Origin: Candidatus Bathyarchaeota archaeon
Lineage (GTDB): Archaea > Thermoproteota > Bathyarchaeia > 40CM-2-53-6
Direction of reading: 5' to 3'
Assembly: GCA_005882895.1 (NCBI GenBank)
Contig: VBBD01000008.1
Coordinates: 1 to 57,415, forward strand
DNA: 57,415 nt
In this document: positions 1-57,415 of the stretch, one piece after another
Position numbering within the stretch: position 1 is the first letter of the stretch
Layout of the letters: every line of letters begins with the position of its first letter
Position numbers and translations under genes: made by a program
Notes under the pieces: generated by a model
Databases searched by the model: none
Seen by the model: only the letters and a program-made list of their open reading frames with translations
What the model was told of the DNA's origin: nothing

Positions 1-1625
1 AAGTGCTTGAGGAACTGAACATCGTCACGTTTCGGATAATCGGTTCGAAAGTGCGCTCCCCTCGATTCATTCCGTGCTAGCGCAGCATAAGCGATGGTCT
101 CTGCAACATCAAGCATGAAATCCAGTTCTAGGGCGGAAACCAAATCAGTGTTGTAGACCCGGTCCTTGTCGTCAACGACTGCGTTCTTCATTCTCTGCTT
201 CAGATCTCCAATAAGGCTGCAAGCCTGTTTGAGATTGCTCTTGTCACGGTAAATGCCAACATGCTCCTCCATGACCTTCTGCATCTCAGTCCGAATCGTC
301 GAGATTCTTTCGCCCTTCTCATGCTTCAGAACCCTGTCATAGATTCTCTTCTCCTCCTCCATCGCAAGTCCTTGAACGGGGTTTCCGAAGCTCGGCGACC
401 CCTGCCTCGTCGCGTACTGAGCCGCCCCGATTCCAGCCTCAGCCCCGAACACTAGGCACTCGGTCAACGAGTTGCTGCCTAGCCGGTTTGCGCCATTCAT
501 GCTGACGCAGGCCATTTCTCCCGCAGCGTAGAGTCCGTGTAGGCCTGTGTAGCCGTGAATGTCAGTATGGACGCCGCCCATCATATAGTGCTGACCTGGT
601 CTTACCGGTATCATCTCATGGACAGGATCTATACCCAGGTACCTCTCCGCGAGTTCTTTCACGAAGGGAAGCTTCGTCTCGATCGTTTCCGCGCCCAGAT
701 GTGTGAGGTCTAGGTTGACATAGCTCCCGTACGGGCCCTCGAATCCTCGTCCCTCCTTGATCTCGGTCATCTCGGCCCGCGACAAGATGTCTCTCGGCCC
801 AAGCTCCATCTTGTTAGGAACGTACCTCTTCAGGAACCGTTCGCCATCCTTGTTCAGTAGATGACCTCCTTCTCCCCTCGCCGCTTCAGTGATCAGAATC
901 CCGGTGTTCGGGAGCAATGTGGGATGGTACTGGACCATTTCCATATCTTTGAGCGGGACCCCAGCCCTGTATGCCAGAGCCATCCCATCGCCCGTCTTGA
1001 TCCATCCATTCGTCGTGAACTGATAGATTCTACCACATCCCCCAGTGGCTATCACGACAGCTTTAGCAAGGAACGACACCAGTTCGCCTGAGCGGATGTC
1101 GATTGCGGTAACACCGTCGACTCGACCGTTGTCCACGAGGATCGAGGTAGCGAACCATTCGTCGTACCTGTGAATATTCTCAAACTTCAAGCTCGTCTGG
1201 AAGAGAGTGTGTAGAAGGTGGAACCCAATCTTGTCTGTAGCGAACAATGTTCTTTTTACGCTCATTCCACCGAAGGCACGAACACTAATCCGGCCGTCCG
1301 GGTCACGACTAAAGGGACAGCCCCAGTGCTCAAGCCGCACTGACTCCTTAGGCGCCTCTCTCACAAAGAACTCCACTGCGTCCTGATCCGCCAGAAAGTC
1401 GCTCCCCTTGATAGTGTCGTACGCGTGCAGGTCGAAATTGTCGTAGTCAGTTCTTAGGACCGCGGCCATGCCGCCTTCCGCTGAAACCGTGTGGCTTCGC
1501 ATTGGATAGACTTTGGAGACAATGGCGATGTCCAGCTTGGGGTTCAGCTCAGCCGTCGCAATTGCGGCCCTGAGTCCAGCGGCACCCCCTCCGATGATCA
1601 GAACATCATGGTTTAGGTGTTCCAC
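1..1625 (-). CDS. sdhA: Succinate dehydrogenase/fumarate reductase flavoprotein subunit (C-terminus cut by window edge)
   Basis: FAD-binding subunit that oxidises succinate to fumarate (or the reverse) at the membrane, feeding electrons to iron-sulfur and anchor subunits not seen here. The reading frame starts at a GTG (1625); nearby ATGs are out of frame. The N-terminus has the dinucleotide-binding GGGAAG at residues 12-17, and SHTVSAEGG at 44-52 carries the histidine (about H45) that normally holds FAD covalently. Further in are the substrate-site [10 protein letters not shown] and the [10 protein letters not shown] block. About 541 codons are present, so some 30-50 C-terminal residues lie beyond position 1. 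A TATA-like TTTAAAATA lies about 55 nt upstream. L-aspartate oxidase is the closest alternative, but the SHT motif favours Sdh/Frd. Confidence 0.93.
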
Positions 1626-1674
1626 TACGGTTCAGCTTCCTGTCCTTTCAGAGCGGGCTGTTAACGAATCCGCC

Positions 1675-1687
1675 CGTATTTTAAATA
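1675..1687 (-). promoter_or_regulatory. TATA-box-like promoter of sdhA
   Basis: On the minus strand this reads as an A/T-rich TTTAAAATA box about 50-60 nt before the GTG start of the flavoprotein gene. This is a reasonable archaeal TATA position with a short leader. No independent start-site evidence is available. Confidence 0.45.
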
Positions 1688-1740
1688 GTGTTAGGAATCG
1701 AGCGGAAAAATCCGTTTGAGAGTCTCTATGATCTAGCTGA

Positions 1741-3534
1741 TCAGAATTCTGCTTTTGCGACTCGAAGGGGTTGACTTCCGACTTCGCCGAGCTTCATCTG
1801 GACGGAAAACAGCCCTCTCAATGCTCCTAAGAATCGTGGCTCTGTGGTCTCTGTATTGACGAGAAATATGGCGGTGATGGTTGAAGGGTTCAACAGTTCT
1901 ATCAATTGCTTGATGCCTGAGTAGACTTGCTCCCATCTTTCCCCCCTGATGAGTTCGGCGATGCTGTCGAATACAAAGCTTAGAGCAACGGATTTGTTGT
2001 TCTCATAGAATTCAGTAATTAGTGAAGTCACCAGGCCTAGCTCTTTGTCGGGGATCTGAATCTCCCCGTCTGGCAATTCGTCCGGCACTGATACTAGGGA
2101 GGAGGCCGCGACCACCCTCACCATTCTCTTTCCCTTCAACGCCCTATACAACTTGCTTGACTTAGATGTGAAAAGAGCGCACATCTCCGCATTGGCGATT
2201 CCCTCGTCGAAGAACTTGTTCACTAAATCCTCGAAGTTCGCATTAGACGAATACTCCAGGAGAATCTTAGAACCTTCCATTTTCTGGTGGTCCAGGTTTA
2301 CGAGAGTTGAGAATGGGTCGGACGCTTCTGAGAGGTTGACAAGTTCAACGTCTCGGTTCCTTTGCAGGAAATCAGCAACTTGGAGTCTAGGCGCTTGGCT
2401 GGATTCTAGCAGAAACATTTCGGCTTCCGGCTCATTGGGATTCTTTGACTCTTTTGCAATCGATCCCATAGAGCCCTGGAGGTCCTGCCGCTCCAGCTCT
2501 CTTACGAACACGGTCGCTGTCTGGCTCAAACCAAACTTGTCAGAGAGACCCTCACTCCCAGACTTTTTGACAACAGAGCCGGCCGAGGACATGACGAACT
2601 TTCCATTCTCCGCCCACTCGTTGAATCGCGAATCGTTATGCGACAGCCCCTCTACGAGCCAAGACGCCGGAGACTTCAAGACAACCCTAGCACCGGCCTC
2701 GATAGTGCTTCGAAAAGCAGAGGATAGGAATGATATCGTTCGCGTACCAGTATCGTGAAGCACTAGGTATCGTTTCCCGAATTTTATGAGACTCTGAGGA
2801 AAGAGGCTGCTCTTCAGGAACCTAGTTGTTCCAGGAAGAGTCCGGATGGAAAAGGCTAGCAGGCAATACAGTGCGGAACTGACAACCAGCCCCATCTCAT
2901 AGGAGAAAGGAATTATCGGCGATAAAAGGAAGAAAATTACCAGCCCCACAGTTGGAAAGCAAAGCCAGCTAGACAGCATCAGGAGAAGAGAATTTCTAGT
3001 ATACGAGGTCTGAGCACGACGCAGAGATGAAAGAAGCAATAGGGAAGGATACAAGATGATAGGAATTGCAAAAAAGACAGTGAGCGCGATGTACCATGAG
3101 GGAAAGGATGGCAGTACATAGGCCTCATTCCCGTACGATGAAAGGGAAGACGTGACCGGTTCAAAGGCAAGTGTGACTGCAAGCCAAGTACCAAGGATCA
3201 GAAGAAACAGGGGAAACAACATGGTTCTCTTGAGAATGATCTTCATAGATTCTCCCCATGTTCTAGCTTCAGGACAGAACTGAACAACTGCTGCAGCATG
3301 GCCAAAGTTCATGGCGACCAAGAAGAAACCGATCAGCATTATGTAGGTTGCAATGATGTTTTGGGCTAGGATTCTATCTATATCGGCCGCCAGAATTAGG
3401 AAGAAGTAGATGTTTAGCCGAATTAGGTTGCGTCGTGCAATCCCGACAAACGAAGGTTTCTGTCGGACAAGTAGCCATAAGGAAAGGGCTGGGGCCACCA
3501 TTGCAATTAGGTCTAGATAAACGGGGGTGGACAT
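1741..3534 (-). CDS. Multi-pass membrane protein with C-terminal MEDS/DUF835-like domain
   Basis: A 597-residue protein. The first ~240 residues contain about seven or eight hydrophobic membrane segments. They are followed by a soluble region of ~350 residues with no metal or kinase motif. The C-terminal ~170 residues (alternating short strands, and hydrophobic stretches such as SVALSFVFDSIAELI and TITAIFLVNT) resemble the RecA/KaiC-derived MEDS or DUF835 domains common in archaeal sensor proteins; this assignment is by pattern only. The ATG at 3534 starts directly before the first membrane segment. It probably senses a signal at the membrane, but ligand and partner are unknown. The gene stands alone between sdhA and the HIT gene, all on one strand. 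Confidence 0.6.
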   Translation of the reverse strand: MSTPVYLDLIAMVAPALSLWLLVRQKPSFVGIARRNLIRLNIYFFLILAADIDRILAQNIIATYIMLIGFFLVAMNFGHAAAVVQFCPEARTWGESMKIILKRTMLFPLFLLILGTWLAVTLAFEPVTSSLSSYGNEAYVLPSFPSWYIALTVFFAIPIILYPSLLLLSSLRRAQTSYTRNSLLLMLSSWLCFPTVGLVIFFLLSPIIPFSYEMGLVVSSALYCLLAFSIRTLPGTTRFLKSSLFPQSLIKFGKRYLVLHDTGTRTISFLSSAFRSTIEAGARVVLKSPASWLVEGLSHNDSRFNEWAENGKFVMSSAGSVVKKSGSEGLSDKFGLSQTATVFVRELERQDLQGSMGSIAKESKNPNEPEAEMFLLESSQAPRLQVADFLQRNRDVELVNLSEASDPFSTLVNLDHQKMEGSKILLEYSSNANFEDLVNKFFDEGIANAEMCALFTSKSSKLYRALKGKRMVRVVAASSLVSVPDELPDGEIQIPDKELGLVTSLITEFYENNKSVALSFVFDSIAELIRGERWEQVYSGIKQLIELLNPSTITAIFLVNTETTEPRFLGALRGLFSVQMKLGEVGSQPLRVAKAEF

Positions 3535-3594
3535 GTTAACGTTTCTTAGTCCTGTTGGTGTTCGTGAGAGTGTGTCTGAAGGGTGGCGATTGTT

Positions 3595-4092
3595 TCAAGT
3601 TACCGTAACTGGCCGATGTGGCCGATTGTTACTCGACTTGACACGCCTCATGCTCTTGGTTTCTAAAGTCGATATACTCGCTTCTATCTTTCGCTTTAGG
3701 ACCGTATATCCTTCCTCGTTCAGCCTCTTCCGCCGCCGATTGCCAGCCCAGATGGGGCGTCCCCACATTGGGTCCGATGTGTATCTTGGAATCAAGTGCC
3801 AGTGGAGATGTGGCATGGAGTTCCCCAGCAACTCGTAGTTCATCTTGTTAGGCTTGAGCGCCTTGGATAGCGCGTTTGCAACTAGTGACATGTCTTCTAG
3901 AAACTGTTTACGATCCTTGTCAGCCAGATTGTACAATTCTTCTTCGTGCCATTTCAGAGTCAGAAAAGTGTAGCCTTCGAAAGCCTGGTCAGGATTCAAC
4001 TTGGCAACTGACGTGTGTGACTCGTAGAAGACAAGATTCTTGGGCTCGTAGATACCTTGGCACATCCAGCAGTCCGACAGTCGACGTGGCAA
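3595..4092 (-). CDS. HIT family hydrolase (dinucleoside polyphosphate / AMP-lysine type)
   Basis: A 165-residue histidine-triad protein. HLHWHL at residues 95-100 (H95, H97, H99) is the HIT nucleotide-binding and catalytic motif. The N-terminal CxxC (C8, C11) is the half-site of the zinc-binding version of the family. Members cleave AMP from dinucleoside polyphosphates or AMP-conjugates in the cytoplasm; the true substrate here cannot be read from sequence. The ~45 residues after the triad are rich in Arg/Lys and look disordered. The ATG at 4092 lies 28 nt downstream of a TATA-like TTAAAAACAA, which supports this start and an almost leaderless mRNA. It is divergent from ileS. Confidence 0.88.
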   Translation of the reverse strand: MPRRLSDCWMCQGIYEPKNLVFYESHTSVAKLNPDQAFEGYTFLTLKWHEEELYNLADKDRKQFLEDMSLVANALSKALKPNKMNYELLGNSMPHLHWHLIPRYTSDPMWGRPIWAGNRRRKRLNEEGYTVLKRKIEASISTLETKSMRRVKSSNNRPHRPVTVT

Positions 4093-4120
4093 GAGAGACG
4101 ATGCTGAGCCCGGAACCCGA

Positions 4121-4130
4121 TTGTTTTTAA
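4121..4130 (-). promoter_or_regulatory. TATA box of the HIT gene (shared divergent region with ileS)
   Basis: The minus strand reads TTAAAAACAA, 28-38 nt before the ATG of the HIT gene, the spacing expected for an archaeal TATA box with a near-leaderless transcript. The 112 nt between the two divergent starts would also have to carry the ileS promoter, which I could not place with confidence. Confidence 0.5.
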
Positions 4131-4204
4131 GATAATGATAGGAATGCCAGTTCGAGGTCTGAGACCTTCGATTCCACGAGAAGAACGAGTTTGGGTGTCA
4201 AACG

Positions 4205-7200
4205 TTGACTCCCGGGTCGGTAGGGAAACTTTCCAAAGAATACGACCCCCACCAGGCCGAGCAGGAGATCCTCAACTGGTGGAGTACTAACCGGACCTAT
4301 CAGAAGACAAAGAAAAAACTCCTCAAACGTCCCAAGTTCTACTTTCTAGACGGTCCACCATACGTAACCAACGCGCCCCACGTAGGGCTTGCATGGAACA
4401 AGACTCTCAAAGATATCGTCATCAGATACTATCGGATGAAAGGGTTCAATGTCCACGACCAGCCTGGCTATGATTGTCACGGTCTTCCTGTCGAGGTAAT
4501 GATAGAGAAGTCGTTGAAGCTAGGCTCGAAGAAGGACATTGAGAATGTTGTCGGAGTCGGCCGATTCATCGCCGACTGCAAGAAATTCGCAGAAGAAAAC
4601 GTCCAAGCTCAGACCAAGGTTCTGAAAAACCTCGGGATCTGGATGGACTGGGACAAGCCCTACCTGACTTACAAGGATAGTTACATTGAATCTGTCTGGT
4701 GGACGATAAAGCAGACTCAAGAGAAACGCCTGCTCTACAAGGCGTTGAAGGTAGTCCACTGGTGTCCCCGCTGCGAGACAGCCCTCGCCGGGTACGAGGT
4801 GACCGACGAATACCAAACCGTTCAGGACTTTTCAATCTATGTGAAACTCCCTCTAGTTGAGAAGCCGGGAGAGTTCATACTCATCTGGACCACAACGCCT
4901 TGGACGCTACCAGCGAACTTGGGCGTGATGGTTCACCCCGACAAGCCCTACGTCCTAGTGGAGGTCGAGGGAGACAAGCTCATACTTGCAAAGGAGAGGC
5001 TTGAACAAGTCCTCGGAGGACGAAGCTACAAGATCTTAGAGGAATATCAGGGACGAGAACTTGAGGGCACAAAGTATCTCCCACCTCTCCGAGAAGAAAC
5101 TCAAGCCCAGATCGGGGCAGATCGGCATCGGGTCCTGCTCAGCGCTGAACACGTGTCAATGTCGGAGGGAACCGGAGCCGTCCACACCGCCCCGGGGCAT
5201 GGGGAAGAAGACTTCGAGGTCGGCTTGAAATATGGACTGCCCGCCTTCTCGCCGGTAGACCCGTCAGGCCGCTTCACGAAGGAAGCTGGAAAGTACGCGG
5301 GGCTATCGGTCAGGGACGCGAACAGAGTAATCATCGAAGATCTCAAGACCAAGAATCTTCTCTGGAAAGAGGAAACAATCGAACACTCGTACCCTCACTG
5401 CTGGCGGTGCAAAACAGCCCTCATCCTTCGAGCAACAGACCAATGGTTCGTCAAAGTCACTTCCATCAAGAAGAAAATGCTGAGCGAGAACCAGAAGGTA
5501 CAATGGGTGCCAGAATGGGCCGGGTCCAAGAGGTTCCACGACTGGCTCGAAGGCGCTCGAGATTGGGTAATATCACGCCAACGCTACTGGGGCGTCCCAC
5601 TCCCAATCTGGACCTGCGAGAAGTGCGGAGAACGCACCGTAATCGGTTCAAAGACAGAACTCATCAAGCTCGCTCTACACCCACCCAGAGAGTTTGAACT
5701 GCACCGGAACGGCGTCGACAAAATACAGGTCAGGTGCAAGTGTGGAGGAACGGCAAAGAGAGAGCCTGACATTCTTGACGTCTGGATGGACTCCGGCGCT
5801 GCATCGTGGGCCAGCCTCGGCTATCCAAAGAGCTCTGTCGAGCTAAAACGCTGGTGGCCCGCCGATCTGATCCTTGAAGCACATGATCAGACAAGAGGCT
5901 GGTTCTACAACCAGCTCGTTCCTAGCGTCCTAGCCTTCAACCAAAGCCCATACCGAACCGTATTGATGCACGGCCACACCCTGGATGAACAGGGAGAGAA
6001 GATGAGCAAGTCGAAAGGAAACTTCGTCAGCCCAGATGACGTTGTTACCAAGTACAGCCGAGATGCCCTTCGATTCTACACCGTTCAATCAACCCTCTGG
6101 GAGGACTTCCAGTTCTCATGGAACGCCGTCGAAGTGGCAGCGAAAGATCTCCAGATTGCATGGAACGTCCTCTCATTTGCCACCCTCTACATGAACCTCG
6201 ACAAGTTCAAGCCGGATGCCTGGTCGGTCAAGAGACTGTGGAAAAACCTCCGGCCCGAGGACAAATGGCTGGTCTCCCGAAGCGAGAGCTTACTGAGAGA
6301 TGTGAGCGGCAACATGGAAGGTCTCGAGCTGCACCTAGCGTTGCGAAGGCTCAGAGCGTTCGTAATAGAGGACCTGAGCCACTGGTACATCCGTCTCGTC
6401 AGGAGACGGTTCTGGCAGGAGAAGAACAGCAGGGACAAACTCGCATCATACTCGGTTCTCCATCATGCGCTGAGGATTTGGCTGACCCTAGCGTCTCCGT
6501 TCATCCCGTTCTTGACCGAGACAGTCTACCAGCAAGCCTTCCGCAAAACGGCGAAGTCGGGCCTTGGGAGCATTCACATGTCCTCTTGGCCAATCTCTAG
6601 AGCAGGGTGGATTAACATGAGGCTGGAGGAGAACATGAAGATAGTGCAGCAGGTCTCGGCGGCATCATCGTCAGCGAGGCAATCGAAGAAAATAAAACTC
6701 CGCCAGCCAGTCGCCAAGACCCTCATCGTCACAGACAATGACAAGGTGAAGCGAGCGGTCAAGAGCCTCCGACCATTGTTCCTGCAACAGACAAACTCGA
6801 AAGACATCCGACTCGTCGGCCTCGCGGAGGAAGAGCAGCTCAAGAAGCTGATAGTTGAACCGAACTTCAAGGGACTCGGACCCGTTTTCAGGGGAGACGC
6901 CAATAAGATTGCGGAAGCACTACGATCAATAGATGGTCGACAACTCTTCCAAAAGCTTCAAGCGGACAAATCTTACACATTGAAAGTGATTGATCGAGAC
7001 TACAAAGTTACCGGTCAAATGGTCTCGTTCAAGGAGGAAATGCCAGAGAACTTTGCCATGGGAAGTTTCGACGAAGGCCGCGTCTACATCGATCTCACCA
7101 TTCCAAAGGAACTGGTAAGAGAAGGCTTCGTTCGGGAAATTGTCAGGCGATTACAAGAGATGAGGAAACGACTCGACCTTCCAGTAGACGCTTTCGTGGA

Positions 7201-7402
7201 GGCATACGTAACCGTTCCTGACGCCCAGAAGCTGGAATGGCTGGAAGATGAGCGAGACTACCTCATGGAAGAAGTCAGAGCAGAGATACTGCACCTTCTA
7301 CGTCCCGACCAAGAAAAACCAAAAGCGAACGCGGAAGAAAACTGGCAGATAGAAGGCCACACGTTTCAGATGGGCCTATTGTCGAAAGACGTACAAGCTT
7401 AA
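4205..7402 (+). CDS. ileS: Isoleucyl-tRNA synthetase
   Basis: Charges tRNA-Ile with isoleucine. The 1065-residue length is typical of archaeal/eukaryotic-type IleRS. Visible parts: the HIGH-class motif as HVGL around residues 59-62 (archaeal enzymes often have a non-histidine fourth position such as HLGT); the large editing insertion with TTPWTLPANLGV; a CxxC pair in CEKCGERT and a second CKCGG pair near residue 480-520 consistent with zinc; DVWMDSGAASW; and the KMSKSKGN loop at about 598-605. The anticodon-binding helical region and the archaeal C-terminal extension follow. The start is TTG at 4205; the next in-frame ATG is well inside the conserved region. The NAD-kinase-like gene follows after 20 nt, so the two are probably cotranscribed. 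Confidence 0.97.
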   Translation: MTPGSVGKLSKEYDPHQAEQEILNWWSTNRTYQKTKKKLLKRPKFYFLDGPPYVTNAPHVGLAWNKTLKDIVIRYYRMKGFNVHDQPGYDCHGLPVEVMIEKSLKLGSKKDIENVVGVGRFIADCKKFAEENVQAQTKVLKNLGIWMDWDKPYLTYKDSYIESVWWTIKQTQEKRLLYKALKVVHWCPRCETALAGYEVTDEYQTVQDFSIYVKLPLVEKPGEFILIWTTTPWTLPANLGVMVHPDKPYVLVEVEGDKLILAKERLEQVLGGRSYKILEEYQGRELEGTKYLPPLREETQAQIGADRHRVLLSAEHVSMSEGTGAVHTAPGHGEEDFEVGLKYGLPAFSPVDPSGRFTKEAGKYAGLSVRDANRVIIEDLKTKNLLWKEETIEHSYPHCWRCKTALILRATDQWFVKVTSIKKKMLSENQKVQWVPEWAGSKRFHDWLEGARDWVISRQRYWGVPLPIWTCEKCGERTVIGSKTELIKLALHPPREFELHRNGVDKIQVRCKCGGTAKREPDILDVWMDSGAASWASLGYPKSSVELKRWWPADLILEAHDQTRGWFYNQLVPSVLAFNQSPYRTVLMHGHTLDEQGEKMSKSKGNFVSPDDVVTKYSRDALRFYTVQSTLWEDFQFSWNAVEVAAKDLQIAWNVLSFATLYMNLDKFKPDAWSVKRLWKNLRPEDKWLVSRSESLLRDVSGNMEGLELHLALRRLRAFVIEDLSHWYIRLVRRRFWQEKNSRDKLASYSVLHHALRIWLTLASPFIPFLTETVYQQAFRKTAKSGLGSIHMSSWPISRAGWINMRLEENMKIVQQVSAASSSARQSKKIKLRQPVAKTLIVTDNDKVKRAVKSLRPLFLQQTNSKDIRLVGLAEEEQLKKLIVEPNFKGLGPVFRGDANKIAEALRSIDGRQLFQKLQADKSYTLKVIDRDYKVTGQMVSFKEEMPENFAMGSFDEGRVYIDLTIPKELVREGFVREIVRRLQEMRKRLDLPVDAFVEAYVTVPDAQKLEWLEDERDYLMEEVRAEILHLLRPDQEKPKANAEENWQIEGHTFQMGLLSKDVQA

Positions 7403-7422
7403 GACAACTGAGTCGGGGCGAC

Positions 7423-8532
7423 GTGCACAAAGTAGGCTTTCTCATCAACCCGATAGCCGGAATGGGCGGAGCAGTAGCGCTCAAGGGCACCGACGGAAGA
7501 AAAACGCTGCGGAAGGCCTTACGAAAGGGCGCCAAACCAGTCTCCCTCGATAGGGGCCTGAGATTCTTGGCAGAGATTCAGAGAGAAGGCAAGGGCATTG
7601 AATTCCTAATCGCCCCGGGAAAAATGGGCGAGAACATTGCCGACCAATTGAAACTTGGACATGAGCTGATTGGGCGAATTGGAAAAACAACCACTTCCGA
7701 AGATAGCGTTCGAATCGCGCGTCTCATGAAGAAGAAAAGAGCAGACTTGATCGTTTTTTGCGGCGGGGACGGAACCGCGCGAGATGTGCTGAAAGGGGTT
7801 GGCCAAGATGCTCCCGTGATAGGTGTTCCTGCCGGGGTGAAGATTTACTCGTCAGTCTTCGCTATCAGTCCGGTGGCCGCGGCAGAGGCTACTATCGCGT
7901 TTCTTAACGGCCAGACTCCTAAGAGATTGGGGGAAGTGGTCGATGTGGATGAAGTTGAGTTCAGAAAGAATCGGTTGTCAGTCAACCTGTTCGGATATCT
8001 TACAACTCCCGATTCGGGGCCGCTGATGCAAGGATCGAAATCGGCTACGGGATCATCTGAAGATGCTGAACTGGATGCGATCGCTGAATATTTCGTCGAA
8101 GAGATCGACCCAGACTGCACTTACATTCTAGGTCCGGGTTCAACAGTGGAACGGATCGCCAAGCGTTTGAAAGTCAAGAAGACGCTCCTTGGAGTTGATG
8201 CTGTGAAGGGTGACGGGACGTTATTGAGGCGGGATGCGAACGAGAAAGCTCTGCTGAACCTAGTCAGCAAAGATTCTACGAAGGTCATCATATCCCCGAT
8301 TGGTGGACAAGGCTTCCTGTTTGGACGGGGAAACCAACAGATCAGCCCAGATGTAATTTGCAGTGTGGGTGTCGAGAACATTACTGTGGTTGGATCGAGA
8401 AGCAAGATCGAAGCTCTACATCCCCGACGTCTTCTTACAGACTCAGGTGATAAGGAGACGGATAGACAGTTACGAGGTTATCAGCGAGTAATCACCGGAT
8501 ACAGGGAAGAAATGGTCGTTAGAGTAGAATAG
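7423..8532 (+). CDS. ATP-NAD kinase-like protein
   Basis: A 369-residue protein of the ATP-NAD kinase/AcoX-like family, starting at GTG 20 nt after ileS. The N-terminus GFLINPIAGMGG and the phosphate-binding GGDGTARDV (about residues 113-121) are the diagnostic motifs; GVPAGVKIYSSVFA follows, and IGGQGFLFGRGNQQ near residue 290 is typical of the longer archaeal branch. The expected role is phosphorylation of NAD to NADP, but this branch is larger than classic PpnK (about 270-300 aa) and the substrate is not proven. No signal or membrane segment is visible. Confidence 0.85.
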   Translation: MHKVGFLINPIAGMGGAVALKGTDGRKTLRKALRKGAKPVSLDRGLRFLAEIQREGKGIEFLIAPGKMGENIADQLKLGHELIGRIGKTTTSEDSVRIARLMKKKRADLIVFCGGDGTARDVLKGVGQDAPVIGVPAGVKIYSSVFAISPVAAAEATIAFLNGQTPKRLGEVVDVDEVEFRKNRLSVNLFGYLTTPDSGPLMQGSKSATGSSEDAELDAIAEYFVEEIDPDCTYILGPGSTVERIAKRLKVKKTLLGVDAVKGDGTLLRRDANEKALLNLVSKDSTKVIISPIGGQGFLFGRGNQQISPDVICSVGVENITVVGSRSKIEALHPRRLLTDSGDKETDRQLRGYQRVITGYREEMVVRVE

Positions 8533-8636
8533 GACATTCGGTTCCCTCAGCTGACCCTTATTGTGCCCCATATCAACGGGGGAATAGTAACAATACACTC
8601 TAAGTTAGACAGACCTGTTAAGCTAGCGATTGGTCC

Positions 8637-9008
8637 ATGCCCGTATCTCACGGAAAAACCTCGAAGAAAAAAGCGAAATCCGGACACGTGAGAAAACTCC
8701 GAACGACCTCGCCTCCCCGCAAGTCTTCTCCAAAGAGCGGCTCTCATCCCAAGAGAAAGACTGCAGTGAAGAAAGATGACGTCACATACGTGTACGAGTG
8801 TACTCGCCCCGGTTGCGGCTACAAGATCTGGCGGGACGACAAAGGTGAACCAGGACAGTTACGTAACGATCTAAAATGTCCAAAGTGCCATCACGTAGAA
8901 TTCCGGTGCCTGGGCAAGGGCGATCTACCCGAAAGTTTCCAAGTTCCAATTCCCACAAACCCTGTTGACCTTGACGCAATCAAAGCAAGTGAGATAGGTT
9001 CCAACTAG
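8637..9008 (+). CDS. Basic zinc-ribbon protein of unknown role
   Basis: A 123-residue protein. Residues 1-45 are extremely rich in Lys, Ser, Arg and Pro and look disordered and nucleic-acid binding. The remainder holds one zinc ribbon formed by CTRPGCGYK and CPKCHHVE, similar in style to RNA-polymerase Rpo12-like or ribosomal zinc ribbons, though I cannot equate it with a named family. It begins at ATG (8637) about 100 nt after the NAD-kinase-like gene and ends ~85 nt before the tRNA. An information-processing role is only a guess from its charge and zinc ribbon. Confidence 0.65.
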   Translation: MPVSHGKTSKKKAKSGHVRKLRTTSPPRKSSPKSGSHPKRKTAVKKDDVTYVYECTRPGCGYKIWRDDKGEPGQLRNDLKCPKCHHVEFRCLGKGDLPESFQVPIPTNPVDLDAIKASEIGSN

Positions 9009-9140
9009 GTCCTGAGGCGAGAGTCCTGTTTCGGTGAAACTATTCGCTTGATTCGACACTCTAATCAAACAGCAAGCTAGGCGATTTGTTCCTGGTGCGG
9101 GGGGTGGGATTCGAACCCACGAAGGCCTACGCCACAGGAT

Positions 9141-9157
9141 CTCTCCTGAAGCCGGAT
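9141..9157 (-). other. tRNA-Leu intron 3 (17 nt, canonical position 37/38)
   Basis: After TTAAG (nucleotides 33-37) a 17 nt insert with a tiny TCC/GGA hairpin precedes A38 and the 3' anticodon stem TCCTG. The central helix would be only CTT/GAG, a relaxed BHB. The boundary is ambiguous by one A, and the insert could equally be placed one base to the right. Confidence 0.6.
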
Positions 9158-9162
9158 CTTAA

Positions 9163-9188
9163 GTCAAGCACCACTCCTTTTCGGAGCG
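9163..9188 (-). other. tRNA-Leu intron 2 (26 nt, position 32/33)
   Basis: Exon CAGG pairs with CTTG near the 3' end of the intron (one G-U pair). The bulges are AC|C and AC|T, and an internal hairpin GCTCC-GAAAA-GGAGT can extend to CCGCTCC/GGAGTGG. Splicing joins C32 to T33, giving a proper anticodon loop. The intron is noncanonical in place and its BHB is not perfectly symmetrical. Confidence 0.65.
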
Positions 9189-9208
9189 GTCCTGCCCCTT
9201 TGACCTGA

Positions 9209-9241
9209 ATCCCGCCCTACAGGACAGGATCCTATAGTGGT
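9209..9241 (-). other. tRNA-Leu intron 1 (33 nt, D-loop)
   Basis: Exon CCCG (D-stem side) pairs with CGGG at the 3' end of the intron to give a four-base-pair central helix. The 5' bulge is AG|A and the 3' bulge AT|T. The inner helix CTATAGG/CCTGTAG closes the intron (one G-U pair). Splicing restores a D-arm CCCGAGTCAGGTCAAAGGG, which matches archaeal leucine tRNAs. The exact boundary may shift by one or two bases. Confidence 0.75.
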
Positions 9242-9282
9242 CTCGGGAACCCCCGCTTTCCGCTCCACGAGCAATATCCATT

Positions 9283-9291
9283 CTTAAAGCC
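9283..9291 (-). promoter_or_regulatory. TATA box of tRNA-Leu
   Basis: The minus strand shows CTTTAAGAA about 27 nt before the first nucleotide of the mature tRNA, the standard position for an archaeal TATA box driving a tRNA gene. Confidence 0.6.
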
Positions 9292-9431
9292 AATCTAACC
9301 AGAGACTCTGCCTAAGTCTCAAGTCTTCTCGAAGTCTCCGATCGACTCCCCCTGTTCTCGGATCTGAGATACAATCTCTACAAATCCAGCAAGTGTCAGC
9401 GTTCTTCTTGCAGAAGGGTCTGGCGGAAAAG

Positions 9432-9893
9432 ATGTCTCCCAGCAGGACCGTTCGGAGGTCCGTTACGCCAGATTCTGTCAAAGCCCTCATGATCATCGAG
9501 GCAATGGTGATCGCTTTCTTCTCGTTCTGGCTAGCTAACGAGTACGTCTATAACGTGTACTTCCGAATTTACGTGAACAGCGTCTTCGTAGAACACTTCA
9601 CAACCTACACAATCGCACTAGGGCTTGGAATTGGCCTAGCGGGGACAGCTGCCGCAGCGACCCTTTACAAGAACCTTAGAGACGCCAAATTGAAACTAGA
9701 ATTCGTCGCCCCGAAGATTAGAGGTTCTCTTGAGCAAATCCTAGCAAGTCTTCCCTCAATGGAACCGCAAGCGGTGATTCCACCAATTAGCAATGCTCCG
9801 GTCGTCCCAACTCAACCTGCCCAGGAGGCTACGACAGCCATTAGCCCCATTTCCCCTGCTTCTCCTCCGCCGCTTACGGAAGAGGAGAAATAA
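9432..9893 (+). CDS. Small membrane protein with proline-rich tail
   Basis: About 153 residues from the ATG at 9432; an in-frame GTG at 9393 would add 13 residues. Two membrane segments are visible (roughly residues 20-37 and 57-80 of the shorter form), separated by a short aromatic loop. A helical charged stretch and a Pro/Ala/Thr-rich C-terminal tail of ~45 residues follow, probably exposed and disordered. I do not recognise a family. It lies between the tRNA (divergent) and the dnaJ stop (convergent, 7 nt apart), so it is a single-gene unit. Confidence 0.6.
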   Translation: MSPSRTVRRSVTPDSVKALMIIEAMVIAFFSFWLANEYVYNVYFRIYVNSVFVEHFTTYTIALGLGIGLAGTAAAATLYKNLRDAKLKLEFVAPKIRGSLEQILASLPSMEPQAVIPPISNAPVVPTQPAQEATTAISPISPASPPPLTEEEK

Positions 9894-9899
9894 TTTCCT

Positions 9900-11015
9900 T
9901 TAGGGTTTCTCGCCTATTTCCTTGGCGAACTCGGTCAACAGTTCTCTCTGCCGCCGAGAGAGATCCTTCGGAATTTCAACATCAATTCTTACAAGCTCAT
10001 CTCCTCGTCCCCATCCTCCAACCCTCGGAAAGCCCTTGCCTTCTAGGCGAAACACCGTTCCGGGTCTTGTTCCGGGTGGAATCTTTAGCTGTGCCTTCCC
10101 ATCGATAGATGGCACTTGAAGCTCTCCGCCGAGAGCGGCTTTGGGAAAACTGACTTTCGTATCATAGAGAATATTGTCTCCGTCACGTTTGAACGCCTCG
10201 TGAGGCTTCAATCTTATCCGAACATAGAGATCTCCACTGCGCCCTCCCTGAGCAGCGTTCCCTTCTCCCCTGATTCGAAGGCTCTGGCCTTCGTCAGCTC
10301 CGGGGGGAACTTTCACTTGGAGTTTGGTCCTAGTTTTCGCAAGCCCGCTTCCGCTGCAGTTCTTACATGGCTTGTCAATGATGCTTCCTTCTCCTCTACA
10401 TTTGGGGCACGTGGTTATCTGGACGAGCTGGGCAAAGCCAGCTCGACGCACAGTTTGGACCTGGCCTCGGCCACGACAATTACTACAGGTCTTCCTAGAG
10501 CTTCCAGGCTGGGCCCCGGACCCGTTGCATTCCTTGCACTCTGCAAGCCGGGGAACCTCTATCTCCCTCGTCGCTCCACGCGCGACCTCGTCGAAACTAA
10601 TCTGTAAATCGTAGACCAGGTCCTCGCCTCGGGACGGGCCGCTTGAGCTTTCGAAATTCTGGAACCCTCCGAATCCGCCGAGGATTCGTTCCACGAAGCT
10701 GCTGAAACCTCCCCCGAATGAGCCGAAACCCATGTCTCGGAATATGGAATCGAAGTCCGCGCCTCGGAAAATATCCTCGGCGTTATATTTCTGGTAGATT
10801 CCCTCTCGCCCGAACTGGTCGTACTGTTTTCGCTTCTCGTCATCAGACAGTATCGCGTAGGCTTCTGAGATTTCCTTGAACTTCTCAGTGGCCTCAGGCG
10901 CTTTGTTCCTGTCTGGGTGATACTGTAAGGCGAGCTTTCGGTAAGAGCCCTTTATGTCATCCTTGGACGCATTTCGAGTAACCCCGAGCACGTCATAATA
11001 GTCTCGCTTCTCCAT
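9900..11015 (-). CDS. dnaJ: Chaperone DnaJ
   Basis: Type I Hsp40 that delivers substrates to DnaK and stimulates its ATPase. The J-domain is at residues 1-70 with the HPD tripeptide at 33-35. A Gly/Phe-rich linker follows ([11 protein letters not shown]). The zinc domain has four CxxCxGxG repeats beginning [24 protein letters not shown] and CKNCSGSG, and the beta-sandwich client-binding C-terminus comes last. The 371-residue length is normal. It is the last gene of the grpE-dnaK-dnaJ operon, starting at ATG 20 nt after the dnaK stop. Archaeal hsp70 systems are generally regarded as acquired from bacteria, and the gene order here matches that view. Confidence 0.97.
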
Positions 11016-11035
11016 TCTTTCCTATTCATCTCGCT

Positions 11036-12916
11036 CTACCGAGAGCCTTCGTCTTTTACCTCTCTGAACTCAGCGTCTACAACATTATCATCTTTAGACG
11101 GATTGGCTCCAGGGGCCGATGCCTGCTGGGCGGGCTCACCGGGCTTCTGGGCGGTTACCTTCTGGTAGATCTCAGCGCCGATCTTCTGGAGAATTCGTGA
11201 GAGGTCGTCGCTGGCCGATTTTATCTTTTCGGATTCCTTACCGGACAATGCCGCTCTCAAAGTGCCTGCAGCCTTGTCGATGGTCTCGACCTGTTCCTTG
11301 GTAATCTTGTCTTTCAACTCGTCTTTTGTCTTGTCAGCGGTGTAGAGCATGCTTTCCGCGGTGTTCCTGAGCTCCACCTCTTCCTTTCGTTTCTTATCCT
11401 GATCTGAAAACTGCTCGGCCTCGTGGACCATCTTCTCCTTCTGATCCTTCGAAAGCTTGGTCGAGGCAGCGATCGTGATCTTGTTCTCTTTAGACGTAGC
11501 TAGGTCTTTTGCTGATACATTCAGGATCCCGTTCGCGTCAATATCGAAGGTTACTTCGATTTGGGGAATGCCTCGAGGCGCCGGGGGGATACCTGTCAGA
11601 TTGAACATACCCAAGGATATGTTGTCCGTCGCCATGGCCCTCTCTCCCTGAAGCACGTGGATAGTAACGGTGGTCTGGGAGTCAGCTGCTGTCGAGAATA
11701 TCTGGCTGCGCTTTGTCGGGATGGTAGTGTTTCTCTCCATAATCTTTGTGGCGACGCCTCCCAGTGTTTCAACGCCTAGTGATAGCGGTGTGACGTCCAA
11801 GAGGAGTATGTCTTTGACCTCTCCGGCGAGGACTGCGCCTTGAATGGCAGCTCCGACGGCAACGCATTCCATAGGGTCGACGCCGCGCTCGGCTTGCTTG
11901 CCGACTATGTCCTCGACGAATTTTCGCACGAGTGGCATTCGGGTCTGGCCACCGATGAGTATAATCCTGTCCACATCTTTCGGGGTAAGCTTCGCGTCAT
12001 CGAGGGTTCTCTTGATCGGCGTCTCAACTCTCCGAACTATGGGATTAGCAAGCTCTTCTAGCTTAGCCCTAGTCACGGTTGTGTGGAGATGTTTAGGCTG
12101 GGAAGAATCTGCTGAAATGAAGGGTAGATCGACATCTGTTGTGAGTAAAGTTGAGAGTTCGATCTTCGCCTTTTCCGCGGCCTCCTTGAGCCGAGTCATG
12201 GCCATGCGATCGTTTCGTAGGCTTATGCCAGTCTGGCGCTGAAACTCGGTGAGCAAGTATTCGACGATCGCATTGTCAATGTCTGTCCCTCCTGTCTGTG
12301 TGTCTCCGCTCGTCGCCAAGACCTGGAAGACTCCGCCACCAAATTCCATCAGCGTGACGTCATGTGTTCCGCCTCCGAAGCTGAACACCATGATCTTCAT
12401 CTCCTTGTCGGCCTTGTCCAGCCCGTAGGCGAGACACGCGGCTGTGGGTTCGTTAATTATTCTGGCAACTTCGAAGCCAGCGATTTCTCCGGCGTCCTTG
12501 GTTGCTTGTCGTTGGTTGTCGTTGAAGTGGGCGGGGACGGTGATTACCGCTTTCTTTGTCGGGCGTCCAAGAAACGTCTCGGCGTCTTGTCTTATCTTTT
12601 GGAGTATGAACGCGGAGAGTTGCTGTGGAGTATAGTCTTTCCCGGCGACATGGACTTTGTAGTCGGTGCCCATCTTCCTCTTGATCTCGATAATGGTCCC
12701 GTCAGGATTCGTGGCTGCCTGTCTCTTAGCAGGCTCACCGACTATCAATTGGCCCTCTTTGGTGAAGGCGATGACCGAGGGGAACATCTTCCCGGCCGCG
12801 GTCTGTCCCTCGGCACTTGGGATAACGACCGGGCGTCCGGCTTCCATTATTGCGGCAGCCGAATTCGTCGTTCCGAGGTCTATTCCTATGATCTTCTCTG
12901 TCTCAGGCTTACTCAT
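11036..12916 (-). CDS. dnaK: Hsp70 chaperone DnaK with an altered catalytic site
   Basis: ATP-driven folding chaperone of 626 residues. The ATG at 12916 overlaps the grpE stop in an ATGA arrangement, so translation is probably coupled; an ATG nine bases upstream (12925) is the alternative. Nucleotide-binding motifs: IDLGTTNS (12-19), the IKR lysine (79), NEPTAA (155-160) and GGGT (181-184). The residue before the phosphate-2 loop, normally Asp (D199 of Hsc70, D194 of E. coli DnaK), is Ser179 in [11 protein letters not shown], and the usual Phe is His185. The substrate domain and lid are complete, ending in a Gln/Pro/Ala-rich tail and a DAEFREV-like end. Confidence 0.96.
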
Positions 12917-13532
12917 TGTCGCCAATCTCCTCTAGAGCAGACTTCTCGGATTTAGACTCACGCTCAACGGGATTCTCGGCTACTTTGACGATGCTGGGCC
13001 GTAGGACCTTTCCCTTCAGCGTGTATCCTTGCCGAATCTCTTCCACAATTGTGCCCTCCTCTTCGTCCGACACAACTCGAAGCGCGGCATCATGGAGATC
13101 GGGGTTGAACTTTGACCCTAGGCTCTGGATCTTCTCGACCCCCTCCTTCGAGAGGATGCTCTGTAACCGTTTATGGACCATTGCGACCCCCTCAGCTATT
13201 GTCGGGTTCTCGTTGCTTCCCCTCGCTTCTCTGAGTGCTAGTTCCAGCTCGTCGTTAACGACTATAATTTCCGACAGAAGTCGCTGGTTTCCGAACTGTC
13301 TGTTGTCAGACATCTCTTTCTCCACTCTCTTTCGGTAGTTCTCGAAATCGGCCTGGAGGTACTGCAGACGCCGTAGATAGTCCTCCGACTTCGCCCTCTC
13401 TTTCTCCACTGCCTCCACGGCCTCCTTCAACATGGTTTCCGCGTTTTCTCCTTCGAGAGGTTTCTTGGAGGGCGGTTGAGCCTCTACGGTTTCGGTTGCT
13501 AGATGTCTCTTTTTCTCGCTCACCACAACCAC
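12909..13532 (-). CDS. grpE: Nucleotide exchange factor GrpE
   Basis: Releases ADP from DnaK. The protein has about 207 residues from the GTG at 13532; in-frame GTGs at 13526 and 13523 are possible alternatives. A charged N-terminal region leads into a long coiled coil (about residues 30-105, including [12 protein letters not shown], the GrpE signature start). The beta-wing then holds [12 protein letters not shown] and the typical [17 protein letters not shown]. It is first in the operon, with its stop overlapping the dnaK start. A TATA-like GGTTTAATTTTT lies about 60 nt upstream (13591-13602). Confidence 0.95.
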
Positions 13533-13590
13533 TTGTCCTCCCCTCGCTGGATTCCCCTTACTAGTTCGACAACCGACTTGGGGAGTCAGG

Positions 13591-13602
13591 GAAAAATTAA
13601 AC
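13591..13602 (-). promoter_or_regulatory. TATA-like box of the grpE-dnaK-dnaJ operon
   Basis: The minus strand reads GGTTTAATTTTT about 60 nt before the GTG start of grpE, in an otherwise GC-rich gap of ~245 nt. I see no inverted repeat resembling a CIRCE element or other heat-shock operator nearby. Confidence 0.4.
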
Positions 13603-13765
13603 CTTCTGACACGTCAACTGTTTACACTGAGCAATAGCTACGCACTAATGCCGAACGAACCCCGCTTTTTCGAAACTTCCCCGAAAGGACGGCTTGTGTT
13701 TCTTCTAAGATGCTGGTTTGGTTACGCTTGGTTGATAGCCCACATAGACGGTGATAGAATCCATT

Positions 13766-13771
13766 CGGAGG
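13766..13771 (+). promoter_or_regulatory. Shine-Dalgarno site of the Spo0M-like gene
   Basis: CGGAGG sits 7-8 nt before the ATG at 13779. It is one of few strong SD sites in the window and selects this ATG over an out-of-frame ATG four bases upstream. Confidence 0.55.
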
Positions 13772-13778
13772 ATCATGT

Positions 13779-14477
13779 ATGGGCTTATTGAGTCATCTTA
13801 CCCATCCAAAGGGAAAGATATGGATCACTCTTGACAAGGCGACTTTCCAAGAGGGAGAAGCGGTTGCGGGCAAAGTAAACATCGAAGCGGAGGAATACAT
13901 TCAATCCAAAGGAGTCAAAGTGGAAGCGCGCGTAGTTGAAAGCTGGAACGAGATGGTCTGGGTCACTCTCCCCAACAACCAAAGGTTCCAAGAGAACCAG
14001 CGTCGAACAAATAATCTCTATCAGCGTGATGTTGTCATCGTTGGGCCTACTGACTTTGGAAAGGGCCCAGCACAGACCTTTCCCTTCAGCGTAGGGATTC
14101 CTCCTTGCAGAGCGACACGGGGCGGGTCCTCTGTCCAGAACTTATTGAAAGCAGTGTTAGAGACCCATGGCAGACCTGACCTGACTAATGAGACTCAAAT
14201 CGCATTTGTCCCAGCGGGGGCCTATGGTTCACCGATGAATGTGGGATATGGGCCGGGACCAATGCCCGCAGGCTACGGACCAAACCCCGGCTATCAACCA
14301 AATCCTGGGTACGGAATGCCGCCTATGAACCCAGGCTACCAACCTTATGGCCAGCAGGGATACGGCGTTCCACCCCCACAACAGCAAGCGCCATCTGTGA
14401 AGGTTCGTTGCAAGTATTGTACCGGACTGATGGACGCTAGTGCGACAAATTGTCCTACTTGCGGCGCCCACCAGTAG
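13779..14477 (+). CDS. Arrestin-fold (Spo0M-like) protein with Gly/Pro/Tyr-rich linker and C-terminal zinc ribbon
   Basis: A 232-residue protein in three parts. Residues 1-145 match the arrestin-like Spo0M sandwich: an ITLDKATFQEGEAVAGKV start and a VLETHGRPDLTNETQI end of domain. Residues ~150-205 are repeats of the NPGYQP/GPGPMP type, a flexible low-complexity linker. Residues ~208-232 form a zinc ribbon, CKYC and CPTC followed by GAHQ. The architecture suggests a scaffold that binds membrane or protein partners at one end. Known Spo0M acts in bacterial sporulation; the archaeal role is unknown. A GGAGG stands 8 nt before the ATG at 13779. The gene is monocistronic and convergent with the EamA gene. 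Confidence 0.75.
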   Translation: MGLLSHLTHPKGKIWITLDKATFQEGEAVAGKVNIEAEEYIQSKGVKVEARVVESWNEMVWVTLPNNQRFQENQRRTNNLYQRDVVIVGPTDFGKGPAQTFPFSVGIPPCRATRGGSSVQNLLKAVLETHGRPDLTNETQIAFVPAGAYGSPMNVGYGPGPMPAGYGPNPGYQPNPGYGMPPMNPGYQPYGQQGYGVPPPQQQAPSVKVRCKYCTGLMDASATNCPTCGAHQ

Positions 14478-14490
14478 TCCTGTCTCCGTC

Positions 14491-15354
14491 TTAGGACGAG
14501 GACGATACTAATAGTACACCAGCGACTATCAGTACAGCGCCCGTTCCTGTGTATATGTTGAATGGATCATTGAATATTATCACTGATAGTACGACGGCAA
14601 CAATCACCTCTATCGGAAGAATGATCGAAGACACCGTCGGAGACACTGTTTCGAGTCCTTTCATGAGAAAATAGTAGGCTCCGAGCGTCGCAACCACTGC
14701 TAGGAATACAACGTAGAAGACGGCTTCCCAGCCGAGGTTGACGGAAGCACCTTGGTCCAAGGGAATGGCGAACATAAGAAGAAGACTTGTGACGAGAATC
14801 ATGCCTCCCGTGACCGCTCGCCCTCCTTTCTGGACAACGAGGTCTTTGGAAAAGATGAAAACCAAAGCTATCGTAACTGCAGTCGCGAGTATCAGCACGT
14901 CGCCTTGGAACTCGGACCGCCCCAAGCTCACAGCTTGACCCCGGGTCACTACCAAGCTTGCTCCAGAGAATCCTGACAATACTCCGAGACCCTTCTTCGC
15001 TGGTATCTTTTCGCTTCCACGGGTCCACGATATGACTGGAATCATCAGAGCCGCCGTGCCTATGATCAGTGCGGCATCTGAGGAAGTTGTGAGATTCTGT
15101 CCTTGGAACTGCAACACATATCCAAAAGCGTTAATGAATCCGACAAACCAGATGGGTCTTGTCCGGAGAAGGGTCCAGTCAACCCATCCCTTTCGACGAA
15201 GAAACAATAGAACCAGAACGGAGGCTATTGAAAATCGAAGAGCGACAAAGAGGTCCGCAGGAAGGAGACCGAGTCCGAGCTTGATAAGGGGCACGCTTGT
15301 ACCAAATAGTATCCCGGAGAGAACTGTTGCCAAGATTCCAATTCTAGGGGCCAA
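14491..15354 (-). CDS. EamA/DMT-family transporter
   Basis: A 287-residue membrane protein with about ten hydrophobic helices arranged as two repeated EamA halves: the first begins ILATVLSGILFGTSVPLIK, the second around AVTIALVFIFSKDL. Family members export amino acids, nucleosides or other small metabolites by drug/metabolite-transporter fold. The substrate here cannot be inferred. The start is TTG at 15354, just before the first helix. The stop is 14 nt from the stop of the convergent Spo0M-like gene. Confidence 0.88.
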   Translation of the reverse strand: MAPRIGILATVLSGILFGTSVPLIKLGLGLLPADLFVALRFSIASVLVLLFLRRKGWVDWTLLRTRPIWFVGFINAFGYVLQFQGQNLTTSSDAALIIGTAALMIPVISWTRGSEKIPAKKGLGVLSGFSGASLVVTRGQAVSLGRSEFQGDVLILATAVTIALVFIFSKDLVVQKGGRAVTGGMILVTSLLLMFAIPLDQGASVNLGWEAVFYVVFLAVVATLGAYYFLMKGLETVSPTVSSIILPIEVIVAVVLSVIIFNDPFNIYTGTGAVLIVAGVLLVSSSS

Positions 15355-15480
15355 TTTTCCTCGCCTCTGGATGGGCGCGTATTGTGCTCTCGCTTTAGAG
15401 TATCACCTCGTCTTGAGAGAGACTAGCGCCAGAGATTCAGCTAGGCTTATCTTCTGGTGGAACACCAATTCTAGCACGAT

Positions 15481-15693
15481 ATGAGCGCGACAAGTCTCTT
15501 GGAGAGGGAACAGGTCGAGTGTGCATACTGTAAGGACTCCAAACCGGCTTCGGAGACGACCTGGTTCATGGCTGAACCAGGCGAGAAATCTGTACGGTTG
15601 TGCGACTTCTGCTACGAGGAAGCAAGGAAACAGCTCCGCCTCCTCCGGATAGTCCGAAACCGCGGAGACTATCCCATAGAAGCAGCATCGTAG
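15481..15693 (+). CDS. Small double-CxxC zinc protein
   Basis: A 70-residue protein from the ATG at 15481. CAYC (14-17) and CDFC (about 41-44) can form one zinc site; between them is an acidic/aromatic segment, and after them a basic helix (EEARKQLRLLRIVRNRG). Length and spacing resemble small archaeal zinc-finger regulators, but I do not recognise a named family. It stands ~125 nt upstream of the flavoprotein gene on the same strand. Confidence 0.6.
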   Translation: MSATSLLEREQVECAYCKDSKPASETTWFMAEPGEKSVRLCDFCYEEARKQLRLLRIVRNRGDYPIEAAS

Positions 15694-15816
15694 CGAAAGA
15701 CCAACTCTTCAACACCAAACACATCCTTCCAGGAGCGTAGCGTTTAGTCGATGACTTCAACCAGTCCTCCACAAAGGGTTAATGCCTTTCTAATCCCCAA
15801 GCGTTGACCGCTAAAA

Positions 15817-16962
15817 TTGTCATCCAACGATAGGGTCGTCGTCCTCGGTTGTGGAATGGGAGGCCTCGCAGTATCAAGCCTCTTAGCCGAGCGGGCGTCA
15901 TCAGCTTCGATTACGATCGTGGAACAGAAGAAAATCTTCGAATTCCCTCCCTCCTTCCCGTTGCTGGCAATGGGTCGCCGCGAACCCGGGAAAGTCCGGC
16001 GTGTCCTTTCGATCTCGAAGAAACGGAAGGTCCGGCTGATCAACGATAGGGTCAGTTCGATTCAGACGTCTTCGAAGACGGTTAGGACGGAATTGGAAGA
16101 GTTGAATTATGACCACCTAGTCATTTCGATGGGCGTCGAGTACTCGCCCGGTGACGTCCCTGGTCTGGAGAAATACGCTCACCAATTTTACGATTTCGAA
16201 TCTGCAATGAAGCTGCGCGATGCTCTTGAGACTCTTGAAAATGGAAAATTAGTAATCGGAATATCGCGATTGCCAATAAAATGTCCTGTCGCGCCATATG
16301 GTCTGGCATTGCTCTTGCAGGATCACTTTGCAAGGGCGAGGAAGAAAGTCGCGGTGGAGTTCTTCACTCCGGAGCCTCATCCGGCTCCAGCTGCGGGTCC
16401 TGTAATCGGCAAGCAGGTGGAGAGGCTTCTAGCAGTCAAGGGAATACCGTTTCACCCGAAGGTCAAGCTTTCCAAGGTGGAGAAGGACAAGGTGGTGTTT
16501 GAGGGAAGGATAGAGCTTCCGTACGATCTGCTGGTCGTTGTTCCGCCTCACAGGTGTCCAAGTGCTGTTGTTAAGGCTGGACTAACTGATTCGTCGGGCT
16601 GGGTCCCTGTGAGCCCCCAAACCTTGGCCACCAGATTTGAAAAGGTCTATGCGATCGGAGATATAACCGCCATCGAGACGCCTCATGCACATGTTCCGTT
16701 TCTGCCGAAGTCAGGAACCTTCGCGCTTGGCCATGCAGACGTTGTCGCGAACAATATTGCAATGTCAATCACTGGGAGAGGGACACGTAAGATATGGGAT
16801 GGAACTGGATCTTGTTTTCTCGAAGTGAACAGGGGAGAAAGCGCTATGCTTCGGGGCGAGTTCCTGTCGAACCCTCCGAGGCTGGAGTTTCACCCGCCCC
16901 GTCGAAAATGGCAGGTAGAGAAGACGAAGCTAGAGGAATACTGGATGACCCATCGATTCTGA
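15817..16962 (+). CDS. Sulfide:quinone reductase-like FAD/NAD(P) oxidoreductase
   Basis: A 381-residue flavoprotein starting at TTG. It has an N-terminal GCGMGG FAD-binding loop (about residues 11-16), the second Rossmann site, and the C-terminal AIGDITAIETPHAHVPFLPKSG segment shared by sulfide:quinone reductases and flavocytochrome c sulfide dehydrogenases. KCPVAPYG around residue 155 places a cysteine where SQR has a redox-active one, and VVPPHRCP near 245-250 is the SQR-style quinone-side block. The C-terminal hydrophobic amphipathic helices seen in SQR are weak, so the acceptor may differ. Likely role: sulfide or persulfide oxidation at the inner membrane face; type uncertain. Confidence 0.75.
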   Translation: MSSNDRVVVLGCGMGGLAVSSLLAERASSASITIVEQKKIFEFPPSFPLLAMGRREPGKVRRVLSISKKRKVRLINDRVSSIQTSSKTVRTELEELNYDHLVISMGVEYSPGDVPGLEKYAHQFYDFESAMKLRDALETLENGKLVIGISRLPIKCPVAPYGLALLLQDHFARARKKVAVEFFTPEPHPAPAAGPVIGKQVERLLAVKGIPFHPKVKLSKVEKDKVVFEGRIELPYDLLVVVPPHRCPSAVVKAGLTDSSGWVPVSPQTLATRFEKVYAIGDITAIETPHAHVPFLPKSGTFALGHADVVANNIAMSITGRGTRKIWDGTGSCFLEVNRGESAMLRGEFLSNPPRLEFHPPRRKWQVEKTKLEEYWMTHRF

Positions 16963-16983
16963 AAAGGGACGGCCCACCGGGGA

Positions 16984-17202
16984 AAAAATCGCCCAGAATC
17001 AGCCCTAATATGCAATCTGGGAGGTCAGTTTAATGTTCCCCCGATGATTCGCTGGGCTAATCGCGTTTTTCGCCGAGCCATCTAAGCCTGGATTATGCCC
17101 TGAATCGCCTGCCTCGCCCGTTATGAGTGCGAGACGGCTAGTGTTCTAGAAAATAGGGGGTCTTAGCGACCATGTCTCGCGCTGCGTAAGTGGGAGAGAC
17201 GT
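16984..17202 (-). repeat. Copy 3 of a ~220 nt dispersed repeat
   Basis: Read on the minus strand it shares blocks with the two copies at 34597-35063: TCTCCCACT at the 5' end, then GTCGCTAAGACCCCC, then GGGCGAGGCAGGCGAT with TCAGGGC and CCAGGCTT, and finally CCAGATT with AGGGCTGATTCTGGGCGATT at the 3' end. It fills most of the 332 nt gap between the flavoprotein stop and the DUF35 stop. I see no open reading frame in it. Confidence 0.7.
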
Positions 17203-17294
17203 AGAACACCGAATGTATTGGTTAGAACGGTTATGTTCACGACTTGCCATCGACCCTGAAGCCGGGCTGGATATTTGCCGAAAGGCGATCTTCG

Positions 17295-18056
17295 TTAGCC
17301 GGACAGGGTGTCTGTGGGTTCGGTTTCAGCCGAGCTCTTAACCGCTTTCCGCCATTCTCTCGCCTTGTCCCCAAGTCTGTGAAGCAACCTGTCCTCCTCG
17401 CGCGTGAGAAGTTCGCCCTTGCCTATCTTATTCCTCAGCGCAGATATTGTCATCTCGTCCTCTTCTATCGGGTATCCTGACTCTTCGATAGAATGCAGAA
17501 GCGATTTAGCCTGGTCATCCCTTGTTCCTTCAGCCTGTCTCTCCACTGTTCCATCATCAGCGGTGACCTTGCTTGGCCCAGTTGAGACCAGCTTGAAAGC
17601 GAGAATGTCAGTGATAGCGCCTGTACGTTCTGACGAGTTCTTGAGAGATGGCGTTACTTTCATCCCGATCGATACTCCATCAAGATCATCAACATCGAGC
17701 AGGTGGACTATTCCGCCCTTGATGCCTTCAAATTTCACGAGTCCAACCGTAACGGGTAATTCCGTGTCGACACCAGATCTGTCCCTATTGACTGAAGTAA
17801 AGCTGTAGACATAACCGGGCTTGTCGATTGGGAACTGGTCCTTCATCTCAATGAAGCAACTGGGACAGTACATTCTAGCCGGAATGTAGGTGCTCTTACA
17901 CTTGGAACATTTCGAGACCAAGAAGCGACCGTTGTCTCGGAGCTCACGTCGAAACTCTTCCCCGGCAACCCCTGCAGTATAGTGGAATTCCAGAGGTATG
18001 CTGTCGGTCCAGTGGCGAGCTTGACCCGGTTGAGCGAGTTTCTCTAAGATCGGCAT
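17295..18056 (-). CDS. DUF35 (zinc ribbon + OB-fold) thiolase partner with helical C-terminal extension
   Basis: A 253-residue Zn-ribbon/OB-fold protein. The zinc ribbon (CSKC and CPSC) is near residues 50-70 and the OB-fold core at about 80-160. DUF35 proteins bind acyl-CoA and form complexes with thiolase-fold enzymes, as in the ChsH2-Ltp2 aldolase or archaeal HMG-CoA synthase assemblies. The C-terminal ~85 residues are an extra charged helical region (EEDEMTISALRNKIG) not found in the shorter neighbour. The ATG lies 3 nt after the stop of the second DUF35 gene, so this is the last gene of a four-gene operon. Confidence 0.85.
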   Translation of the reverse strand: MPILEKLAQPGQARHWTDSIPLEFHYTAGVAGEEFRRELRDNGRFLVSKCSKCKSTYIPARMYCPSCFIEMKDQFPIDKPGYVYSFTSVNRDRSGVDTELPVTVGLVKFEGIKGGIVHLLDVDDLDGVSIGMKVTPSLKNSSERTGAITDILAFKLVSTGPSKVTADDGTVERQAEGTRDDQAKSLLHSIEESGYPIEEDEMTISALRNKIGKGELLTREEDRLLHRLGDKAREWRKAVKSSAETEPTDTLSG

Positions 18057-18059
18057 ATC

Positions 18060-18581
18060 CTACTCCTCCCCTATCGGTTTGAAGTAGCGGATGTCTGTGA
18101 TTGCGCCTTGCCGCTCGCTCGATGATTTCCATACCCCCCTAACTCTCATACCTACTTTGATCTTTGAAGGCTCAACTTCTCCAAGGTTGTGGAGGATTCC
18201 CATTCCAAGAGTGGCGCCATCGAGATCGACAACTGCGACGAGTATGGGTATTTTCAGTCGTCGGGCGTCTGTGCCCACGTGCGATATCGAGTAGGTGTTG
18301 ATAGTCCCTGTGTCCTTGATTTGGACCCATTCATCGGTGGGCCGGAAGCATCGCTCGCAGTACATTCTCGGTGGTACAAGAATCCGTTCGCAATTCATGC
18401 ACTTCCTCGCAATAATCCTTCCCTCTTTCAGCTCGGCCAAGAACCGGCTGATCGCGACCCCCGCAGCCCAGCTGTACTTAGGCTCAAACTTGTAAACGAC
18501 ATCGAGATATTTTCCCTCCTTCATGTCCTCTGGCGTAATTTCGTGGCCTGGATAGCTTGTGATCTTCTGGGACAATTCCAT
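18060..18581 (-). CDS. DUF35 (zinc ribbon + OB-fold) thiolase partner
   Basis: A 173-residue protein with an N-terminal helix (residues 1-50), a zinc ribbon CMNC...CERC at about 60-78 and an OB-fold to the end. It is the standard-size partner of thiolase-fold proteins and is expected to bind the CoA substrate in a complex with the thiolase-like protein encoded 10 nt upstream. Two different DUF35 genes next to two thiolase-fold genes suggest a mixed heteromeric complex. The start is ATG at 18581. Confidence 0.87.
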   Translation of the reverse strand: MELSQKITSYPGHEITPEDMKEGKYLDVVYKFEPKYSWAAGVAISRFLAELKEGRIIARKCMNCERILVPPRMYCERCFRPTDEWVQIKDTGTINTYSISHVGTDARRLKIPILVAVVDLDGATLGMGILHNLGEVEPSKIKVGMRVRGVWKSSSERQGAITDIRYFKPIGEE

Positions 18582-18590
18582 CCTCCTCCT

Positions 18591-19751
18591 CTAGGACCTC
18601 ATTACCGCGACCGTTCCAACCTGCATCAAGTCGCCCCAGGCCTGAGCGAGACCTGTCCGGGCATCCTTCTTCACCTGTCTCTTGCCCGCTTCTCCCCTAA
18701 GCTGCCAGAAGACCTCGCAGATCTTCATCATACCCGCAGCCGCAATAGGATTACCAACGCCCAACAGTCCGCCCGAGGGACAGACCGGCAGATCACCATC
18801 TCGCTGCGTCACACCATCAACAGCCATTTTGGGAGCTTCTCCCTTGCCGGCTAGCTGCAGCCCTTCCATGTGATGAAGTTCTTTGTAGTCGAATGGGTCG
18901 TAGACTTCTGCGATATCGATCTCTTTCCTCGGCTTCTTGATCCGGGCCATCTTGTAGGCCATCCATGCCGCCTTCTCAACATATTCCGGATAGGCCAAGT
19001 CACGGTTCGTCCAGTGTGTTGTATCAAGGGTCCAGCCCACGCCGTCAAGCCAGACAGGCTGGTCTGTTAGTTTCTTCGCAACCTTCTCGGAAGCAAGTAC
19101 TACCGCTGCAGCACCGTCGCTAGGAGGACTCACGTCCAATCGTTTGACCGGCCAGCAGATGGGCTCGGAGTTCATGACATCGTCGACAGTTATCTTGGCG
19201 CCGAGCTGTGCGCAAGGATGATCGACAGCGTTTCCCTTGTTCTTCACTGCGACACTTGCGATCTCCTCCTCCGTGATTCCGTACTTGTGCATGTATCGTC
19301 TCATCTCCAACGAGAAGATCCACAACAACGTCGTGCCGAGAGGCCTCTCCAAGATCTGATCGAATATACTCCAGAACGCATACTGAGGATGAGGGTGCAA
19401 AGGCGACATTTTCTCTTCGGCAACGCAGAGGCAAGTATCGTACATTCCCGAGGCAACGTTCCACCATCCACCGATAGGCGTGAAGACTCCCGTTCCGCCC
19501 CCGACATAGACTCGCTGGTTGGGCTTGCCTATCCCACCCATCCCATCCAGCAGGTACTCTCCTTTCATGTGCACGCCATCAAATGCGTCAGGTGCTGAGC
19601 CAGATACCACTGATTGGATGTCTTTCAGTTCAAGCCCAGCAGAGTCGAGGGCCATTCTTGTTGCTTCGAAGGACAGCTCTTTCGGGCTCTCTAGCATTCG
19701 GCGTCGGAATAGTGTCATACCTGCGCCGACTATTGCTACTCGATTCTTCAT
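18591..19751 (-). CDS. Thiolase-fold protein lacking catalytic Cys and His (subunit A)
   Basis: A 386-residue member of the thiolase superfamily (SCP-x/acetyl-CoA acetyltransferase-like archaeal group) by overall alignment: start RVAIVGAGMTLFRR, VASGMYDTCLCVAEEKMS, and the end block GGLLGVGNPIAAAG. Where active thiolases have ACASG this protein has GGGTG (Cys to Gly). The GHP motif is GNP, and the N/HEAF-type motif reads EVYDPFDYKEL with Tyr. It therefore cannot do ordinary Claisen chemistry by the known mechanism. Cys-less thiolase-fold proteins such as Ltp2 act as retro-aldolases with DUF35 partners, a reasonable model here. The ATG lies 13 nt after the upstream thiolase stop. Confidence 0.8.
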   Translation of the reverse strand: MKNRVAIVGAGMTLFRRRMLESPKELSFEATRMALDSAGLELKDIQSVVSGSAPDAFDGVHMKGEYLLDGMGGIGKPNQRVYVGGGTGVFTPIGGWWNVASGMYDTCLCVAEEKMSPLHPHPQYAFWSIFDQILERPLGTTLLWIFSLEMRRYMHKYGITEEEIASVAVKNKGNAVDHPCAQLGAKITVDDVMNSEPICWPVKRLDVSPPSDGAAAVVLASEKVAKKLTDQPVWLDGVGWTLDTTHWTNRDLAYPEYVEKAAWMAYKMARIKKPRKEIDIAEVYDPFDYKELHHMEGLQLAGKGEAPKMAVDGVTQRDGDLPVCPSGGLLGVGNPIAAAGMMKICEVFWQLRGEAGKRQVKKDARTGLAQAWGDLMQVGTVAVMRS

Positions 19752-19764
19752 TCCTAGATTCCTC

Positions 19765-20916
19765 CTAGTTTCCCAACACGGCTACGGCTCCAGTGGCAGT
19801 TGGTATTCCTCTCCAGCTCTGGACAACAGCCTTCTTTGCTCTTGGAATCTGCAGGCGTCCCGCTTGCCCTCGGAGTTGTAGAACAGCTTCGAGCATTTTG
19901 TGAAGACCAGTCGCCTCTAAGAGGTGCCCCACTCCGAGGGAGCCGCCCGACGCGTTTACAGGCAATCGACCGTCTCTGTCGAAGGTGCCTGACTCGACCA
20001 TTTTGCCCGCTTTACCCTTAGCGGCAAGTTTGAGGGCTTCGAGGCTCTGAAGTTCCTTGTAGGAATAGGTATCATCCACCTCTGCGAGGTCAAAGTAGGT
20101 CGCGGGGTTCTGTACGCCGGCCATCTTGTACGCGCGAGCTGCTGACTGTTCCGCGTACGTGGCCTTCGCCATGTCTCGATCCTCTATCCAGGGCGTATCA
20201 GAACTCCAGCCGACGCCGTTTATCCAGACAGCATCGTCGCTGAGTTTCTTAGCCTTCGCTGCCGAGGCAAGCACGAAAACAATGCTTCCGTCGATAGTCT
20301 TGCTCGATTCCAGTTCGGTGAGTGGTGAAGATGCAACTTTCGAGTTGAGCACCGCGTCCTTGTCCAAGTTTGCTCCGTGGACTCCGCGAGGGTTCAGGAG
20401 TGCGTTTTTCTTGTTCTTGACGGCAACCTGCGCGCAGTGGTCTCTCTTTGTCGAAGTCTCTTTCAGGTAACGGGTCATTTCGAGCCCGGCCACGAATCTC
20501 GGGTCCGCGTTAACATGGTGATCATAGATCGGGTCGAGAGCGAAGCTTGAGATCTCGTCAGGGTTTAGAACATCTGAGATCTTGCTGTGAGACTCTACAA
20601 CCGCTACATCTGCTATTCCTGACATTATGTGCATACAAGCTGTTGCTAGTCCCACGATTCCGTCGGATGATATGGTGCACAATGGCTTGAGGACAGCCCC
20701 GAGCTGGTCGGGCATGTACTCGTCAGTTATGCTAATTCCTTCCCAGAAGTCCTCGGTGCAACAAATGAAGCTCTGAACGTCTTTTCGAGGGTCTACCCCA
20801 GCATCCTCGTAGGCACGACTCGCAGCTTCAAACATTAGTTCCCGGGTTGAAAGACCGGGGGTCATCGAGTCGAAGCCCGAATATCCGACGCCCACTATCG
20901 CGATTCGCAGAGGCAA
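19765..20916 (-). CDS. Thiolase-fold protein lacking catalytic Cys (subunit B)
   Basis: About 383 residues from the TTG at 20916; this start puts LRIAIVGVGYSGF at the N-terminus and a TATA box 35-44 nt upstream. A longer in-frame reading extends to 21171 but runs into the neighbouring gene and is unlikely. The nucleophile block reads TISSDG (Cys to Ser), the HEAF region reads EVDDTYSYKEL, and the last block retains one histidine in GGSLGVGHLLEATG. It is thus a second, different degenerate thiolase fold, probably forming a heteromer with the next gene and the two DUF35 proteins. First gene of the operon. Confidence 0.8.
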   Translation of the reverse strand: MPLRIAIVGVGYSGFDSMTPGLSTRELMFEAASRAYEDAGVDPRKDVQSFICCTEDFWEGISITDEYMPDQLGAVLKPLCTISSDGIVGLATACMHIMSGIADVAVVESHSKISDVLNPDEISSFALDPIYDHHVNADPRFVAGLEMTRYLKETSTKRDHCAQVAVKNKKNALLNPRGVHGANLDKDAVLNSKVASSPLTELESSKTIDGSIVFVLASAAKAKKLSDDAVWINGVGWSSDTPWIEDRDMAKATYAEQSAARAYKMAGVQNPATYFDLAEVDDTYSYKELQSLEALKLAAKGKAGKMVESGTFDRDGRLPVNASGGSLGVGHLLEATGLHKMLEAVLQLRGQAGRLQIPRAKKAVVQSWRGIPTATGAVAVLGN

Positions 20917-20948
20917 TAATCTATCGGAAGCGACGGCGTTAGCGTGTT

Positions 20949-20960
20949 TACTATAAGACT
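20949..20960 (-). promoter_or_regulatory. TATA box of the thiolase/DUF35 operon
   Basis: The minus strand reads AGTCTTATAGTA, with the TATA core about 35-40 nt before the TTG at 20916. It supports that TTG as the true start and indicates a short leader. Confidence 0.55.
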
Positions 20961-20977
20961 TCCGCGAAAACGAATGC

Positions 20978-22609
20978 TCACTGCGGTGGTGGAGGCGGGG
21001 CCGATGACGAGGCGGGCAATTGCGGTGGGGGCGGAGGTTGTGGAGACCTAGCTCTAGGGGTTCCACACGTAGTGCAGAAGAATTCTGCCGGACCAAGAAG
21101 TTTTCCACACACTCCACAGTAGGCTGCAGGGATGGTAACGGGAAACGGCGGGGTAATTGATAGGGCTGCATGGCGAGCTTGTTCTCTCCTCAAAGCCATG
21201 ACGACGACTGCGATGGCGACTGCGATTGGTGGCATGATTACTGTGAGAAGTTCTGCGATACTGAAAACAGGGATCGAGAGGTTTACAGGTCCTACCACGC
21301 TCGTCTTGAAAACGGACTGCACCCCATAAGGCACTGTAACGCGAAGGCTGTAGTTGCCGGGCGGTAGCTGTGCGAGAGTTGCATTTCCTTCCGAGTCTGT
21401 CTTTAGAGTCTCATTGGTCGAGTCGGGAAGGAAGGTGAGAACAGTGGCCCCCGTGACCGGAAGAGAGTAGAACCGACCGACCACACGGACAGGAATTGAG
21501 AAGACATTTCCCTGAATTGTCTTGCTTGATGCCAAGCTAGAAACAAGGGAATCATTCACGACGTTGACGCCGTGCCAGTACGCATAGTTGATCTTGTAGG
21601 TGTTGGATCGAGTGATATTTTGCGACTGGTAACTGGTATAGTAAAGGACGTTGCCGTTGCTTTGGTCCTGTAGCGAAATCCAATCAGGTGTGAAAGGATT
21701 TCCACTATGGTCAATGAAGTTGAAAGTAAGCTGGGTGGGAAGCAGAACGGATGCTGGCCAAAGGGTTGTGGAAGAGGCCAGTTGACGAATGTTGCTTCCC
21801 GCGAGGAAATCGTCGTCGTGCCCTTCCACTTCCCAAACGCCATACAAGTTAGGCAAGCCTGTCTGGCTACTGTAACCGTAGCAACAGTGGCTTACCCCCG
21901 TTAGCATTTGGTGCCATGGACCAGCCTGACGTATTTCTAGATCTCTGAACTCGGCAGGGCCAATTATGTCCTTGTTATCCACGGCTTGGGCTACTTCTGC
22001 AATCCCTGCAGGTGCATATTTGCTGCCTGAGCTTGTTGCTCCGGCCCCGAGGTAGCTCGGATCGCCAGGAGGTGGTGACCTTCCGAGGAGTTGGCCGTCC
22101 ATGTAGAAAGCCCACACCCCATTTCCAACGTGAACCATCGAATAAGTGTGCCAAGAACCGATTGGCCCCGCTGAACCTTCTGGTCCAATGGTGGGTGGAC
22201 AATTGCAACTCGGTGTATAGAACGTCTCGAAGAACCAGGCGCAACAATATGTTTGGCCAGAGGTGCTTAGCCCGTTGAGATACCCTACTTGGACGAAACC
22301 GCCGGTCGAGAGGGAAGTTCCCACCCAGTACGAGTGAGCGTCATTCCGGACCTGATCATATACGGTGCGGATGGTGATGTTTGCGCTGTCAACACTGTAG
22401 CTGTTGCTATCACCGATAGCGCCGATCTGGAACCAATAATAGCCTCCAAGAGCGTAGGTTGTTTCAAGCGGACCCTGCCTGATTGGTTGTGGAATGAGGC
22501 CTGGATTGGAGTTGACCGTCAGAGGGTTATGATCTAGAACAATCGCTGACTGAAGGCTCACTATGACGCCTATGACGACTAAGGCGACCCTGAGAGCCTG
22601 TGTCTTCAC
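20978..22609 (-). CDS. Secreted/membrane-anchored LamG-like protein with carboxypeptidase-regulatory-like domain and cytoplasmic zinc ribbon
   Basis: A 543-residue protein. It has an N-terminal signal segment (residues 1-25) and a concanavalin/LamG-like region of about 50-240 with several Cys (CCAWFF, CNCPP). A peptide-linker beta domain around 365-430 has the carboxypeptidase-regulatory pattern (GATVLTFLP...GNATLAQLPPGNYSLRV), and one membrane segment lies near 440-465. A zinc ribbon CGVCGKLLGP...CTTCG and a proline-rich tail of ~25 residues end the protein inside the cell. It probably binds a surface glycan or polymer; the ligand is unknown. The start is near ATG 22609, with no clear SD. 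Confidence 0.7.
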   Translation of the reverse strand: MKTQALRVALVVIGVIVSLQSAIVLDHNPLTVNSNPGLIPQPIRQGPLETTYALGGYYWFQIGAIGDSNSYSVDSANITIRTVYDQVRNDAHSYWVGTSLSTGGFVQVGYLNGLSTSGQTYCCAWFFETFYTPSCNCPPTIGPEGSAGPIGSWHTYSMVHVGNGVWAFYMDGQLLGRSPPPGDPSYLGAGATSSGSKYAPAGIAEVAQAVDNKDIIGPAEFRDLEIRQAGPWHQMLTGVSHCCYGYSSQTGLPNLYGVWEVEGHDDDFLAGSNIRQLASSTTLWPASVLLPTQLTFNFIDHSGNPFTPDWISLQDQSNGNVLYYTSYQSQNITRSNTYKINYAYWHGVNVVNDSLVSSLASSKTIQGNVFSIPVRVVGRFYSLPVTGATVLTFLPDSTNETLKTDSEGNATLAQLPPGNYSLRVTVPYGVQSVFKTSVVGPVNLSIPVFSIAELLTVIMPPIAVAIAVVVMALRREQARHAALSITPPFPVTIPAAYCGVCGKLLGPAEFFCTTCGTPRARSPQPPPPPQLPASSSAPPPPPQ

Positions 22610-22707
22610 TGCTCCCCCTCCATTACCTGTTGAGCTAGAGGCGTTCCGATTTTAGGAGTATGGAACTCTCCTTTGCTGCCCTCAATCAAGATTTGGTTCT
22701 TGGCTAA

Positions 22708-22717
22708 GGTATAAACC
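22708..22717 (+). promoter_or_regulatory. TATA box of the acyl-CoA dehydrogenase gene
   Basis: GGTATAAACC lies about 40 nt before the GTG start at 22756, a textbook archaeal TATA sequence. The leader would be ~10-15 nt. Confidence 0.65.
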
Positions 22718-22755
22718 GGAGCTTCCAAAAAAGGAGTTTCCTAGAGGTCAGTCCT

Positions 22756-23919
22756 GTGGGTTTCTTCGGGAACGAGCAGAAAGAACTCATTCAGATGATC
22801 TATGGGTCCGGCTCCGAGGACCATCTTCTCCTCCTAGACTCCCTCGGGGATTTTATCGAGAAAGAGATCGAGCCCACCGCGCGAGAGATCGATGTGAACG
22901 CTCAGTTTCCACGCGAGAACATTACTAAAATGTTCGAGCAGGGCTTCACAAGTATGGGTTTTCCCAAAGAATACGGAGGCCTTGAGCTTCCCTGGCCTGT
23001 CTACGTCGCGGCGATGGAAATGGTCGGCAAGGCTTGTGCCAGCACTGCACTCTCGCTTGCGATTCATGGAACCTGTTGCGAAGGAGTACGTCTGTTCAGT
23101 AATCCAGAACAGAAGAAGCAGTTCCTTCCCGGAATGATCAACGGAAAGACCTTCGCTGCGTTTTCTCTAACTGAGCCCGGCGCAGGATCAGATGCACGAA
23201 ACATGCAAACCCAGGCCCGAATGGAAGGCAATGAATGGATAGTTAATGGAACGAAGATGTTCACTACAAACGGCGGCTACTGCGACCTGTATTTTCTCTT
23301 CGCCAAGACAGCTAAGGGTCCTTCCGCATTTCTGGTGGACTCGAAGAAAGCAAAGTCGAGCAAAGACATCGAGAAGCTTGGCGTGAGAGGATCAGTGACC
23401 TCTGAGGTGGTGTTCGAAAACGCAAAGGTTCCGAAAGAGAACCTTGTGGGAACAGAGGGAGAAGGTTTCGAGTACGCTAAGAGAATGCTCTGGGGTGGCC
23501 GGGTGACCATTGGAGCCCTGACAACCGGAATTGCCCAAGCGGCCTTCGAAAAGGCAGTGAAGTACAGCAAAGAGAGGATTGCGTTTGGAAAGACGATATC
23601 TGAGTTCGAGATGACTCAGGCTAAGCTCGCGGATATGTTGACGATGATTAACGCGTCACGCATGATGGTTTATCGTGCGGCGCACCTGAAGGGTCAGGGA
23701 AAATCGTTCGAGTCAGAAGCCGCGCAGGGCAAGCTACTCTCGACGGAGAGCGCACTCAAGGTTTGCGACGAGGCGATTCAGATCTTCGGAGGCTACGGGT
23801 ACGCGGACGAATTTGATGTTCACCGTCACTGGCGAGACGCGAGACTGATGACTGTGGGCGAGGGGACCTCGGAGATCATGAGGCTAATCATCTCAAAGAG
23901 CATACTCCACCCTTCGTAA
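22756..23919 (+). CDS. Acyl-CoA dehydrogenase
   Basis: FAD enzyme that puts a trans-2 double bond into acyl-CoA, the first step of beta-oxidation or of branched-chain acyl-CoA breakdown. It has 387 residues, the usual ACAD length. Visible are FSLTEPGAGSDA (FAD/substrate loop), KMFTTNGGYCDLY, IAFGKTISEFEMTQAKLADM and the C-terminal IFGGYGYADEFDVHRHWRDAR with MTVGEGTSEIMR, whose Glu (about 369) is at the catalytic base position of short-chain ACADs. The start is GTG at 22756 after a strong TATA box. Electrons would go to ETF, not present in this window. Chain length cannot be told from sequence alone. Confidence 0.93.
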   Translation: MGFFGNEQKELIQMIYGSGSEDHLLLLDSLGDFIEKEIEPTAREIDVNAQFPRENITKMFEQGFTSMGFPKEYGGLELPWPVYVAAMEMVGKACASTALSLAIHGTCCEGVRLFSNPEQKKQFLPGMINGKTFAAFSLTEPGAGSDARNMQTQARMEGNEWIVNGTKMFTTNGGYCDLYFLFAKTAKGPSAFLVDSKKAKSSKDIEKLGVRGSVTSEVVFENAKVPKENLVGTEGEGFEYAKRMLWGGRVTIGALTTGIAQAAFEKAVKYSKERIAFGKTISEFEMTQAKLADMLTMINASRMMVYRAAHLKGQGKSFESEAAQGKLLSTESALKVCDEAIQIFGGYGYADEFDVHRHWRDARLMTVGEGTSEIMRLIISKSILHPS

Positions 23920-23921
23920 GG

Positions 23922-24425
23922 TCAGAGCTCCTTCTGGTAGAGGCTAGCTTTCCAACCGGGCATTTCAGTATCTCTAACGTGGACGAATCCGGCTTTCTCG
24001 TAGTAGTCACGGATCGTCTTGTTGCTGGCGGGGCAGTCGAGACGCAAGTATCTCTTGCCTTCCGCTCTGGCCTTGGCCTCAGCCCATTGGAGCATTCGAA
24101 GTCCGAGGCGTTTTCCACCGTGGGAGCGCTTGATGGCGAGCTTGTGGACATACCCGCTGTCTGGTGGGAGATCGCCCCAGAACTTATTATCGCTCCACTG
24201 AAGAGTGATGGTCCCGACGGTCCCTTCTACGTCCTTCACGACGTAGACATGGCCACGCTCAATATTGTTCTTGATGGTTTCGCGGAAAGTAGGGCTCGGC
24301 CGCCACCGAGTCTCAAGCCCCTTCGAGGATAACCATCGAGAGGCTTCCTCGAGAATTTCCAGAACACTATCAAGATCGCCTTGTTGCGCTCGGATTATCC
24401 TGAGGTCGGACCCGAGGTTGACCAA
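23922..24425 (-). CDS. GNAT family N-acetyltransferase
   Basis: A 167-residue GNAT-fold enzyme. The substrate-side helices DLDSVLEILEEASRWLSSKG (about 17-36) and the acetyl-CoA loop KRSHGGKRLGLRML are clear, as is the closing IRDYYEKAGFVHV. It transfers an acetyl group to an amine; the substrate is unknown. The start is TTG at 24425. The stop lies 2 nt from the stop of the convergent acyl-CoA dehydrogenase gene. Confidence 0.88.
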   Translation of the reverse strand: MVNLGSDLRIIRAQQGDLDSVLEILEEASRWLSSKGLETRWRPSPTFRETIKNNIERGHVYVVKDVEGTVGTITLQWSDNKFWGDLPPDSGYVHKLAIKRSHGGKRLGLRMLQWAEAKARAEGKRYLRLDCPASNKTIRDYYEKAGFVHVRDTEMPGWKASLYQKEL

Positions 24426-24568
24426 ACAGTTGGCCTTGGCTTCAAGTCTTGTCTTCGTAAGATTTGGACATTACCAGCACTTCGCCTCGCTCAAGAAGCA
24501 TCTTCCTGGGACCCGTGCTTAGAGAGACTGGACTTGTGTTACCGGATTTCCATCGTCAGGGTTAGACA

Positions 24569-24964
24569 GTGGCTATCATCAGCCCAGCCAATGGCCCTAG
24601 CGACCCAACCATGAAAGCCAAGCACAAAGCCAAGGCGAAGACAAAATCGAAACCTAAGACAAGAGCCAAACCCAAGACGAGCCGAACAACTCGGACAAGC
24701 GCGGCCACGACACCGACCTCGATTACAACGCCAAACCTGAGCCCCGATTTCAAAACCTGTGAAGAGATCGAAGTGGGAGATATCGGCGGCTTCGGAATCA
24801 CTAGCGAGGAACGAATGGAACGGGAGACCCGTTGCACCCAACGTGCAACACAATTCTGCACCAGCTGCGCCAAGAACCTATGCAATACTCATTTCGACCT
24901 ACTTCACAAAGACCATGACAATCCCATTCGCCACGATTCCGGGCCGAGCCCAGTTCAAATGTAG
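24569..24964 (+). CDS. Lys/Thr-rich protein with B-box-like zinc finger
   Basis: About 131 residues from the GTG at 24569; an ATG at 24611 is an alternative. The N-terminal ~60 residues are a run of Lys, Ala, Thr and Pro (repeats such as AKTKSKPKT) and are histone-tail-like. The C-terminal half has Cys/His spaced as C-x7-C-x2-C-x4-C-x2-H with two further His, which resembles the zinc-binding B-box or AN1-type fold (CTQRATQFCTSCAKNLCNTHF). Such folds are uncommon in archaea. Function unknown; nucleic-acid or protein binding is a guess. A strong hairpin and T-run follow the stop. Confidence 0.6.
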   Translation: MAIISPANGPSDPTMKAKHKAKAKTKSKPKTRAKPKTSRTTRTSAATTPTSITTPNLSPDFKTCEEIEVGDIGGFGITSEERMERETRCTQRATQFCTSCAKNLCNTHFDLLHKDHDNPIRHDSGPSPVQM

Positions 24965-24971
24965 ACGACTC

Positions 24972-25003
24972 GTGGGACACCTCGTCCCACCTTCTCCTTT
25001 TTT
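24972..25003 (+). terminator. Hairpin plus T-run after the B-box-like gene
   Basis: GTGGGAC-ACCTC-GTCCCAC forms a perfect seven-base-pair stem 8 nt after the stop codon, followed by a pyrimidine stretch ending in TTTTTT (24998-25003). Archaeal termination mostly relies on the T-run; the hairpin may add stability. Confidence 0.6.
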
Positions 25004-25318
25004 CGCGACCTTAACTTGCACCTTCATGTTTCAAGCTAAATCAGGGAAATAAAGCGTGGATTCTCCCCGAGTCTCCTTTGTTAGGGCTAGAATCGCTTGA
25101 ACAACCCTGTTTTCCAGTTTGTTTGCCGCGTCCTTCCGATATAGGCGGAATATAGCTTCGATCAGCAAAGAGGGTTTGTTTCAGCCGAATATTGGGTGAG
25201 CCTTGAGCGTGCGGATTGTTTTCGACGCCTTTTTGGGAACGGAAGCTTATTACTCCGTCCGACCAACCGGCCTTCAACCATTACCTACATTTCATGAGCA
25301 AGAGTTGGAAACCAGCCG
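25004..25318. other. Intergenic region without a recognisable gene
   Basis: About 315 nt between the terminator and the TrkA-type gene. It contains no convincing reading frame. A weak TATA-like GCTTATTAC occurs near 25245, ~70 nt before the next start. A short overlapping ATG at 25294 is out of frame with the TrkA-type protein. I see no repeat relation to the 220 nt family. Confidence 0.4.
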
Positions 25319-25990
25319 ATGAGAACACTTATCGTTGGAGCGGGACGAATCGGAATGCACCTCATCGGATACCTATCCTCGAGCGATGAGAACCAGCTTA
25401 CGGTTATCGAGAAGAAGGGAGAACGATGCAAGGATGTCTCCGACAAGTACGACGCTATCATACTAAACGAAGACGGGTCCAAGCTAGATATTCTGAAGAA
25501 AGCTGATGCGTCTCAGGCCGACCTGTTGCTCGCCGCCACCGACGACGACCGGGTAAACCTCGTCACTACGAGAGCTGCAAAGAAGGAGTTCGGCATTCCC
25601 AGGGTTATTGCCGTTGCGAACAGCCCCAAGAACAAGACACGGCTTATGCAAGCAGGGGCCGATGTCGTAATCTGCCCTGTTGACCTAGCCCTTCGCGACT
25701 TTGAGAACGTCCTCTCGAAAGACCATTCTATTACGCTCATGTATCGGTCTGCCGAGAACTTGCGAGTGGCAGAAGCTATTATCCCTTTGAATGCGTCGCT
25801 CATAGGCAAGAAAATTCACGAGATACAGTTGCCCGAGAAATGCAGGGTTGGTCTCGTCTGCCGGGACAACGGTTTCGTCTTCCCCGAAGCAGAGCTTGAG
25901 TTGAAATCAGGCGACAAGGTCTTGCTTCTAGGAGACGCGCCATCGGTGGCACGAACCGTGGAGCTCTTAAGATCGAGTGAATCAGCTTAG
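25319..25990 (+). CDS. TrkA-N/TrkA-C potassium uptake regulator
   Basis: A 223-residue RCK protein. Residues 1-120 form the Rossmann NAD-binding half with GAGRIGMHL (about 8-16) and an acidic Glu at the end of the second strand (VIEKKG). Residues ~140-220 form the TrkA-C ligand-binding half (AIIPLNASLIGKKIHE, and GDKVLLLGD at the end). It gates a K+ channel or transporter in response to nucleotides. No Trk/Ktr membrane subunit is adjacent; instead an MscS-like channel follows 32 nt later and an APC permease after that, suggesting an ion/osmolyte response cluster. Confidence 0.9.
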   Translation: MRTLIVGAGRIGMHLIGYLSSSDENQLTVIEKKGERCKDVSDKYDAIILNEDGSKLDILKKADASQADLLLAATDDDRVNLVTTRAAKKEFGIPRVIAVANSPKNKTRLMQAGADVVICPVDLALRDFENVLSKDHSITLMYRSAENLRVAEAIIPLNASLIGKKIHEIQLPEKCRVGLVCRDNGFVFPEAELELKSGDKVLLLGDAPSVARTVELLRSSESA

Positions 25991-26022
25991 CTCGTTCATA
26001 ACGAAGGTCTTGCCGGGCTACT

Positions 26023-26790
26023 ATGGCTATTCCAACAATCTACGACCTTTTGACGAGCAGCTTCGCCATCAGCCTCCTCCAGGTGGTCGTGACCCTTCTC
26101 ATCACCTTCCTGGTCGTCCGTTTTTACCGGATTATCATACAGAGAGCCGCGGGATCGGTTCCTTCCGGGCTAGTAGCCAGCCTTCAACAGATTGGGTCTT
26201 GGGCGATCTGGATCCTGGGAATAATCATCGTCCTCAGCCAGCTCGCTGTAGCGATCAACGTGCTCCTCCTCATACTGTTCCTTGGAGGTGTGGCGATAAT
26301 CGTCGCGTACAGGAATATTCTCACTGACATGGCCGCGTCCCAGTTCATCTCCACCTACCAATCCTTCAAAGTTGGAGAGTGGATAGCGGTTCAGGACTAC
26401 TATGGAAGAGTCATTGAGAGAAACCTGATACAGACGAAGATCCTGACTTCAGACAATGAGATCGTTATTGTCCCGAATTCTACTTTGTTAAAGAGGTCGG
26501 TTGTAAACAGGAGCCGGTCAGGTGGCTTGCGGGTCCAGATCCCCGTGACCGTCGAGAGCAAGTTTGACCTGAAAAACGTGGAGAAGAACCTGCTGGAAAT
26601 TGGCGAGGAGATGAAGACCGACCTTGTGCCCGACGCTCCTCCCCAAGTAAGGGTCACGCAGGTGACATCCCAGCAAGCCCACCTCGTCCTCATGCTCCGG
26701 ATAACCAACCCTGCCAAGCGGGACCAGCTCATCTCAGATGTTCAAGAGAAGTTCTACGAACTCCTTCCTGAGCTCGACGCTCGAAAGTAG
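26023..26790 (+). CDS. MscS-family mechanosensitive ion channel
   Basis: A 255-residue protein. Membrane helices are at about 10-35 and 50-70, then the pore-lining helix (about 75-100, INVLLLILFLGGVAIIVAYRNIL). The conserved beta-domain follows (FKVGEWIAVQDYYGRVIERNLIQTKI, about residues 112-137), then VPNSTLLKRSVVNRSRSGG and the alpha/beta C-terminus. It opens under membrane tension to release solutes. It is 32 nt after the TrkA-type gene, so probably cotranscribed. The start is ATG at 26023. Confidence 0.9.
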   Translation: MAIPTIYDLLTSSFAISLLQVVVTLLITFLVVRFYRIIIQRAAGSVPSGLVASLQQIGSWAIWILGIIIVLSQLAVAINVLLLILFLGGVAIIVAYRNILTDMAASQFISTYQSFKVGEWIAVQDYYGRVIERNLIQTKILTSDNEIVIVPNSTLLKRSVVNRSRSGGLRVQIPVTVESKFDLKNVEKNLLEIGEEMKTDLVPDAPPQVRVTQVTSQQAHLVLMLRITNPAKRDQLISDVQEKFYELLPELDARK

Positions 26791-26871
26791 CCCTGGAACG
26801 TCAAGCCATATTAGCGCGGGGATTCGGGAACCCGTTTCTACAACTCACGAAATCGTAGAGGAAACTCTTCC

Positions 26872-28368
26872 TTGACCCAGCCCCCCGAGAAACCCGCCCG
26901 ACGAAGGGGGCTGAAGAGAACTATTGGAATCGGCGGATTGTTCTCCATTGGTTATGCTGATGTTGGAGCCGGGATATATCTCGCGCTGAGCCTGGTTGCG
27001 CTACACGCGGGCTATGCAACCCCAATCGCGATCGGGATAGCCGCTATCGCATATTTCCTCACAGGGCTTACGTATGCAGAGCTGTCCTCAACCTACCCGA
27101 CTGCCGGAGGGTCCGCAGCCTTTGGACGAGCAGCTTTCGGAGATACGGTAAGCTTTCTCGCAGGGTGGATGCTCTGCCTTGACTACGTCGTTACGGCCGC
27201 AATCTTCTCCATACCTGCTATTGGCTATCTATCCTATTTCACTCCTCTTCTCAAAGAGCCAATCTGGCTGGGCACTGGAGCGATCTTCCTCCTGGTCAGT
27301 CTGCTTCTCCTAAACGTAATTGGAATCAAAGAATCCGCGAATTTCACCCTTGGACTTAGTATTCTGAGCCTGATCAGCGAAATCGCCCTCATAATCCTCG
27401 GGCTTGCGCTTGTGATACCTAACGGGAGCCTCTTGCACTGGCCTCAGATGTTCAACCTTGGCATTAGGCCCACATGGTCTCAGCTCATTCAGGGAATAAC
27501 CCTGGCAATGGTGTCTTATCTAGGAATTGAAGCGTTGGCGCAAGCCGCCGAGGAGACGAAGATTGCAGGAAGGACTGTTCCCCGAGCAACCATGCTTACG
27601 CTAGTAATTGTCATCGCGCTATATCTTGCAATCTCGTTGGTTGCGGTCAACGTGGTTCCACCGGACATTCTTTCGAGTAAATGGAAGAATGACCCACTTT
27701 CAGGAGTTGCAAGCAATCTTCCCGGAACGGGCGTACTCATCGTTGGATGGATCGCCCTATTGGGAAGTGCCATCAGCATTATCGGGGCGAACGCCGGGAT
27801 TATTGGGTCTTCGCGAACTCTCTTCGCGCTCTCGCGGTACAGGTTGCTACCGAAACGCTTCGGTCAGATACATCCCAAGTTCCGAACCCCGCACATTGCC
27901 GTGATGACATTTGGCATTGGAAGCATACTTCTGGTCGTGTTTAGCACCTTCGTCTATGTAACCGGTGGTGAGGACCCGCTGGTCTTACTAGGAAGCCTCT
28001 ACAATGTAGGAGCTCTTGTCGCATATGTATCAGCGCACGCGAGTCTTATTGTCACTCGCAACACGGACAGGCCGAGGTTCAGACCCTTCAGGGTACCGTT
28101 AGCGCTTCGTTTCAAGAGGAAAACCGGGGTGCTGGAACTTCCTCTCTTGCCGCTGCTCGGATTGCTCGCCACCAGTGCGATATGGGTGGCCGTAATCGTA
28201 ACACATGAGCTTGGCAGAGAACTAGGCGTTGTTTGGGTCGTAATGGGAATGGGAATGTACATCTACTTCAGACGGAAGAATCGCTTGCCTCTCCGTGGAC
28301 GGGCGCCTCCCGAGCCTCGGGAAACATCGAGCCCCGAGAAGGGAGAATGGCCTATTCTGCCTGTTTGA
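26872..28368 (+). CDS. APC superfamily amino acid permease
   Basis: A 498-residue transporter with about twelve membrane helices. The first conserved stretch, GIGGLFSIGYADVGAGIYLAL (about 20-40), is the glycine-rich helix-1 break of APC carriers; YAELSSTYPTAGGSAAFGRAAFG marks the loop between helices 2 and 3. A short basic N-terminus (RRRGLKR) and a Pro/Arg-rich tail are cytoplasmic. It imports or exchanges an amino acid or related cation; substrate not inferable. The start is TTG at 26872. Its end overlaps the end of the convergent coiled-coil gene by 17 nt. Confidence 0.88.
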   Translation: MTQPPEKPARRRGLKRTIGIGGLFSIGYADVGAGIYLALSLVALHAGYATPIAIGIAAIAYFLTGLTYAELSSTYPTAGGSAAFGRAAFGDTVSFLAGWMLCLDYVVTAAIFSIPAIGYLSYFTPLLKEPIWLGTGAIFLLVSLLLLNVIGIKESANFTLGLSILSLISEIALIILGLALVIPNGSLLHWPQMFNLGIRPTWSQLIQGITLAMVSYLGIEALAQAAEETKIAGRTVPRATMLTLVIVIALYLAISLVAVNVVPPDILSSKWKNDPLSGVASNLPGTGVLIVGWIALLGSAISIIGANAGIIGSSRTLFALSRYRLLPKRFGQIHPKFRTPHIAVMTFGIGSILLVVFSTFVYVTGGEDPLVLLGSLYNVGALVAYVSAHASLIVTRNTDRPRFRPFRVPLALRFKRKTGVLELPLLPLLGLLATSAIWVAVIVTHELGRELGVVWVVMGMGMYIYFRRKNRLPLRGRAPPEPRETSSPEKGEWPILPV

Positions 28369-28675
28369 GTCTCTTCTCTATGAAGTCAACTTGCTTTGTA
28401 AGGAATTTCTTGTATGTTCTGAGAAGCTTTGCCTGCTGAGGCTTGGTCTGCTTGTCGATCGTGGTCATGGTCCGACGGAAGGTCTCCACAGTCTCCTCTA
28501 GTCCAGCTGAGACCTTTGGACCGGTGTCTTGCACAAACTTTTCGGTTGAAGTTTTCAGGGTCTTGCTTGCGACAACTAGGTCCTTGCTCAATTGTTGGAG
28601 ATCTTTTCGCATTGCCTCGAGGGCTTCCTTGGCCTCGCGGCGCACTTCATCTCGCATGTTCTTCTTTTCTGACAT
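28352..28675 (-). CDS. Small coiled-coil protein
   Basis: 107 residues from the ATG at 28675, chosen because a TATA-like CTTTATCTTC lies ~27 nt upstream; the longer reading from 28732 would overlap that box. It is nearly all alpha-helical with heptad-like hydrophobics (VRREAKEALEAMRKDLQQLSKDLVVASKTLKTSTEKF). No membrane segment, cysteine or catalytic motif. No family recognised. The last residues overlap antisense with the permease end. Confidence 0.6.
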   Translation of the reverse strand: MSEKKNMRDEVRREAKEALEAMRKDLQQLSKDLVVASKTLKTSTEKFVQDTGPKVSAGLEETVETFRRTMTTIDKQTKPQQAKLLRTYKKFLTKQVDFIEKRLKQAE

Positions 28676-28701
28676 CTCTAACCTCTGAGATGAGTCATCT
28701 G

Positions 28702-28711
28702 AAGATAAAGC
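28702..28711 (-). promoter_or_regulatory. TATA box of the coiled-coil gene
   Basis: The minus strand reads CTTTATCTTC, 27 nt before the ATG at 28675, giving a near-leaderless transcript and fixing the start. Confidence 0.5.
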
Positions 28712-28771
28712 TTCGAATTTGAACGGTTTCATCTGAATTCATATTAGACTCGTGACTGGACTGGCGAAGGC

Positions 28772-29191
28772 ATGAAAGGGGTCCGGGACAAGGTCTACTC
28801 AGCATGGAAAGCGGGCAAGCCTCCTAGCCCGGCCATCGGGACGCTGGGGATTAGGGTTCGAAGCATAGAGGAGAGCCGAGCGGTTCTAGAAATGGACGTC
28901 GACGAACACCTGCACAACTTGTCTGGAACAATGCATGGAGGAGTCATGGTGGATATTGCTGACGCGGCAATGGGGATCGCGGTGGCCTCGACGCTGAAGC
29001 CGGACGAGGACATGACTACAATCGAGTTGAAGATGAGTTTCATGCGCCCTCACATCAAAGGACGCTTAGTTGCGGAGGGAACGATTGCAAAGAGAGGCCG
29101 ACGCATCGCGTTTACCGAAGCAGTCCTGACGAATATGAAGAAAGAGGTTGTTGCCAAATGCAGCGGTACGTGGCTCATAATGTCCGCCTAG
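28772..29191 (+). CDS. PaaI-type hotdog thioesterase
   Basis: A 139-residue hotdog-fold acyl-CoA thioesterase. LHNLSGTMHGGVMVDIADAAMGIAVAS (residues ~46-72) is the PaaI/YbgC-like signature, where the HGG loop binds CoA and the Asp/Glu in the next helix helps hydrolysis. It releases free acid and CoA from phenylacetyl-like or other acyl-CoAs. It fits the acyl-CoA theme of the window. The start is ATG at 28772. The next gene begins 1 nt after its stop, so they are cotranscribed. Confidence 0.9.
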   Translation: MKGVRDKVYSAWKAGKPPSPAIGTLGIRVRSIEESRAVLEMDVDEHLHNLSGTMHGGVMVDIADAAMGIAVASTLKPDEDMTTIELKMSFMRPHIKGRLVAEGTIAKRGRRIAFTEAVLTNMKKEVVAKCSGTWLIMSA

Positions 29192-29192
29192 C

Positions 29193-30032
29193 TTGGCCTT
29201 GAGCATGTCGTCTAAACGCCCCGTTGAACTCGGTAGAGAAGCGAGACTCTTCCTCCTCTTCCTCTCAGAAGTCAACCTAGTAATGGGAGCGCTATTCTTT
29301 GTCTATCCGAGCTTGGTGATCAGCCTCTGGCCTTGGCCTGTGAAGGTGTTGGCAGTACGATTCATCGGCGCAATATTCCTCGCAATAGCCTTCGGCTGCT
29401 GGTCTGCTCTGAGAGCAAAGATCTGGCAGAGGGCAAAGATTCTCGTGCTAGTCGGGGGAACATTCTTTGGAATCACGTCGATCGTCTCGATCGTCCTTGC
29501 GGCCTCACAGGCAGGAGGATACGTCATCTCTGCATGGACCGGATATTTCCTGGCTGCAAGTCTGGGGAATTTCTACCTTCTGAACCGATATGGTTGGCCC
29601 CGGAAGCCTCAAGACAGGTTGGGCGCTAGCCAACCTTGGAAGAGTGCCCGCTGGTTTTTCCGGATCCAAACCATCATTGTTGGAGTGTTTGGCATCATGA
29701 TGCTCTTGCTGCCGGGTGTTGCACAGGCACAGTTTTGGCCTTGGCTGGTGGCGATCCCTACCCTGCAATTGTTCGCGGGTTTGTTCTTAGCCACGTGTCT
29801 CGCGACTGGTTGGGCCTCCGTGCAGACGGATATTGGTAGGATCAGGGCTCTACTGCCGTTGGACGTGATCTTTCCAAGCCTTGCACTTCTGGCTGTGGGG
29901 ATCCACTGGGACGTAATTTCAAGTCAAAGTCCCAGTGCCTTAGTAACGGGCGTATGGGTCTTCATCTACGCTTTCGTAGCGGTAGGATCTGCTTACCTCT
30001 ACTTTTACTCTAGAAAAATAACAGTGATGTAA
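29193..30032 (+). CDS. Multi-pass membrane protein, two repeated halves
   Basis: About 275-279 residues; the start is TTG at 29193 or ATG at 29205. There are about eight hydrophobic segments. The first half (ARLFLLFLSEVNLVMGALFFVYPSLV) and second half (FRIQTIIVGVFGIMMLLLPGVAQ) look like a duplicated four-helix unit, each with a short WPW or WPWL turn (LWPWPVKV and FWPWLVAI). I do not recognise the family. It directly follows the thioesterase gene. Confidence 0.6.
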   Translation: MALSMSSKRPVELGREARLFLLFLSEVNLVMGALFFVYPSLVISLWPWPVKVLAVRFIGAIFLAIAFGCWSALRAKIWQRAKILVLVGGTFFGITSIVSIVLAASQAGGYVISAWTGYFLAASLGNFYLLNRYGWPRKPQDRLGASQPWKSARWFFRIQTIIVGVFGIMMLLLPGVAQAQFWPWLVAIPTLQLFAGLFLATCLATGWASVQTDIGRIRALLPLDVIFPSLALLAVGIHWDVISSQSPSALVTGVWVFIYAFVAVGSAYLYFYSRKITVM

Positions 30033-30196
30033 TTTGGAAGATTACCTGATGCTAGGAAATGTGACATGATCACAAGTATGGACTTCAAAACAAGACCCTC
30101 TTGATACTTCGATGTGGAGAGTCGAGTGGATGGCGCTCTCCTGTTCAAACTCTTGAACTAAATATCCCGATCTCCATTGTTTCAACAGTTGGAAAA

Positions 30197-30523
30197 ATGG
30201 CATCGCAAGTACCGTTGCTTACGCTAGCCCGACTCTTGGTCCTGATCGGCGGCATCGTCCTCTTGATCGGGGGAATATTGCAGGCTATTGACGTTGGAGG
30301 CCTGACGGATTTCAGCACCAACTTGGCCCGATTGGGAAGTCTCACGGGCATCGTCGTGGGAATCCTCGTGGGAATCCTGGCACTAGTTGGATCAAGAGAA
30401 GTCGCCAACCCTGCATGGAGCCTCATCCTCCTAATACTCGGCTTATTTGTAGGAAGCCTCGGCGGCATACTGGTCTTCATCGGGGGCCTAATCGGCCTTA
30501 TTGCCCACTACGTGAAGATCTAA
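30197..30523 (+). CDS. Small hydrophobic membrane protein
   Basis: 108 residues from the ATG at 30197; the reading frame stays open to 30101 but the extra N-terminus is not membrane-like. Four membrane helices fill nearly the whole protein (LLVLIGGIVLLIGGIL, LTGIVVGILVGILALVG, LILLILGLFVGSLGGILVFIGGLIGLI), very rich in Gly, Ile and Leu. A TATA-like CTAAATATC lies ~35 nt upstream. Function unknown. Confidence 0.6.
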   Translation: MASQVPLLTLARLLVLIGGIVLLIGGILQAIDVGGLTDFSTNLARLGSLTGIVVGILVGILALVGSREVANPAWSLILLILGLFVGSLGGILVFIGGLIGLIAHYVKI

Positions 30524-30554
30524 CGAAAAGATAGATTGGAAACAAGGTGATCTG

Positions 30555-30761
30555 GTGGAAATAGAAGTATACAACTGCGGTTGCAAGGTTCGCATCTACG
30601 AAGTAGAGTTTGGCGAGTCAAAGAACGACCTTACAGAACGACCCAGCCTTATTTCGGACTACAGCCCTTGTTCTAAGCATAAAAATGTGCGGAGGATTCC
30701 TCCTAGAGAGGCTCGTCTCCTAAAGGTCCGAGGCGAACATGAGGCCTTTCTGAACGAGTAA
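30555..30761 (+). CDS. Small protein with CxC...CxxH motif
   Basis: 68 residues starting at GTG 30555, 31 nt after the small membrane gene. NCGCKVRIY near the N-terminus and CSKHK near residue 40 could bind one metal ion. Basic C-terminal helix. I do not recognise a family; it could be a small zinc protein or a remnant. Confidence 0.45.
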   Translation: MEIEVYNCGCKVRIYEVEFGESKNDLTERPSLISDYSPCSKHKNVRRIPPREARLLKVRGEHEAFLNE

Positions 30762-30812
30762 GGACCGACTATCATCAAGATTCGCTCTAGTTGCTCGTAG
30801 AGAGGGCAGACC

Positions 30813-31286
30813 CTAGTTCTTCTTCCTATGGCGAAGATAGAGGGCTCCGAGTAGAAGCGATGCTGAAACTGCCCCGAATACAATCGGGTTGGAAGATACT
30901 AGCTGAACGCCTACCTGAACTTCGGGGCTCTCGGTAACCCCTCTCAAGTACGGTATTTCGTAGGCTCCAGTAACATATCCGTATAGCCACACCGCGAGAA
31001 ATCCCCCCAGAAAGACCACAAGTGCGCCGCGAGCGGAGCCTCTGTTTCGGGTCCTAACCGGAACAGCAGTCTGGTTAGAGTCCTGGAACTGAGTCGACTC
31101 CTCTATCTCAGATGCCTCTTCCACGTGGCCTTGTTCAGGATGTGCATGTTTTGTCAGGCTGTTCAGAATATCGTCCCTTGTAACGCCGGCCGCGCGAGGC
31201 GTAGAGGATGTTTCAGGTTGCTTGCTCTGGCCGGAAAAACTGAATAGGTGCCTTGGCCTCGGGGGTTTCTTCGAATCCGACCCCAA
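30813..31286 (-). CDS. Membrane protein with long charged N-terminal region
   Basis: 157 residues. Residues 1-85 are polar, rich in Ser, Pro, Glu and Arg, and probably cytoplasmic. They are followed by two membrane helices (GALVVFLGGFLAVWLYGYV at ~87-105 and IVFGAVSASLLLGALYL at ~135-151) joined by a short outer loop. The C-terminus ends RHRKKN, a stop-transfer signal. No family recognised. Confidence 0.55.
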   Translation of the reverse strand: MGSDSKKPPRPRHLFSFSGQSKQPETSSTPRAAGVTRDDILNSLTKHAHPEQGHVEEASEIEESTQFQDSNQTAVPVRTRNRGSARGALVVFLGGFLAVWLYGYVTGAYEIPYLRGVTESPEVQVGVQLVSSNPIVFGAVSASLLLGALYLRHRKKN

Positions 31287-31513
31287 ATGTACCTGTTCCC
31301 CATTTGTTATCTAGGCTTCGGTTCGATTTGGGCGTAGACGTACTGTCGAGCGTCTGGCTTCGGACAGAATCTGAGGTTGCATGCCCCGTTCGAGCTGTCC
31401 GAGTCGGACTCCAAGTTCCGAGGAATAGACGGTTTAGCTTCCTTCACGTTCTGTTCAATAGTGAAGAACACGAAACCCGTTAAATCCATGCCCAGTGCAT
31501 TCGGGTTCTAGCA

Positions 31514-32089
31514 ATGTCCAAACCAGGTGCGGTTGACTTTCCTAGAATTAACCTGATCTCCATTCTAGCTGGAGCTCTCGCGCTTGCCAGCGTCTTTCTC
31601 CCGTGGTGGGGGATAGACGCATCTGGCTTCGGTTCCGTTGTGTCTCCCCGCTGGACCCTCTGGAACGGGCCCTCAACGGACAGTATCTTTAGAGGTTCAA
31701 CGCAGCCATATCCGACATTGACCTCAGCAAGCCCGATAATCGGGGCCCTAGTAGTAATCTCCGCTCTTCTGGCTCTAGCTGGAAGTTTCACTTGGAATAT
31801 TCGGCCTCTGATCGGCAGCTTCATACTTGGGGTTCTGACGTCTATTGCATATCTGGGAGTCGTCAGCTACGCTGTCACGAACTCCTGCAATGGCCAGTCG
31901 AACTGCCTGAGCGGACCTTTTGGCTCAGAAACTGTTTTCGGAGTCACTCTGAACTGGGGCTTCCAGACGGGCTTCTATCTCTACCTTTTCGCTGGGGCTC
32001 TGACGCTGGTCGGGCTGGGCTTCCATCGAATCTTCCACAAGACAACTCCAATACGCGAGACAGCCCAAGCGTCGGTGGCCGCGAGCTAA
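31514..32089 (+). CDS. Membrane protein with extracytoplasmic loops
   Basis: 191 residues from the ATG at 31514. About four membrane helices: ~13-35, 73-95, 99-122 and 155-172. The first outer loop is Gly/Ser/Pro-rich and contains a possible disulfide-type Cys pair later on (CNGQSNC near 125). The opening INLISILAGALALASVFLPWWG is a pattern often seen in small archaeal membrane proteins of unknown role. No family recognised. Confidence 0.6.
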   Translation: MSKPGAVDFPRINLISILAGALALASVFLPWWGIDASGFGSVVSPRWTLWNGPSTDSIFRGSTQPYPTLTSASPIIGALVVISALLALAGSFTWNIRPLIGSFILGVLTSIAYLGVVSYAVTNSCNGQSNCLSGPFGSETVFGVTLNWGFQTGFYLYLFAGALTLVGLGFHRIFHKTTPIRETAQASVAAS

Positions 32090-32211
32090 GCTCTGATCCA
32101 AACTGCAAGGCACTCTGTCGTCGGGTCAAGGTATGTTCTAATTGGGGAATTACCTGGTATCATTGAATCGGTGTTAGTCCTCTGTCAGCGAAACGTCCCG
32201 ACGCCCAGGAC

Positions 32212-33045
32212 TTGGTTTTCTTAGGTACGGGCGGCGCGGATTGCACTCCCCGCGTTGGATGTTTGTGCGACTTATGCGCGGAAGCCCGTCAAAAAAAGGG
32301 AAGATATTCTCGTAACGGGCCCAGCGTTTTCCTTACGGGTATCAATGTGCTATTTGATACTCCGGAAGACATCGCCCACAGTCTAGAGAGGGAGGACATT
32401 CATCACGTGTCCCATCTGCTCTACAGTCACTGGCATCCCGATCATACAATGGGTCGTAGAGTTCTGGAACAGCTCAATCTGAATCTTCGAAAGAGAACGA
32501 AAACTATCACTGACGTTTGGCTACCCTCTTGGGTCCGCGACGATTTCCGGAAAATGCTGGGTCTGGAGGATCATTTCCAGTTTTTTGGAAAGATGGGAAT
32601 CGCGAGGATTCACGAGTTTGCGGAGGGGGAGGCGATCAAGCTCGGCAATGCAACCGTGAAGGCTTTCCGTATGACTCAGCCAGGTCTCGCGTCGTACCTT
32701 GTTCAACAGGATGGGAAGCGAGTCGTACTTGCCCTTGATGAGATCAAGGATTGGAATCCGGGAAGCGAACTGATGGAGCCGGACGTGCTGGTCCTCGAAA
32801 CAGGCTGGTTCGAACACGACAAACAAGGTGAGCAGATCATACCAACCGGACACTGGATTCGCCAGTCAGAAGCCTCCTTCGAAGAGACCCTCAATCTTGT
32901 TCAGAAGATCAATCCACGCCTGGCGATTGCAACCCATATCGAAGAGTTGAACGGTCGCTCCTACGCTGACTATTTTGAACTCGAGAAGAAATACGAGAAA
33001 TACCGGCTGCGCTTTGCATACGACGGACTTCGAATTTCACTTTGA
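32212..33045 (+). CDS. Metallo-beta-lactamase-fold hydrolase (PhnP-like)
   Basis: A 277-residue MBL-fold protein. FLGTGGADCTPRVGCLCDLC at the N-terminus resembles PhnP-type phosphodiesterases with a cysteine/zinc loop. HWHPDH (about residues 75-80) is the di-metal motif, and later the conserved Asp (VVLALDEIKDW) and His (ATHIEELNG) complete the site. PhnP cleaves 5-phosphoribosyl 1,2-cyclic phosphate; archaeal relatives act on other cyclic or ribose phosphodiesters, so the substrate is open. The start is TTG at 32212, since the upstream in-frame stop leaves no ATG or GTG. Confidence 0.85.
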   Translation: MVFLGTGGADCTPRVGCLCDLCAEARQKKGRYSRNGPSVFLTGINVLFDTPEDIAHSLEREDIHHVSHLLYSHWHPDHTMGRRVLEQLNLNLRKRTKTITDVWLPSWVRDDFRKMLGLEDHFQFFGKMGIARIHEFAEGEAIKLGNATVKAFRMTQPGLASYLVQQDGKRVVLALDEIKDWNPGSELMEPDVLVLETGWFEHDKQGEQIIPTGHWIRQSEASFEETLNLVQKINPRLAIATHIEELNGRSYADYFELEKKYEKYRLRFAYDGLRISL

Positions 33046-33142
33046 AAAGAATCGTCGATTCGGAAGCGGACCGTCAATCCGAAGGCAAACAGGTTTAGAG
33101 AACAAGGAACATTAACATAACGCCTGTCAGTTTTAGGACGTC

Positions 33143-34120
33143 ATGTCCGGACAGAGGACTCTCTCCCTTGAAATGAGAGAGTTCGATCCCACCGACTATC
33201 CGAGGCTATTGGAAATCTACAACGCGAACTATCCGGATTACGCTCGCAGCGTTGTGGAGTGGCGTTCTAGAGATGAAACCGTGGACAGGTCGAAGTACTA
33301 TTGGCAAAGATACTCCTTCCTGGAGAGAAATGCGATAGTTGGATTTGGTGACGTGTCTCATGTCACCGACATGTTCCATCCGTACAAATTCTGGATTACC
33401 ATCCTTGTCGATCCCTCGTCACAGGGAAGAGGAATTGGCGGCTCAATATACGAGCGATTAAGCGGAGAGCTTGGGAAACTGAATGCTGCCGTAGCCTGGG
33501 CTGGAAGCAAAGAAGACCTGCCTAGACTCACGGAGTTCTATCAGAAGCGGGGTTTTGCGGAGAAACTGAAGGCTTGGGAGTCACGACTCGACCTTCGAAC
33601 AATGGATCCGTCGAGGTTTCGGGACTATTCTGAGAAGGTGTTGAGGCAGGGAATCACAATTACGAACCTAGCTGCAGAGCGCGAGAAAGATCAGGGCTCG
33701 CTTAGGAAGCTTCACGAACTTGTCCAGCAGATCTCTGCGGACATGCCGAGTCCCTCTCCTTTCACTCCGATATCTTATGAGCAATGGGAGGCGTTTGAGC
33801 TCAAGAACCCGAGTCTTCTTCCTGAGGGGTACATGATTGCAAAGGACGGTTCTAAGTTTGTTGGGCTGAGCACTGTCTGGCGGATCGAACGGGAGCCTAG
33901 AAGCCTTGTTCAGGGGAATACTGGTGTTAGACGAGAGTATCGTGGGAGGGGAATAGCGGTTGCCTTGAAGCTGAAAGTCATCGATTTCGCAAGGCGGAAC
34001 GGGTATGAGAAGATGAAGACATGGAACGCGTCCAATAACGCCTCGATGTTGGCGGTCAATACAAAGTTGGGGTTCAAACGGGAAGTCGGCTGGATTACCT
34101 TGGAAAAAGACCTTGCCTGA
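33143..34120 (+). CDS. Tandem-GNAT acetyltransferase
   Basis: 325 residues containing two GNAT domains. The first (about 8-150) has VDPSSQGRGIGGSIYERL as acetyl-CoA loop. The second (about 170-325) has RREYRGRGIAVALKLKVIDFARRNG and the ending NASMLAVNTKLGFKRE. Double-GNAT proteins include mycothiol synthase and eukaryotic-like peptide acetyltransferases; none can be assigned. The start is ATG 33143, isolated from its neighbours. Confidence 0.88.
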   Translation: MSGQRTLSLEMREFDPTDYPRLLEIYNANYPDYARSVVEWRSRDETVDRSKYYWQRYSFLERNAIVGFGDVSHVTDMFHPYKFWITILVDPSSQGRGIGGSIYERLSGELGKLNAAVAWAGSKEDLPRLTEFYQKRGFAEKLKAWESRLDLRTMDPSRFRDYSEKVLRQGITITNLAAEREKDQGSLRKLHELVQQISADMPSPSPFTPISYEQWEAFELKNPSLLPEGYMIAKDGSKFVGLSTVWRIEREPRSLVQGNTGVRREYRGRGIAVALKLKVIDFARRNGYEKMKTWNASNNASMLAVNTKLGFKREVGWITLEKDLA

Positions 34121-34140
34121 TATAGAAGGTCCCAGCTTTC

Positions 34141-34332
34141 TCAACGTCTCCCTCTCGCTAGTAGCTTGTCGAGAGCAGATACGGGTATTTCGGGGAAATA
34201 AGTCACTTCGAGGCCGAGGCTCTGGTAACGACCTGCAAATTGGCTAACCCTGTCAGCCTTGTATGGGACACGAAGGTAGGGAGTGCGAGACTTGGCAACC
34301 TGGGAAGAGCCGAGAGAGCTGGACACTGACAA
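34141..34332 (-). CDS. Possible small protein, overlapping antisense to the next gene
   Basis: A 63-codon reading frame with a TTG start. The C-terminal ~40 residues (VPYKADRVSQFAGRYQSLGLEVTYFPEIPVSALDKLLA) look like normal protein sequence with balanced hydrophobics. It overlaps the plus-strand gene at 34283 by 50 nt at its 5' end. No family recognised; it may be a false positive. Confidence 0.3.
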   Translation of the reverse strand: MSVSSSLGSSQVAKSRTPYLRVPYKADRVSQFAGRYQSLGLEVTYFPEIPVSALDKLLARGRR

Positions 34333-34552
34333 TGAGGCTGTGATCAGCCTCTACGACGGCATCAAGAAAATACTAGAGAAACAGCCGAAGGCAAAGACCA
34401 AGCCAAGCTCTGGCATCCCGAGAGAAGCAAGGCACATCTTGCGCTGTGGTCGAATTCTCAAAGTCGATATCGAACGGAAACTCGTCGTCATTACTGTAAT
34501 GAAGACGGATGGCGAACTTCACCAGCTCAGAATAGAAGCAAACCAAGACTAG
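34283..34552 (+). CDS. Small hypothetical protein
   Basis: 89 residues from GTG 34283. The N-terminal helix is acidic (DNEAVISLYDGIKKILEK) and a KAKTKPSSG linker follows. The C-terminal half is a likely beta domain (ILRCGRILKVDIERKLVVITVMKTDGELHQLRIE). No family recognised. It precedes the tandem repeat by ~45 nt. Confidence 0.5.
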   Translation: MRDLATWEEPRELDTDNEAVISLYDGIKKILEKQPKAKTKPSSGIPREARHILRCGRILKVDIERKLVVITVMKTDGELHQLRIEANQD

Positions 34553-34596
34553 CTGAACAGGCGCCCAGATAAATGGATTAGGTTCGCGGCCCTCCG

Positions 34597-34824
34597 TTTC
34601 TCCCACTCTTGCGTCTCGAGGTCGAGTCGCTAAGACCCCCCTCTGATAGAGAATATTTTCTGTCCGGCTCTGATAATCGGCGAATCAAGCCGATCAGGGC
34701 GTGGTCTGGGCTTGATCTCGTTTTGGGACAAGACGCTTAATTGTCGGGCGGTTTCCTAACGAAAATTTTCGGCATGCTCCAGATTCGAGATCAGGGCTGA
34801 AAATGGGCGACTTCACGGATCATA
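34597..34824 (+). repeat. Copy 1 of a ~220 nt repeat (tandem with copy 2)
   Basis: Starts TTTCTCCCACTCTTGCG, then GTCGCTAAGACCCCCC (34626), then CTGATAATCGGCGAATCAAGC with GATCAGGGC and TCTGGGCTT. It ends with CCAGATTCGAGATCAGGGC and TGAAAATGGGCGACTTC at about 34814. It is directly followed by copy 2. No reading frame. Confidence 0.75.
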
Positions 34825-35063
34825 TTTCTCCCTCAACCGCTCCTGCGTCGTGGGATGCGATCACTTAGACCCCCCTCCCCCTTTTTCTGGAGGAAATTTC
34901 CTGTCTGGCTTGGATAATGGGCGAGACAGGCGGATCAGGGTGCAATCCGGGCTTCGATGAAAAGTCAAAGAAACGAGAAATCATCAGCGATCCCCGAACG
35001 ATTCTAGGGCGAGAATTGATCCATCTTCTAGATTCGAGATCAGGGCTGATAATGGGCGATTCC
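34825..35063 (+). repeat. Copy 2 of a ~220 nt repeat (tandem with copy 1)
   Basis: Same block order as copy 1: TTTCTCCCTC, TCACTTAGACCCCCCTCC, GGATAATGGGCGAGACAGGC with GATCAGGG and TCCGGGCTT, then TAGATTCGAGATCAGGGC and TGATAATGGGCGATTCC. It differs from copy 1 in the spacer but is near identical in the last ~35 nt. Together the two copies occupy almost the whole 540 nt between convergent gene ends. Confidence 0.75.
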
Positions 35064-35091
35064 AAGACTCATCATTCCATCAACGATAATG

Positions 35092-36669
35092 TTACACGTC
35101 GAGCCTTACCCGGTATTCTCCGAACGAGTCTCTTAGAGCGTCGCTGATCTCGCCCACGGTGCAGTCGGCCCGGACCGCGCGCAATATGTCAGCCACAAGA
35201 TTCTGCTGACGTCGTGCCGACCTAGTGAGCGGTTCGAGGGCCTTCTTTACGCTAGAATTGTTTCTCGCTTGCTTCATCTTCTTCACCTGTCTTATCTGAA
35301 CTCTCTCAAGCTCGGGGTCGATGCGCTGGATTTTTGGTCCGCTACTCCCCTCCGTAAACTTGTTGACTCCGACAATAATCGTTCGGCCTTCGTCAACCGA
35401 TTTCTGGAACCTGTACGCACTTTCCTGTATCTCGCGATGGACAAAACCGGACTCTATCGCCTTTCGCGCCCCTCCCAGATCCTCAACTTTCTCCAAGAGA
35501 TTAGTCGCGCTAGCCTCAAGGGTTCTCGTCAAAGATTCAAGATAGAAGCTTCCGGCTAACGGATCTACTGTCTTTGTCACTCCAGATTCGTGCGCGATGA
35601 TCTGCTGGGTTCTTAGAGCAATTTGCACTGACTCTTCAGTCGGTAGAGACAACGCCTCGTCTCTGGAATTTGTATGGAGAGATTGTGTTCCACCGAGGAC
35701 TCCCGCCAGGGCTTGAATTGCGACTCGAACGATGTTGTTGTCAGACTGCTGCGCGGTCAAAGTCTCACCGCTTGTTTGAGTGTGAAAGCGTAGCTTGCAC
35801 GATTCAGGGTCTCGCGCTTTGAAACGGTCCTTCATTATGCGGGCCCAGATTCTACGCGCAGCTCTGAACTTCGCAATCTCCTCCAAGAAATCATTCCTGC
35901 AGGCGAAGAAGAATGACAGCTGGGGAGCGAACTGGTCTATCTTGAGTCCTCGACCCAGAGCCGCCTTCACATACTCAATTGCGTTTGCAAAACAGAACCC
36001 CAGTTCTTGAACCGCGTTCGCGCCCGATTCGCGGATGTGATAGCCGCTGATACTGATAGGATGCCAATGAGGCATTTTGTGGGCACAGTATTCGATGAGA
36101 TCAACGGAGAGTTTCAGCGATGCCTCAGGAGGATAGATGTACGTATTCCTCGCGATGTACTCCTTCAAAATATCATTCTGTGTCGTTCCCCTCAACTTGT
36201 TCTGCGGGATCCCTTGGTCCATTCCAACAGCAACGTAGAGAGAGAACAGAATCGGCGCGGTAGCGTTGATTGTCATGCTAGTACTCACCCTTCCGAGGTC
36301 GATGCCCTCGAAGAGACGCCTCATGTCATGGAGGCTGCTGATAGCAACCCCGACCCTGCCAACTTCTCCAGCGGCCCTTGGATGATCCGAGTCGAGGCCG
36401 AGCTGTGTTGGAAGGTCGAATGCCGTGCTGAGTCCGGTCTCACCGTGTGATATCAGGTACTTGAAGCGCCTGTTGGTTTCTCGAGATGAACCGAATCCTG
36501 TGTACTGGCGCATAGTCCACAGCCGGTCCCGATACATTCCATCGTAGATGCCCCGTGTGTACGGGAATTGGCCTGGTTTTCCCAGCGACTTTGTCCAGTT
36601 TGGCGGAACATCTTTGTTCTCATAGAATTTCCTGACTGATATTCCAGAGTCAGTCGTTGGGTCCGTCAA
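35092..36669 (-). CDS. Methylmalonyl-CoA mutase, catalytic (large) subunit
   Basis: B12-dependent rearrangement of methylmalonyl-CoA and succinyl-CoA. A 525-residue barrel domain without the cobalamin-binding domain, as in archaea where the B12 subunit is a separate protein (not in this window). Substrate residues match true MCM: Tyr56 in RQYTGFG (Y89 of the Propionibacterium enzyme), Arg174 in ARNTYIYPP (R207) and His211 in SISGYH (H244), with identical spacing. The ATG at 36669 overlaps the stop of meaB by 4 nt (meaB is upstream), so the two are translationally coupled. Propionate or branched-chain breakdown is the likely pathway. Confidence 0.95.
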   Translation of the reverse strand: MTDPTTDSGISVRKFYENKDVPPNWTKSLGKPGQFPYTRGIYDGMYRDRLWTMRQYTGFGSSRETNRRFKYLISHGETGLSTAFDLPTQLGLDSDHPRAAGEVGRVGVAISSLHDMRRLFEGIDLGRVSTSMTINATAPILFSLYVAVGMDQGIPQNKLRGTTQNDILKEYIARNTYIYPPEASLKLSVDLIEYCAHKMPHWHPISISGYHIRESGANAVQELGFCFANAIEYVKAALGRGLKIDQFAPQLSFFFACRNDFLEEIAKFRAARRIWARIMKDRFKARDPESCKLRFHTQTSGETLTAQQSDNNIVRVAIQALAGVLGGTQSLHTNSRDEALSLPTEESVQIALRTQQIIAHESGVTKTVDPLAGSFYLESLTRTLEASATNLLEKVEDLGGARKAIESGFVHREIQESAYRFQKSVDEGRTIIVGVNKFTEGSSGPKIQRIDPELERVQIRQVKKMKQARNNSSVKKALEPLTRSARRQQNLVADILRAVRADCTVGEISDALRDSFGEYRVRLDV

Positions 36670-37616
36670 GCTTTCTCTCCTACCTTTGCAATAATCCCCA
36701 CAAGCCTCGACGTAGCTGTCTCCGGATCCAGTTCACGCTTGACGACTCTTCCTACTAACGCGTCGAGTTCTTTCTGATCTCTGAGACGCTTGACAGTTTG
36801 ATGGTAGAAATCTGAGAAAGCAGCGTCTAATAGCTCAGACTCGATCCTCTTCCTCAATCTTTTCTCCCTAAGGCCTCCCGCCTCCAAGTGTTTCCGGAAT
36901 TTCTCGAGTGCATCAACGACTGCCGGCACACCTGTTCCCTTCGCTGCCACTGTCTTCAGAACTGGTGGCCTCCATCCATCTCTCTCTTGCAGACCGCTTG
37001 CGATATTGTAGATTGTCTTGGCCGGGTTGACTAGGTCTGATTTGTTGATGACGAACAAGTCACCAATCTCTGCGAAGCCTGCCTTGAACGCCTGGACCTC
37101 ATCGCCCAACTGAGGCATCAGAACTACAACCGTTGCGTCGACTGTCGTTGCAATTTGAACCTCTGTCTGGCCCGCTCCCACAGTCTCGACGATAATGATG
37201 TCCATTCCGGCCGCGTCCAATACACGGATCGTGTTTCTTGCCGCGCGAGCGAGTCCTCCTAGGTCGCCCCGGGAGGCCATGCTTCGAATGTAGACCTTTT
37301 TCTCCAGACTATGGTCCATCATCCGTACACGGTCTCCCAGCAAAGCACCACCTGTGAACGCGCTGGACGGGTCGATGGCTAGAACTCCAACACTACGGTC
37401 CCTCTTGCGGTACTCTTCGATTGCCTTGTCGACGAGAGTACTCTTGCCGGTCCCGGTTGGACCCGTAACCCCGATGGAGAACGCTCTGCCGGTATGCGGA
37501 TACAATTCTTGAATGAGTCTCTGGCTCGGCTCCCCGCCTGCCTCAACTATCGAGATGGCCTTGGCAACGGCTCTATGGTCTCCTTGGAGAACTTGAGAAG
37601 ATAGGTCTCGTGCCAA
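36666..37616 (-). CDS. meaB: MeaB/ArgK-type GTPase, mutase chaperone
   Basis: A 316-residue G3E-family GTPase that loads B12 and protects mutase from inactivation. Walker A GPTGTGKSTLVD is at about residues 51-62; VETVGAGQTEVQI is the switch region with the conserved ETVG; NKSDL gives guanine specificity. It is encoded directly before the MCM subunit with a 4 nt overlap, and divergently from the second mutase 102 nt away, so it may serve both. Confidence 0.95.
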   Translation of the reverse strand: MARDLSSQVLQGDHRAVAKAISIVEAGGEPSQRLIQELYPHTGRAFSIGVTGPTGTGKSTLVDKAIEEYRKRDRSVGVLAIDPSSAFTGGALLGDRVRMMDHSLEKKVYIRSMASRGDLGGLARAARNTIRVLDAAGMDIIIVETVGAGQTEVQIATTVDATVVVLMPQLGDEVQAFKAGFAEIGDLFVINKSDLVNPAKTIYNIASGLQERDGWRPPVLKTVAAKGTGVPAVVDALEKFRKHLEAGGLREKRLRKRIESELLDAAFSDFYHQTVKRLRDQKELDALVGRVVKRELDPETATSRLVGIIAKVGEKA

Positions 37617-37718
37617 GTGAAATTCTCAGTTCTGTTCTCGCCTCTAGAGCGTATTTCAAGATTCGGCGACGGAGGGGGTTAGGATAATGGAAAAATAGGA
37701 ACCTCCGGGCATCTTCTA

Positions 37719-39485
37719 TTGTTTCGTGATCGTGTTTTGGCAAAGGGTTACTGGAAGAAAATTCTAGACGAGGTCAAACAGGAACGGAAGGCTTCGCCAA
37801 CTACCTTCGACAAAAAACAGCTCGCAAAGATCAAGCAAGAGAGGGTCCGGTGGGAGAGCAAGACGCTCAAACCATGGAGCCGTGAAAGCCCTGAACAGAA
37901 AAAGGAATTCCGAAACCTATCCGATATTCCGGTAAAAAGAGTCTACACACCGGAAGATGTTTCGCATCTGAACGAGTCCGAGCAGATCGGGCTTCCAGGC
38001 ACGTACCCCTATGTCCGTGGCGTATACCCGACGATGTACCGGGGGCGACCGTGGACGATGCGCATGTTCTCAGGATTCGGAACTCCTGAAGACACCAACA
38101 AACGTCTGCACTACTTGCTGAAGCATGGAGAGACTGGTCTGAGCCTCGCGTTCGATATGCCGACCCTCTACGGGTATGACCCTGATAGTCCGAGGGCTGA
38201 GGGCGAGGTTGGACGTTGCGGCGTGTCGGTGGGCTCTTTGAAAGACATGGAGATCATTCTCGAAGGCATACCGTTGGAGAAAGTGAGCACGAGTATGACG
38301 ATCAATGCTCCGGCATCGGTTCTAACCGCGATGTATGTTGGCGTTGCAGAGAGACAGGATCTGAAACCGAAAGAACTACGCGGAACGGTTCAGGCTGACA
38401 TTCTGAAAGAGTACATCGCCCAGAAGGAGTGGGCTTTCCCACCCGAGGCACATCTCCGAATCATCCGGGACATGATGGTATATTGTACGAAAGAGATGCC
38501 ACAGTGGAACTACATCAGCATCAGCGGATATCACATCCGGGAAGCAGGGTCCAGCGCAGTCCAAGAACTAGCATTCACACTGGCAGACGGGTTCGCATAT
38601 GTGGACCTTGGGCTTGAAGCAGGGTTGAAGGTGGAGGACTTCGCGCCACGCCTTTCCTTCTTCTTCAACTGCGGAATGGACTTTTTCGAAGAAGTCGCAA
38701 AGTTCCGCGCTGCCCGTCGAATCTGGGCCCGGGTGTTGAAGGACAAGTACAAAGTCAAAGATTCCAGATCATTGTTGTTGAGAACGCACGCGCAGAACTC
38801 TGGCGCATCTCTAACATGGCAGCAACCTCTCAACAACATTGTACGAACAACCATCGAAGCACTGGCGACAGTGCTCGGCGGGACACAGTCGCTTCACACC
38901 AACTCTTACGACGAAGCATGGGCTTTGCCATCGGAGGCAGCCGCTACTGTCGCCTTAAGGACCCAACAAATTATTGCAGAAGAGACCGGCGTAGCGGACA
39001 CTATCGACCCGTTGGCTGGGTCGTACTATCTGGAATGGCTGACTGATGAAATGGAAGAGCGCGCGTTCCAGTACTTTGACAAGATAGAAAGGGCCGGCGG
39101 TTTGCTCGACGCGATCAAGACCGGTTTCATTCAGAGAGAGATCGCTGAGAACTCCTACCGCTACCAACAGGAACTTGAGAGAAAGGACCGGATAGTTGTT
39201 GGCGTGAACAAGTACCAGATCGAAGAGAAGAAGCCAATTGACACTTTGAAGATCAACGAGGAGGCACAACGGCGCCAGGTTGCAAGGATAAACATGGTGC
39301 GGGAAACTCGAGACAACAACAAGGTCGAGCAAGCGTTGGATGAGCTACGGAAGACGTTCAAGGATGAGAAAGCGAATTCGATGTATCCCATGGTCAAAGC
39401 GGTCAGAGCTTACGCGACGCTTGGAGAGATCATGGATGTCGGACGGAAGATTTTCGGAGAATACAAAGAACCACCGATTCTCTGA
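37719..39485 (+). CDS. Acyl-CoA mutase large subunit, isobutyryl-CoA-mutase-like
   Basis: A 588-residue paralogue of the mutase at 35092 with an extra ~60-residue charged N-terminal helix. The two residues that set substrate specificity are changed: Phe117 replaces MCM Tyr89 (MRMFSGFG) and Gln235 replaces MCM Arg207 (AQKEWAFPP). The MCM Ala116 position is still Ala (144), not the Asp of 2-hydroxyisobutyryl-CoA mutase. Phe plus Gln is the combination known for isobutyryl-CoA mutase. SISGYH (His272) is retained. It needs a separate B12 subunit. The start is TTG at 37719. The function remains to be shown biochemically. Confidence 0.9.
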
Positions 39486-40131
39486 CCACGGGGCCGGAGC
39501 AACGACGAAGAAGAAAGCAGAGTCAAAACCAGCTCGGATTAACTATGAGGTGAAGGAGCTAAGCTCCACAACTTGGCCTGATTTCGAGAAGTTCTTCGCG
39601 AAACACAACGGGGTCCAAGGCGGGTGCTGGTGCACCTTCTACCACCATACCGAGGGCCGCTTACTCAAAGAAGGCTTGGAACGGAAAGACGCGGTCGCGC
39701 TGAACCGAAAAGAGAAGAGGACTCTGGTCAATAAGCGTCGTTCTCACGGAATCCTGGTCTACGCCGGCAACCAAGCAGTTGGATGGTGCCAGTACGGTCC
39801 TAAGGAAGAATTGCCCCGGATCGATTCAGGCCGCAACTACAGCAAGCTGGACGTGTCAGATGATCAGGGCCGGAACCTCTGGCGTCTCACTTGCTTCTTC
39901 GTAGACAGAGACTTCAGGAAAAAGGGCGTAGCAGGAGTTGCCTTGAAGGCCGCGTTGGATTCGATTCAAGAGCAAGGTGGCGGAATAGTCGAGGCGTACC
40001 CGTCTACTTCTAAAGAAGGAGGATCTTGGGCCCTCTGGTTTGGAACAGTGGCCATGTTTGAGAGGGAAGGCTTCAAAGCCCATGCTAAACTGGGCGAGAA
40101 ACACTTGCTCATGCGCAAGACCCTCGCGTAA
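39436..40131 (+). CDS. GNAT-fold acetyltransferase
   Basis: About 231 residues if it starts at the ATG at 39436, which overlaps the mutase end by 50 nt; the conserved part begins near EVKELSS (~39550), so a later non-ATG start is possible. Domain: GCWCTFYHH near the N-terminus, then acetyl-CoA loop [19 protein letters not shown] and ending [18 protein letters not shown]. The GCWC motif is seen in a GNAT subgroup of unknown substrate. Probably in one transcript with the mutase and the Nudix gene. Confidence 0.82.
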
Positions 40132-40140
40132 GGTGCTCCA

Positions 40141-40743
40141 TTGTTGTCAAGAGAGAACCTGAAGTTTCGCAGGACACCCAAACCTTGGAAGACGGTAGAG
40201 AGCAGGAAGATCGCGTCCCTGGGAGATCTGAGGCTTCACCGGGATCGGATCGTCTCAAAGACTGGATTCGAAATGGTCCATCCACGACTATTCGTCGACG
40301 ACTTTTCAATAATCGTCCCGGTTCTTGGACACGACAAGCTAGTAATGGTCTGGAACTACCGCCATGCGATCCAAGGATGGGAACTCGAACTACCTGCTGG
40401 CCATATTGAGAATGGTGAGAGTCCGGAGGCTTGTGCTAGGCGGGAGCTTGAGGAGGAGACGGGATACTCTGCGGGCTCGTGGAAGAGGCTTGGATGGTTT
40501 CATCCCTCTCCGGGAATATCCTCGCAGAAAGCCTACGCCTATCTTGCCCGTAAGCTGAAGCGGGGAGTTTTGCATCGAGAGCAGTACGAGTTCGGTATGG
40601 AGGTCAAGACCCTCGGACTACGGGATGCTTACAAGCGGTTGTGGCATGGCGAGATTGTCCACTCGCCGACCGCGTCGGCTTTGGGTATAGCGCAACCAGA
40701 GATCCTGAGAATGAAGAGAGCTACTGTTTCGCGCCGCAGTTAG
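40141..40743 (+). CDS. Nudix hydrolase
   Basis: A 200-residue Nudix protein. GHIENGESPEAC followed by ARRELEEETGY (about residues 86-108) satisfies Gx5Ex7REUxEExGU. N-terminal beta strands and the VMVWNYRHAIQGWELELPAG substrate-side segment resemble the ADP-ribose pyrophosphatase group. It hydrolyses a nucleoside diphosphate linked to another moiety. The start is TTG at 40141, 9 nt after the GNAT stop. Its 3' end overlaps the convergent membrane protein gene by 23 nt. Confidence 0.9.
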   Translation: MLSRENLKFRRTPKPWKTVESRKIASLGDLRLHRDRIVSKTGFEMVHPRLFVDDFSIIVPVLGHDKLVMVWNYRHAIQGWELELPAGHIENGESPEACARRELEEETGYSAGSWKRLGWFHPSPGISSQKAYAYLARKLKRGVLHREQYEFGMEVKTLGLRDAYKRLWHGEIVHSPTASALGIAQPEILRMKRATVSRRS

Positions 40744-41374
40744 TGCAGAACGAGTTCCCCGGGGCAAGCGGGACTCCGCAGGAACGACATTTCGCCGTTG
40801 CAGTCGCCACCGCCGGTGCTTGTACCGGTGCCGAGGGGGAAGGGTTGTACTGGAGGGTTGCCTGTGCCGCTGGAGCGTACTGAGTCTGTGATTGAAGGGT
40901 GGGAGCGTATCTTAGTGTCGGTTGAGTATTCATCGCGGGCATGGAGGTTGGGACCATTCCTTTGCCGAAGAAGACTTTGACGTGAGATCTGGTGAGATAG
41001 ATGATCATGATAATCCAGAAGACTAACGCATAACCTGCTTGGTACAGTCCGGTAAACGCGACGTAGGCTGCGCCAAGGATGGAAAGCACCGTGAAGATCA
41101 TTCCAAGGGTCCACGCCCAACCCTTTCCATGGAGAAAGCCGACCCCGGTCGCCAGCCATATGAGACTGAAGAAGAGAAAGACTCCGCCGATAACGATTCC
41201 GACGGTACCAATCAGGGTTCCAACTGTGGGAAGAGTGGAGAATATGGCGGCCAAGCCGATGATAGCGAGGCCGACTAGAAGTCCAAGGACACCGATTAGG
41301 ATCTGAACTATTGCGAGGAGCGTAATGCCGATTGGCCGGGAGGGCTTCTGCATCATGGGAAAGTCGAGTCTCAC
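40721..41374 (-). CDS. Four-helix membrane protein with C-terminal zinc ribbon
   Basis: 217 residues. The N-terminus SRPIGITLLAIVQILIGVLGLLVG and three further helices run to about residue 125; then SHVKVFFGKG, a Thr/Pro/Gln-rich linker, and a C-terminal ribbon CRSC...CTNCG. It resembles the next gene (169 aa) up to VKVFFGKG, so the two are paralogues. Function unknown. The first ATG is at 41374, with a second (MMQKPSRP) a few codons later. Confidence 0.65.
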   Translation of the reverse strand: MRLDFPMMQKPSRPIGITLLAIVQILIGVLGLLVGLAIIGLAAIFSTLPTVGTLIGTVGIVIGGVFLFFSLIWLATGVGFLHGKGWAWTLGMIFTVLSILGAAYVAFTGLYQAGYALVFWIIMIIYLTRSHVKVFFGKGMVPTSMPAMNTQPTLRYAPTLQSQTQYAPAAQATLQYNPSPSAPVQAPAVATATAKCRSCGVPLAPGNSFCTNCGAKQ

Positions 41375-41489
41375 CGGAAGGTGTTAAGCGGACTGTTACC
41401 AACCTCCTTCTTGAAGAGTGAGCCGCGTCGGAATGCGTGATCAGAATGGAGAGAAAGCTTGATTCCGATGGCTTGAGATATTGGCTCGA

Positions 41490-41999
41490 CTAGGGTGTCG
41501 AGGAACCTGTTCCTGGCATAGTGGAGCGTAATGCCATTGGGGTTCCCTTGCCGAAGAAGACTTTGACGTGCGGTCTCATTAGATAGTAGATTATTAGCAG
41601 CGAGATTATCAGCGAAAGGACACCGCTGTAATTGCCACCGATCATCTGAATTACGTTGAGGACTATTCCAATAGCGCTTACTACTATTCCTAAGTTCCAT
41701 GCCCATCTTTTCCCACCTAAGAACCCAACTCCGACCGCGAGATAGAGAATTCCGACAATCAAGAATACGGCGCCGAGGACGATTATGAGTGCCGATATGG
41801 TTCCTACGCCTAGGGAGGCTAGTCCTGGATACCCGGCAGTTGTGATAGCGTTAGTAATGTCAACGGATGCGGTTAGCGTACCAAGGAGGAGCCCAAGTCC
41901 AATGAGGGCTGACCCGAAAAACAGAAGCCCTATTGCTGCCAGAATCGCTAGTACAGCTAGAACTGTTACGCCGGTTGGTCGCGGTGGTTTCGGTTGCAT
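41490..41999 (-). CDS. Four-helix membrane protein, paralogue without zinc ribbon
   Basis: 169 residues beginning MQPKPPRPTGVTVLAVLAI, with four membrane helices and ending soon after HVKVFFGKG, the point where the paralogue downstream has its linker and zinc ribbon. It begins 5 nt after the stop of the upstream gene at 42005. Function unknown. Confidence 0.65.
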   Translation of the reverse strand: MQPKPPRPTGVTVLAVLAILAAIGLLFFGSALIGLGLLLGTLTASVDITNAITTAGYPGLASLGVGTISALIIVLGAVFLIVGILYLAVGVGFLGGKRWAWNLGIVVSAIGIVLNVIQMIGGNYSGVLSLIISLLIIYYLMRPHVKVFFGKGTPMALRSTMPGTGSSTP

Positions 42000-42004
42000 G
42001 GCTG

Positions 42005-42511
42005 CTAGAGATTCGCTCCACAGCTAGGACAGCGTGTTGCTCCCGCGGGAATGCTTGCTCCGCAATTCTTGCAAGTCATGCCCATCGATCCCATAGGTGC
42101 TGAGCCCATCGGCATTGACGAACTCATCATTGGAGGTGGCATTGCACCCGGAGCCATGGCTGGCTTGAAGGTTAGTGCGAGTATGCCGCCTATCAGTCCG
42201 AGAAGGAAGCCGATGAAAAGTCCTCCAGCTGCAGTAACCCAGCTGATTATAGAGAGTATCAAAACGATAACGCCCCACATTTTAGCGCTGGTTGGTTTAG
42301 AGTACATCATGAATCCTCCAACAACCATGATGAGTCCCATGATTACGCCGACGATTCCCAATGCCAGCGCTGTACTGCTGGCAGAGCCCGCCCCTGCGAC
42401 GTTAAGCGAGCCAATTAGCGACCCTATGAATGCTATGAATGCTCCTCCTATGATTACGAATATTCCTCCGATAAGTGAAAGAACCATTGCGGCGGTTGGT
42501 TTATCGCCCAT
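42005..42511 (-). CDS. Membrane protein with C-terminal zinc ribbon
   Basis: 168 residues. Several helices rich in Gly/Ile/Met to about residue 115 (LIGGIFVIIGGAFIAFIGSLIG...), a Met/Pro-rich linker, then CKNCGASIPAGATRCPSCG. First of three tandem membrane-protein genes on the minus strand. A TATA box TATATA core is 30-40 nt upstream of the ATG at 42511, indicating a near-leaderless transcript. Function unknown. Confidence 0.65.
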   Translation of the reverse strand: MGDKPTAAMVLSLIGGIFVIIGGAFIAFIGSLIGSLNVAGAGSASSTALALGIVGVIMGLIMVVGGFMMYSKPTSAKMWGVIVLILSIISWVTAAGGLFIGFLLGLIGGILALTFKPAMAPGAMPPPMMSSSMPMGSAPMGSMGMTCKNCGASIPAGATRCPSCGANL

Positions 42512-42540
42512 ATCAGATCAGTCTCAGCGACGTTCTGACA

Positions 42541-42551
42541 GTATATATAAG
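42541..42551 (-). promoter_or_regulatory. TATA box of the three membrane-protein genes
   Basis: The minus strand reads CTTATATATAC at 30-40 nt before the ATG at 42511. It is one of the best TATA matches in the window and sets the start of the cluster. Confidence 0.65.
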
Positions 42552-42954
42552 ATATTCCGTTCTCGCCGATTTTCGGCGATTCCTCCGAAATTTGGGGATT
42601 TTTTCCGGTTTTGAAGCCAGATAGCCGTTGACAGGACCAGAGCCTCGGGATAGTGTTCACGTTTCATGAAGGGCGGGGCGCGGGAAAATCGACCACCCCC
42701 CCGGGGGGTCACATAATAGTTAACAGAAAAGAAAAGTTACGGAGAAAGAATAGTTACAGAAAAAGAGCTCTGAATCCCTCCGAGGTTTTCCTCGTCAGGC
42801 TATGTTACGTCAGGGTCCGTTGGTTCGGGCATTTCGAACCCAAGTTGAACGGAGGACCGGATTCGCGGGAGTTGCAGGGTGATCTTCTTCCTGATCCAAA
42901 CGGAAGGAGATGATGAAGGCGACTCCTAGTGGCGCTCGTCCCAAGTTGCCCTAT
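42552..42954. other. Intergenic region with a C/G palindrome and an A-rich stretch
   Basis: About 400 nt without a convincing gene. At 42691-42710 a GACC...GGTC palindrome consists of seven C followed by six G, a perfect hairpin apart from one bulged A. After it, 42717-42770 is A-rich with recurring AGTTAC and GAAAAG words. I see nothing coding in it. Confidence 0.4.
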
Positions 42955-43250
42955 AGATTAGAGGATGAAATCGAAGAAGGCTGCGAAGAACAACGCGCCA
43001 GTCATCAGTCTTATCTTTTGGAGGTCGCTGAATCCTCTCTTGGCTCCTCAGATGATTAGTCTCTCGTAGCCGAGGACAAGGATTGCTCAAACTGTCATTG
43101 TCCCAGCGGCTATCGGGATTAGTGCGTTGGTGAAGAGGAAGAGGAGTAGGAGGATTGGTTTTCGATAGACTTTCGTCAGGTTTACCGTTGCCAGAATCGG
43201 ACCCTTTGAAAGGGGACGGTAAGAGGCGAAAAAAGGGAGTTTGATACTGT
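42955..43250 (-). pseudogene. Decayed membrane-protein remnant with two in-frame TGA
   Basis: Minus-strand translation gives a continuous hydrophobic sequence, including KPILLLLFLFTNALIPIAAG, then VLGYERLII and a helical GALFFAAFFDFIL, ending in TAA. It is interrupted by two TGA codons, each where Trp would fit a membrane protein (TV*AILV and II*GAKR). No start codon is evident after the upstream TAG. Most likely the 3' end of a lost membrane-protein gene; it could also be a sequencing-independent TGA-for-Trp artefact, which I consider unlikely. Confidence 0.45.
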
Positions 43251-43298
43251 ACGCTAAGCTAGCGCGTAACTAGGAACGCGCGTGCGCGTGTTGGAGGG

Positions 43299-43649
43299 TT
43301 ACTTTTTGCTCCAGAGGCCGATGACATTGCCGTGCGGGTCGCCAATGGTGCCCCAGTAGCCCATTCCGCCGCCAATAGACTTACGTTTCTTAAGGATTCG
43401 TCCGCCGAGACTCTTTGCCTTCTGCTGTGTAGCGGGTATGGTGTCCACGTTGACGTAGAATGTCGTCGAGCCGGGTTTGACTTTCTTGCCGAGCATGAAG
43501 CCGCCGCCGACGCCCTTCTGCGAGGTCTTGAACATTGAATAGCCGTCGCCGAGCATTTCGAATTTCCAGCCGAAGAGTTTGGAGTAGAACTTCTTTGTCG
43601 CCATTAGGTCCTTTGATATCAGTTCTATGTGGCCGATTTCTTTTCCCAT
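43299..43649 (-). CDS. VOC superfamily (glyoxalase-like) protein
   Basis: 116 residues from the ATG at 43649, chosen because GTTTAAAA lies 27 nt upstream; the frame stays open to 43730 but that would place the TATA box inside the gene. Strands follow the VOC fold: GHIELISKDLMATKKFYSKLFGW at the start and GYWGTIGDPHGNVIGLW at the end, the latter with the metal-binding-type Glu/His region. Members include dioxygenases, glyoxalases and resistance proteins; this is the short unassigned type. Confidence 0.85.
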   Translation of the reverse strand: MGKEIGHIELISKDLMATKKFYSKLFGWKFEMLGDGYSMFKTSQKGVGGGFMLGKKVKPGSTTFYVNVDTIPATQQKAKSLGGRILKKRKSIGGGMGYWGTIGDPHGNVIGLWSKK

Positions 43650-43675
43650 AGTAGCTGTATATTGCCAAATATTGA

Positions 43676-43683
43676 GTTTAAAA
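43676..43683 (-). promoter_or_regulatory. TATA box of the VOC gene
   Basis: The minus strand reads TTTTAAAC, 27 nt before the ATG at 43649. It supports the short start and a leaderless mRNA. Confidence 0.6.
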
Positions 43684-43730
43684 GTTCTCACACGAGGCTC
43701 AGAAACGCGCCTTTTTGATGTATCGACCAC

Positions 43731-44681
43731 TCAGGCCCTGGTCAAACGGTCTAGAAACAACTGCTTGAAGCCTTTGGAATCGACGTTCTTGCAAATCATC
43801 ATTTTTTCGCCTTGAATCTCGCGCTCTGGTGGCCACCAACGTCTGTCTGCAACGGTCATGCTTGCAGTGATTTCGCCTCTCGTCTCGACCTGGACCTTGT
43901 AGCCGGCAAACTCGAAGAGTGAAGGCTTGACCTTGGTCGCGACAGTCATTGGATCGTGCAACGCGAAGATTCCATGTTTGTGTATGTTCTTGCTGAGAAT
44001 CGTGGCCGCGAACGCTGCAACTCGGCCCTTGCTTTTCTTGATCTCGGCATATTCTCTCAGCGTCAGCTGGTTCCTGGGGATCATTGTCACGTCGAGGCCA
44101 ACAGCTTCTAAGGGGACTCTGGATTCGAACACGATCTTCGCCGCCTCCGGGTCCGCGTAGATGTTGAACTCGGCCACCGGGGTTACGTTTCCAACACCAT
44201 ATTCTGTTACGCCATAGGCTCCGCCCATTATCACGAGTTCCTTGATCATTTTGGCGGCATCCGGAAAACCGGTTAGTAGGGCAGCGATATTGGTTAGAGG
44301 GCCAGTACAGATTATGGTTAGGTCGCGACGCTTTGAGATAGCTAGCTCGCCAGAGATAGTGTCTAGAGCATTCTTTTCTGCGGGACGAATCCTTGAAACT
44401 GGCAGGTTGGAATCGCCCAGCCCATCTCTTCCATGGAAGCTGGTAGCCCGGACTGCATCTCGTACAAGCGGGTTTGCGAGTCCTCGAGCAACCGGCACAT
44501 CTCCTCTATTGATGAGATCAACGACTCGCAATCCGTTCAGTGTCGCCTGTTCTACTGTTACGTTGCCGGAGACTGCTGTTATGCCTGCGACTTCTAGTTC
44601 TGGGGATTTTAGTGCGAGGATGAGGGCGAGCGCATCGTCTATTCCTCCATCTTGGTCGATGATGACGCGGGTGGGCTTCTT
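43731..44681 (-). CDS. Nucleoside hydrolase (IunH-like) without an identifiable start codon
   Basis: Cleaves the N-glycosidic bond of nucleosides. In-frame translation from 44681 gives KKPTRVIIDQDGGIDDALAL, which contains the calcium-binding DxDxxxDD of the family. It continues without interruption to the stop at 43731 through EVAGITAVSGNV, TGPLTNIAALL and FALHDPMTVA (316 residues, normal length). Between the in-frame TGA at 44711-44709 and the DQDGG motif there is no ATG, GTG, TTG or CTG. The first in-frame TTG (44531) would remove the active site. It starts beside the stop of the isochorismatase-family gene (44698), so non-AUG initiation, +1 frameshifting from that gene, or a sequence error must be involved. 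Confidence 0.8.
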   Translation of the reverse strand, partial: KKPTRVIIDQDGGIDDALALILALKSPELEVAGITAVSGNVTVEQATLNGLRVVDLINRGDVPVARGLANPLVRDAVRATSFHGRDGLGDSNLPVSRIRPAEKNALDTISGELAISKRRDLTIICTGPLTNIAALLTGFPDAAKMIKELVIMGGAYGVTEYGVGNVTPVAEFNIYADPEAAKIVFESRVPLEAVGLDVTMIPRNQLTLREYAEIKKSKGRVAAFAATILSKNIHKHGIFALHDPMTVATKVKPSLFEFAGYKVQVETRGEITASMTVADRRWWPPEREIQGEKMMICKNVDSKGFKQLFLDRLTRA

Positions 44682-44697
44682 CGAGCCCGAGCCCTTC

Positions 44698-45336
44698 CTA
44701 GAACAACTTCACGATCTTCTTTGTCGCAAGAACATCTGTCAAGTACCAGAACTTGACGTACTGTAATCCTGTCCGGTACTGTAGCTCGGTGAAGGAGTTG
44801 ACGGCGTCCTCCGCGACGATGGTCTCGTAGCCTTTGAAGAACGCGTCCGCGCAAGTATGTCTCACACAACAGTCAGCGTGGAGCCCCGCGAGTATCAGCG
44901 TGTTTGCACCCTTCCCATCGTGCGCCCTCTTCAGCTCCTTCTCCAACCTCGTATCGTGGAAGCTGCTGTAGGTTGTCTTAGGAATCTCAACATCCTTCTT
45001 TCTTGGTCTGAGAGCACTGATCATCTTCGCGCCCTTCGTCCCTCTCATCGCGTGTTCTCCCCAGCGCTGGATCTCAAAGTCTCGGCGTGTGTGTGAATCG
45101 TTAGGATAGAAGACGGGAATATCTGCGCTACGGGCTGCGTCGGCCAGGTCCCCGGACTTGGGAATTATCGGGAGTGCGCGGTCGGTCTTGATCTTCCCAT
45201 AGACAAAGTCATAGAGCATATCGACCACCAAGACAGCGTATCGCCGGTCCTTGTTGTATACATGGGGCGCGACTGACATTCCGGGATCGTAGAGTACTAG
45301 CTTCTCTGTCGAGCCCTGTCCGTGAATTCTGCTCAA
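44698..45336 (-). CDS. Isochorismatase-family cysteine hydrolase
   Basis: A 212-residue nicotinamidase/isochorismatase-fold enzyme. The catalytic triad is visible: Asp in VVDMLYDFV (about residue 38), Lys in IPKTTYSSF (about 123) and Cys in LHADCCVRHTC (about 153). Histidines typical of nicotinamidase metal binding are not complete, though HTRRDFEIQRWGEHAMRGT contains candidates. The substrate could be nicotinamide or another amide. The adjacent nucleoside hydrolase suggests nucleoside/NAD salvage (inference). Confidence 0.87.
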   Translation of the reverse strand: MSRIHGQGSTEKLVLYDPGMSVAPHVYNKDRRYAVLVVDMLYDFVYGKIKTDRALPIIPKSGDLADAARSADIPVFYPNDSHTRRDFEIQRWGEHAMRGTKGAKMISALRPRKKDVEIPKTTYSSFHDTRLEKELKRAHDGKGANTLILAGLHADCCVRHTCADAFFKGYETIVAEDAVNSFTELQYRTGLQYVKFWYLTDVLATKKIVKLF

Positions 45337-45412
45337 GTCTCCCCAAATATCGGTTCAGGCATGATTTTAAGATATCAACTAGATTGGGTCCGGGACGTCT
45401 GAGGAAGAAAAA

Positions 45413-46639
45413 TTGCCCGGGAAGGCCGACGTTGTAATTGTGGGAGCGGGCATAGCCGCTCTCGCGCTTGCGGTAGAATTACAGAACAAGGGAATCTCAA
45501 CAATACTTTTGGAACGACAGAAAGGCCCAGAGGGAATTCCGCGAGGATTGACCTTTCAGCCTAATGGCTTGGCGGTTTTAGAAAAGCTTGGAGCGCTTGG
45601 CCGAGCAAAGGAAGTTGGATCTGCGTCCCAGATTCTGGAAGTGAAGAGCTGGGAGGGAGAAGTTCTACTCGAGGCGGACTACGGCTTGTTGGAACATCCT
45701 CAGAATTATCTCTTGACGGCGAACGCGACAGAGATAGAACGGTTGCTAGTCTATCTGGCCGAGAAAGTGGGAGCGCAGGTGCTCTGGGGAGCTTCATTTC
45801 AGGAAGTGCTGCAGAACGGAGGTCGAGCAGATGGGGTGATCTACGAGGCCGAGGCAGGCAGGGATGAGATCAGGGCACCCCTCGTAGTGGGGGCAGATGG
45901 TCCTCAATCTCACATCCGAACCAATCTGGGCGCGAAGGTGAAGACGAAGAAATATCCAGACTCTTTCCTAGTCGGACTAGTCGGTCCTGTTCCGGGCCTG
46001 GAGGGCAGGGCACGCCAGTATCAGAGTCCCGGAAAGATGCTTGGAATAATGCCTTCGGGTCCCGATGCGACCTATCTCTTCCATTGTGTCGGTCCGCGTA
46101 GTTTTGACAGGGTCAAGAAGGAGGGTTTGGCGTCTTTCAGAGAGGAGGTTGTTCAGGCGGCGCCGGAGATGGCGGACGCGTTTACAGGTGTGGAGGCCTG
46201 GACGAAGATGGCGTACTTCACGCCCTCATTCATACAGGTGGAGAAGTGGGTGGGAAATGGGATCGCGCTGCTTGGGGACGCCGCGCACACGTTTCACCCG
46301 CACGCGGGGCAGGGGGTGAATCTGGCTTTGGAGGATGCAGTTGCGTTGGCTGGTGTGATCGAGAAGTGTAAGGTCGCACGAGACTTTTCACAAACGCCCT
46401 TGCTTGAGTATCAGAAAGAACGGAAGATGCGCGCAGACGTGATCGGGAAGCATGCGAACTACACGGTGACGTATGCGCTGAGCGATAACTGGTTGATAAA
46501 GCGGCTGAACAAAAGAGCGCTCCACAAACTCAACAAGGACAAGAAGCTACAGAAGAAGGCATTGGAAATTACTGCTGGGATCTTTGAGAAGAAGCCTGGA
46601 CTCGTGACGTTGGCGAAGATAGGCGGAATACTACCCTAA
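45413..46639 (+). CDS. FAD-dependent aromatic-type monooxygenase (PHBH fold)
   Basis: A 408-residue flavoprotein. It shows GAGIAALALA near residues 10-19 for FAD binding, GADGPQSHIR around 160 as the DG motif, and LLGDAAHTFHPHAGQGVNLALEDAVAL (about 285-312) as the GD motif of p-hydroxybenzoate-hydroxylase-like enzymes. It hydroxylates or epoxidises a small substrate using NAD(P)H and oxygen, or may belong to the geranylgeranyl-reductase-like relatives. Overall length and motifs favour the monooxygenase group. The start is TTG at 45413. The MFS gene ends 4 nt inside its 3' end on the other strand. Confidence 0.85.
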   Translation: MPGKADVVIVGAGIAALALAVELQNKGISTILLERQKGPEGIPRGLTFQPNGLAVLEKLGALGRAKEVGSASQILEVKSWEGEVLLEADYGLLEHPQNYLLTANATEIERLLVYLAEKVGAQVLWGASFQEVLQNGGRADGVIYEAEAGRDEIRAPLVVGADGPQSHIRTNLGAKVKTKKYPDSFLVGLVGPVPGLEGRARQYQSPGKMLGIMPSGPDATYLFHCVGPRSFDRVKKEGLASFREEVVQAAPEMADAFTGVEAWTKMAYFTPSFIQVEKWVGNGIALLGDAAHTFHPHAGQGVNLALEDAVALAGVIEKCKVARDFSQTPLLEYQKERKMRADVIGKHANYTVTYALSDNWLIKRLNKRALHKLNKDKKLQKKALEITAGIFEKKPGLVTLAKIGGILP

Positions 46640-47961
46640 GTCGAAACCCCCTGGGTCGCGGCAGGGACGACTTCGGCTAGGGGTTCCAGAACCTGCTCCT
46701 CTGGCAGTTTCACATCTTTGAACGTCCGCCAGAAGTAGCTGATTGCCGTGAGATAGAGTACCGTGCAGATCAGGAACGGTAGCGCGAGGTAGATGCTGCT
46801 GGGGCTTGTTGCTAGCCCCATGATGTAGCCCCCGATGCCAGTGCTGAACGAGTTGGGCAGTCTCCAGAGCGAGGCTACGATGGCGGAGGCCACCGATCGT
46901 TCCTGAGTCGGGACCAAGCCCATCAGGAGAGAGTTCTGGGCAGGGTTGGACATCATCATCAGCATGCTTCTGACGATATAGATGGACGAGGCGGAGGCAA
47001 AGTTAGGCGAGAACGGAATCGAGAAAAGGAACAGCGTAGACGATCCTTGCGTTAGCACGATTGTCCGAACGGTTCCGAATCTCCGGGCAATCCGTGGAGT
47101 TGCGAGGTTGGCGAATCCCATTACAAGACTATTGATTCCGCCGAAAATCGGCCCAGTCACATCGTTCGCGAGGCCGTATTTGAGAAAGGCCCAGCCTGGG
47201 ATAAGGGGGATTACCATGCCGGCACCGAGAGCGATTACGATCCCGTAGGCAGCGTACCGAAAGACTACGCCACGGCTCTGTCGCGGAAGAATGTGGAACC
47301 CAGGTTGTTGGCTCGTTTCCAGCCTGGACTCGGAGACTCTGAGGTAGACGATCATCGGGCCGATGAGGCTGATGGCGGCGACCCCGACGAACAGGTACCG
47401 GTTGCCCGTGACAAGGTCGACCTGGTAGAGCGATTTCATCAGGCCGAGGAGGCTCGTGCTGAAGCCTCCCAAGGCAGACGCGATCGTGGCAACGAAGAAG
47501 GATAAACCGAAGGCGCTGGTCCGTTTCAGATTTCCCGCCTTGTCCGCCAGCAAGGCACTCCACGAGGAAGCGTACATTGCCTCGGAGAGCCCAGCTAGGA
47601 CCGCTGCTCCGAACAAGTGAGAGATGTTCGAGTCAACGGCGAAGATGGCTAGTGCAAGGCTTCCCAGCACTCCTCCCATGACTACGAACTTCTTCTTGCC
47701 ATAGCGGTCGGCGAGACCCCCGAACAGGAGAGTGGAGGAAGCGCTGACGATTCCGAAGGTTCCGAGGATGAGGCTGCTGGTGGCAAAGGAGATGCCTTCT
47801 AGTACAAGAAAAACTTGCAACGAGATGAAGAGTAGGCCTGCGGCAGCCCAAGTGAAGAAACTGGAATAGATCAGGAGATTGGCTTCGCGGGGTATGCCCT
47901 TGTACTCGTCAAAGATTGAGCCTAGCCGTTGAAACAACGAAGAGCATCCCCGAACTGTCAA
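46636..47961 (-). CDS. MFS transporter
   Basis: A 441-residue major facilitator with about twelve membrane helices in two halves. The loop GGLADRYGKKKFVVMGG between helices 2 and 3 is the family signature. The substrate is unknown; it is convergent with the monooxygenase gene, overlapping by 4 nt, so a shared role is not implied. The start codon is at 47961 with a cytoplasmic N-terminus. Confidence 0.9.
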   Translation of the reverse strand: MTVRGCSSLFQRLGSIFDEYKGIPREANLLIYSSFFTWAAAGLLFISLQVFLVLEGISFATSSLILGTFGIVSASSTLLFGGLADRYGKKKFVVMGGVLGSLALAIFAVDSNISHLFGAAVLAGLSEAMYASSWSALLADKAGNLKRTSAFGLSFFVATIASALGGFSTSLLGLMKSLYQVDLVTGNRYLFVGVAAISLIGPMIVYLRVSESRLETSQQPGFHILPRQSRGVVFRYAAYGIVIALGAGMVIPLIPGWAFLKYGLANDVTGPIFGGINSLVMGFANLATPRIARRFGTVRTIVLTQGSSTLFLFSIPFSPNFASASSIYIVRSMLMMMSNPAQNSLLMGLVPTQERSVASAIVASLWRLPNSFSTGIGGYIMGLATSPSSIYLALPFLICTVLYLTAISYFWRTFKDVKLPEEQVLEPLAEVVPAATQGVST

Positions 47962-48126
47962 CGGGATGGATGTTGGCAGGAGATTCTAAAAGATTGGTCC
48001 GCGAGTGTTTCTATTATGGCTGGAGTTTTCAAGGAGAACAAACAGCGGCATGTGTTTGAGGCTAATGGAAAAGAAGGAAATTGGACGGTGGAACCGTCCC
48101 GGAATGTCCGTGCGTGAAAGCGGGGG

Positions 48127-48528
48127 CTACAGTTGGACCGGGCAGAGAAAGTCTGCGGACGCGTTCCTTGTCACGGTAACTGTGCCAGCGCTCTGGGCCG
48201 CGAGAACGGCTGCTTGGGACGTTAGGAGTACTGGTGCTGCGTCTTGGTTGAATGTTACAACGAAGACTTTCCAGTGGCCGCCATGATAACCGTCGGCACC
48301 GGGCGCGACTGATGCAATGCCTAACTGTCCAGCAGCGCCGTTGGTAACCTTGTAGAAGTTATCGAGGCCGGTATTCGGAAACGCTGCAGGTGGAACGACG
48401 GTGTGGACGATTGTGCCGTTGTAGTACAGGTTACCGAAGCCGGGGGTGGCGGCGAAGACCGAACCTATAGGCAGAGCAAGAACAAGGGGAGCAAGAACGA
48501 GGACCGAAACCAAAAGGGACTTTTTCAT
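48127..48528 (-). CDS. Secreted protein of unknown function
   Basis: 133 residues with a clear signal peptide (LLVSVLVLAPLVLALPIGSVFA, cleavage about residue 27). The mature ~105-residue domain has few charged residues and many Gly/Ala/Thr/Val. A Shine-Dalgarno match, GAGGTGA, is 8 nt before the ATG at 48528. The mature part looks like an all-beta secreted domain; not recognised. It may pair with the other secreted gene at 48780. Confidence 0.65.
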   Translation of the reverse strand: MKKSLLVSVLVLAPLVLALPIGSVFAATPGFGNLYYNGTIVHTVVPPAAFPNTGLDNFYKVTNGAAGQLGIASVAPGADGYHGGHWKVFVVTFNQDAAPVLLTSQAAVLAAQSAGTVTVTRNASADFLCPVQL

Positions 48529-48534
48529 AGAGAA

Positions 48535-48542
48535 ATTTCACC
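48535..48542 (-). promoter_or_regulatory. Shine-Dalgarno site of the secreted protein gene
   Basis: The minus strand reads AGAGGTGA about 7 nt before the ATG, complementary to the archaeal 16S 3' end. The flanking AGAGA...TCTCT can also fold over it, which could mask it; this is not tested. Confidence 0.55.
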
Positions 48543-48779
48543 TCTCTAGTTTGTAAGTTCTGTGACGGCTAGGCCGACTTTATGCGTTCACCGAGATCAG
48601 GTGCGTATTCTGTCTAACTCATGTCAGGATTAAGAGGTCGAAGAGACGCTTGGTGAAAAAATGCCTCGATATGTTCAAGGTTGAATAGATTCGAGAAGTC
48701 TGGTATCGGGCTGAAGCCATCGGCTGGGGGATCGTGCAAATAAAGAAGGGGAGTGTTTTGTCGGCCTTGGGAACGCCTG

Positions 48780-49334
48780 TTAGTCCTGGCTTACGAAGAT
48801 AGTTAATCCGCTTACCTGTTTGTTAAAGTTGAACGGCGTATCCTGAACAACCAGCTTGATTCCTTCATGAAGACCGGCTGGAGGAGTCCCGACTTCACAG
48901 ATTATCGTCAGCACGGCTGTATGAACTGGTGTTCCGCCCACAGACAGCTGTATCAGCATCAGTGCCTGACCGCCGACGAAGTTTGACGGAAGTCCAGGGG
49001 AGTTGCCGAAGGATCTGAAACTCATCAGTCGAATCGCTGTCCAGGTTCCCATCGCCCGAACCGTTCCATCTGGAGCCATGTGCGCAAAGGTTCCGTCGCC
49101 AGCGACCGAGTTGCCCAAGATTGAGAGCGTCCCTTGACCGGTCACAGCGACCAAATCACCGTTGTCAGCCATAGTGATGTCAGGGCAGGCATTAGTAGCG
49201 AGGCCACAAAGCGGTCCCTTGCCAACGAGAAACTGGAAACTGGTCGTTGAAGCACCGGCAGCGAATCCGAAAGGCAATGTCATTGATAGAAGGCCGAGAA
49301 GACCTAAAACGAGTGCTTTCCAAAGTGTTCTCAA
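48780..49334 (-). CDS. Secreted protein of unknown function
   Basis: 184 residues from the TTG at 49334. Signal peptide ALVLGLLGLLSMTLPFGFAAGA (cleavage about residue 27), then a neutral domain with repeated beta-type segments (FLVGKGPLCG, GTLSILGNSVAGDGTFAHM) and a few Cys. A TATA-like TTTTAAAT is ~37 nt upstream. I recognise no family. Between this gene and the one at 48127 lies about 250 nt without a gene. Confidence 0.65.
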   Translation of the reverse strand: MRTLWKALVLGLLGLLSMTLPFGFAAGASTTSFQFLVGKGPLCGLATNACPDITMADNGDLVAVTGQGTLSILGNSVAGDGTFAHMAPDGTVRAMGTWTAIRLMSFRSFGNSPGLPSNFVGGQALMLIQLSVGGTPVHTAVLTIICEVGTPPAGLHEGIKLVVQDTPFNFNKQVSGLTIFVSQD

Positions 49335-49370
49335 TATTATCTTCGCCTTTCAGCTTTGCCGAGCATCAGC

Positions 49371-49379
49371 ATTTAAAAC
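49371..49379 (-). promoter_or_regulatory. TATA box of the secreted protein gene
   Basis: The minus strand reads GTTTTAAAT about 37 nt before the TTG at 49334. Confidence 0.5.
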
Positions 49380-49509
49380 GATTGGTTAGCACAACCCCAA
49401 GATTCGACCATTTTCTATCCAGAGATATCTGAAACTGACAATTTGACAAGCGAATAATTTGCGCTAGGGAATTCCTTTCAGGACATTGTCACCCCACTAG
49501 CAGAACGCG

Positions 49510-50433
49510 CTACCTCACAACACTTCTCTGCCGTTGAATCTTGGTTTGGAGGGACTTTCGGAGCCTCTTGGCTCCTTCTCTCTCTTCGATAAGTAAGTTC
49601 TCTTCTCCAAGTTTTTCCCTTAGGATATCTTTTAGTTCGAGATCGATTTCGTAACCGAATCCTTTCCTTCCCAATTCCAAAGCGACCTTCAACGTCGTTC
49701 CCGAACCTGCAAAAGGATCGAACACAGTCTCTCCAACCATCGTAAAGAGCTTGATCAGCCGCCTAGGAATTTCTTCTGGGAAGGCGGCGATTCCTTCTTC
49801 GACACGGCCGGGCATTGGAAGAACGTTGGTGATGTTCCAGACGGTCAGGTTCCATCTCTCCTTGTTGAGTTGGACGGTGTCTATTTTGGAGGATTCCAGA
49901 ATCTTCTTTGGCGCGTCTTTCAAGTGGCCGTAATCGAACTCGCCGTTCTGGAATAACAGTATTGATTCCTGGATGTTGTCCGGGTAGAAGTACATGGGGT
50001 ATGGATGCTGGAGGACGACGCCGCTCCGCCTGCTGATTCTAGTGTAGCCAGCGGGCTTGACCCAGGTTATCTTGTCACGATAGAGAAAACCCTCATCCAA
50101 GAAGATTCTGGTCGTGTCGGCGACAAGTGGGTATTTCCGCCCGCGACTGTCACCTCCCTCTTTCACCAGCATATCGTCAGTGACTATCGCACAGATTCTT
50201 CCTCTTCCTAGCACTCTTCTGCTCTGAGAAGCGAAGGACCTGATTAAGCCCAGATAATCTTCGTAGCTCGGAAAAAGATCGGGGTAATCAAACGGAGCGT
50301 TGAAGTAAGGTGGAGAGGAAACGATCAGAGAGACTTCGCCATCAGCGACCTCCCTCGAAGTCATCCTTCTGAGATCCCCAAAGAAAATCCGGAGATCTTT
50401 GGTGTCCTGGGAAACCACATCTTCTGGACTCAT
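49510..50433 (-). CDS. Orphan site-specific DNA methyltransferase (N4-cytosine-type)
   Basis: A 307-residue beta-class amino-methyltransferase. Motif IV, SSPPYFNAPFDY (about 39-50), reads SPPY, the form usual for N4-cytosine enzymes. Motif I, FDPFAGSGTT (about 238-247), comes after it, giving the beta order, and a target-recognition region lies between. No restriction endonuclease or specificity gene is adjacent, so it is probably a regulatory or orphan methylase. The recognition sequence is not readable. The neighbour at 50455 is a small membrane protein and not evidently related. Confidence 0.87.
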   Translation of the reverse strand: MSPEDVVSQDTKDLRIFFGDLRRMTSREVADGEVSLIVSSPPYFNAPFDYPDLFPSYEDYLGLIRSFASQSRRVLGRGRICAIVTDDMLVKEGGDSRGRKYPLVADTTRIFLDEGFLYRDKITWVKPAGYTRISRRSGVVLQHPYPMYFYPDNIQESILLFQNGEFDYGHLKDAPKKILESSKIDTVQLNKERWNLTVWNITNVLPMPGRVEEGIAAFPEEIPRRLIKLFTMVGETVFDPFAGSGTTLKVALELGRKGFGYEIDLELKDILREKLGEENLLIEEREGAKRLRKSLQTKIQRQRSVVR

Positions 50434-50454
50434 AGCCTATCAGCCTCCAAGCTG

Positions 50455-50796
50455 CTAACTGTCCACGTAATCGTCGATTTGCTCATCCTTGGCTTCTTTC
50501 TTCGACTCGGATTGACTTCCGAAGCTCGCTCTGAAATTACTGTTTCTCATTCTGCCCGTCATGGTCAATATCGCAAGACTGGAAAAGACGGAAGCAAAAA
50601 TCGCTCCCCAGAAAAAGCCAAGAAAGAACAGTCCTGCGAAGCCTAGGACGAATATCACAAGTGCGCTCGTGAAAGCGATAACATACAACTGCGAAATTGT
50701 CAGCGATGTCCTCGCATCAATCTCCTTTTTCCACCGTAGAAATTCCTCTAGGGTAACTTTCGCCCTATCGCTGTCCGGGACGTTATTCTCATTCAA
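50455..50796 (-). CDS. Small two-helix membrane protein
   Basis: 113 residues. A charged N-terminal helix (ARTSLTISQLYVIAF), two membrane helices at about 40-60 and 63-82, then a polar Ser/Lys/Glu tail. No family recognised. It lies 21 nt upstream of the methyltransferase gene, same strand. Confidence 0.55.
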   Translation of the reverse strand: MNENNVPDSDRAKVTLEEFLRWKKEIDARTSLTISQLYVIAFTSALVIFVLGFAGLFFLGFFWGAIFASVFSSLAILTMTGRMRNSNFRASFGSQSESKKEAKDEQIDDYVDS

Positions 50797-50900
50797 ACCC
50801 AGGAATCTAGAATTGCCTTTCGACCTCTTGGTGGTTTAAAACATCGAGAACTGAACCTAAACCGCAACATTGAACTGAGGCTACGACTCGTAGAAGAACC

Positions 50901-51518
50901 ATGCTGGACTCAAGCACGGTTCCCATTTCACAATCAGCTTTGCTAGTGATCGATGCGCAGGACTCGTTCAAACTCGGCCCGCGATGGGCAAGTCGTAACA
51001 ACCCAGCTTTTGAAAAGAATGTTAGCGCTCTCGTCGAAGCCTATCGTGCTGCCCATCTGCCGGTCGTTTTCTTCTTACACACTGACAGCGACGAGGCGTT
51101 CGCCAAAGATAGCCCCTCATTCAAGCTGATGGACTTTCTCAAGCCGCGCACAGACGAGCCCGTGATGGTCAAGAATACGCGTAACTGCTTCACCAGCACG
51201 ACATTGCAACCGTACCTGATCGAAAAGGGCGTGAGGCGCGTCAGCATTACCGGGATACAGATGGAGCAGTGCTGCGAGACGACCGCGAGGATCGCAGCCG
51301 ACCTAGGCTACGCGGTAGACTTTGTCACCGAAGCGACGATGACTTTTCCAATTCCGAACTGGGACAAGCCAGGCGAAGAACTCGGAGTCGACGCCATACG
51401 CGAACGCACAGAATACGCCCTACGACGCCGATTCGCACGCATCACCACAGTCAACCAACTAACAAAAGAACTGAAGGAGTCAACACGCGACAAGGTCCTA
51501 GAGAAACAGAGTCGCTAG
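50901..51518 (+). CDS. Isochorismatase-family cysteine hydrolase (second copy)
   Basis: 205 residues. The catalytic Cys is in GIQMEQCCETTARIAADLGY (about residues 115-134), Asp in LLVIDAQDSF (about 18), and Lys in VMVKNTRNCF (about 92). The triad is complete. It has low similarity to the copy at 44698. Substrate unknown. The start is ATG at 50901. There is no obvious operon partner; a nucleotidyl cyclase follows ~95 nt later on the same strand. Confidence 0.85.
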   Translation: MLDSSTVPISQSALLVIDAQDSFKLGPRWASRNNPAFEKNVSALVEAYRAAHLPVVFFLHTDSDEAFAKDSPSFKLMDFLKPRTDEPVMVKNTRNCFTSTTLQPYLIEKGVRRVSITGIQMEQCCETTARIAADLGYAVDFVTEATMTFPIPNWDKPGEELGVDAIRERTEYALRRRFARITTVNQLTKELKESTRDKVLEKQSR

Positions 51519-51611
51519 ATATGGTGCTAACGGTTGGAACTATGGTGCACTTTACTATTCGATAGTTCTCTACGTCGAGTCAAAACTCTCCGACTCATGG
51601 AGTAACGTGCT

Positions 51612-52334
51612 TTGCGCGCCTATCTCAGAAGGCGGCCACGTGAATCTAAAGTTGAGATTGTCGTACTCTATGCCGATATTAGAGATTTTTCACGATGGTC
51701 AAATTCTGCTCTTCCCGGCCAAGTGGCGCAGGTCGTAGAGATTTGTTATGAACGAGTGCATCAACTCTTTCAGGATTTCCATCACAGCTTCCACAAGCTA
51801 CTCGGGGATGGGTTTCTTTTAGTCTGGGAAGTCAAAGACTTCAGTCGCGAGGAGGCGAACAAATGTCACAGAGCATGTGGTGCTCTAAGGTGTGCGATCA
51901 ATGCAGCTTATGAGATTCATAAGAAGTACCTCCTCGCAAAACGTTCTCTACCCTTCTCAACTCCCGACGGATTTGGCATAAGCATAGCAGTTGGTCAAGT
52001 ATATCGAATAAGGGTGAGAACTCTCTTATCAGAACTTGACGAGGACGACTACGTAGGCTACGCGATGAACGCTGGTTCGCGATTGCAAAGGCTTGCAGGA
52101 CCAAATGAGATCATTCTAGATAGCGCTGCCTCAAGGATTTGCAGGGAATGCCCAAACGAGCTTCTTCTCGCCAGATACCCCGATTTTGAGCTTAGACTGG
52201 TCGATCCCTCGATTAGAGTGAAAAAAGAAGCGGAAGGTTTGAAAGGGTTGAAAAGCGGTGACGCGAGGTTTTTCAAATATCTAGTATCGCCTTCTTCGCG
52301 GGATTATTTACGGAAAGCAGATGGGAACTCGTGA
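51612..52334 (+). CDS. Class III nucleotidyl (adenylyl) cyclase
   Basis: 240 residues forming one class III cyclase catalytic domain plus short ends. All active-site residues are present: metal Asp22 in YADIRDFS, metal Asp66 and substrate Lys62 in KLLGDGFLL, Asp146 in DDYVGYAMN, Asn153 and Arg157 in NAGSR. The Lys/Asp pair at the base-specificity positions predicts ATP as substrate and cAMP as product. Proteins of this family are common in bacteria and eukaryotes but sparse in archaea. There is no membrane helix or sensor domain, so it is a soluble single-domain enzyme that must dimerise. The start is TTG at 51612. Confidence 0.88.
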   Translation: MRAYLRRRPRESKVEIVVLYADIRDFSRWSNSALPGQVAQVVEICYERVHQLFQDFHHSFHKLLGDGFLLVWEVKDFSREEANKCHRACGALRCAINAAYEIHKKYLLAKRSLPFSTPDGFGISIAVGQVYRIRVRTLLSELDEDDYVGYAMNAGSRLQRLAGPNEIILDSAASRICRECPNELLLARYPDFELRLVDPSIRVKKEAEGLKGLKSGDARFFKYLVSPSSRDYLRKADGNS

Positions 52335-52344
52335 ACTCAGCGTG

Positions 52345-52890
52345 CTAGGCTAGCTGTTGTAGCCGTTCCCAGGGGAAGCTCTTGTGCTTCTTATAGAACT
52401 CAACAAGACCCCCCTCTCGCATTAGTTCTCGAAGGAACTCGGGGACGGGCAACGCGTGGAATGTTTTTCCATCTTTGACCTTCTTGACGGTCCAGTATTG
52501 CAAGTTGACCTCCATCTCGTCCCACTGGGAGACCTCCTTGGCGATGCCTGGTACTTCTAGGGTGGGTAGTCCGATAGCGAAACTGTTGCGGTAGAATATT
52601 CTTGCGAAGCTTTCTGCGACTACCGCTGCTACTCCTGAGTATTTGATGGCGACTGGTGCTTGTTCGCGGCTAGACCCTCCTCCGAAGTTTCTTCCTGCTA
52701 CAAAGAGGTCGCCGGGCTTGACTTTCTTGTAGAATTCGGGGTCGAACCCGTACATGGCATATTTGGCCATCTCGACAGGGTCGTTGGTGCGGGCCTTGAA
52801 CCGGAACGGTATGATGATGTCCGTGTTCACGTCGTCAGGCCAGACCCAGGTTCTCCCCCGGATGATTGTGGGCGGCGCTGGGAGGCTCAT
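52345..52890 (-). CDS. leuD: 3-Isopropylmalate dehydratase/homoaconitase-type small subunit
   Basis: A 181-residue swivelling small subunit of the aconitase family. [17 protein letters not shown] at residues ~12-28 and [22 protein letters not shown] (about 66-87) are the family signatures. Together with the large subunit it isomerises hydroxy-acids such as isopropylmalate or homocitrate. The substrate-loop segment after IIIP reads FRFKARTND, unlike the YLRM of true isopropylmalate isomerase, so the exact substrate is open. Its start overlaps the large-subunit stop by 4 nt. Confidence 0.9.
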
Positions 52891-54164
52891 AGGTAGCTCC
52901 TCGGATCGGCAATATGCCCTTCCAAGGCTGATGCGGCAGCTGTGGCTGGAGATGAGAGGTAGATTTTGGCGGTTGAGGCGCCCATTCGTCCCACATAGTT
53001 CCGTGGAGAAGTGGAGAGACAGGTTTCATTCTCGCCCAGAACACCGAGATGCGTACCAACGCATGCACCGCAGGTAGCGTTGGTGAACACTGCTCCTGAT
53101 TCGAGAAACGTTTCCACTAGACCATCTTTGATTGCTCTTTCGAACACGTTTCTGGAGGCGGGTGTGATTATGCAACGGGTCCCGGCCTTTATTTTGTGTC
53201 CTTTGAGGATCTTGCCTACGACCTGCAGGTCCTCGTATCGTCCGTTTGTGGAGGAGCCGATGAAAACCTCGTCTAAATGATCATCCCCGAATTCGCTGGC
53301 ACTACGCACTTTGCTCTCGTTCCCCGGACCCCAGACCTTAGGCTCCAGAGTTCCAAGATCGATCTCGTACTCTTCCTTGTAGTGGGCTTTCGGTCCCGCG
53401 TGAATCTCGAGCATCGGTTTCCGGTTTGCCATTTTGAAATAATCCTGGGTTGCAGGGTCGACTTCGAAGATGGAGAGTTTGCAGCCGCACTCCATCGAGT
53501 TGTTGCTGATGCAAGCTCTTGATGAAATTGAGAGATTTCTGACCGCTGGACCTTTCCACTCCAATGACTTGTAGTTCCCGCCATCCTCGCCTACCATTCC
53601 GATGAAATGGGTTATGATGTCCCGGGCGTAGACGCCTTTCTTGAACTGGCCCGTGAGGTTGATCTTGATGGATTCTGGGACGCGGACCCAGAGCTTGCCG
53701 CTCGCCCAGACAGCAGCCATCTCCGAACTACCAATACCAGTAGCAAAAGCGCCTATCGCTCCGGCCTGACAAGTATGAGAATCAGCGCCAAACAGCACCA
53801 TACCAGGCACAACATGGTTTTCGAGAAGATGTTGGTGGGATATGCTACCCTCGACCAGCCGGACGCCTTGCTGCTTGACGAACTCTCGAATCAGAATGTG
53901 AAGATTTGCCACCTTCTCGTCAGGGGCTGGAAAACTATGATCTATGACTAGGTGGATTCTTTTCGGGTCCCAGACCTTCTGAACCCCCATCTCACGGAAG
54001 ACCTTGATTGCCAAGGGTCCCGTGCTGTCCTGGGCCATCGCCATATCCGCAGGCAGAACAGCAATCTCCCCCGCATGGTGGACTTTCCTGCCTTCATCAG
54101 TCTTGGCGCTGATGATCTTCTCGGCGAAGGTAAGCGAATCATCGTTCAGGATCGTCTGAGACAA
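52887..54164 (-). CDS. leuC: 3-Isopropylmalate dehydratase/homoaconitase-type large subunit with a missing cluster cysteine
   Basis: A 425-residue aconitase-superfamily large subunit. GADSHTCQAGAIGAFATGIGS, then TCGACVGTHLG (about residue 369, two cluster cysteines) and the ending NYVGRMGASTAKIYLSSPATAAASAL are normal. The first [4Fe-4S] ligand, which sits in GSCTN in almost all homologues, is Ser here (GSSTNGR; the TCC codon is 53250-53252, one base from TGC). Either the cluster uses a serine ligand or is lost. Hydroxy-acid isomerisation is expected by family. It sits before leuD with a 4 nt overlap; no leuA or leuB is in the window. Confidence 0.88.
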   Translation of the reverse strand: MSQTILNDDSLTFAEKIISAKTDEGRKVHHAGEIAVLPADMAMAQDSTGPLAIKVFREMGVQKVWDPKRIHLVIDHSFPAPDEKVANLHILIREFVKQQGVRLVEGSISHQHLLENHVVPGMVLFGADSHTCQAGAIGAFATGIGSSEMAAVWASGKLWVRVPESIKINLTGQFKKGVYARDIITHFIGMVGEDGGNYKSLEWKGPAVRNLSISSRACISNNSMECGCKLSIFEVDPATQDYFKMANRKPMLEIHAGPKAHYKEEYEIDLGTLEPKVWGPGNESKVRSASEFGDDHLDEVFIGSSTNGRYEDLQVVGKILKGHKIKAGTRCIITPASRNVFERAIKDGLVETFLESGAVFTNATCGACVGTHLGVLGENETCLSTSPRNYVGRMGASTAKIYLSSPATAAASALEGHIADPRSYL

Positions 54165-54226
54165 CTACGTCAGGAGGCGGAACGAAAACTGCCGTTATTA
54201 AAGATGAACCTTGATCCTGTCCAGAG

Positions 54227-55303
54227 CTACGACAAAATTGTAACCTCAACATTTGTTCCCATGAATTCCCCTAGGCTGTTGGCTTCGTCTCTGACGAGTT
54301 GTTTTTGGCCTGAGCTGAGATTGCTGAAGGGGTGCACCGTTAGTTCAGTGCGGCCACTCTTTCGTCGTTGTTCCCATACTCCTCCCGCGACTCCGTCGAC
54401 TAGCAGAACAGGTGCGTTGCCTTCGAGCTTCCTAAACACTCTGGCTCGATAGTTCTGAGAAACGAGAAGCTCTCGAGGATGATAGAACATCACGTAGCAA
54501 TCCCAGCTCGGAAGCAGCTTCACCGAACGAACCCTCTCAACATCGACGATCCGTTCAACGTCTTCTCTTCGAACCCATCTCTTCTGGCCTTCAAACTCGA
54601 CCTCTGCCAACTCGTCTGCAATGTAATCCATCAGCATCCTCGCTCGTTCGGGACGGAAGCCCCACCAATGACCGATGTCGTGATGGGTCGCTGGGCCGTA
54701 TGTGGAAAAGAATCGTCGAAGAAGCGTCTTCCACGCCTTGCGTCCACTAGGCTCGTCCCATCTTCCGACCCATTGGTCCGGCCGGACGAATGTGACTTTA
54801 GATCCCTCGCTGGGGCCGAAGCAGAGGTATCCCTGTTCGGCTGCCGGGTTCAGGAGGTTACCCCAGCCTGAGAGCATATGCTTGCGGACACTGGCACTCA
54901 TGCCAAGACGCTTGACTACCTCTTCAGCCAACAGCTCTCTGGTCAGAATATGTCCGTCAAGTGCCTCAAGTATTGCATGGACGATTCTCTTCCTCTCTTC
55001 CACATCAATTTCGGGTGTAAGCCAGTCTCGTTTCACAACCAAAGTCGTTTTCCTGGCGGCTACGTAGATCGGCAAGTCAGAGGCGGCAAGCAGGTGAAGA
55101 GTGCCGCGCATGCACCACGTCTTCACAAGAGAACGGTGTTTCCAGAGCGCGTCTTGAACATCCTGCATCGTGATGCCCTCGACCCTCGCCCAGATTGCCA
55201 GCGCGGCGTAGGACAGGACTTGGGCCTGGACCCCGCAGAGGTGCGAGACGACTTTCTCAATTTGTCCCTTTCGAGCTCGTTTGGCAAGGTGATGGCTGGA
55301 CAA
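54227..55303 (-). CDS. AlkZ/YcaQ-like winged-helix DNA glycosylase, N-terminus short
   Basis: 358 residues of the HTH_42/AlkZ family. The QxQ motif is Gln26/Gln28 in CGVQAQVLSY; WCMRGTLHLLA and the C-terminal winged helices are clear. AlkZ removes alkylated bases and unhooks interstrand crosslinks. The only usable start is TTG at 55303 because an in-frame TGA lies eight codons upstream, and this leaves the protein perhaps 5-10 residues shorter at the N-terminus than typical. The first 181 nt overlap, in another frame, the end of the gene upstream, a sign of a deletion that fused the two. Confidence 0.85.
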   Translation of the reverse strand: MSSHHLAKRARKGQIEKVVSHLCGVQAQVLSYAALAIWARVEGITMQDVQDALWKHRSLVKTWCMRGTLHLLAASDLPIYVAARKTTLVVKRDWLTPEIDVEERKRIVHAILEALDGHILTRELLAEEVVKRLGMSASVRKHMLSGWGNLLNPAAEQGYLCFGPSEGSKVTFVRPDQWVGRWDEPSGRKAWKTLLRRFFSTYGPATHHDIGHWWGFRPERARMLMDYIADELAEVEFEGQKRWVRREDVERIVDVERVRSVKLLPSWDCYVMFYHPRELLVSQNYRARVFRKLEGNAPVLLVDGVAGGVWEQRRKSGRTELTVHPFSNLSSGQKQLVRDEANSLGEFMGTNVEVTILS

Positions 55304-55725
55304 TTCTCCAAGCCTTTCTCCTCACGAGCAATTCCGATGTAGGTAATCGAGAGGCCAATCAATCCTAGAATCGCTAGAAAAAGAGAAGGAATCGTGACTA
55401 TGATTCCTAGGTAGATCAGGAAGCCTCCGAGATAAAGCGGATTACGAATCAATCGATAGGGGCCTGTGGTAACAAGAGCCTTCGGGGGCCGGCTATAGAG
55501 TGGCGTGCCCTTGCCCGTATTGAATATCGTTGAGCTTGCCCAAAACCGGAGAACGACGCCGCCAAGAACCGGAGCAATCCCGAAGTAGTTGAAAGGCCAC
55601 GTCGGAAATACGGGTAGTCCGAACAAGGCGTCAACTCGAAACCCAAGCAACCCCAGTACAATGAGCCCTAGCAACGTCGAAGTCTCGAAGAGAAAGGGTT
55701 TCAAAATATTGCCCAAAGAGACCAT
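55123..55725 (-). CDS. ICMT/phospholipid-methyltransferase-like membrane protein with replaced C-terminus
   Basis: 200 codons. Residues ~15-135 show about four membrane helices and the isoprenylcysteine-methyltransferase pattern GPYRLIRNPLYLGGFLIYLG, where the RNP/RHP site binds the methyl donor. Directly after AREEKGLE the normal FG..Y..Y.....P ending is absent; instead the frame runs 65 codons through the start of the AlkZ-like gene, giving an Arg/Ser-rich tail that is clearly a shadow of another frame. The original C-terminal helix is therefore lost. It may retain or have lost activity. Start near 55725, TTG or equivalent. Confidence 0.7.
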   Translation of the reverse strand: MVSLGNILKPFLFETSTLLGLIVLGLLGFRVDALFGLPVFPTWPFNYFGIAPVLGGVVLRFWASSTIFNTGKGTPLYSRPPKALVTTGPYRLIRNPLYLGGFLIYLGIIVTIPSLFLAILGLIGLSITYIGIAREEKGLENCPAITLPNELERDKLRKSSRTSAGSRPKSCPTPRWQSGRGSRASRCRMFKTRSGNTVLL

Positions 55726-55810
55726 CCGAAACGGACTATGTCGTCACTGCCCCTGCGCATTCTTAATAGTTCGGAGAACAGGAAATTGAAGCTGGGGTCT
55801 TCTAAGACGT

Positions 55811-56803
55811 TTGGGAACCACAAGAGCTAACAGCTTCCCATATTACCGTGATCAGATCTTCGAGCTGTACAATGATCGCAAGTATCGAGAGGCATTAGCG
55901 GTAGCGTTTCAAGCGAAAGAGAAATTTCCCGAGAGGCATGCAAAAACCTCCTACTGGATCGGCTGTCTCCAATCCAGGCTTGGAGAATCAGAAGAGGCTC
56001 TTCAGATGCTTGAGAAGGCTTCGAAGGATGGCATTTGGTGGCCCGATCAAGCGCTCCTGATGGAACCGGACCTCGAATCGCTTCAAAACAGACCCGAATT
56101 CAAGGCAATAATCGCAGAGAGTCAACGCCTCAAACAGAGAGCCCTGTTGAAAGCCAAACCTGGAGTGATGGTCTTGACTCCTCGAAACTTTTCTCCCGAA
56201 GAAAGGCACCCTCTTATTATCGCACTCACCCCGAGGGTTGGGCATCCCGGTGAATTTGCAGAAAACTGGAACGGTGCTCGGAATCAAGGGTTTCTTCTGG
56301 CTGTCCCGCATTCTTCGCAACCAATATCCTCTGAAGAATACTGCTGGGACAACCCGGAGCGTTCAGAACATGAAGTCGCGTGGGCATACAAGCAAGTTCG
56401 GGACAAGTACAACGTTGACCCTGCCAAAGTGATAGTAGCAGGTTTCTCTCAGGGAGCAGCTCTCGCTATGTACCTGACCTTGAACAGAACATTTCCCTGC
56501 CGCGGGTTTATCACCGTCGCCGCATCGGATTGGGTTGCACCTGAGGACAAACCTGCAAGCCAGCGGGACCATCCCAGCGAAGCATTCGCGTCATTCATTA
56601 GGGCAAAGGACGTTAGAGGATTGAAAGGCGTCATAATAATGGGGAACGAGGATGCCTTCCTGCCCAAGATCAAGACGCTCCTCGAAGGAATGGTCGAACG
56701 AGGCTTCAATTGTAAGATTGATGTGGTGCAGAACCTCGGTCATGAATTTCCAGTTGATTTCGAGAGACGGCTAGAATCAGCAACTAACTTCTTACTGAGC
56801 TAA
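55811..56803 (+). CDS. TPR-serine hydrolase fusion (phospholipase/carboxylesterase-like)
   Basis: 330 residues. The N-terminal ~100 residues are helical repeat pairs (EALAVAFQAKEKFPERHAKTSYWIGCLQSRLGESEEALQMLEKA) of TPR type. The rest is an alpha/beta hydrolase. The nucleophile elbow VAGFSQGAAL is at about 208-217, the acid Asp is in MGNEDAFLP and His in NLGHEFPVDF. The substrate could be lysophospholipid or another ester. The start is TTG at 55811; the next gene is 39 nt downstream. Confidence 0.85.
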   Translation: MGTTRANSFPYYRDQIFELYNDRKYREALAVAFQAKEKFPERHAKTSYWIGCLQSRLGESEEALQMLEKASKDGIWWPDQALLMEPDLESLQNRPEFKAIIAESQRLKQRALLKAKPGVMVLTPRNFSPEERHPLIIALTPRVGHPGEFAENWNGARNQGFLLAVPHSSQPISSEEYCWDNPERSEHEVAWAYKQVRDKYNVDPAKVIVAGFSQGAALAMYLTLNRTFPCRGFITVAASDWVAPEDKPASQRDHPSEAFASFIRAKDVRGLKGVIIMGNEDAFLPKIKTLLEGMVERGFNCKIDVVQNLGHEFPVDFERRLESATNFLLS

Positions 56804-56842
56804 CAAATCTGGGTAGGGAGACGGAGTAAGAGTATGTAAACC

Positions 56843-57325
56843 ATGTTGAAAATTCGCAAGGCAAGTGTGGAAGACGTCCCGCTGATTCTGTCCTTCATCC
56901 GCGAGTTGGCTGAGTATGAGCGGGAACCCGGTGCGGTTCGAGCTACGGAAGACGATTTGATCAGGGATGGTTTCTCAGCGAACCCCAAGTTCAGGGTACT
57001 TATTGCTGAGCGGGATGGTAACCCGGCCGGTATGGCCTTCTTTTTCCACCACTATTCCACCTGGCAGGGAAGGCACGGACTCTTCCTGGAAGACTTCTTT
57101 GTCAGGCCACAGTTCCGAGGCAAAGGGGTTGGCAAAGCCCTCATGGTTCATCTTGCGCAGATCGCCATCGCAGAGAACTGTTACGGAATGCGATGGGAGG
57201 TACTTGACTGGAACACAAACGCAATAGACGTGTATCAAAGACTTGGGGCTGGCTTCCGAGAGAACTGGCGAGTCATGCAGATCACTGGCGAAGATCTGAA
57301 ACGCCTATCTAAAACAGAATTGTGA
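56843..57325 (+). CDS. GNAT acetyltransferase, diamine/SSAT-like
   Basis: A 160-residue complete GNAT. The opening MLKIRKASVEDVPLILSFIRELAEYE and FLEDFFVRPQFRGKGVGKALM (acetyl-CoA loop, about 90-110), with RWEVLDWNTNAIDVYQRLGAG near the end, match the spermidine/diamine acetyltransferase-type branch. It acetylates a small amine, substrate unproven. The start is ATG at 56843. Confidence 0.9.
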   Translation: MLKIRKASVEDVPLILSFIRELAEYEREPGAVRATEDDLIRDGFSANPKFRVLIAERDGNPAGMAFFFHHYSTWQGRHGLFLEDFFVRPQFRGKGVGKALMVHLAQIAIAENCYGMRWEVLDWNTNAIDVYQRLGAGFRENWRVMQITGEDLKRLSKTEL

Positions 57326-57332
57326 TCGACCA

Positions 57333-57349
57333 TCTCCTCTCGAGGGAGA
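57333..57349 (+). terminator. Weak hairpin after the last GNAT gene
   Basis: TCTCC...GGAGA (stem of five to six base pairs around CTCGAG) lies 8-24 nt after the stop codon. No T-run follows, so it is a weak terminator candidate. Confidence 0.3.
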
Positions 57350-57415
57350 CTGGCCGGGATTTCCCATCGCGCCGTCCAATCCTTAAGTTAGCTGGACCGC
57401 ATCCTAAGCGTAGTT

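What the first reader, a model, noticed from the sequence alone, without database searches (positions are those of the whole stretch)
9093..9256. tRNA-Leu(UAA) interrupted by three introns
The 164 nt gene becomes an 88 nt standard leucine tRNA only if three separate segments of 33, 26 and 17 nt are removed, in the D-loop, at 32/33 and at 37/38. Introns 1 and 2 have a four-base-pair helix flanked by bulges, the archaeal splicing endonuclease substrate; intron 3 has only a relaxed, three-base-pair version. Multi-intron tRNAs are known mainly from Thermoproteales, so three in one gene in a (likely) mesophilic lineage deserves attention; the noncanonical positions require a heterotetrameric-type endonuclease.
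Basis: partly seen in the sequence, partly recalled or inferred. Interest (0 to 1): 0.75.

Follow-up and report, generated by a model that had tools for sequence, protein, structure and literature searches.

The report
Leucine tRNA gene with three introns

Summary
The minus-strand gene 9256..9093 is tRNA-Leu(UAA) with introns of 33 nt (D loop, 15/16; 9241..9209), 26 nt (9190..9165) and 17 nt (37/38; 9157..9141). One correction: intron 2 lies at 30/31, not 32/33; a two-base repeat makes both cuts give the same product here, but relatives separate them. The proof is comparative: in 24 distinct genomes of the order the exons give an 85-nt tRNA (10 close variants) while inserts vary in length and sequence; G021-G023 lack intron 1, nine fetched relatives outside the order lack intron 2 and six of these lack intron 3, at these boundaries. 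The host is a soil-type Bathyarchaeia MAG with a catalytic and a non-catalytic EndA gene plus RtcB. The gene is not exceptional there: a hand tally gives about 76 introns in 40 tRNA genes, 12 with three. Intron-dense tRNA sets are known from Thermoproteales and, since 2024, wetland-soil Asgard archaea: a new clade for a known phenomenon. No RNA evidence exists here.

The parts
9242..9256 (-). exon 1 of tRNA-Leu(UAA), positions 1-15 (tRNA numbering assigned by hand)
9209..9241 (-). intron 1, 33 nt, D loop 15/16; central helix CCCG/CGGG, internal hairpin
   Evidence: absent, with exons joined GAG-TCAGG, in G021, G022, G023
9191..9208 (-). exon 2, 3' part of the D loop to position 30
9165..9190 (-). 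intron 2, 26 nt, 30/31 (reader: 32/33, 9188..9163); 4-bp central, 3-bp outer and 7-bp inner helix
9158..9164 (-). exon 3, positions 31-37 (ACUUAAG) with anticodon UAA
9141..9157 (-). intron 3, 17 nt, canonical position 37/38, relaxed motif (3 of 4 central pairs)
   Evidence: absent in 6 of the 9 out-of-order genes fetched
9093..9140 (-). exon 4, positions 38-73 with variable arm and T arm, plus encoded CCA (9095..9093)

Best explanation
A functional tRNA-Leu(UAA) gene whose transcript loses three archaeal bulge-helix-bulge introns to a two-subunit (alpha2beta2-type) splicing endonuclease and is rejoined by RtcB. Shown: gene anatomy, exon boundaries by comparison with intron-lacking relatives, motif conservation, an EndA with Tyr, His and Lys at the catalytic places, a second EndA without the His, and RtcB. 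Inferred: function, cleavage, subunit assembly and order. Intron 3's motif needs the 27-31/39-43 stem, and position 31 lies beyond intron 2, so intron 2 should leave before intron 3; intron 1 should leave before the D stem can form, because its 3' end pairs with 10-13.
For: 85-nt product (10 close variants) in 24 distinct genomes of the order with inserts of 14-35, 17-30 and 16-24 nt; 21 of 24 have all three introns, 3 of 24 lack intron 1 with exact joining; 9 of 9 fetched out-of-order genes lack intron 2 and 6 of 9 lack intron 3; motif statistics; internal hairpins of introns 1 and 2 more stable than shuffles (means -8.7 and -7.7 against -3.2 and -2.4 kcal/mol); ARAGORN; EndA alpha best matched by 3p1z_B (E 1.7e-43), EndA beta by 5x89_A and 1a79_A; RtcB E 3.2e-170.
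Against: No RNA data. The exon anchors used to cut out the introns are partly circular. Intron 3's motif is weak: A.G at the fourth pair in 9 of 17 distinct sequences and an inner helix of one pair in 11 of 17. Minimum-energy folds of the unspliced and partly spliced transcript do not show the canonical motifs or the cloverleaf; with intron 2 alone removed the anticodon stem forms with intron 3 as an irregular hairpin in another register. The single-sequence solver did not rank this solution first.
Confidence: 0.95

Rival explanations
1. Intron 3 is not at 37/38: the 17 nt are taken out after position 43, leaving a CAGGA/UCCGG anticodon stem with an A28.G42 mismatch.
For: This cut has 4 of 4 central pairs and came first in the solver once class-II variable arms were enforced (third); ARAGORN accepts the product too.
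Against: Relatives without intron 3 read TTAAGATCCTC (U42), not ATCCG. Leu-CAG, Leu-GAG and Leu-UAG of the same genome have CAGG../..CCTG stems. Several relatives (G001, G002 and others) have A, and G003 has T, at the intron-3 base whose G this cut would pair; the 37/38 central helix does not use that base (read by hand).
Confidence: 0.03
2. Intron 2 is at 32/33.
For: In the window sequence both cuts give the same product; ARAGORN, which looks for introns in the anticodon loop, places it there.
Against: The base after CAGG is A, G or T in relatives while ACTTAAG stays the same, so a 32/33 cut would change position 31 in many of them; the motif is complete only at 30/31.
Confidence: 0.04
3. A decayed tRNA gene (pseudogene) with insertions.
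For: ARAGORN and Rfam do not see it unspliced.
Against: Exons nearly unchanged across 24 genomes while inserts vary; the UAA pattern has one match in the own genome, though the assembly is 86.6% complete.
Confidence: 0.01

Closest known systems
Multi-intron tRNA genes of Thermoproteales (Pyrobaculum and others)
   Same: [quoted passage not shown] passages read)
   Different: P. calidifontis has 71 introns in 46 tRNA genes and Thermoproteales average 0.84 per gene (PMC8450103). Here a soil-type Bathyarchaeia MAG, about 76 in 40 genes by hand tally. That Thermoproteales are hyperthermophiles is recalled.
tRNA introns of wetland-soil Atabeyarchaeia and Freyarchaeia (Asgard)
   Same: Soil archaea, 92-95% of tRNA genes with introns, 228 introns in three genomes, over half of genes with several (PMC11291895, passages read)
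   Different: Another lineage. The load is at the same level (37 of 40 parsed genes with introns here), so no clear record.
tRNA-Leu(UAA) of Caldiarchaeum subterraneum
   Same: Listed as a multi-intron gene of the same isoacceptor (PMC3293823, passage read)
   Different: Intron positions not compared here.

Membership tests
Archaeal bulge-helix-bulge tRNA introns | 4-bp central helix between two 3-nt bulges (introns 1 and 2) | tested here: met
   4 of 4 pairs in the window; 16 of 18 and 20 of 24 distinct sequences
Archaeal bulge-helix-bulge tRNA introns | Same strict motif in intron 3 | tested here: inconclusive
   3 of 4 pairs in the window; 3 of 17 distinct sequences with 4: relaxed motif
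Archaeal bulge-helix-bulge tRNA introns | Removal gives a standard tRNA | tested here: met
   ARAGORN tRNA-Leu(taa), 88 nt; 85-nt product in 24 genomes
Archaeal bulge-helix-bulge tRNA introns | Cut by EndA in vivo or in vitro | not testable with these tools
   needs RNA or enzyme assays
alpha2beta2 splicing endonuclease | Two different EndA genes, one with the catalytic Tyr/His/Lys, one without | tested here: met
   residues read by hand from the alignments; the identity of the triad is recalled (3ajv_B has Ala at the aligned His)
alpha2beta2 splicing endonuclease | Assembles as a heterotetramer | not tested
   no structure or assembly work was done
Group I/II self-splicing introns | Conserved catalytic core | tested here: not met
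   no Rfam match in 8800..9500 at E<=1; inserts of 17-33 nt

The most novel reading that the evidence does not exclude
This genome, and perhaps its whole Bathyarchaeia order, carries one of the heaviest tRNA-intron loads of any archaeon (about 1.9 per gene, 12 of 40 genes with three, introns in the acceptor-D junction, D loop, anticodon arm, variable arm and T arm), in a soil lineage, with a built-in splicing order in at least tRNA-Leu(UAA).
Probability: 0.55. Interest if true: 0.5.

Novelty: new member of a known kind. Interest (0 to 1): 0.38.

Why it matters
It adds a further soil archaeal clade to the intron-dense group, so heavy tRNA interruption is not tied to heat. The 24 orthologues with presence/absence differences make gain, loss and ordered splicing testable. 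It also warns that general tRNA models miss many tRNA genes in such genomes: Rfam's tRNA model passed its cut-off at 16 places, and a rescan of nine weak loci added two (L022, L024), against about 40 genes parsed by hand.

Tried and rejected
A BHB beam-search solver with a hand-made tRNA score parses most genes, but not the window gene in full, nor L005, L007, L013, L028, L080 and (in full) L083; L021, L028, L080, L083 and L012- were parsed by hand, and L005, L007 and L013 entered the tally with a minimum of one intron. Control: 34 genes, 170 plain shuffles of the part between position 9 and the T arm; null mean 58.2, maximum 73.2; real mean 74.9, minimum 58.2. The real gene beat its own five shuffles in 33 of 34; it lost for L099 (68.6 against 72.4), and the margin was small for several (window, L007, L028, L090). 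For L090 and L099 a two-intron parse scores nearly as well as three (68.0 against 68.8 and 68.6). A one-mismatch T-arm search was of no use because its listing is cut.

Four-intron genes: the solver proposed four or more excisions for L080, L084, L018, L024, L083 and L023. For L080, L084, L018 and L083 adjacent or alternative cuts read as three; L024 as two; L023 stays unresolved, so four introns there are not excluded. In one search the hand parse of L018 failed on a wrongly chosen exon string; its three introns rest, the third with no central pairs at the merged ends.

Paper searches. Those on Bathyarchaeota/Bathyarchaeia with tRNA introns (16, 17, 52) listed no title or abstract that describes them; of the 47 papers I saw 20 listings. 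Full texts were not read.

Full report
Where it lies. The window is contig C3 of a 1.97-Mb, 92-contig assembly, 86.6% complete, 4.02% contaminated. Its IleRS is closest (88-92% identity) to MAGs named Candidatus Bathyarchaeota BA_25, BA_21, BA_22, BA_23, BA_3, BA_24 and Crenarchaeota archaeon 13_1_40CM_3_52_17, whose titles contain 20cm to 40cm. Grassland-soil Bathyarchaeota at 30-40 cm are described in PMC5103831 (passages read); that these MAGs come from such soil is my inference. Mesophily is likely but not measured.

The gene. Read on the minus strand from 9256, the gene is interrupted three times. The unspliced gene is invisible to ARAGORN and Rfam. With all three inserts removed ARAGORN gives an 88-nt tRNA-Leu(taa); with introns 1 and 2 removed it finds the 17-nt intron at 37/38 itself (the other combinations are in the observation check).

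Comparison. BLAST of the gene against 11 of the 38 IleRS loci (L033-L043) gave full-length matches (94.5-97.6%) in L033, L034, L035 and L040, short matches in L036 and L038, and none in L037, L039 and L041-L043; these seven were not followed up. A pattern for the UAA loop and T arm was run over 38 genomes of the order: 31 of 38 match. I extracted the Leu(UAA) gene from 24 distinct genomes (28 loci before dropping four whose genes repeat those of G002, G007, G012 and G015). The other 14 of 38 are not in the count: 7 had no match, 6 matched only at other or unclear places, and G037 shows a 22-nt insert at 37/38 in the listing but was dropped by my filter. All 24 give an 85-nt product, 10 close variants. 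Introns 2 and 3 are present in 24 of 24, intron 1 in 21 of 24; G021, G022 and G023 join GAG directly to TCAGG, which fixes the intron-1 boundary. Because the pattern requires a UAA loop and T arm within 48 bases, genes built otherwise would be missed. Outside the order I fetched nine genes, chosen by hand from the cut listing of the 256-genome class search, not a census: 9 of 9 lack introns 1 and 2 and carry an insert further on in the D loop, read by eye; 6 of 9 lack intron 3 (G040, G041, G044, G046, G049, G056) and 3 of 9 have a different insert at 37/38 (G043, G064, G065). Those without it read TTAAGATCCTC, which fixes intron 3 at 37/38 and argues against the cut after 43.

Motifs. Central-helix statistics are (28 loci, distinct introns counted once). 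Intron 1: CCCG/CGGG, 18 distinct, 16 with 4 pairs, 2 with 3. Intron 2 at 30/31: GGCA/UGCU in the window, with G-U/G-C exchanges at two pairs among relatives, 24 distinct, 20 with 4 pairs, 4 with 3. Intron 3: CUUA/GGAG, 17 distinct, 3 with 4 pairs, 13 with 3, 1 with 2. Intron 2's stem changes sequence widely while pairing is mostly kept. Minimum-energy folds of precursors do not show these motifs in canonical form.

Machinery. Two PF01974 genes are present. The 189-aa one (L031) aligns with 3p1z_B over 7-188 and keeps Tyr, His and Lys; a Lys aligns with what I count as residue 44 of that chain, in the loop that I recall as the crenarchaea-specific loop; that 3p1z is from Aeropyrum pernix is recalled, and the paper wanted for the loop is not held. 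The 176-aa one (L032) is an EndA relative without the His. RtcB is present. Passages read tie two-subunit enzymes to unusual introns and a broad substrate range (PMC4090602, PMC7714728).

The whole genome. The T-arm pattern gives 62 hits against 17 for the reversed control. From these and from Rfam candidates I parsed 40 full-length tRNA genes. Hand tally: 3 with no intron (Arg-UCG L001, Arg-GCG L003, Leu-CAG L006), 10 with one, 15 with two, 12 with three (Leu-UAA, Leu-CAA L021, Asn L012 minus strand, Lys-CUU L018, Phe L026, Ala-GGC L075, Asp L080, Ser-UGA L083, Ser-CGA L084, Trp L095, Pro-GGG L090 and L099): 76 introns. The tally is mine, not a program's; weak points are in Tried and rejected, and two of the three L080 introns have only 2 of 4 central pairs. 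The Arg-CCG pair (L024, L025) and the Pro-GGG pair (L090, L099) may be strain duplicates. Left out of the 40: the initiator-like L023, the Cys-like L093 cut by a contig end, and the unresolved L076 and L079. T-arm introns occur in Gly-GCC (L015), Gly-UCC (L017), Ile (L027) and Ser-CGA (L084).

Against known cases. Published values seen: 71 introns in 46 genes in P. calidifontis, 0.84 per gene in Thermoproteales, up to three per gene (PMC8450103); 228 in three soil Asgard genomes (PMC11291895). This genome is at a similar density. It is a new clade for a known phenomenon.

Noticed in passing
own genome, L015, L017, L027, L084: tRNA introns inside the T arm, so the T-arm consensus itself is broken in the DNA.
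   Followed up: partly
L076 (G000:C10:19508-20118), about 3.7 kb from tRNA-Thr-CGU in L010: A Thr-like tRNA 3' end without a recognisable 5' half; could be a split gene, a gene with more introns, or a fragment (a 5' tRNA-Thr fragment near a tRNA-Thr gene is reported in Caldiarchaeum, PMC3293823).
   Followed up: no
L095, tRNA-Trp, intron of about 66 nt in the anticodon loop: Unusually long intron; some archaeal tRNA-Trp introns carry a box C/D guide RNA (recalled), not tested here.
   Followed up: no
L015 and L017 (G000:C91, C34): The 26-nt T-arm introns of two Gly tRNAs look alike by eye in stem and position, as after gene duplication or intron transposition.
   Followed up: no
window 9900..13532: Adjacent dnaJ-, dnaK- and grpE-like reading frames (named by eye from the translations).
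   Followed up: no
L024/L025 and L090/L099: Two very similar copies each of tRNA-Arg-CCG and tRNA-Pro-GGG with somewhat different introns; strain mixture or true duplicates.
   Followed up: no
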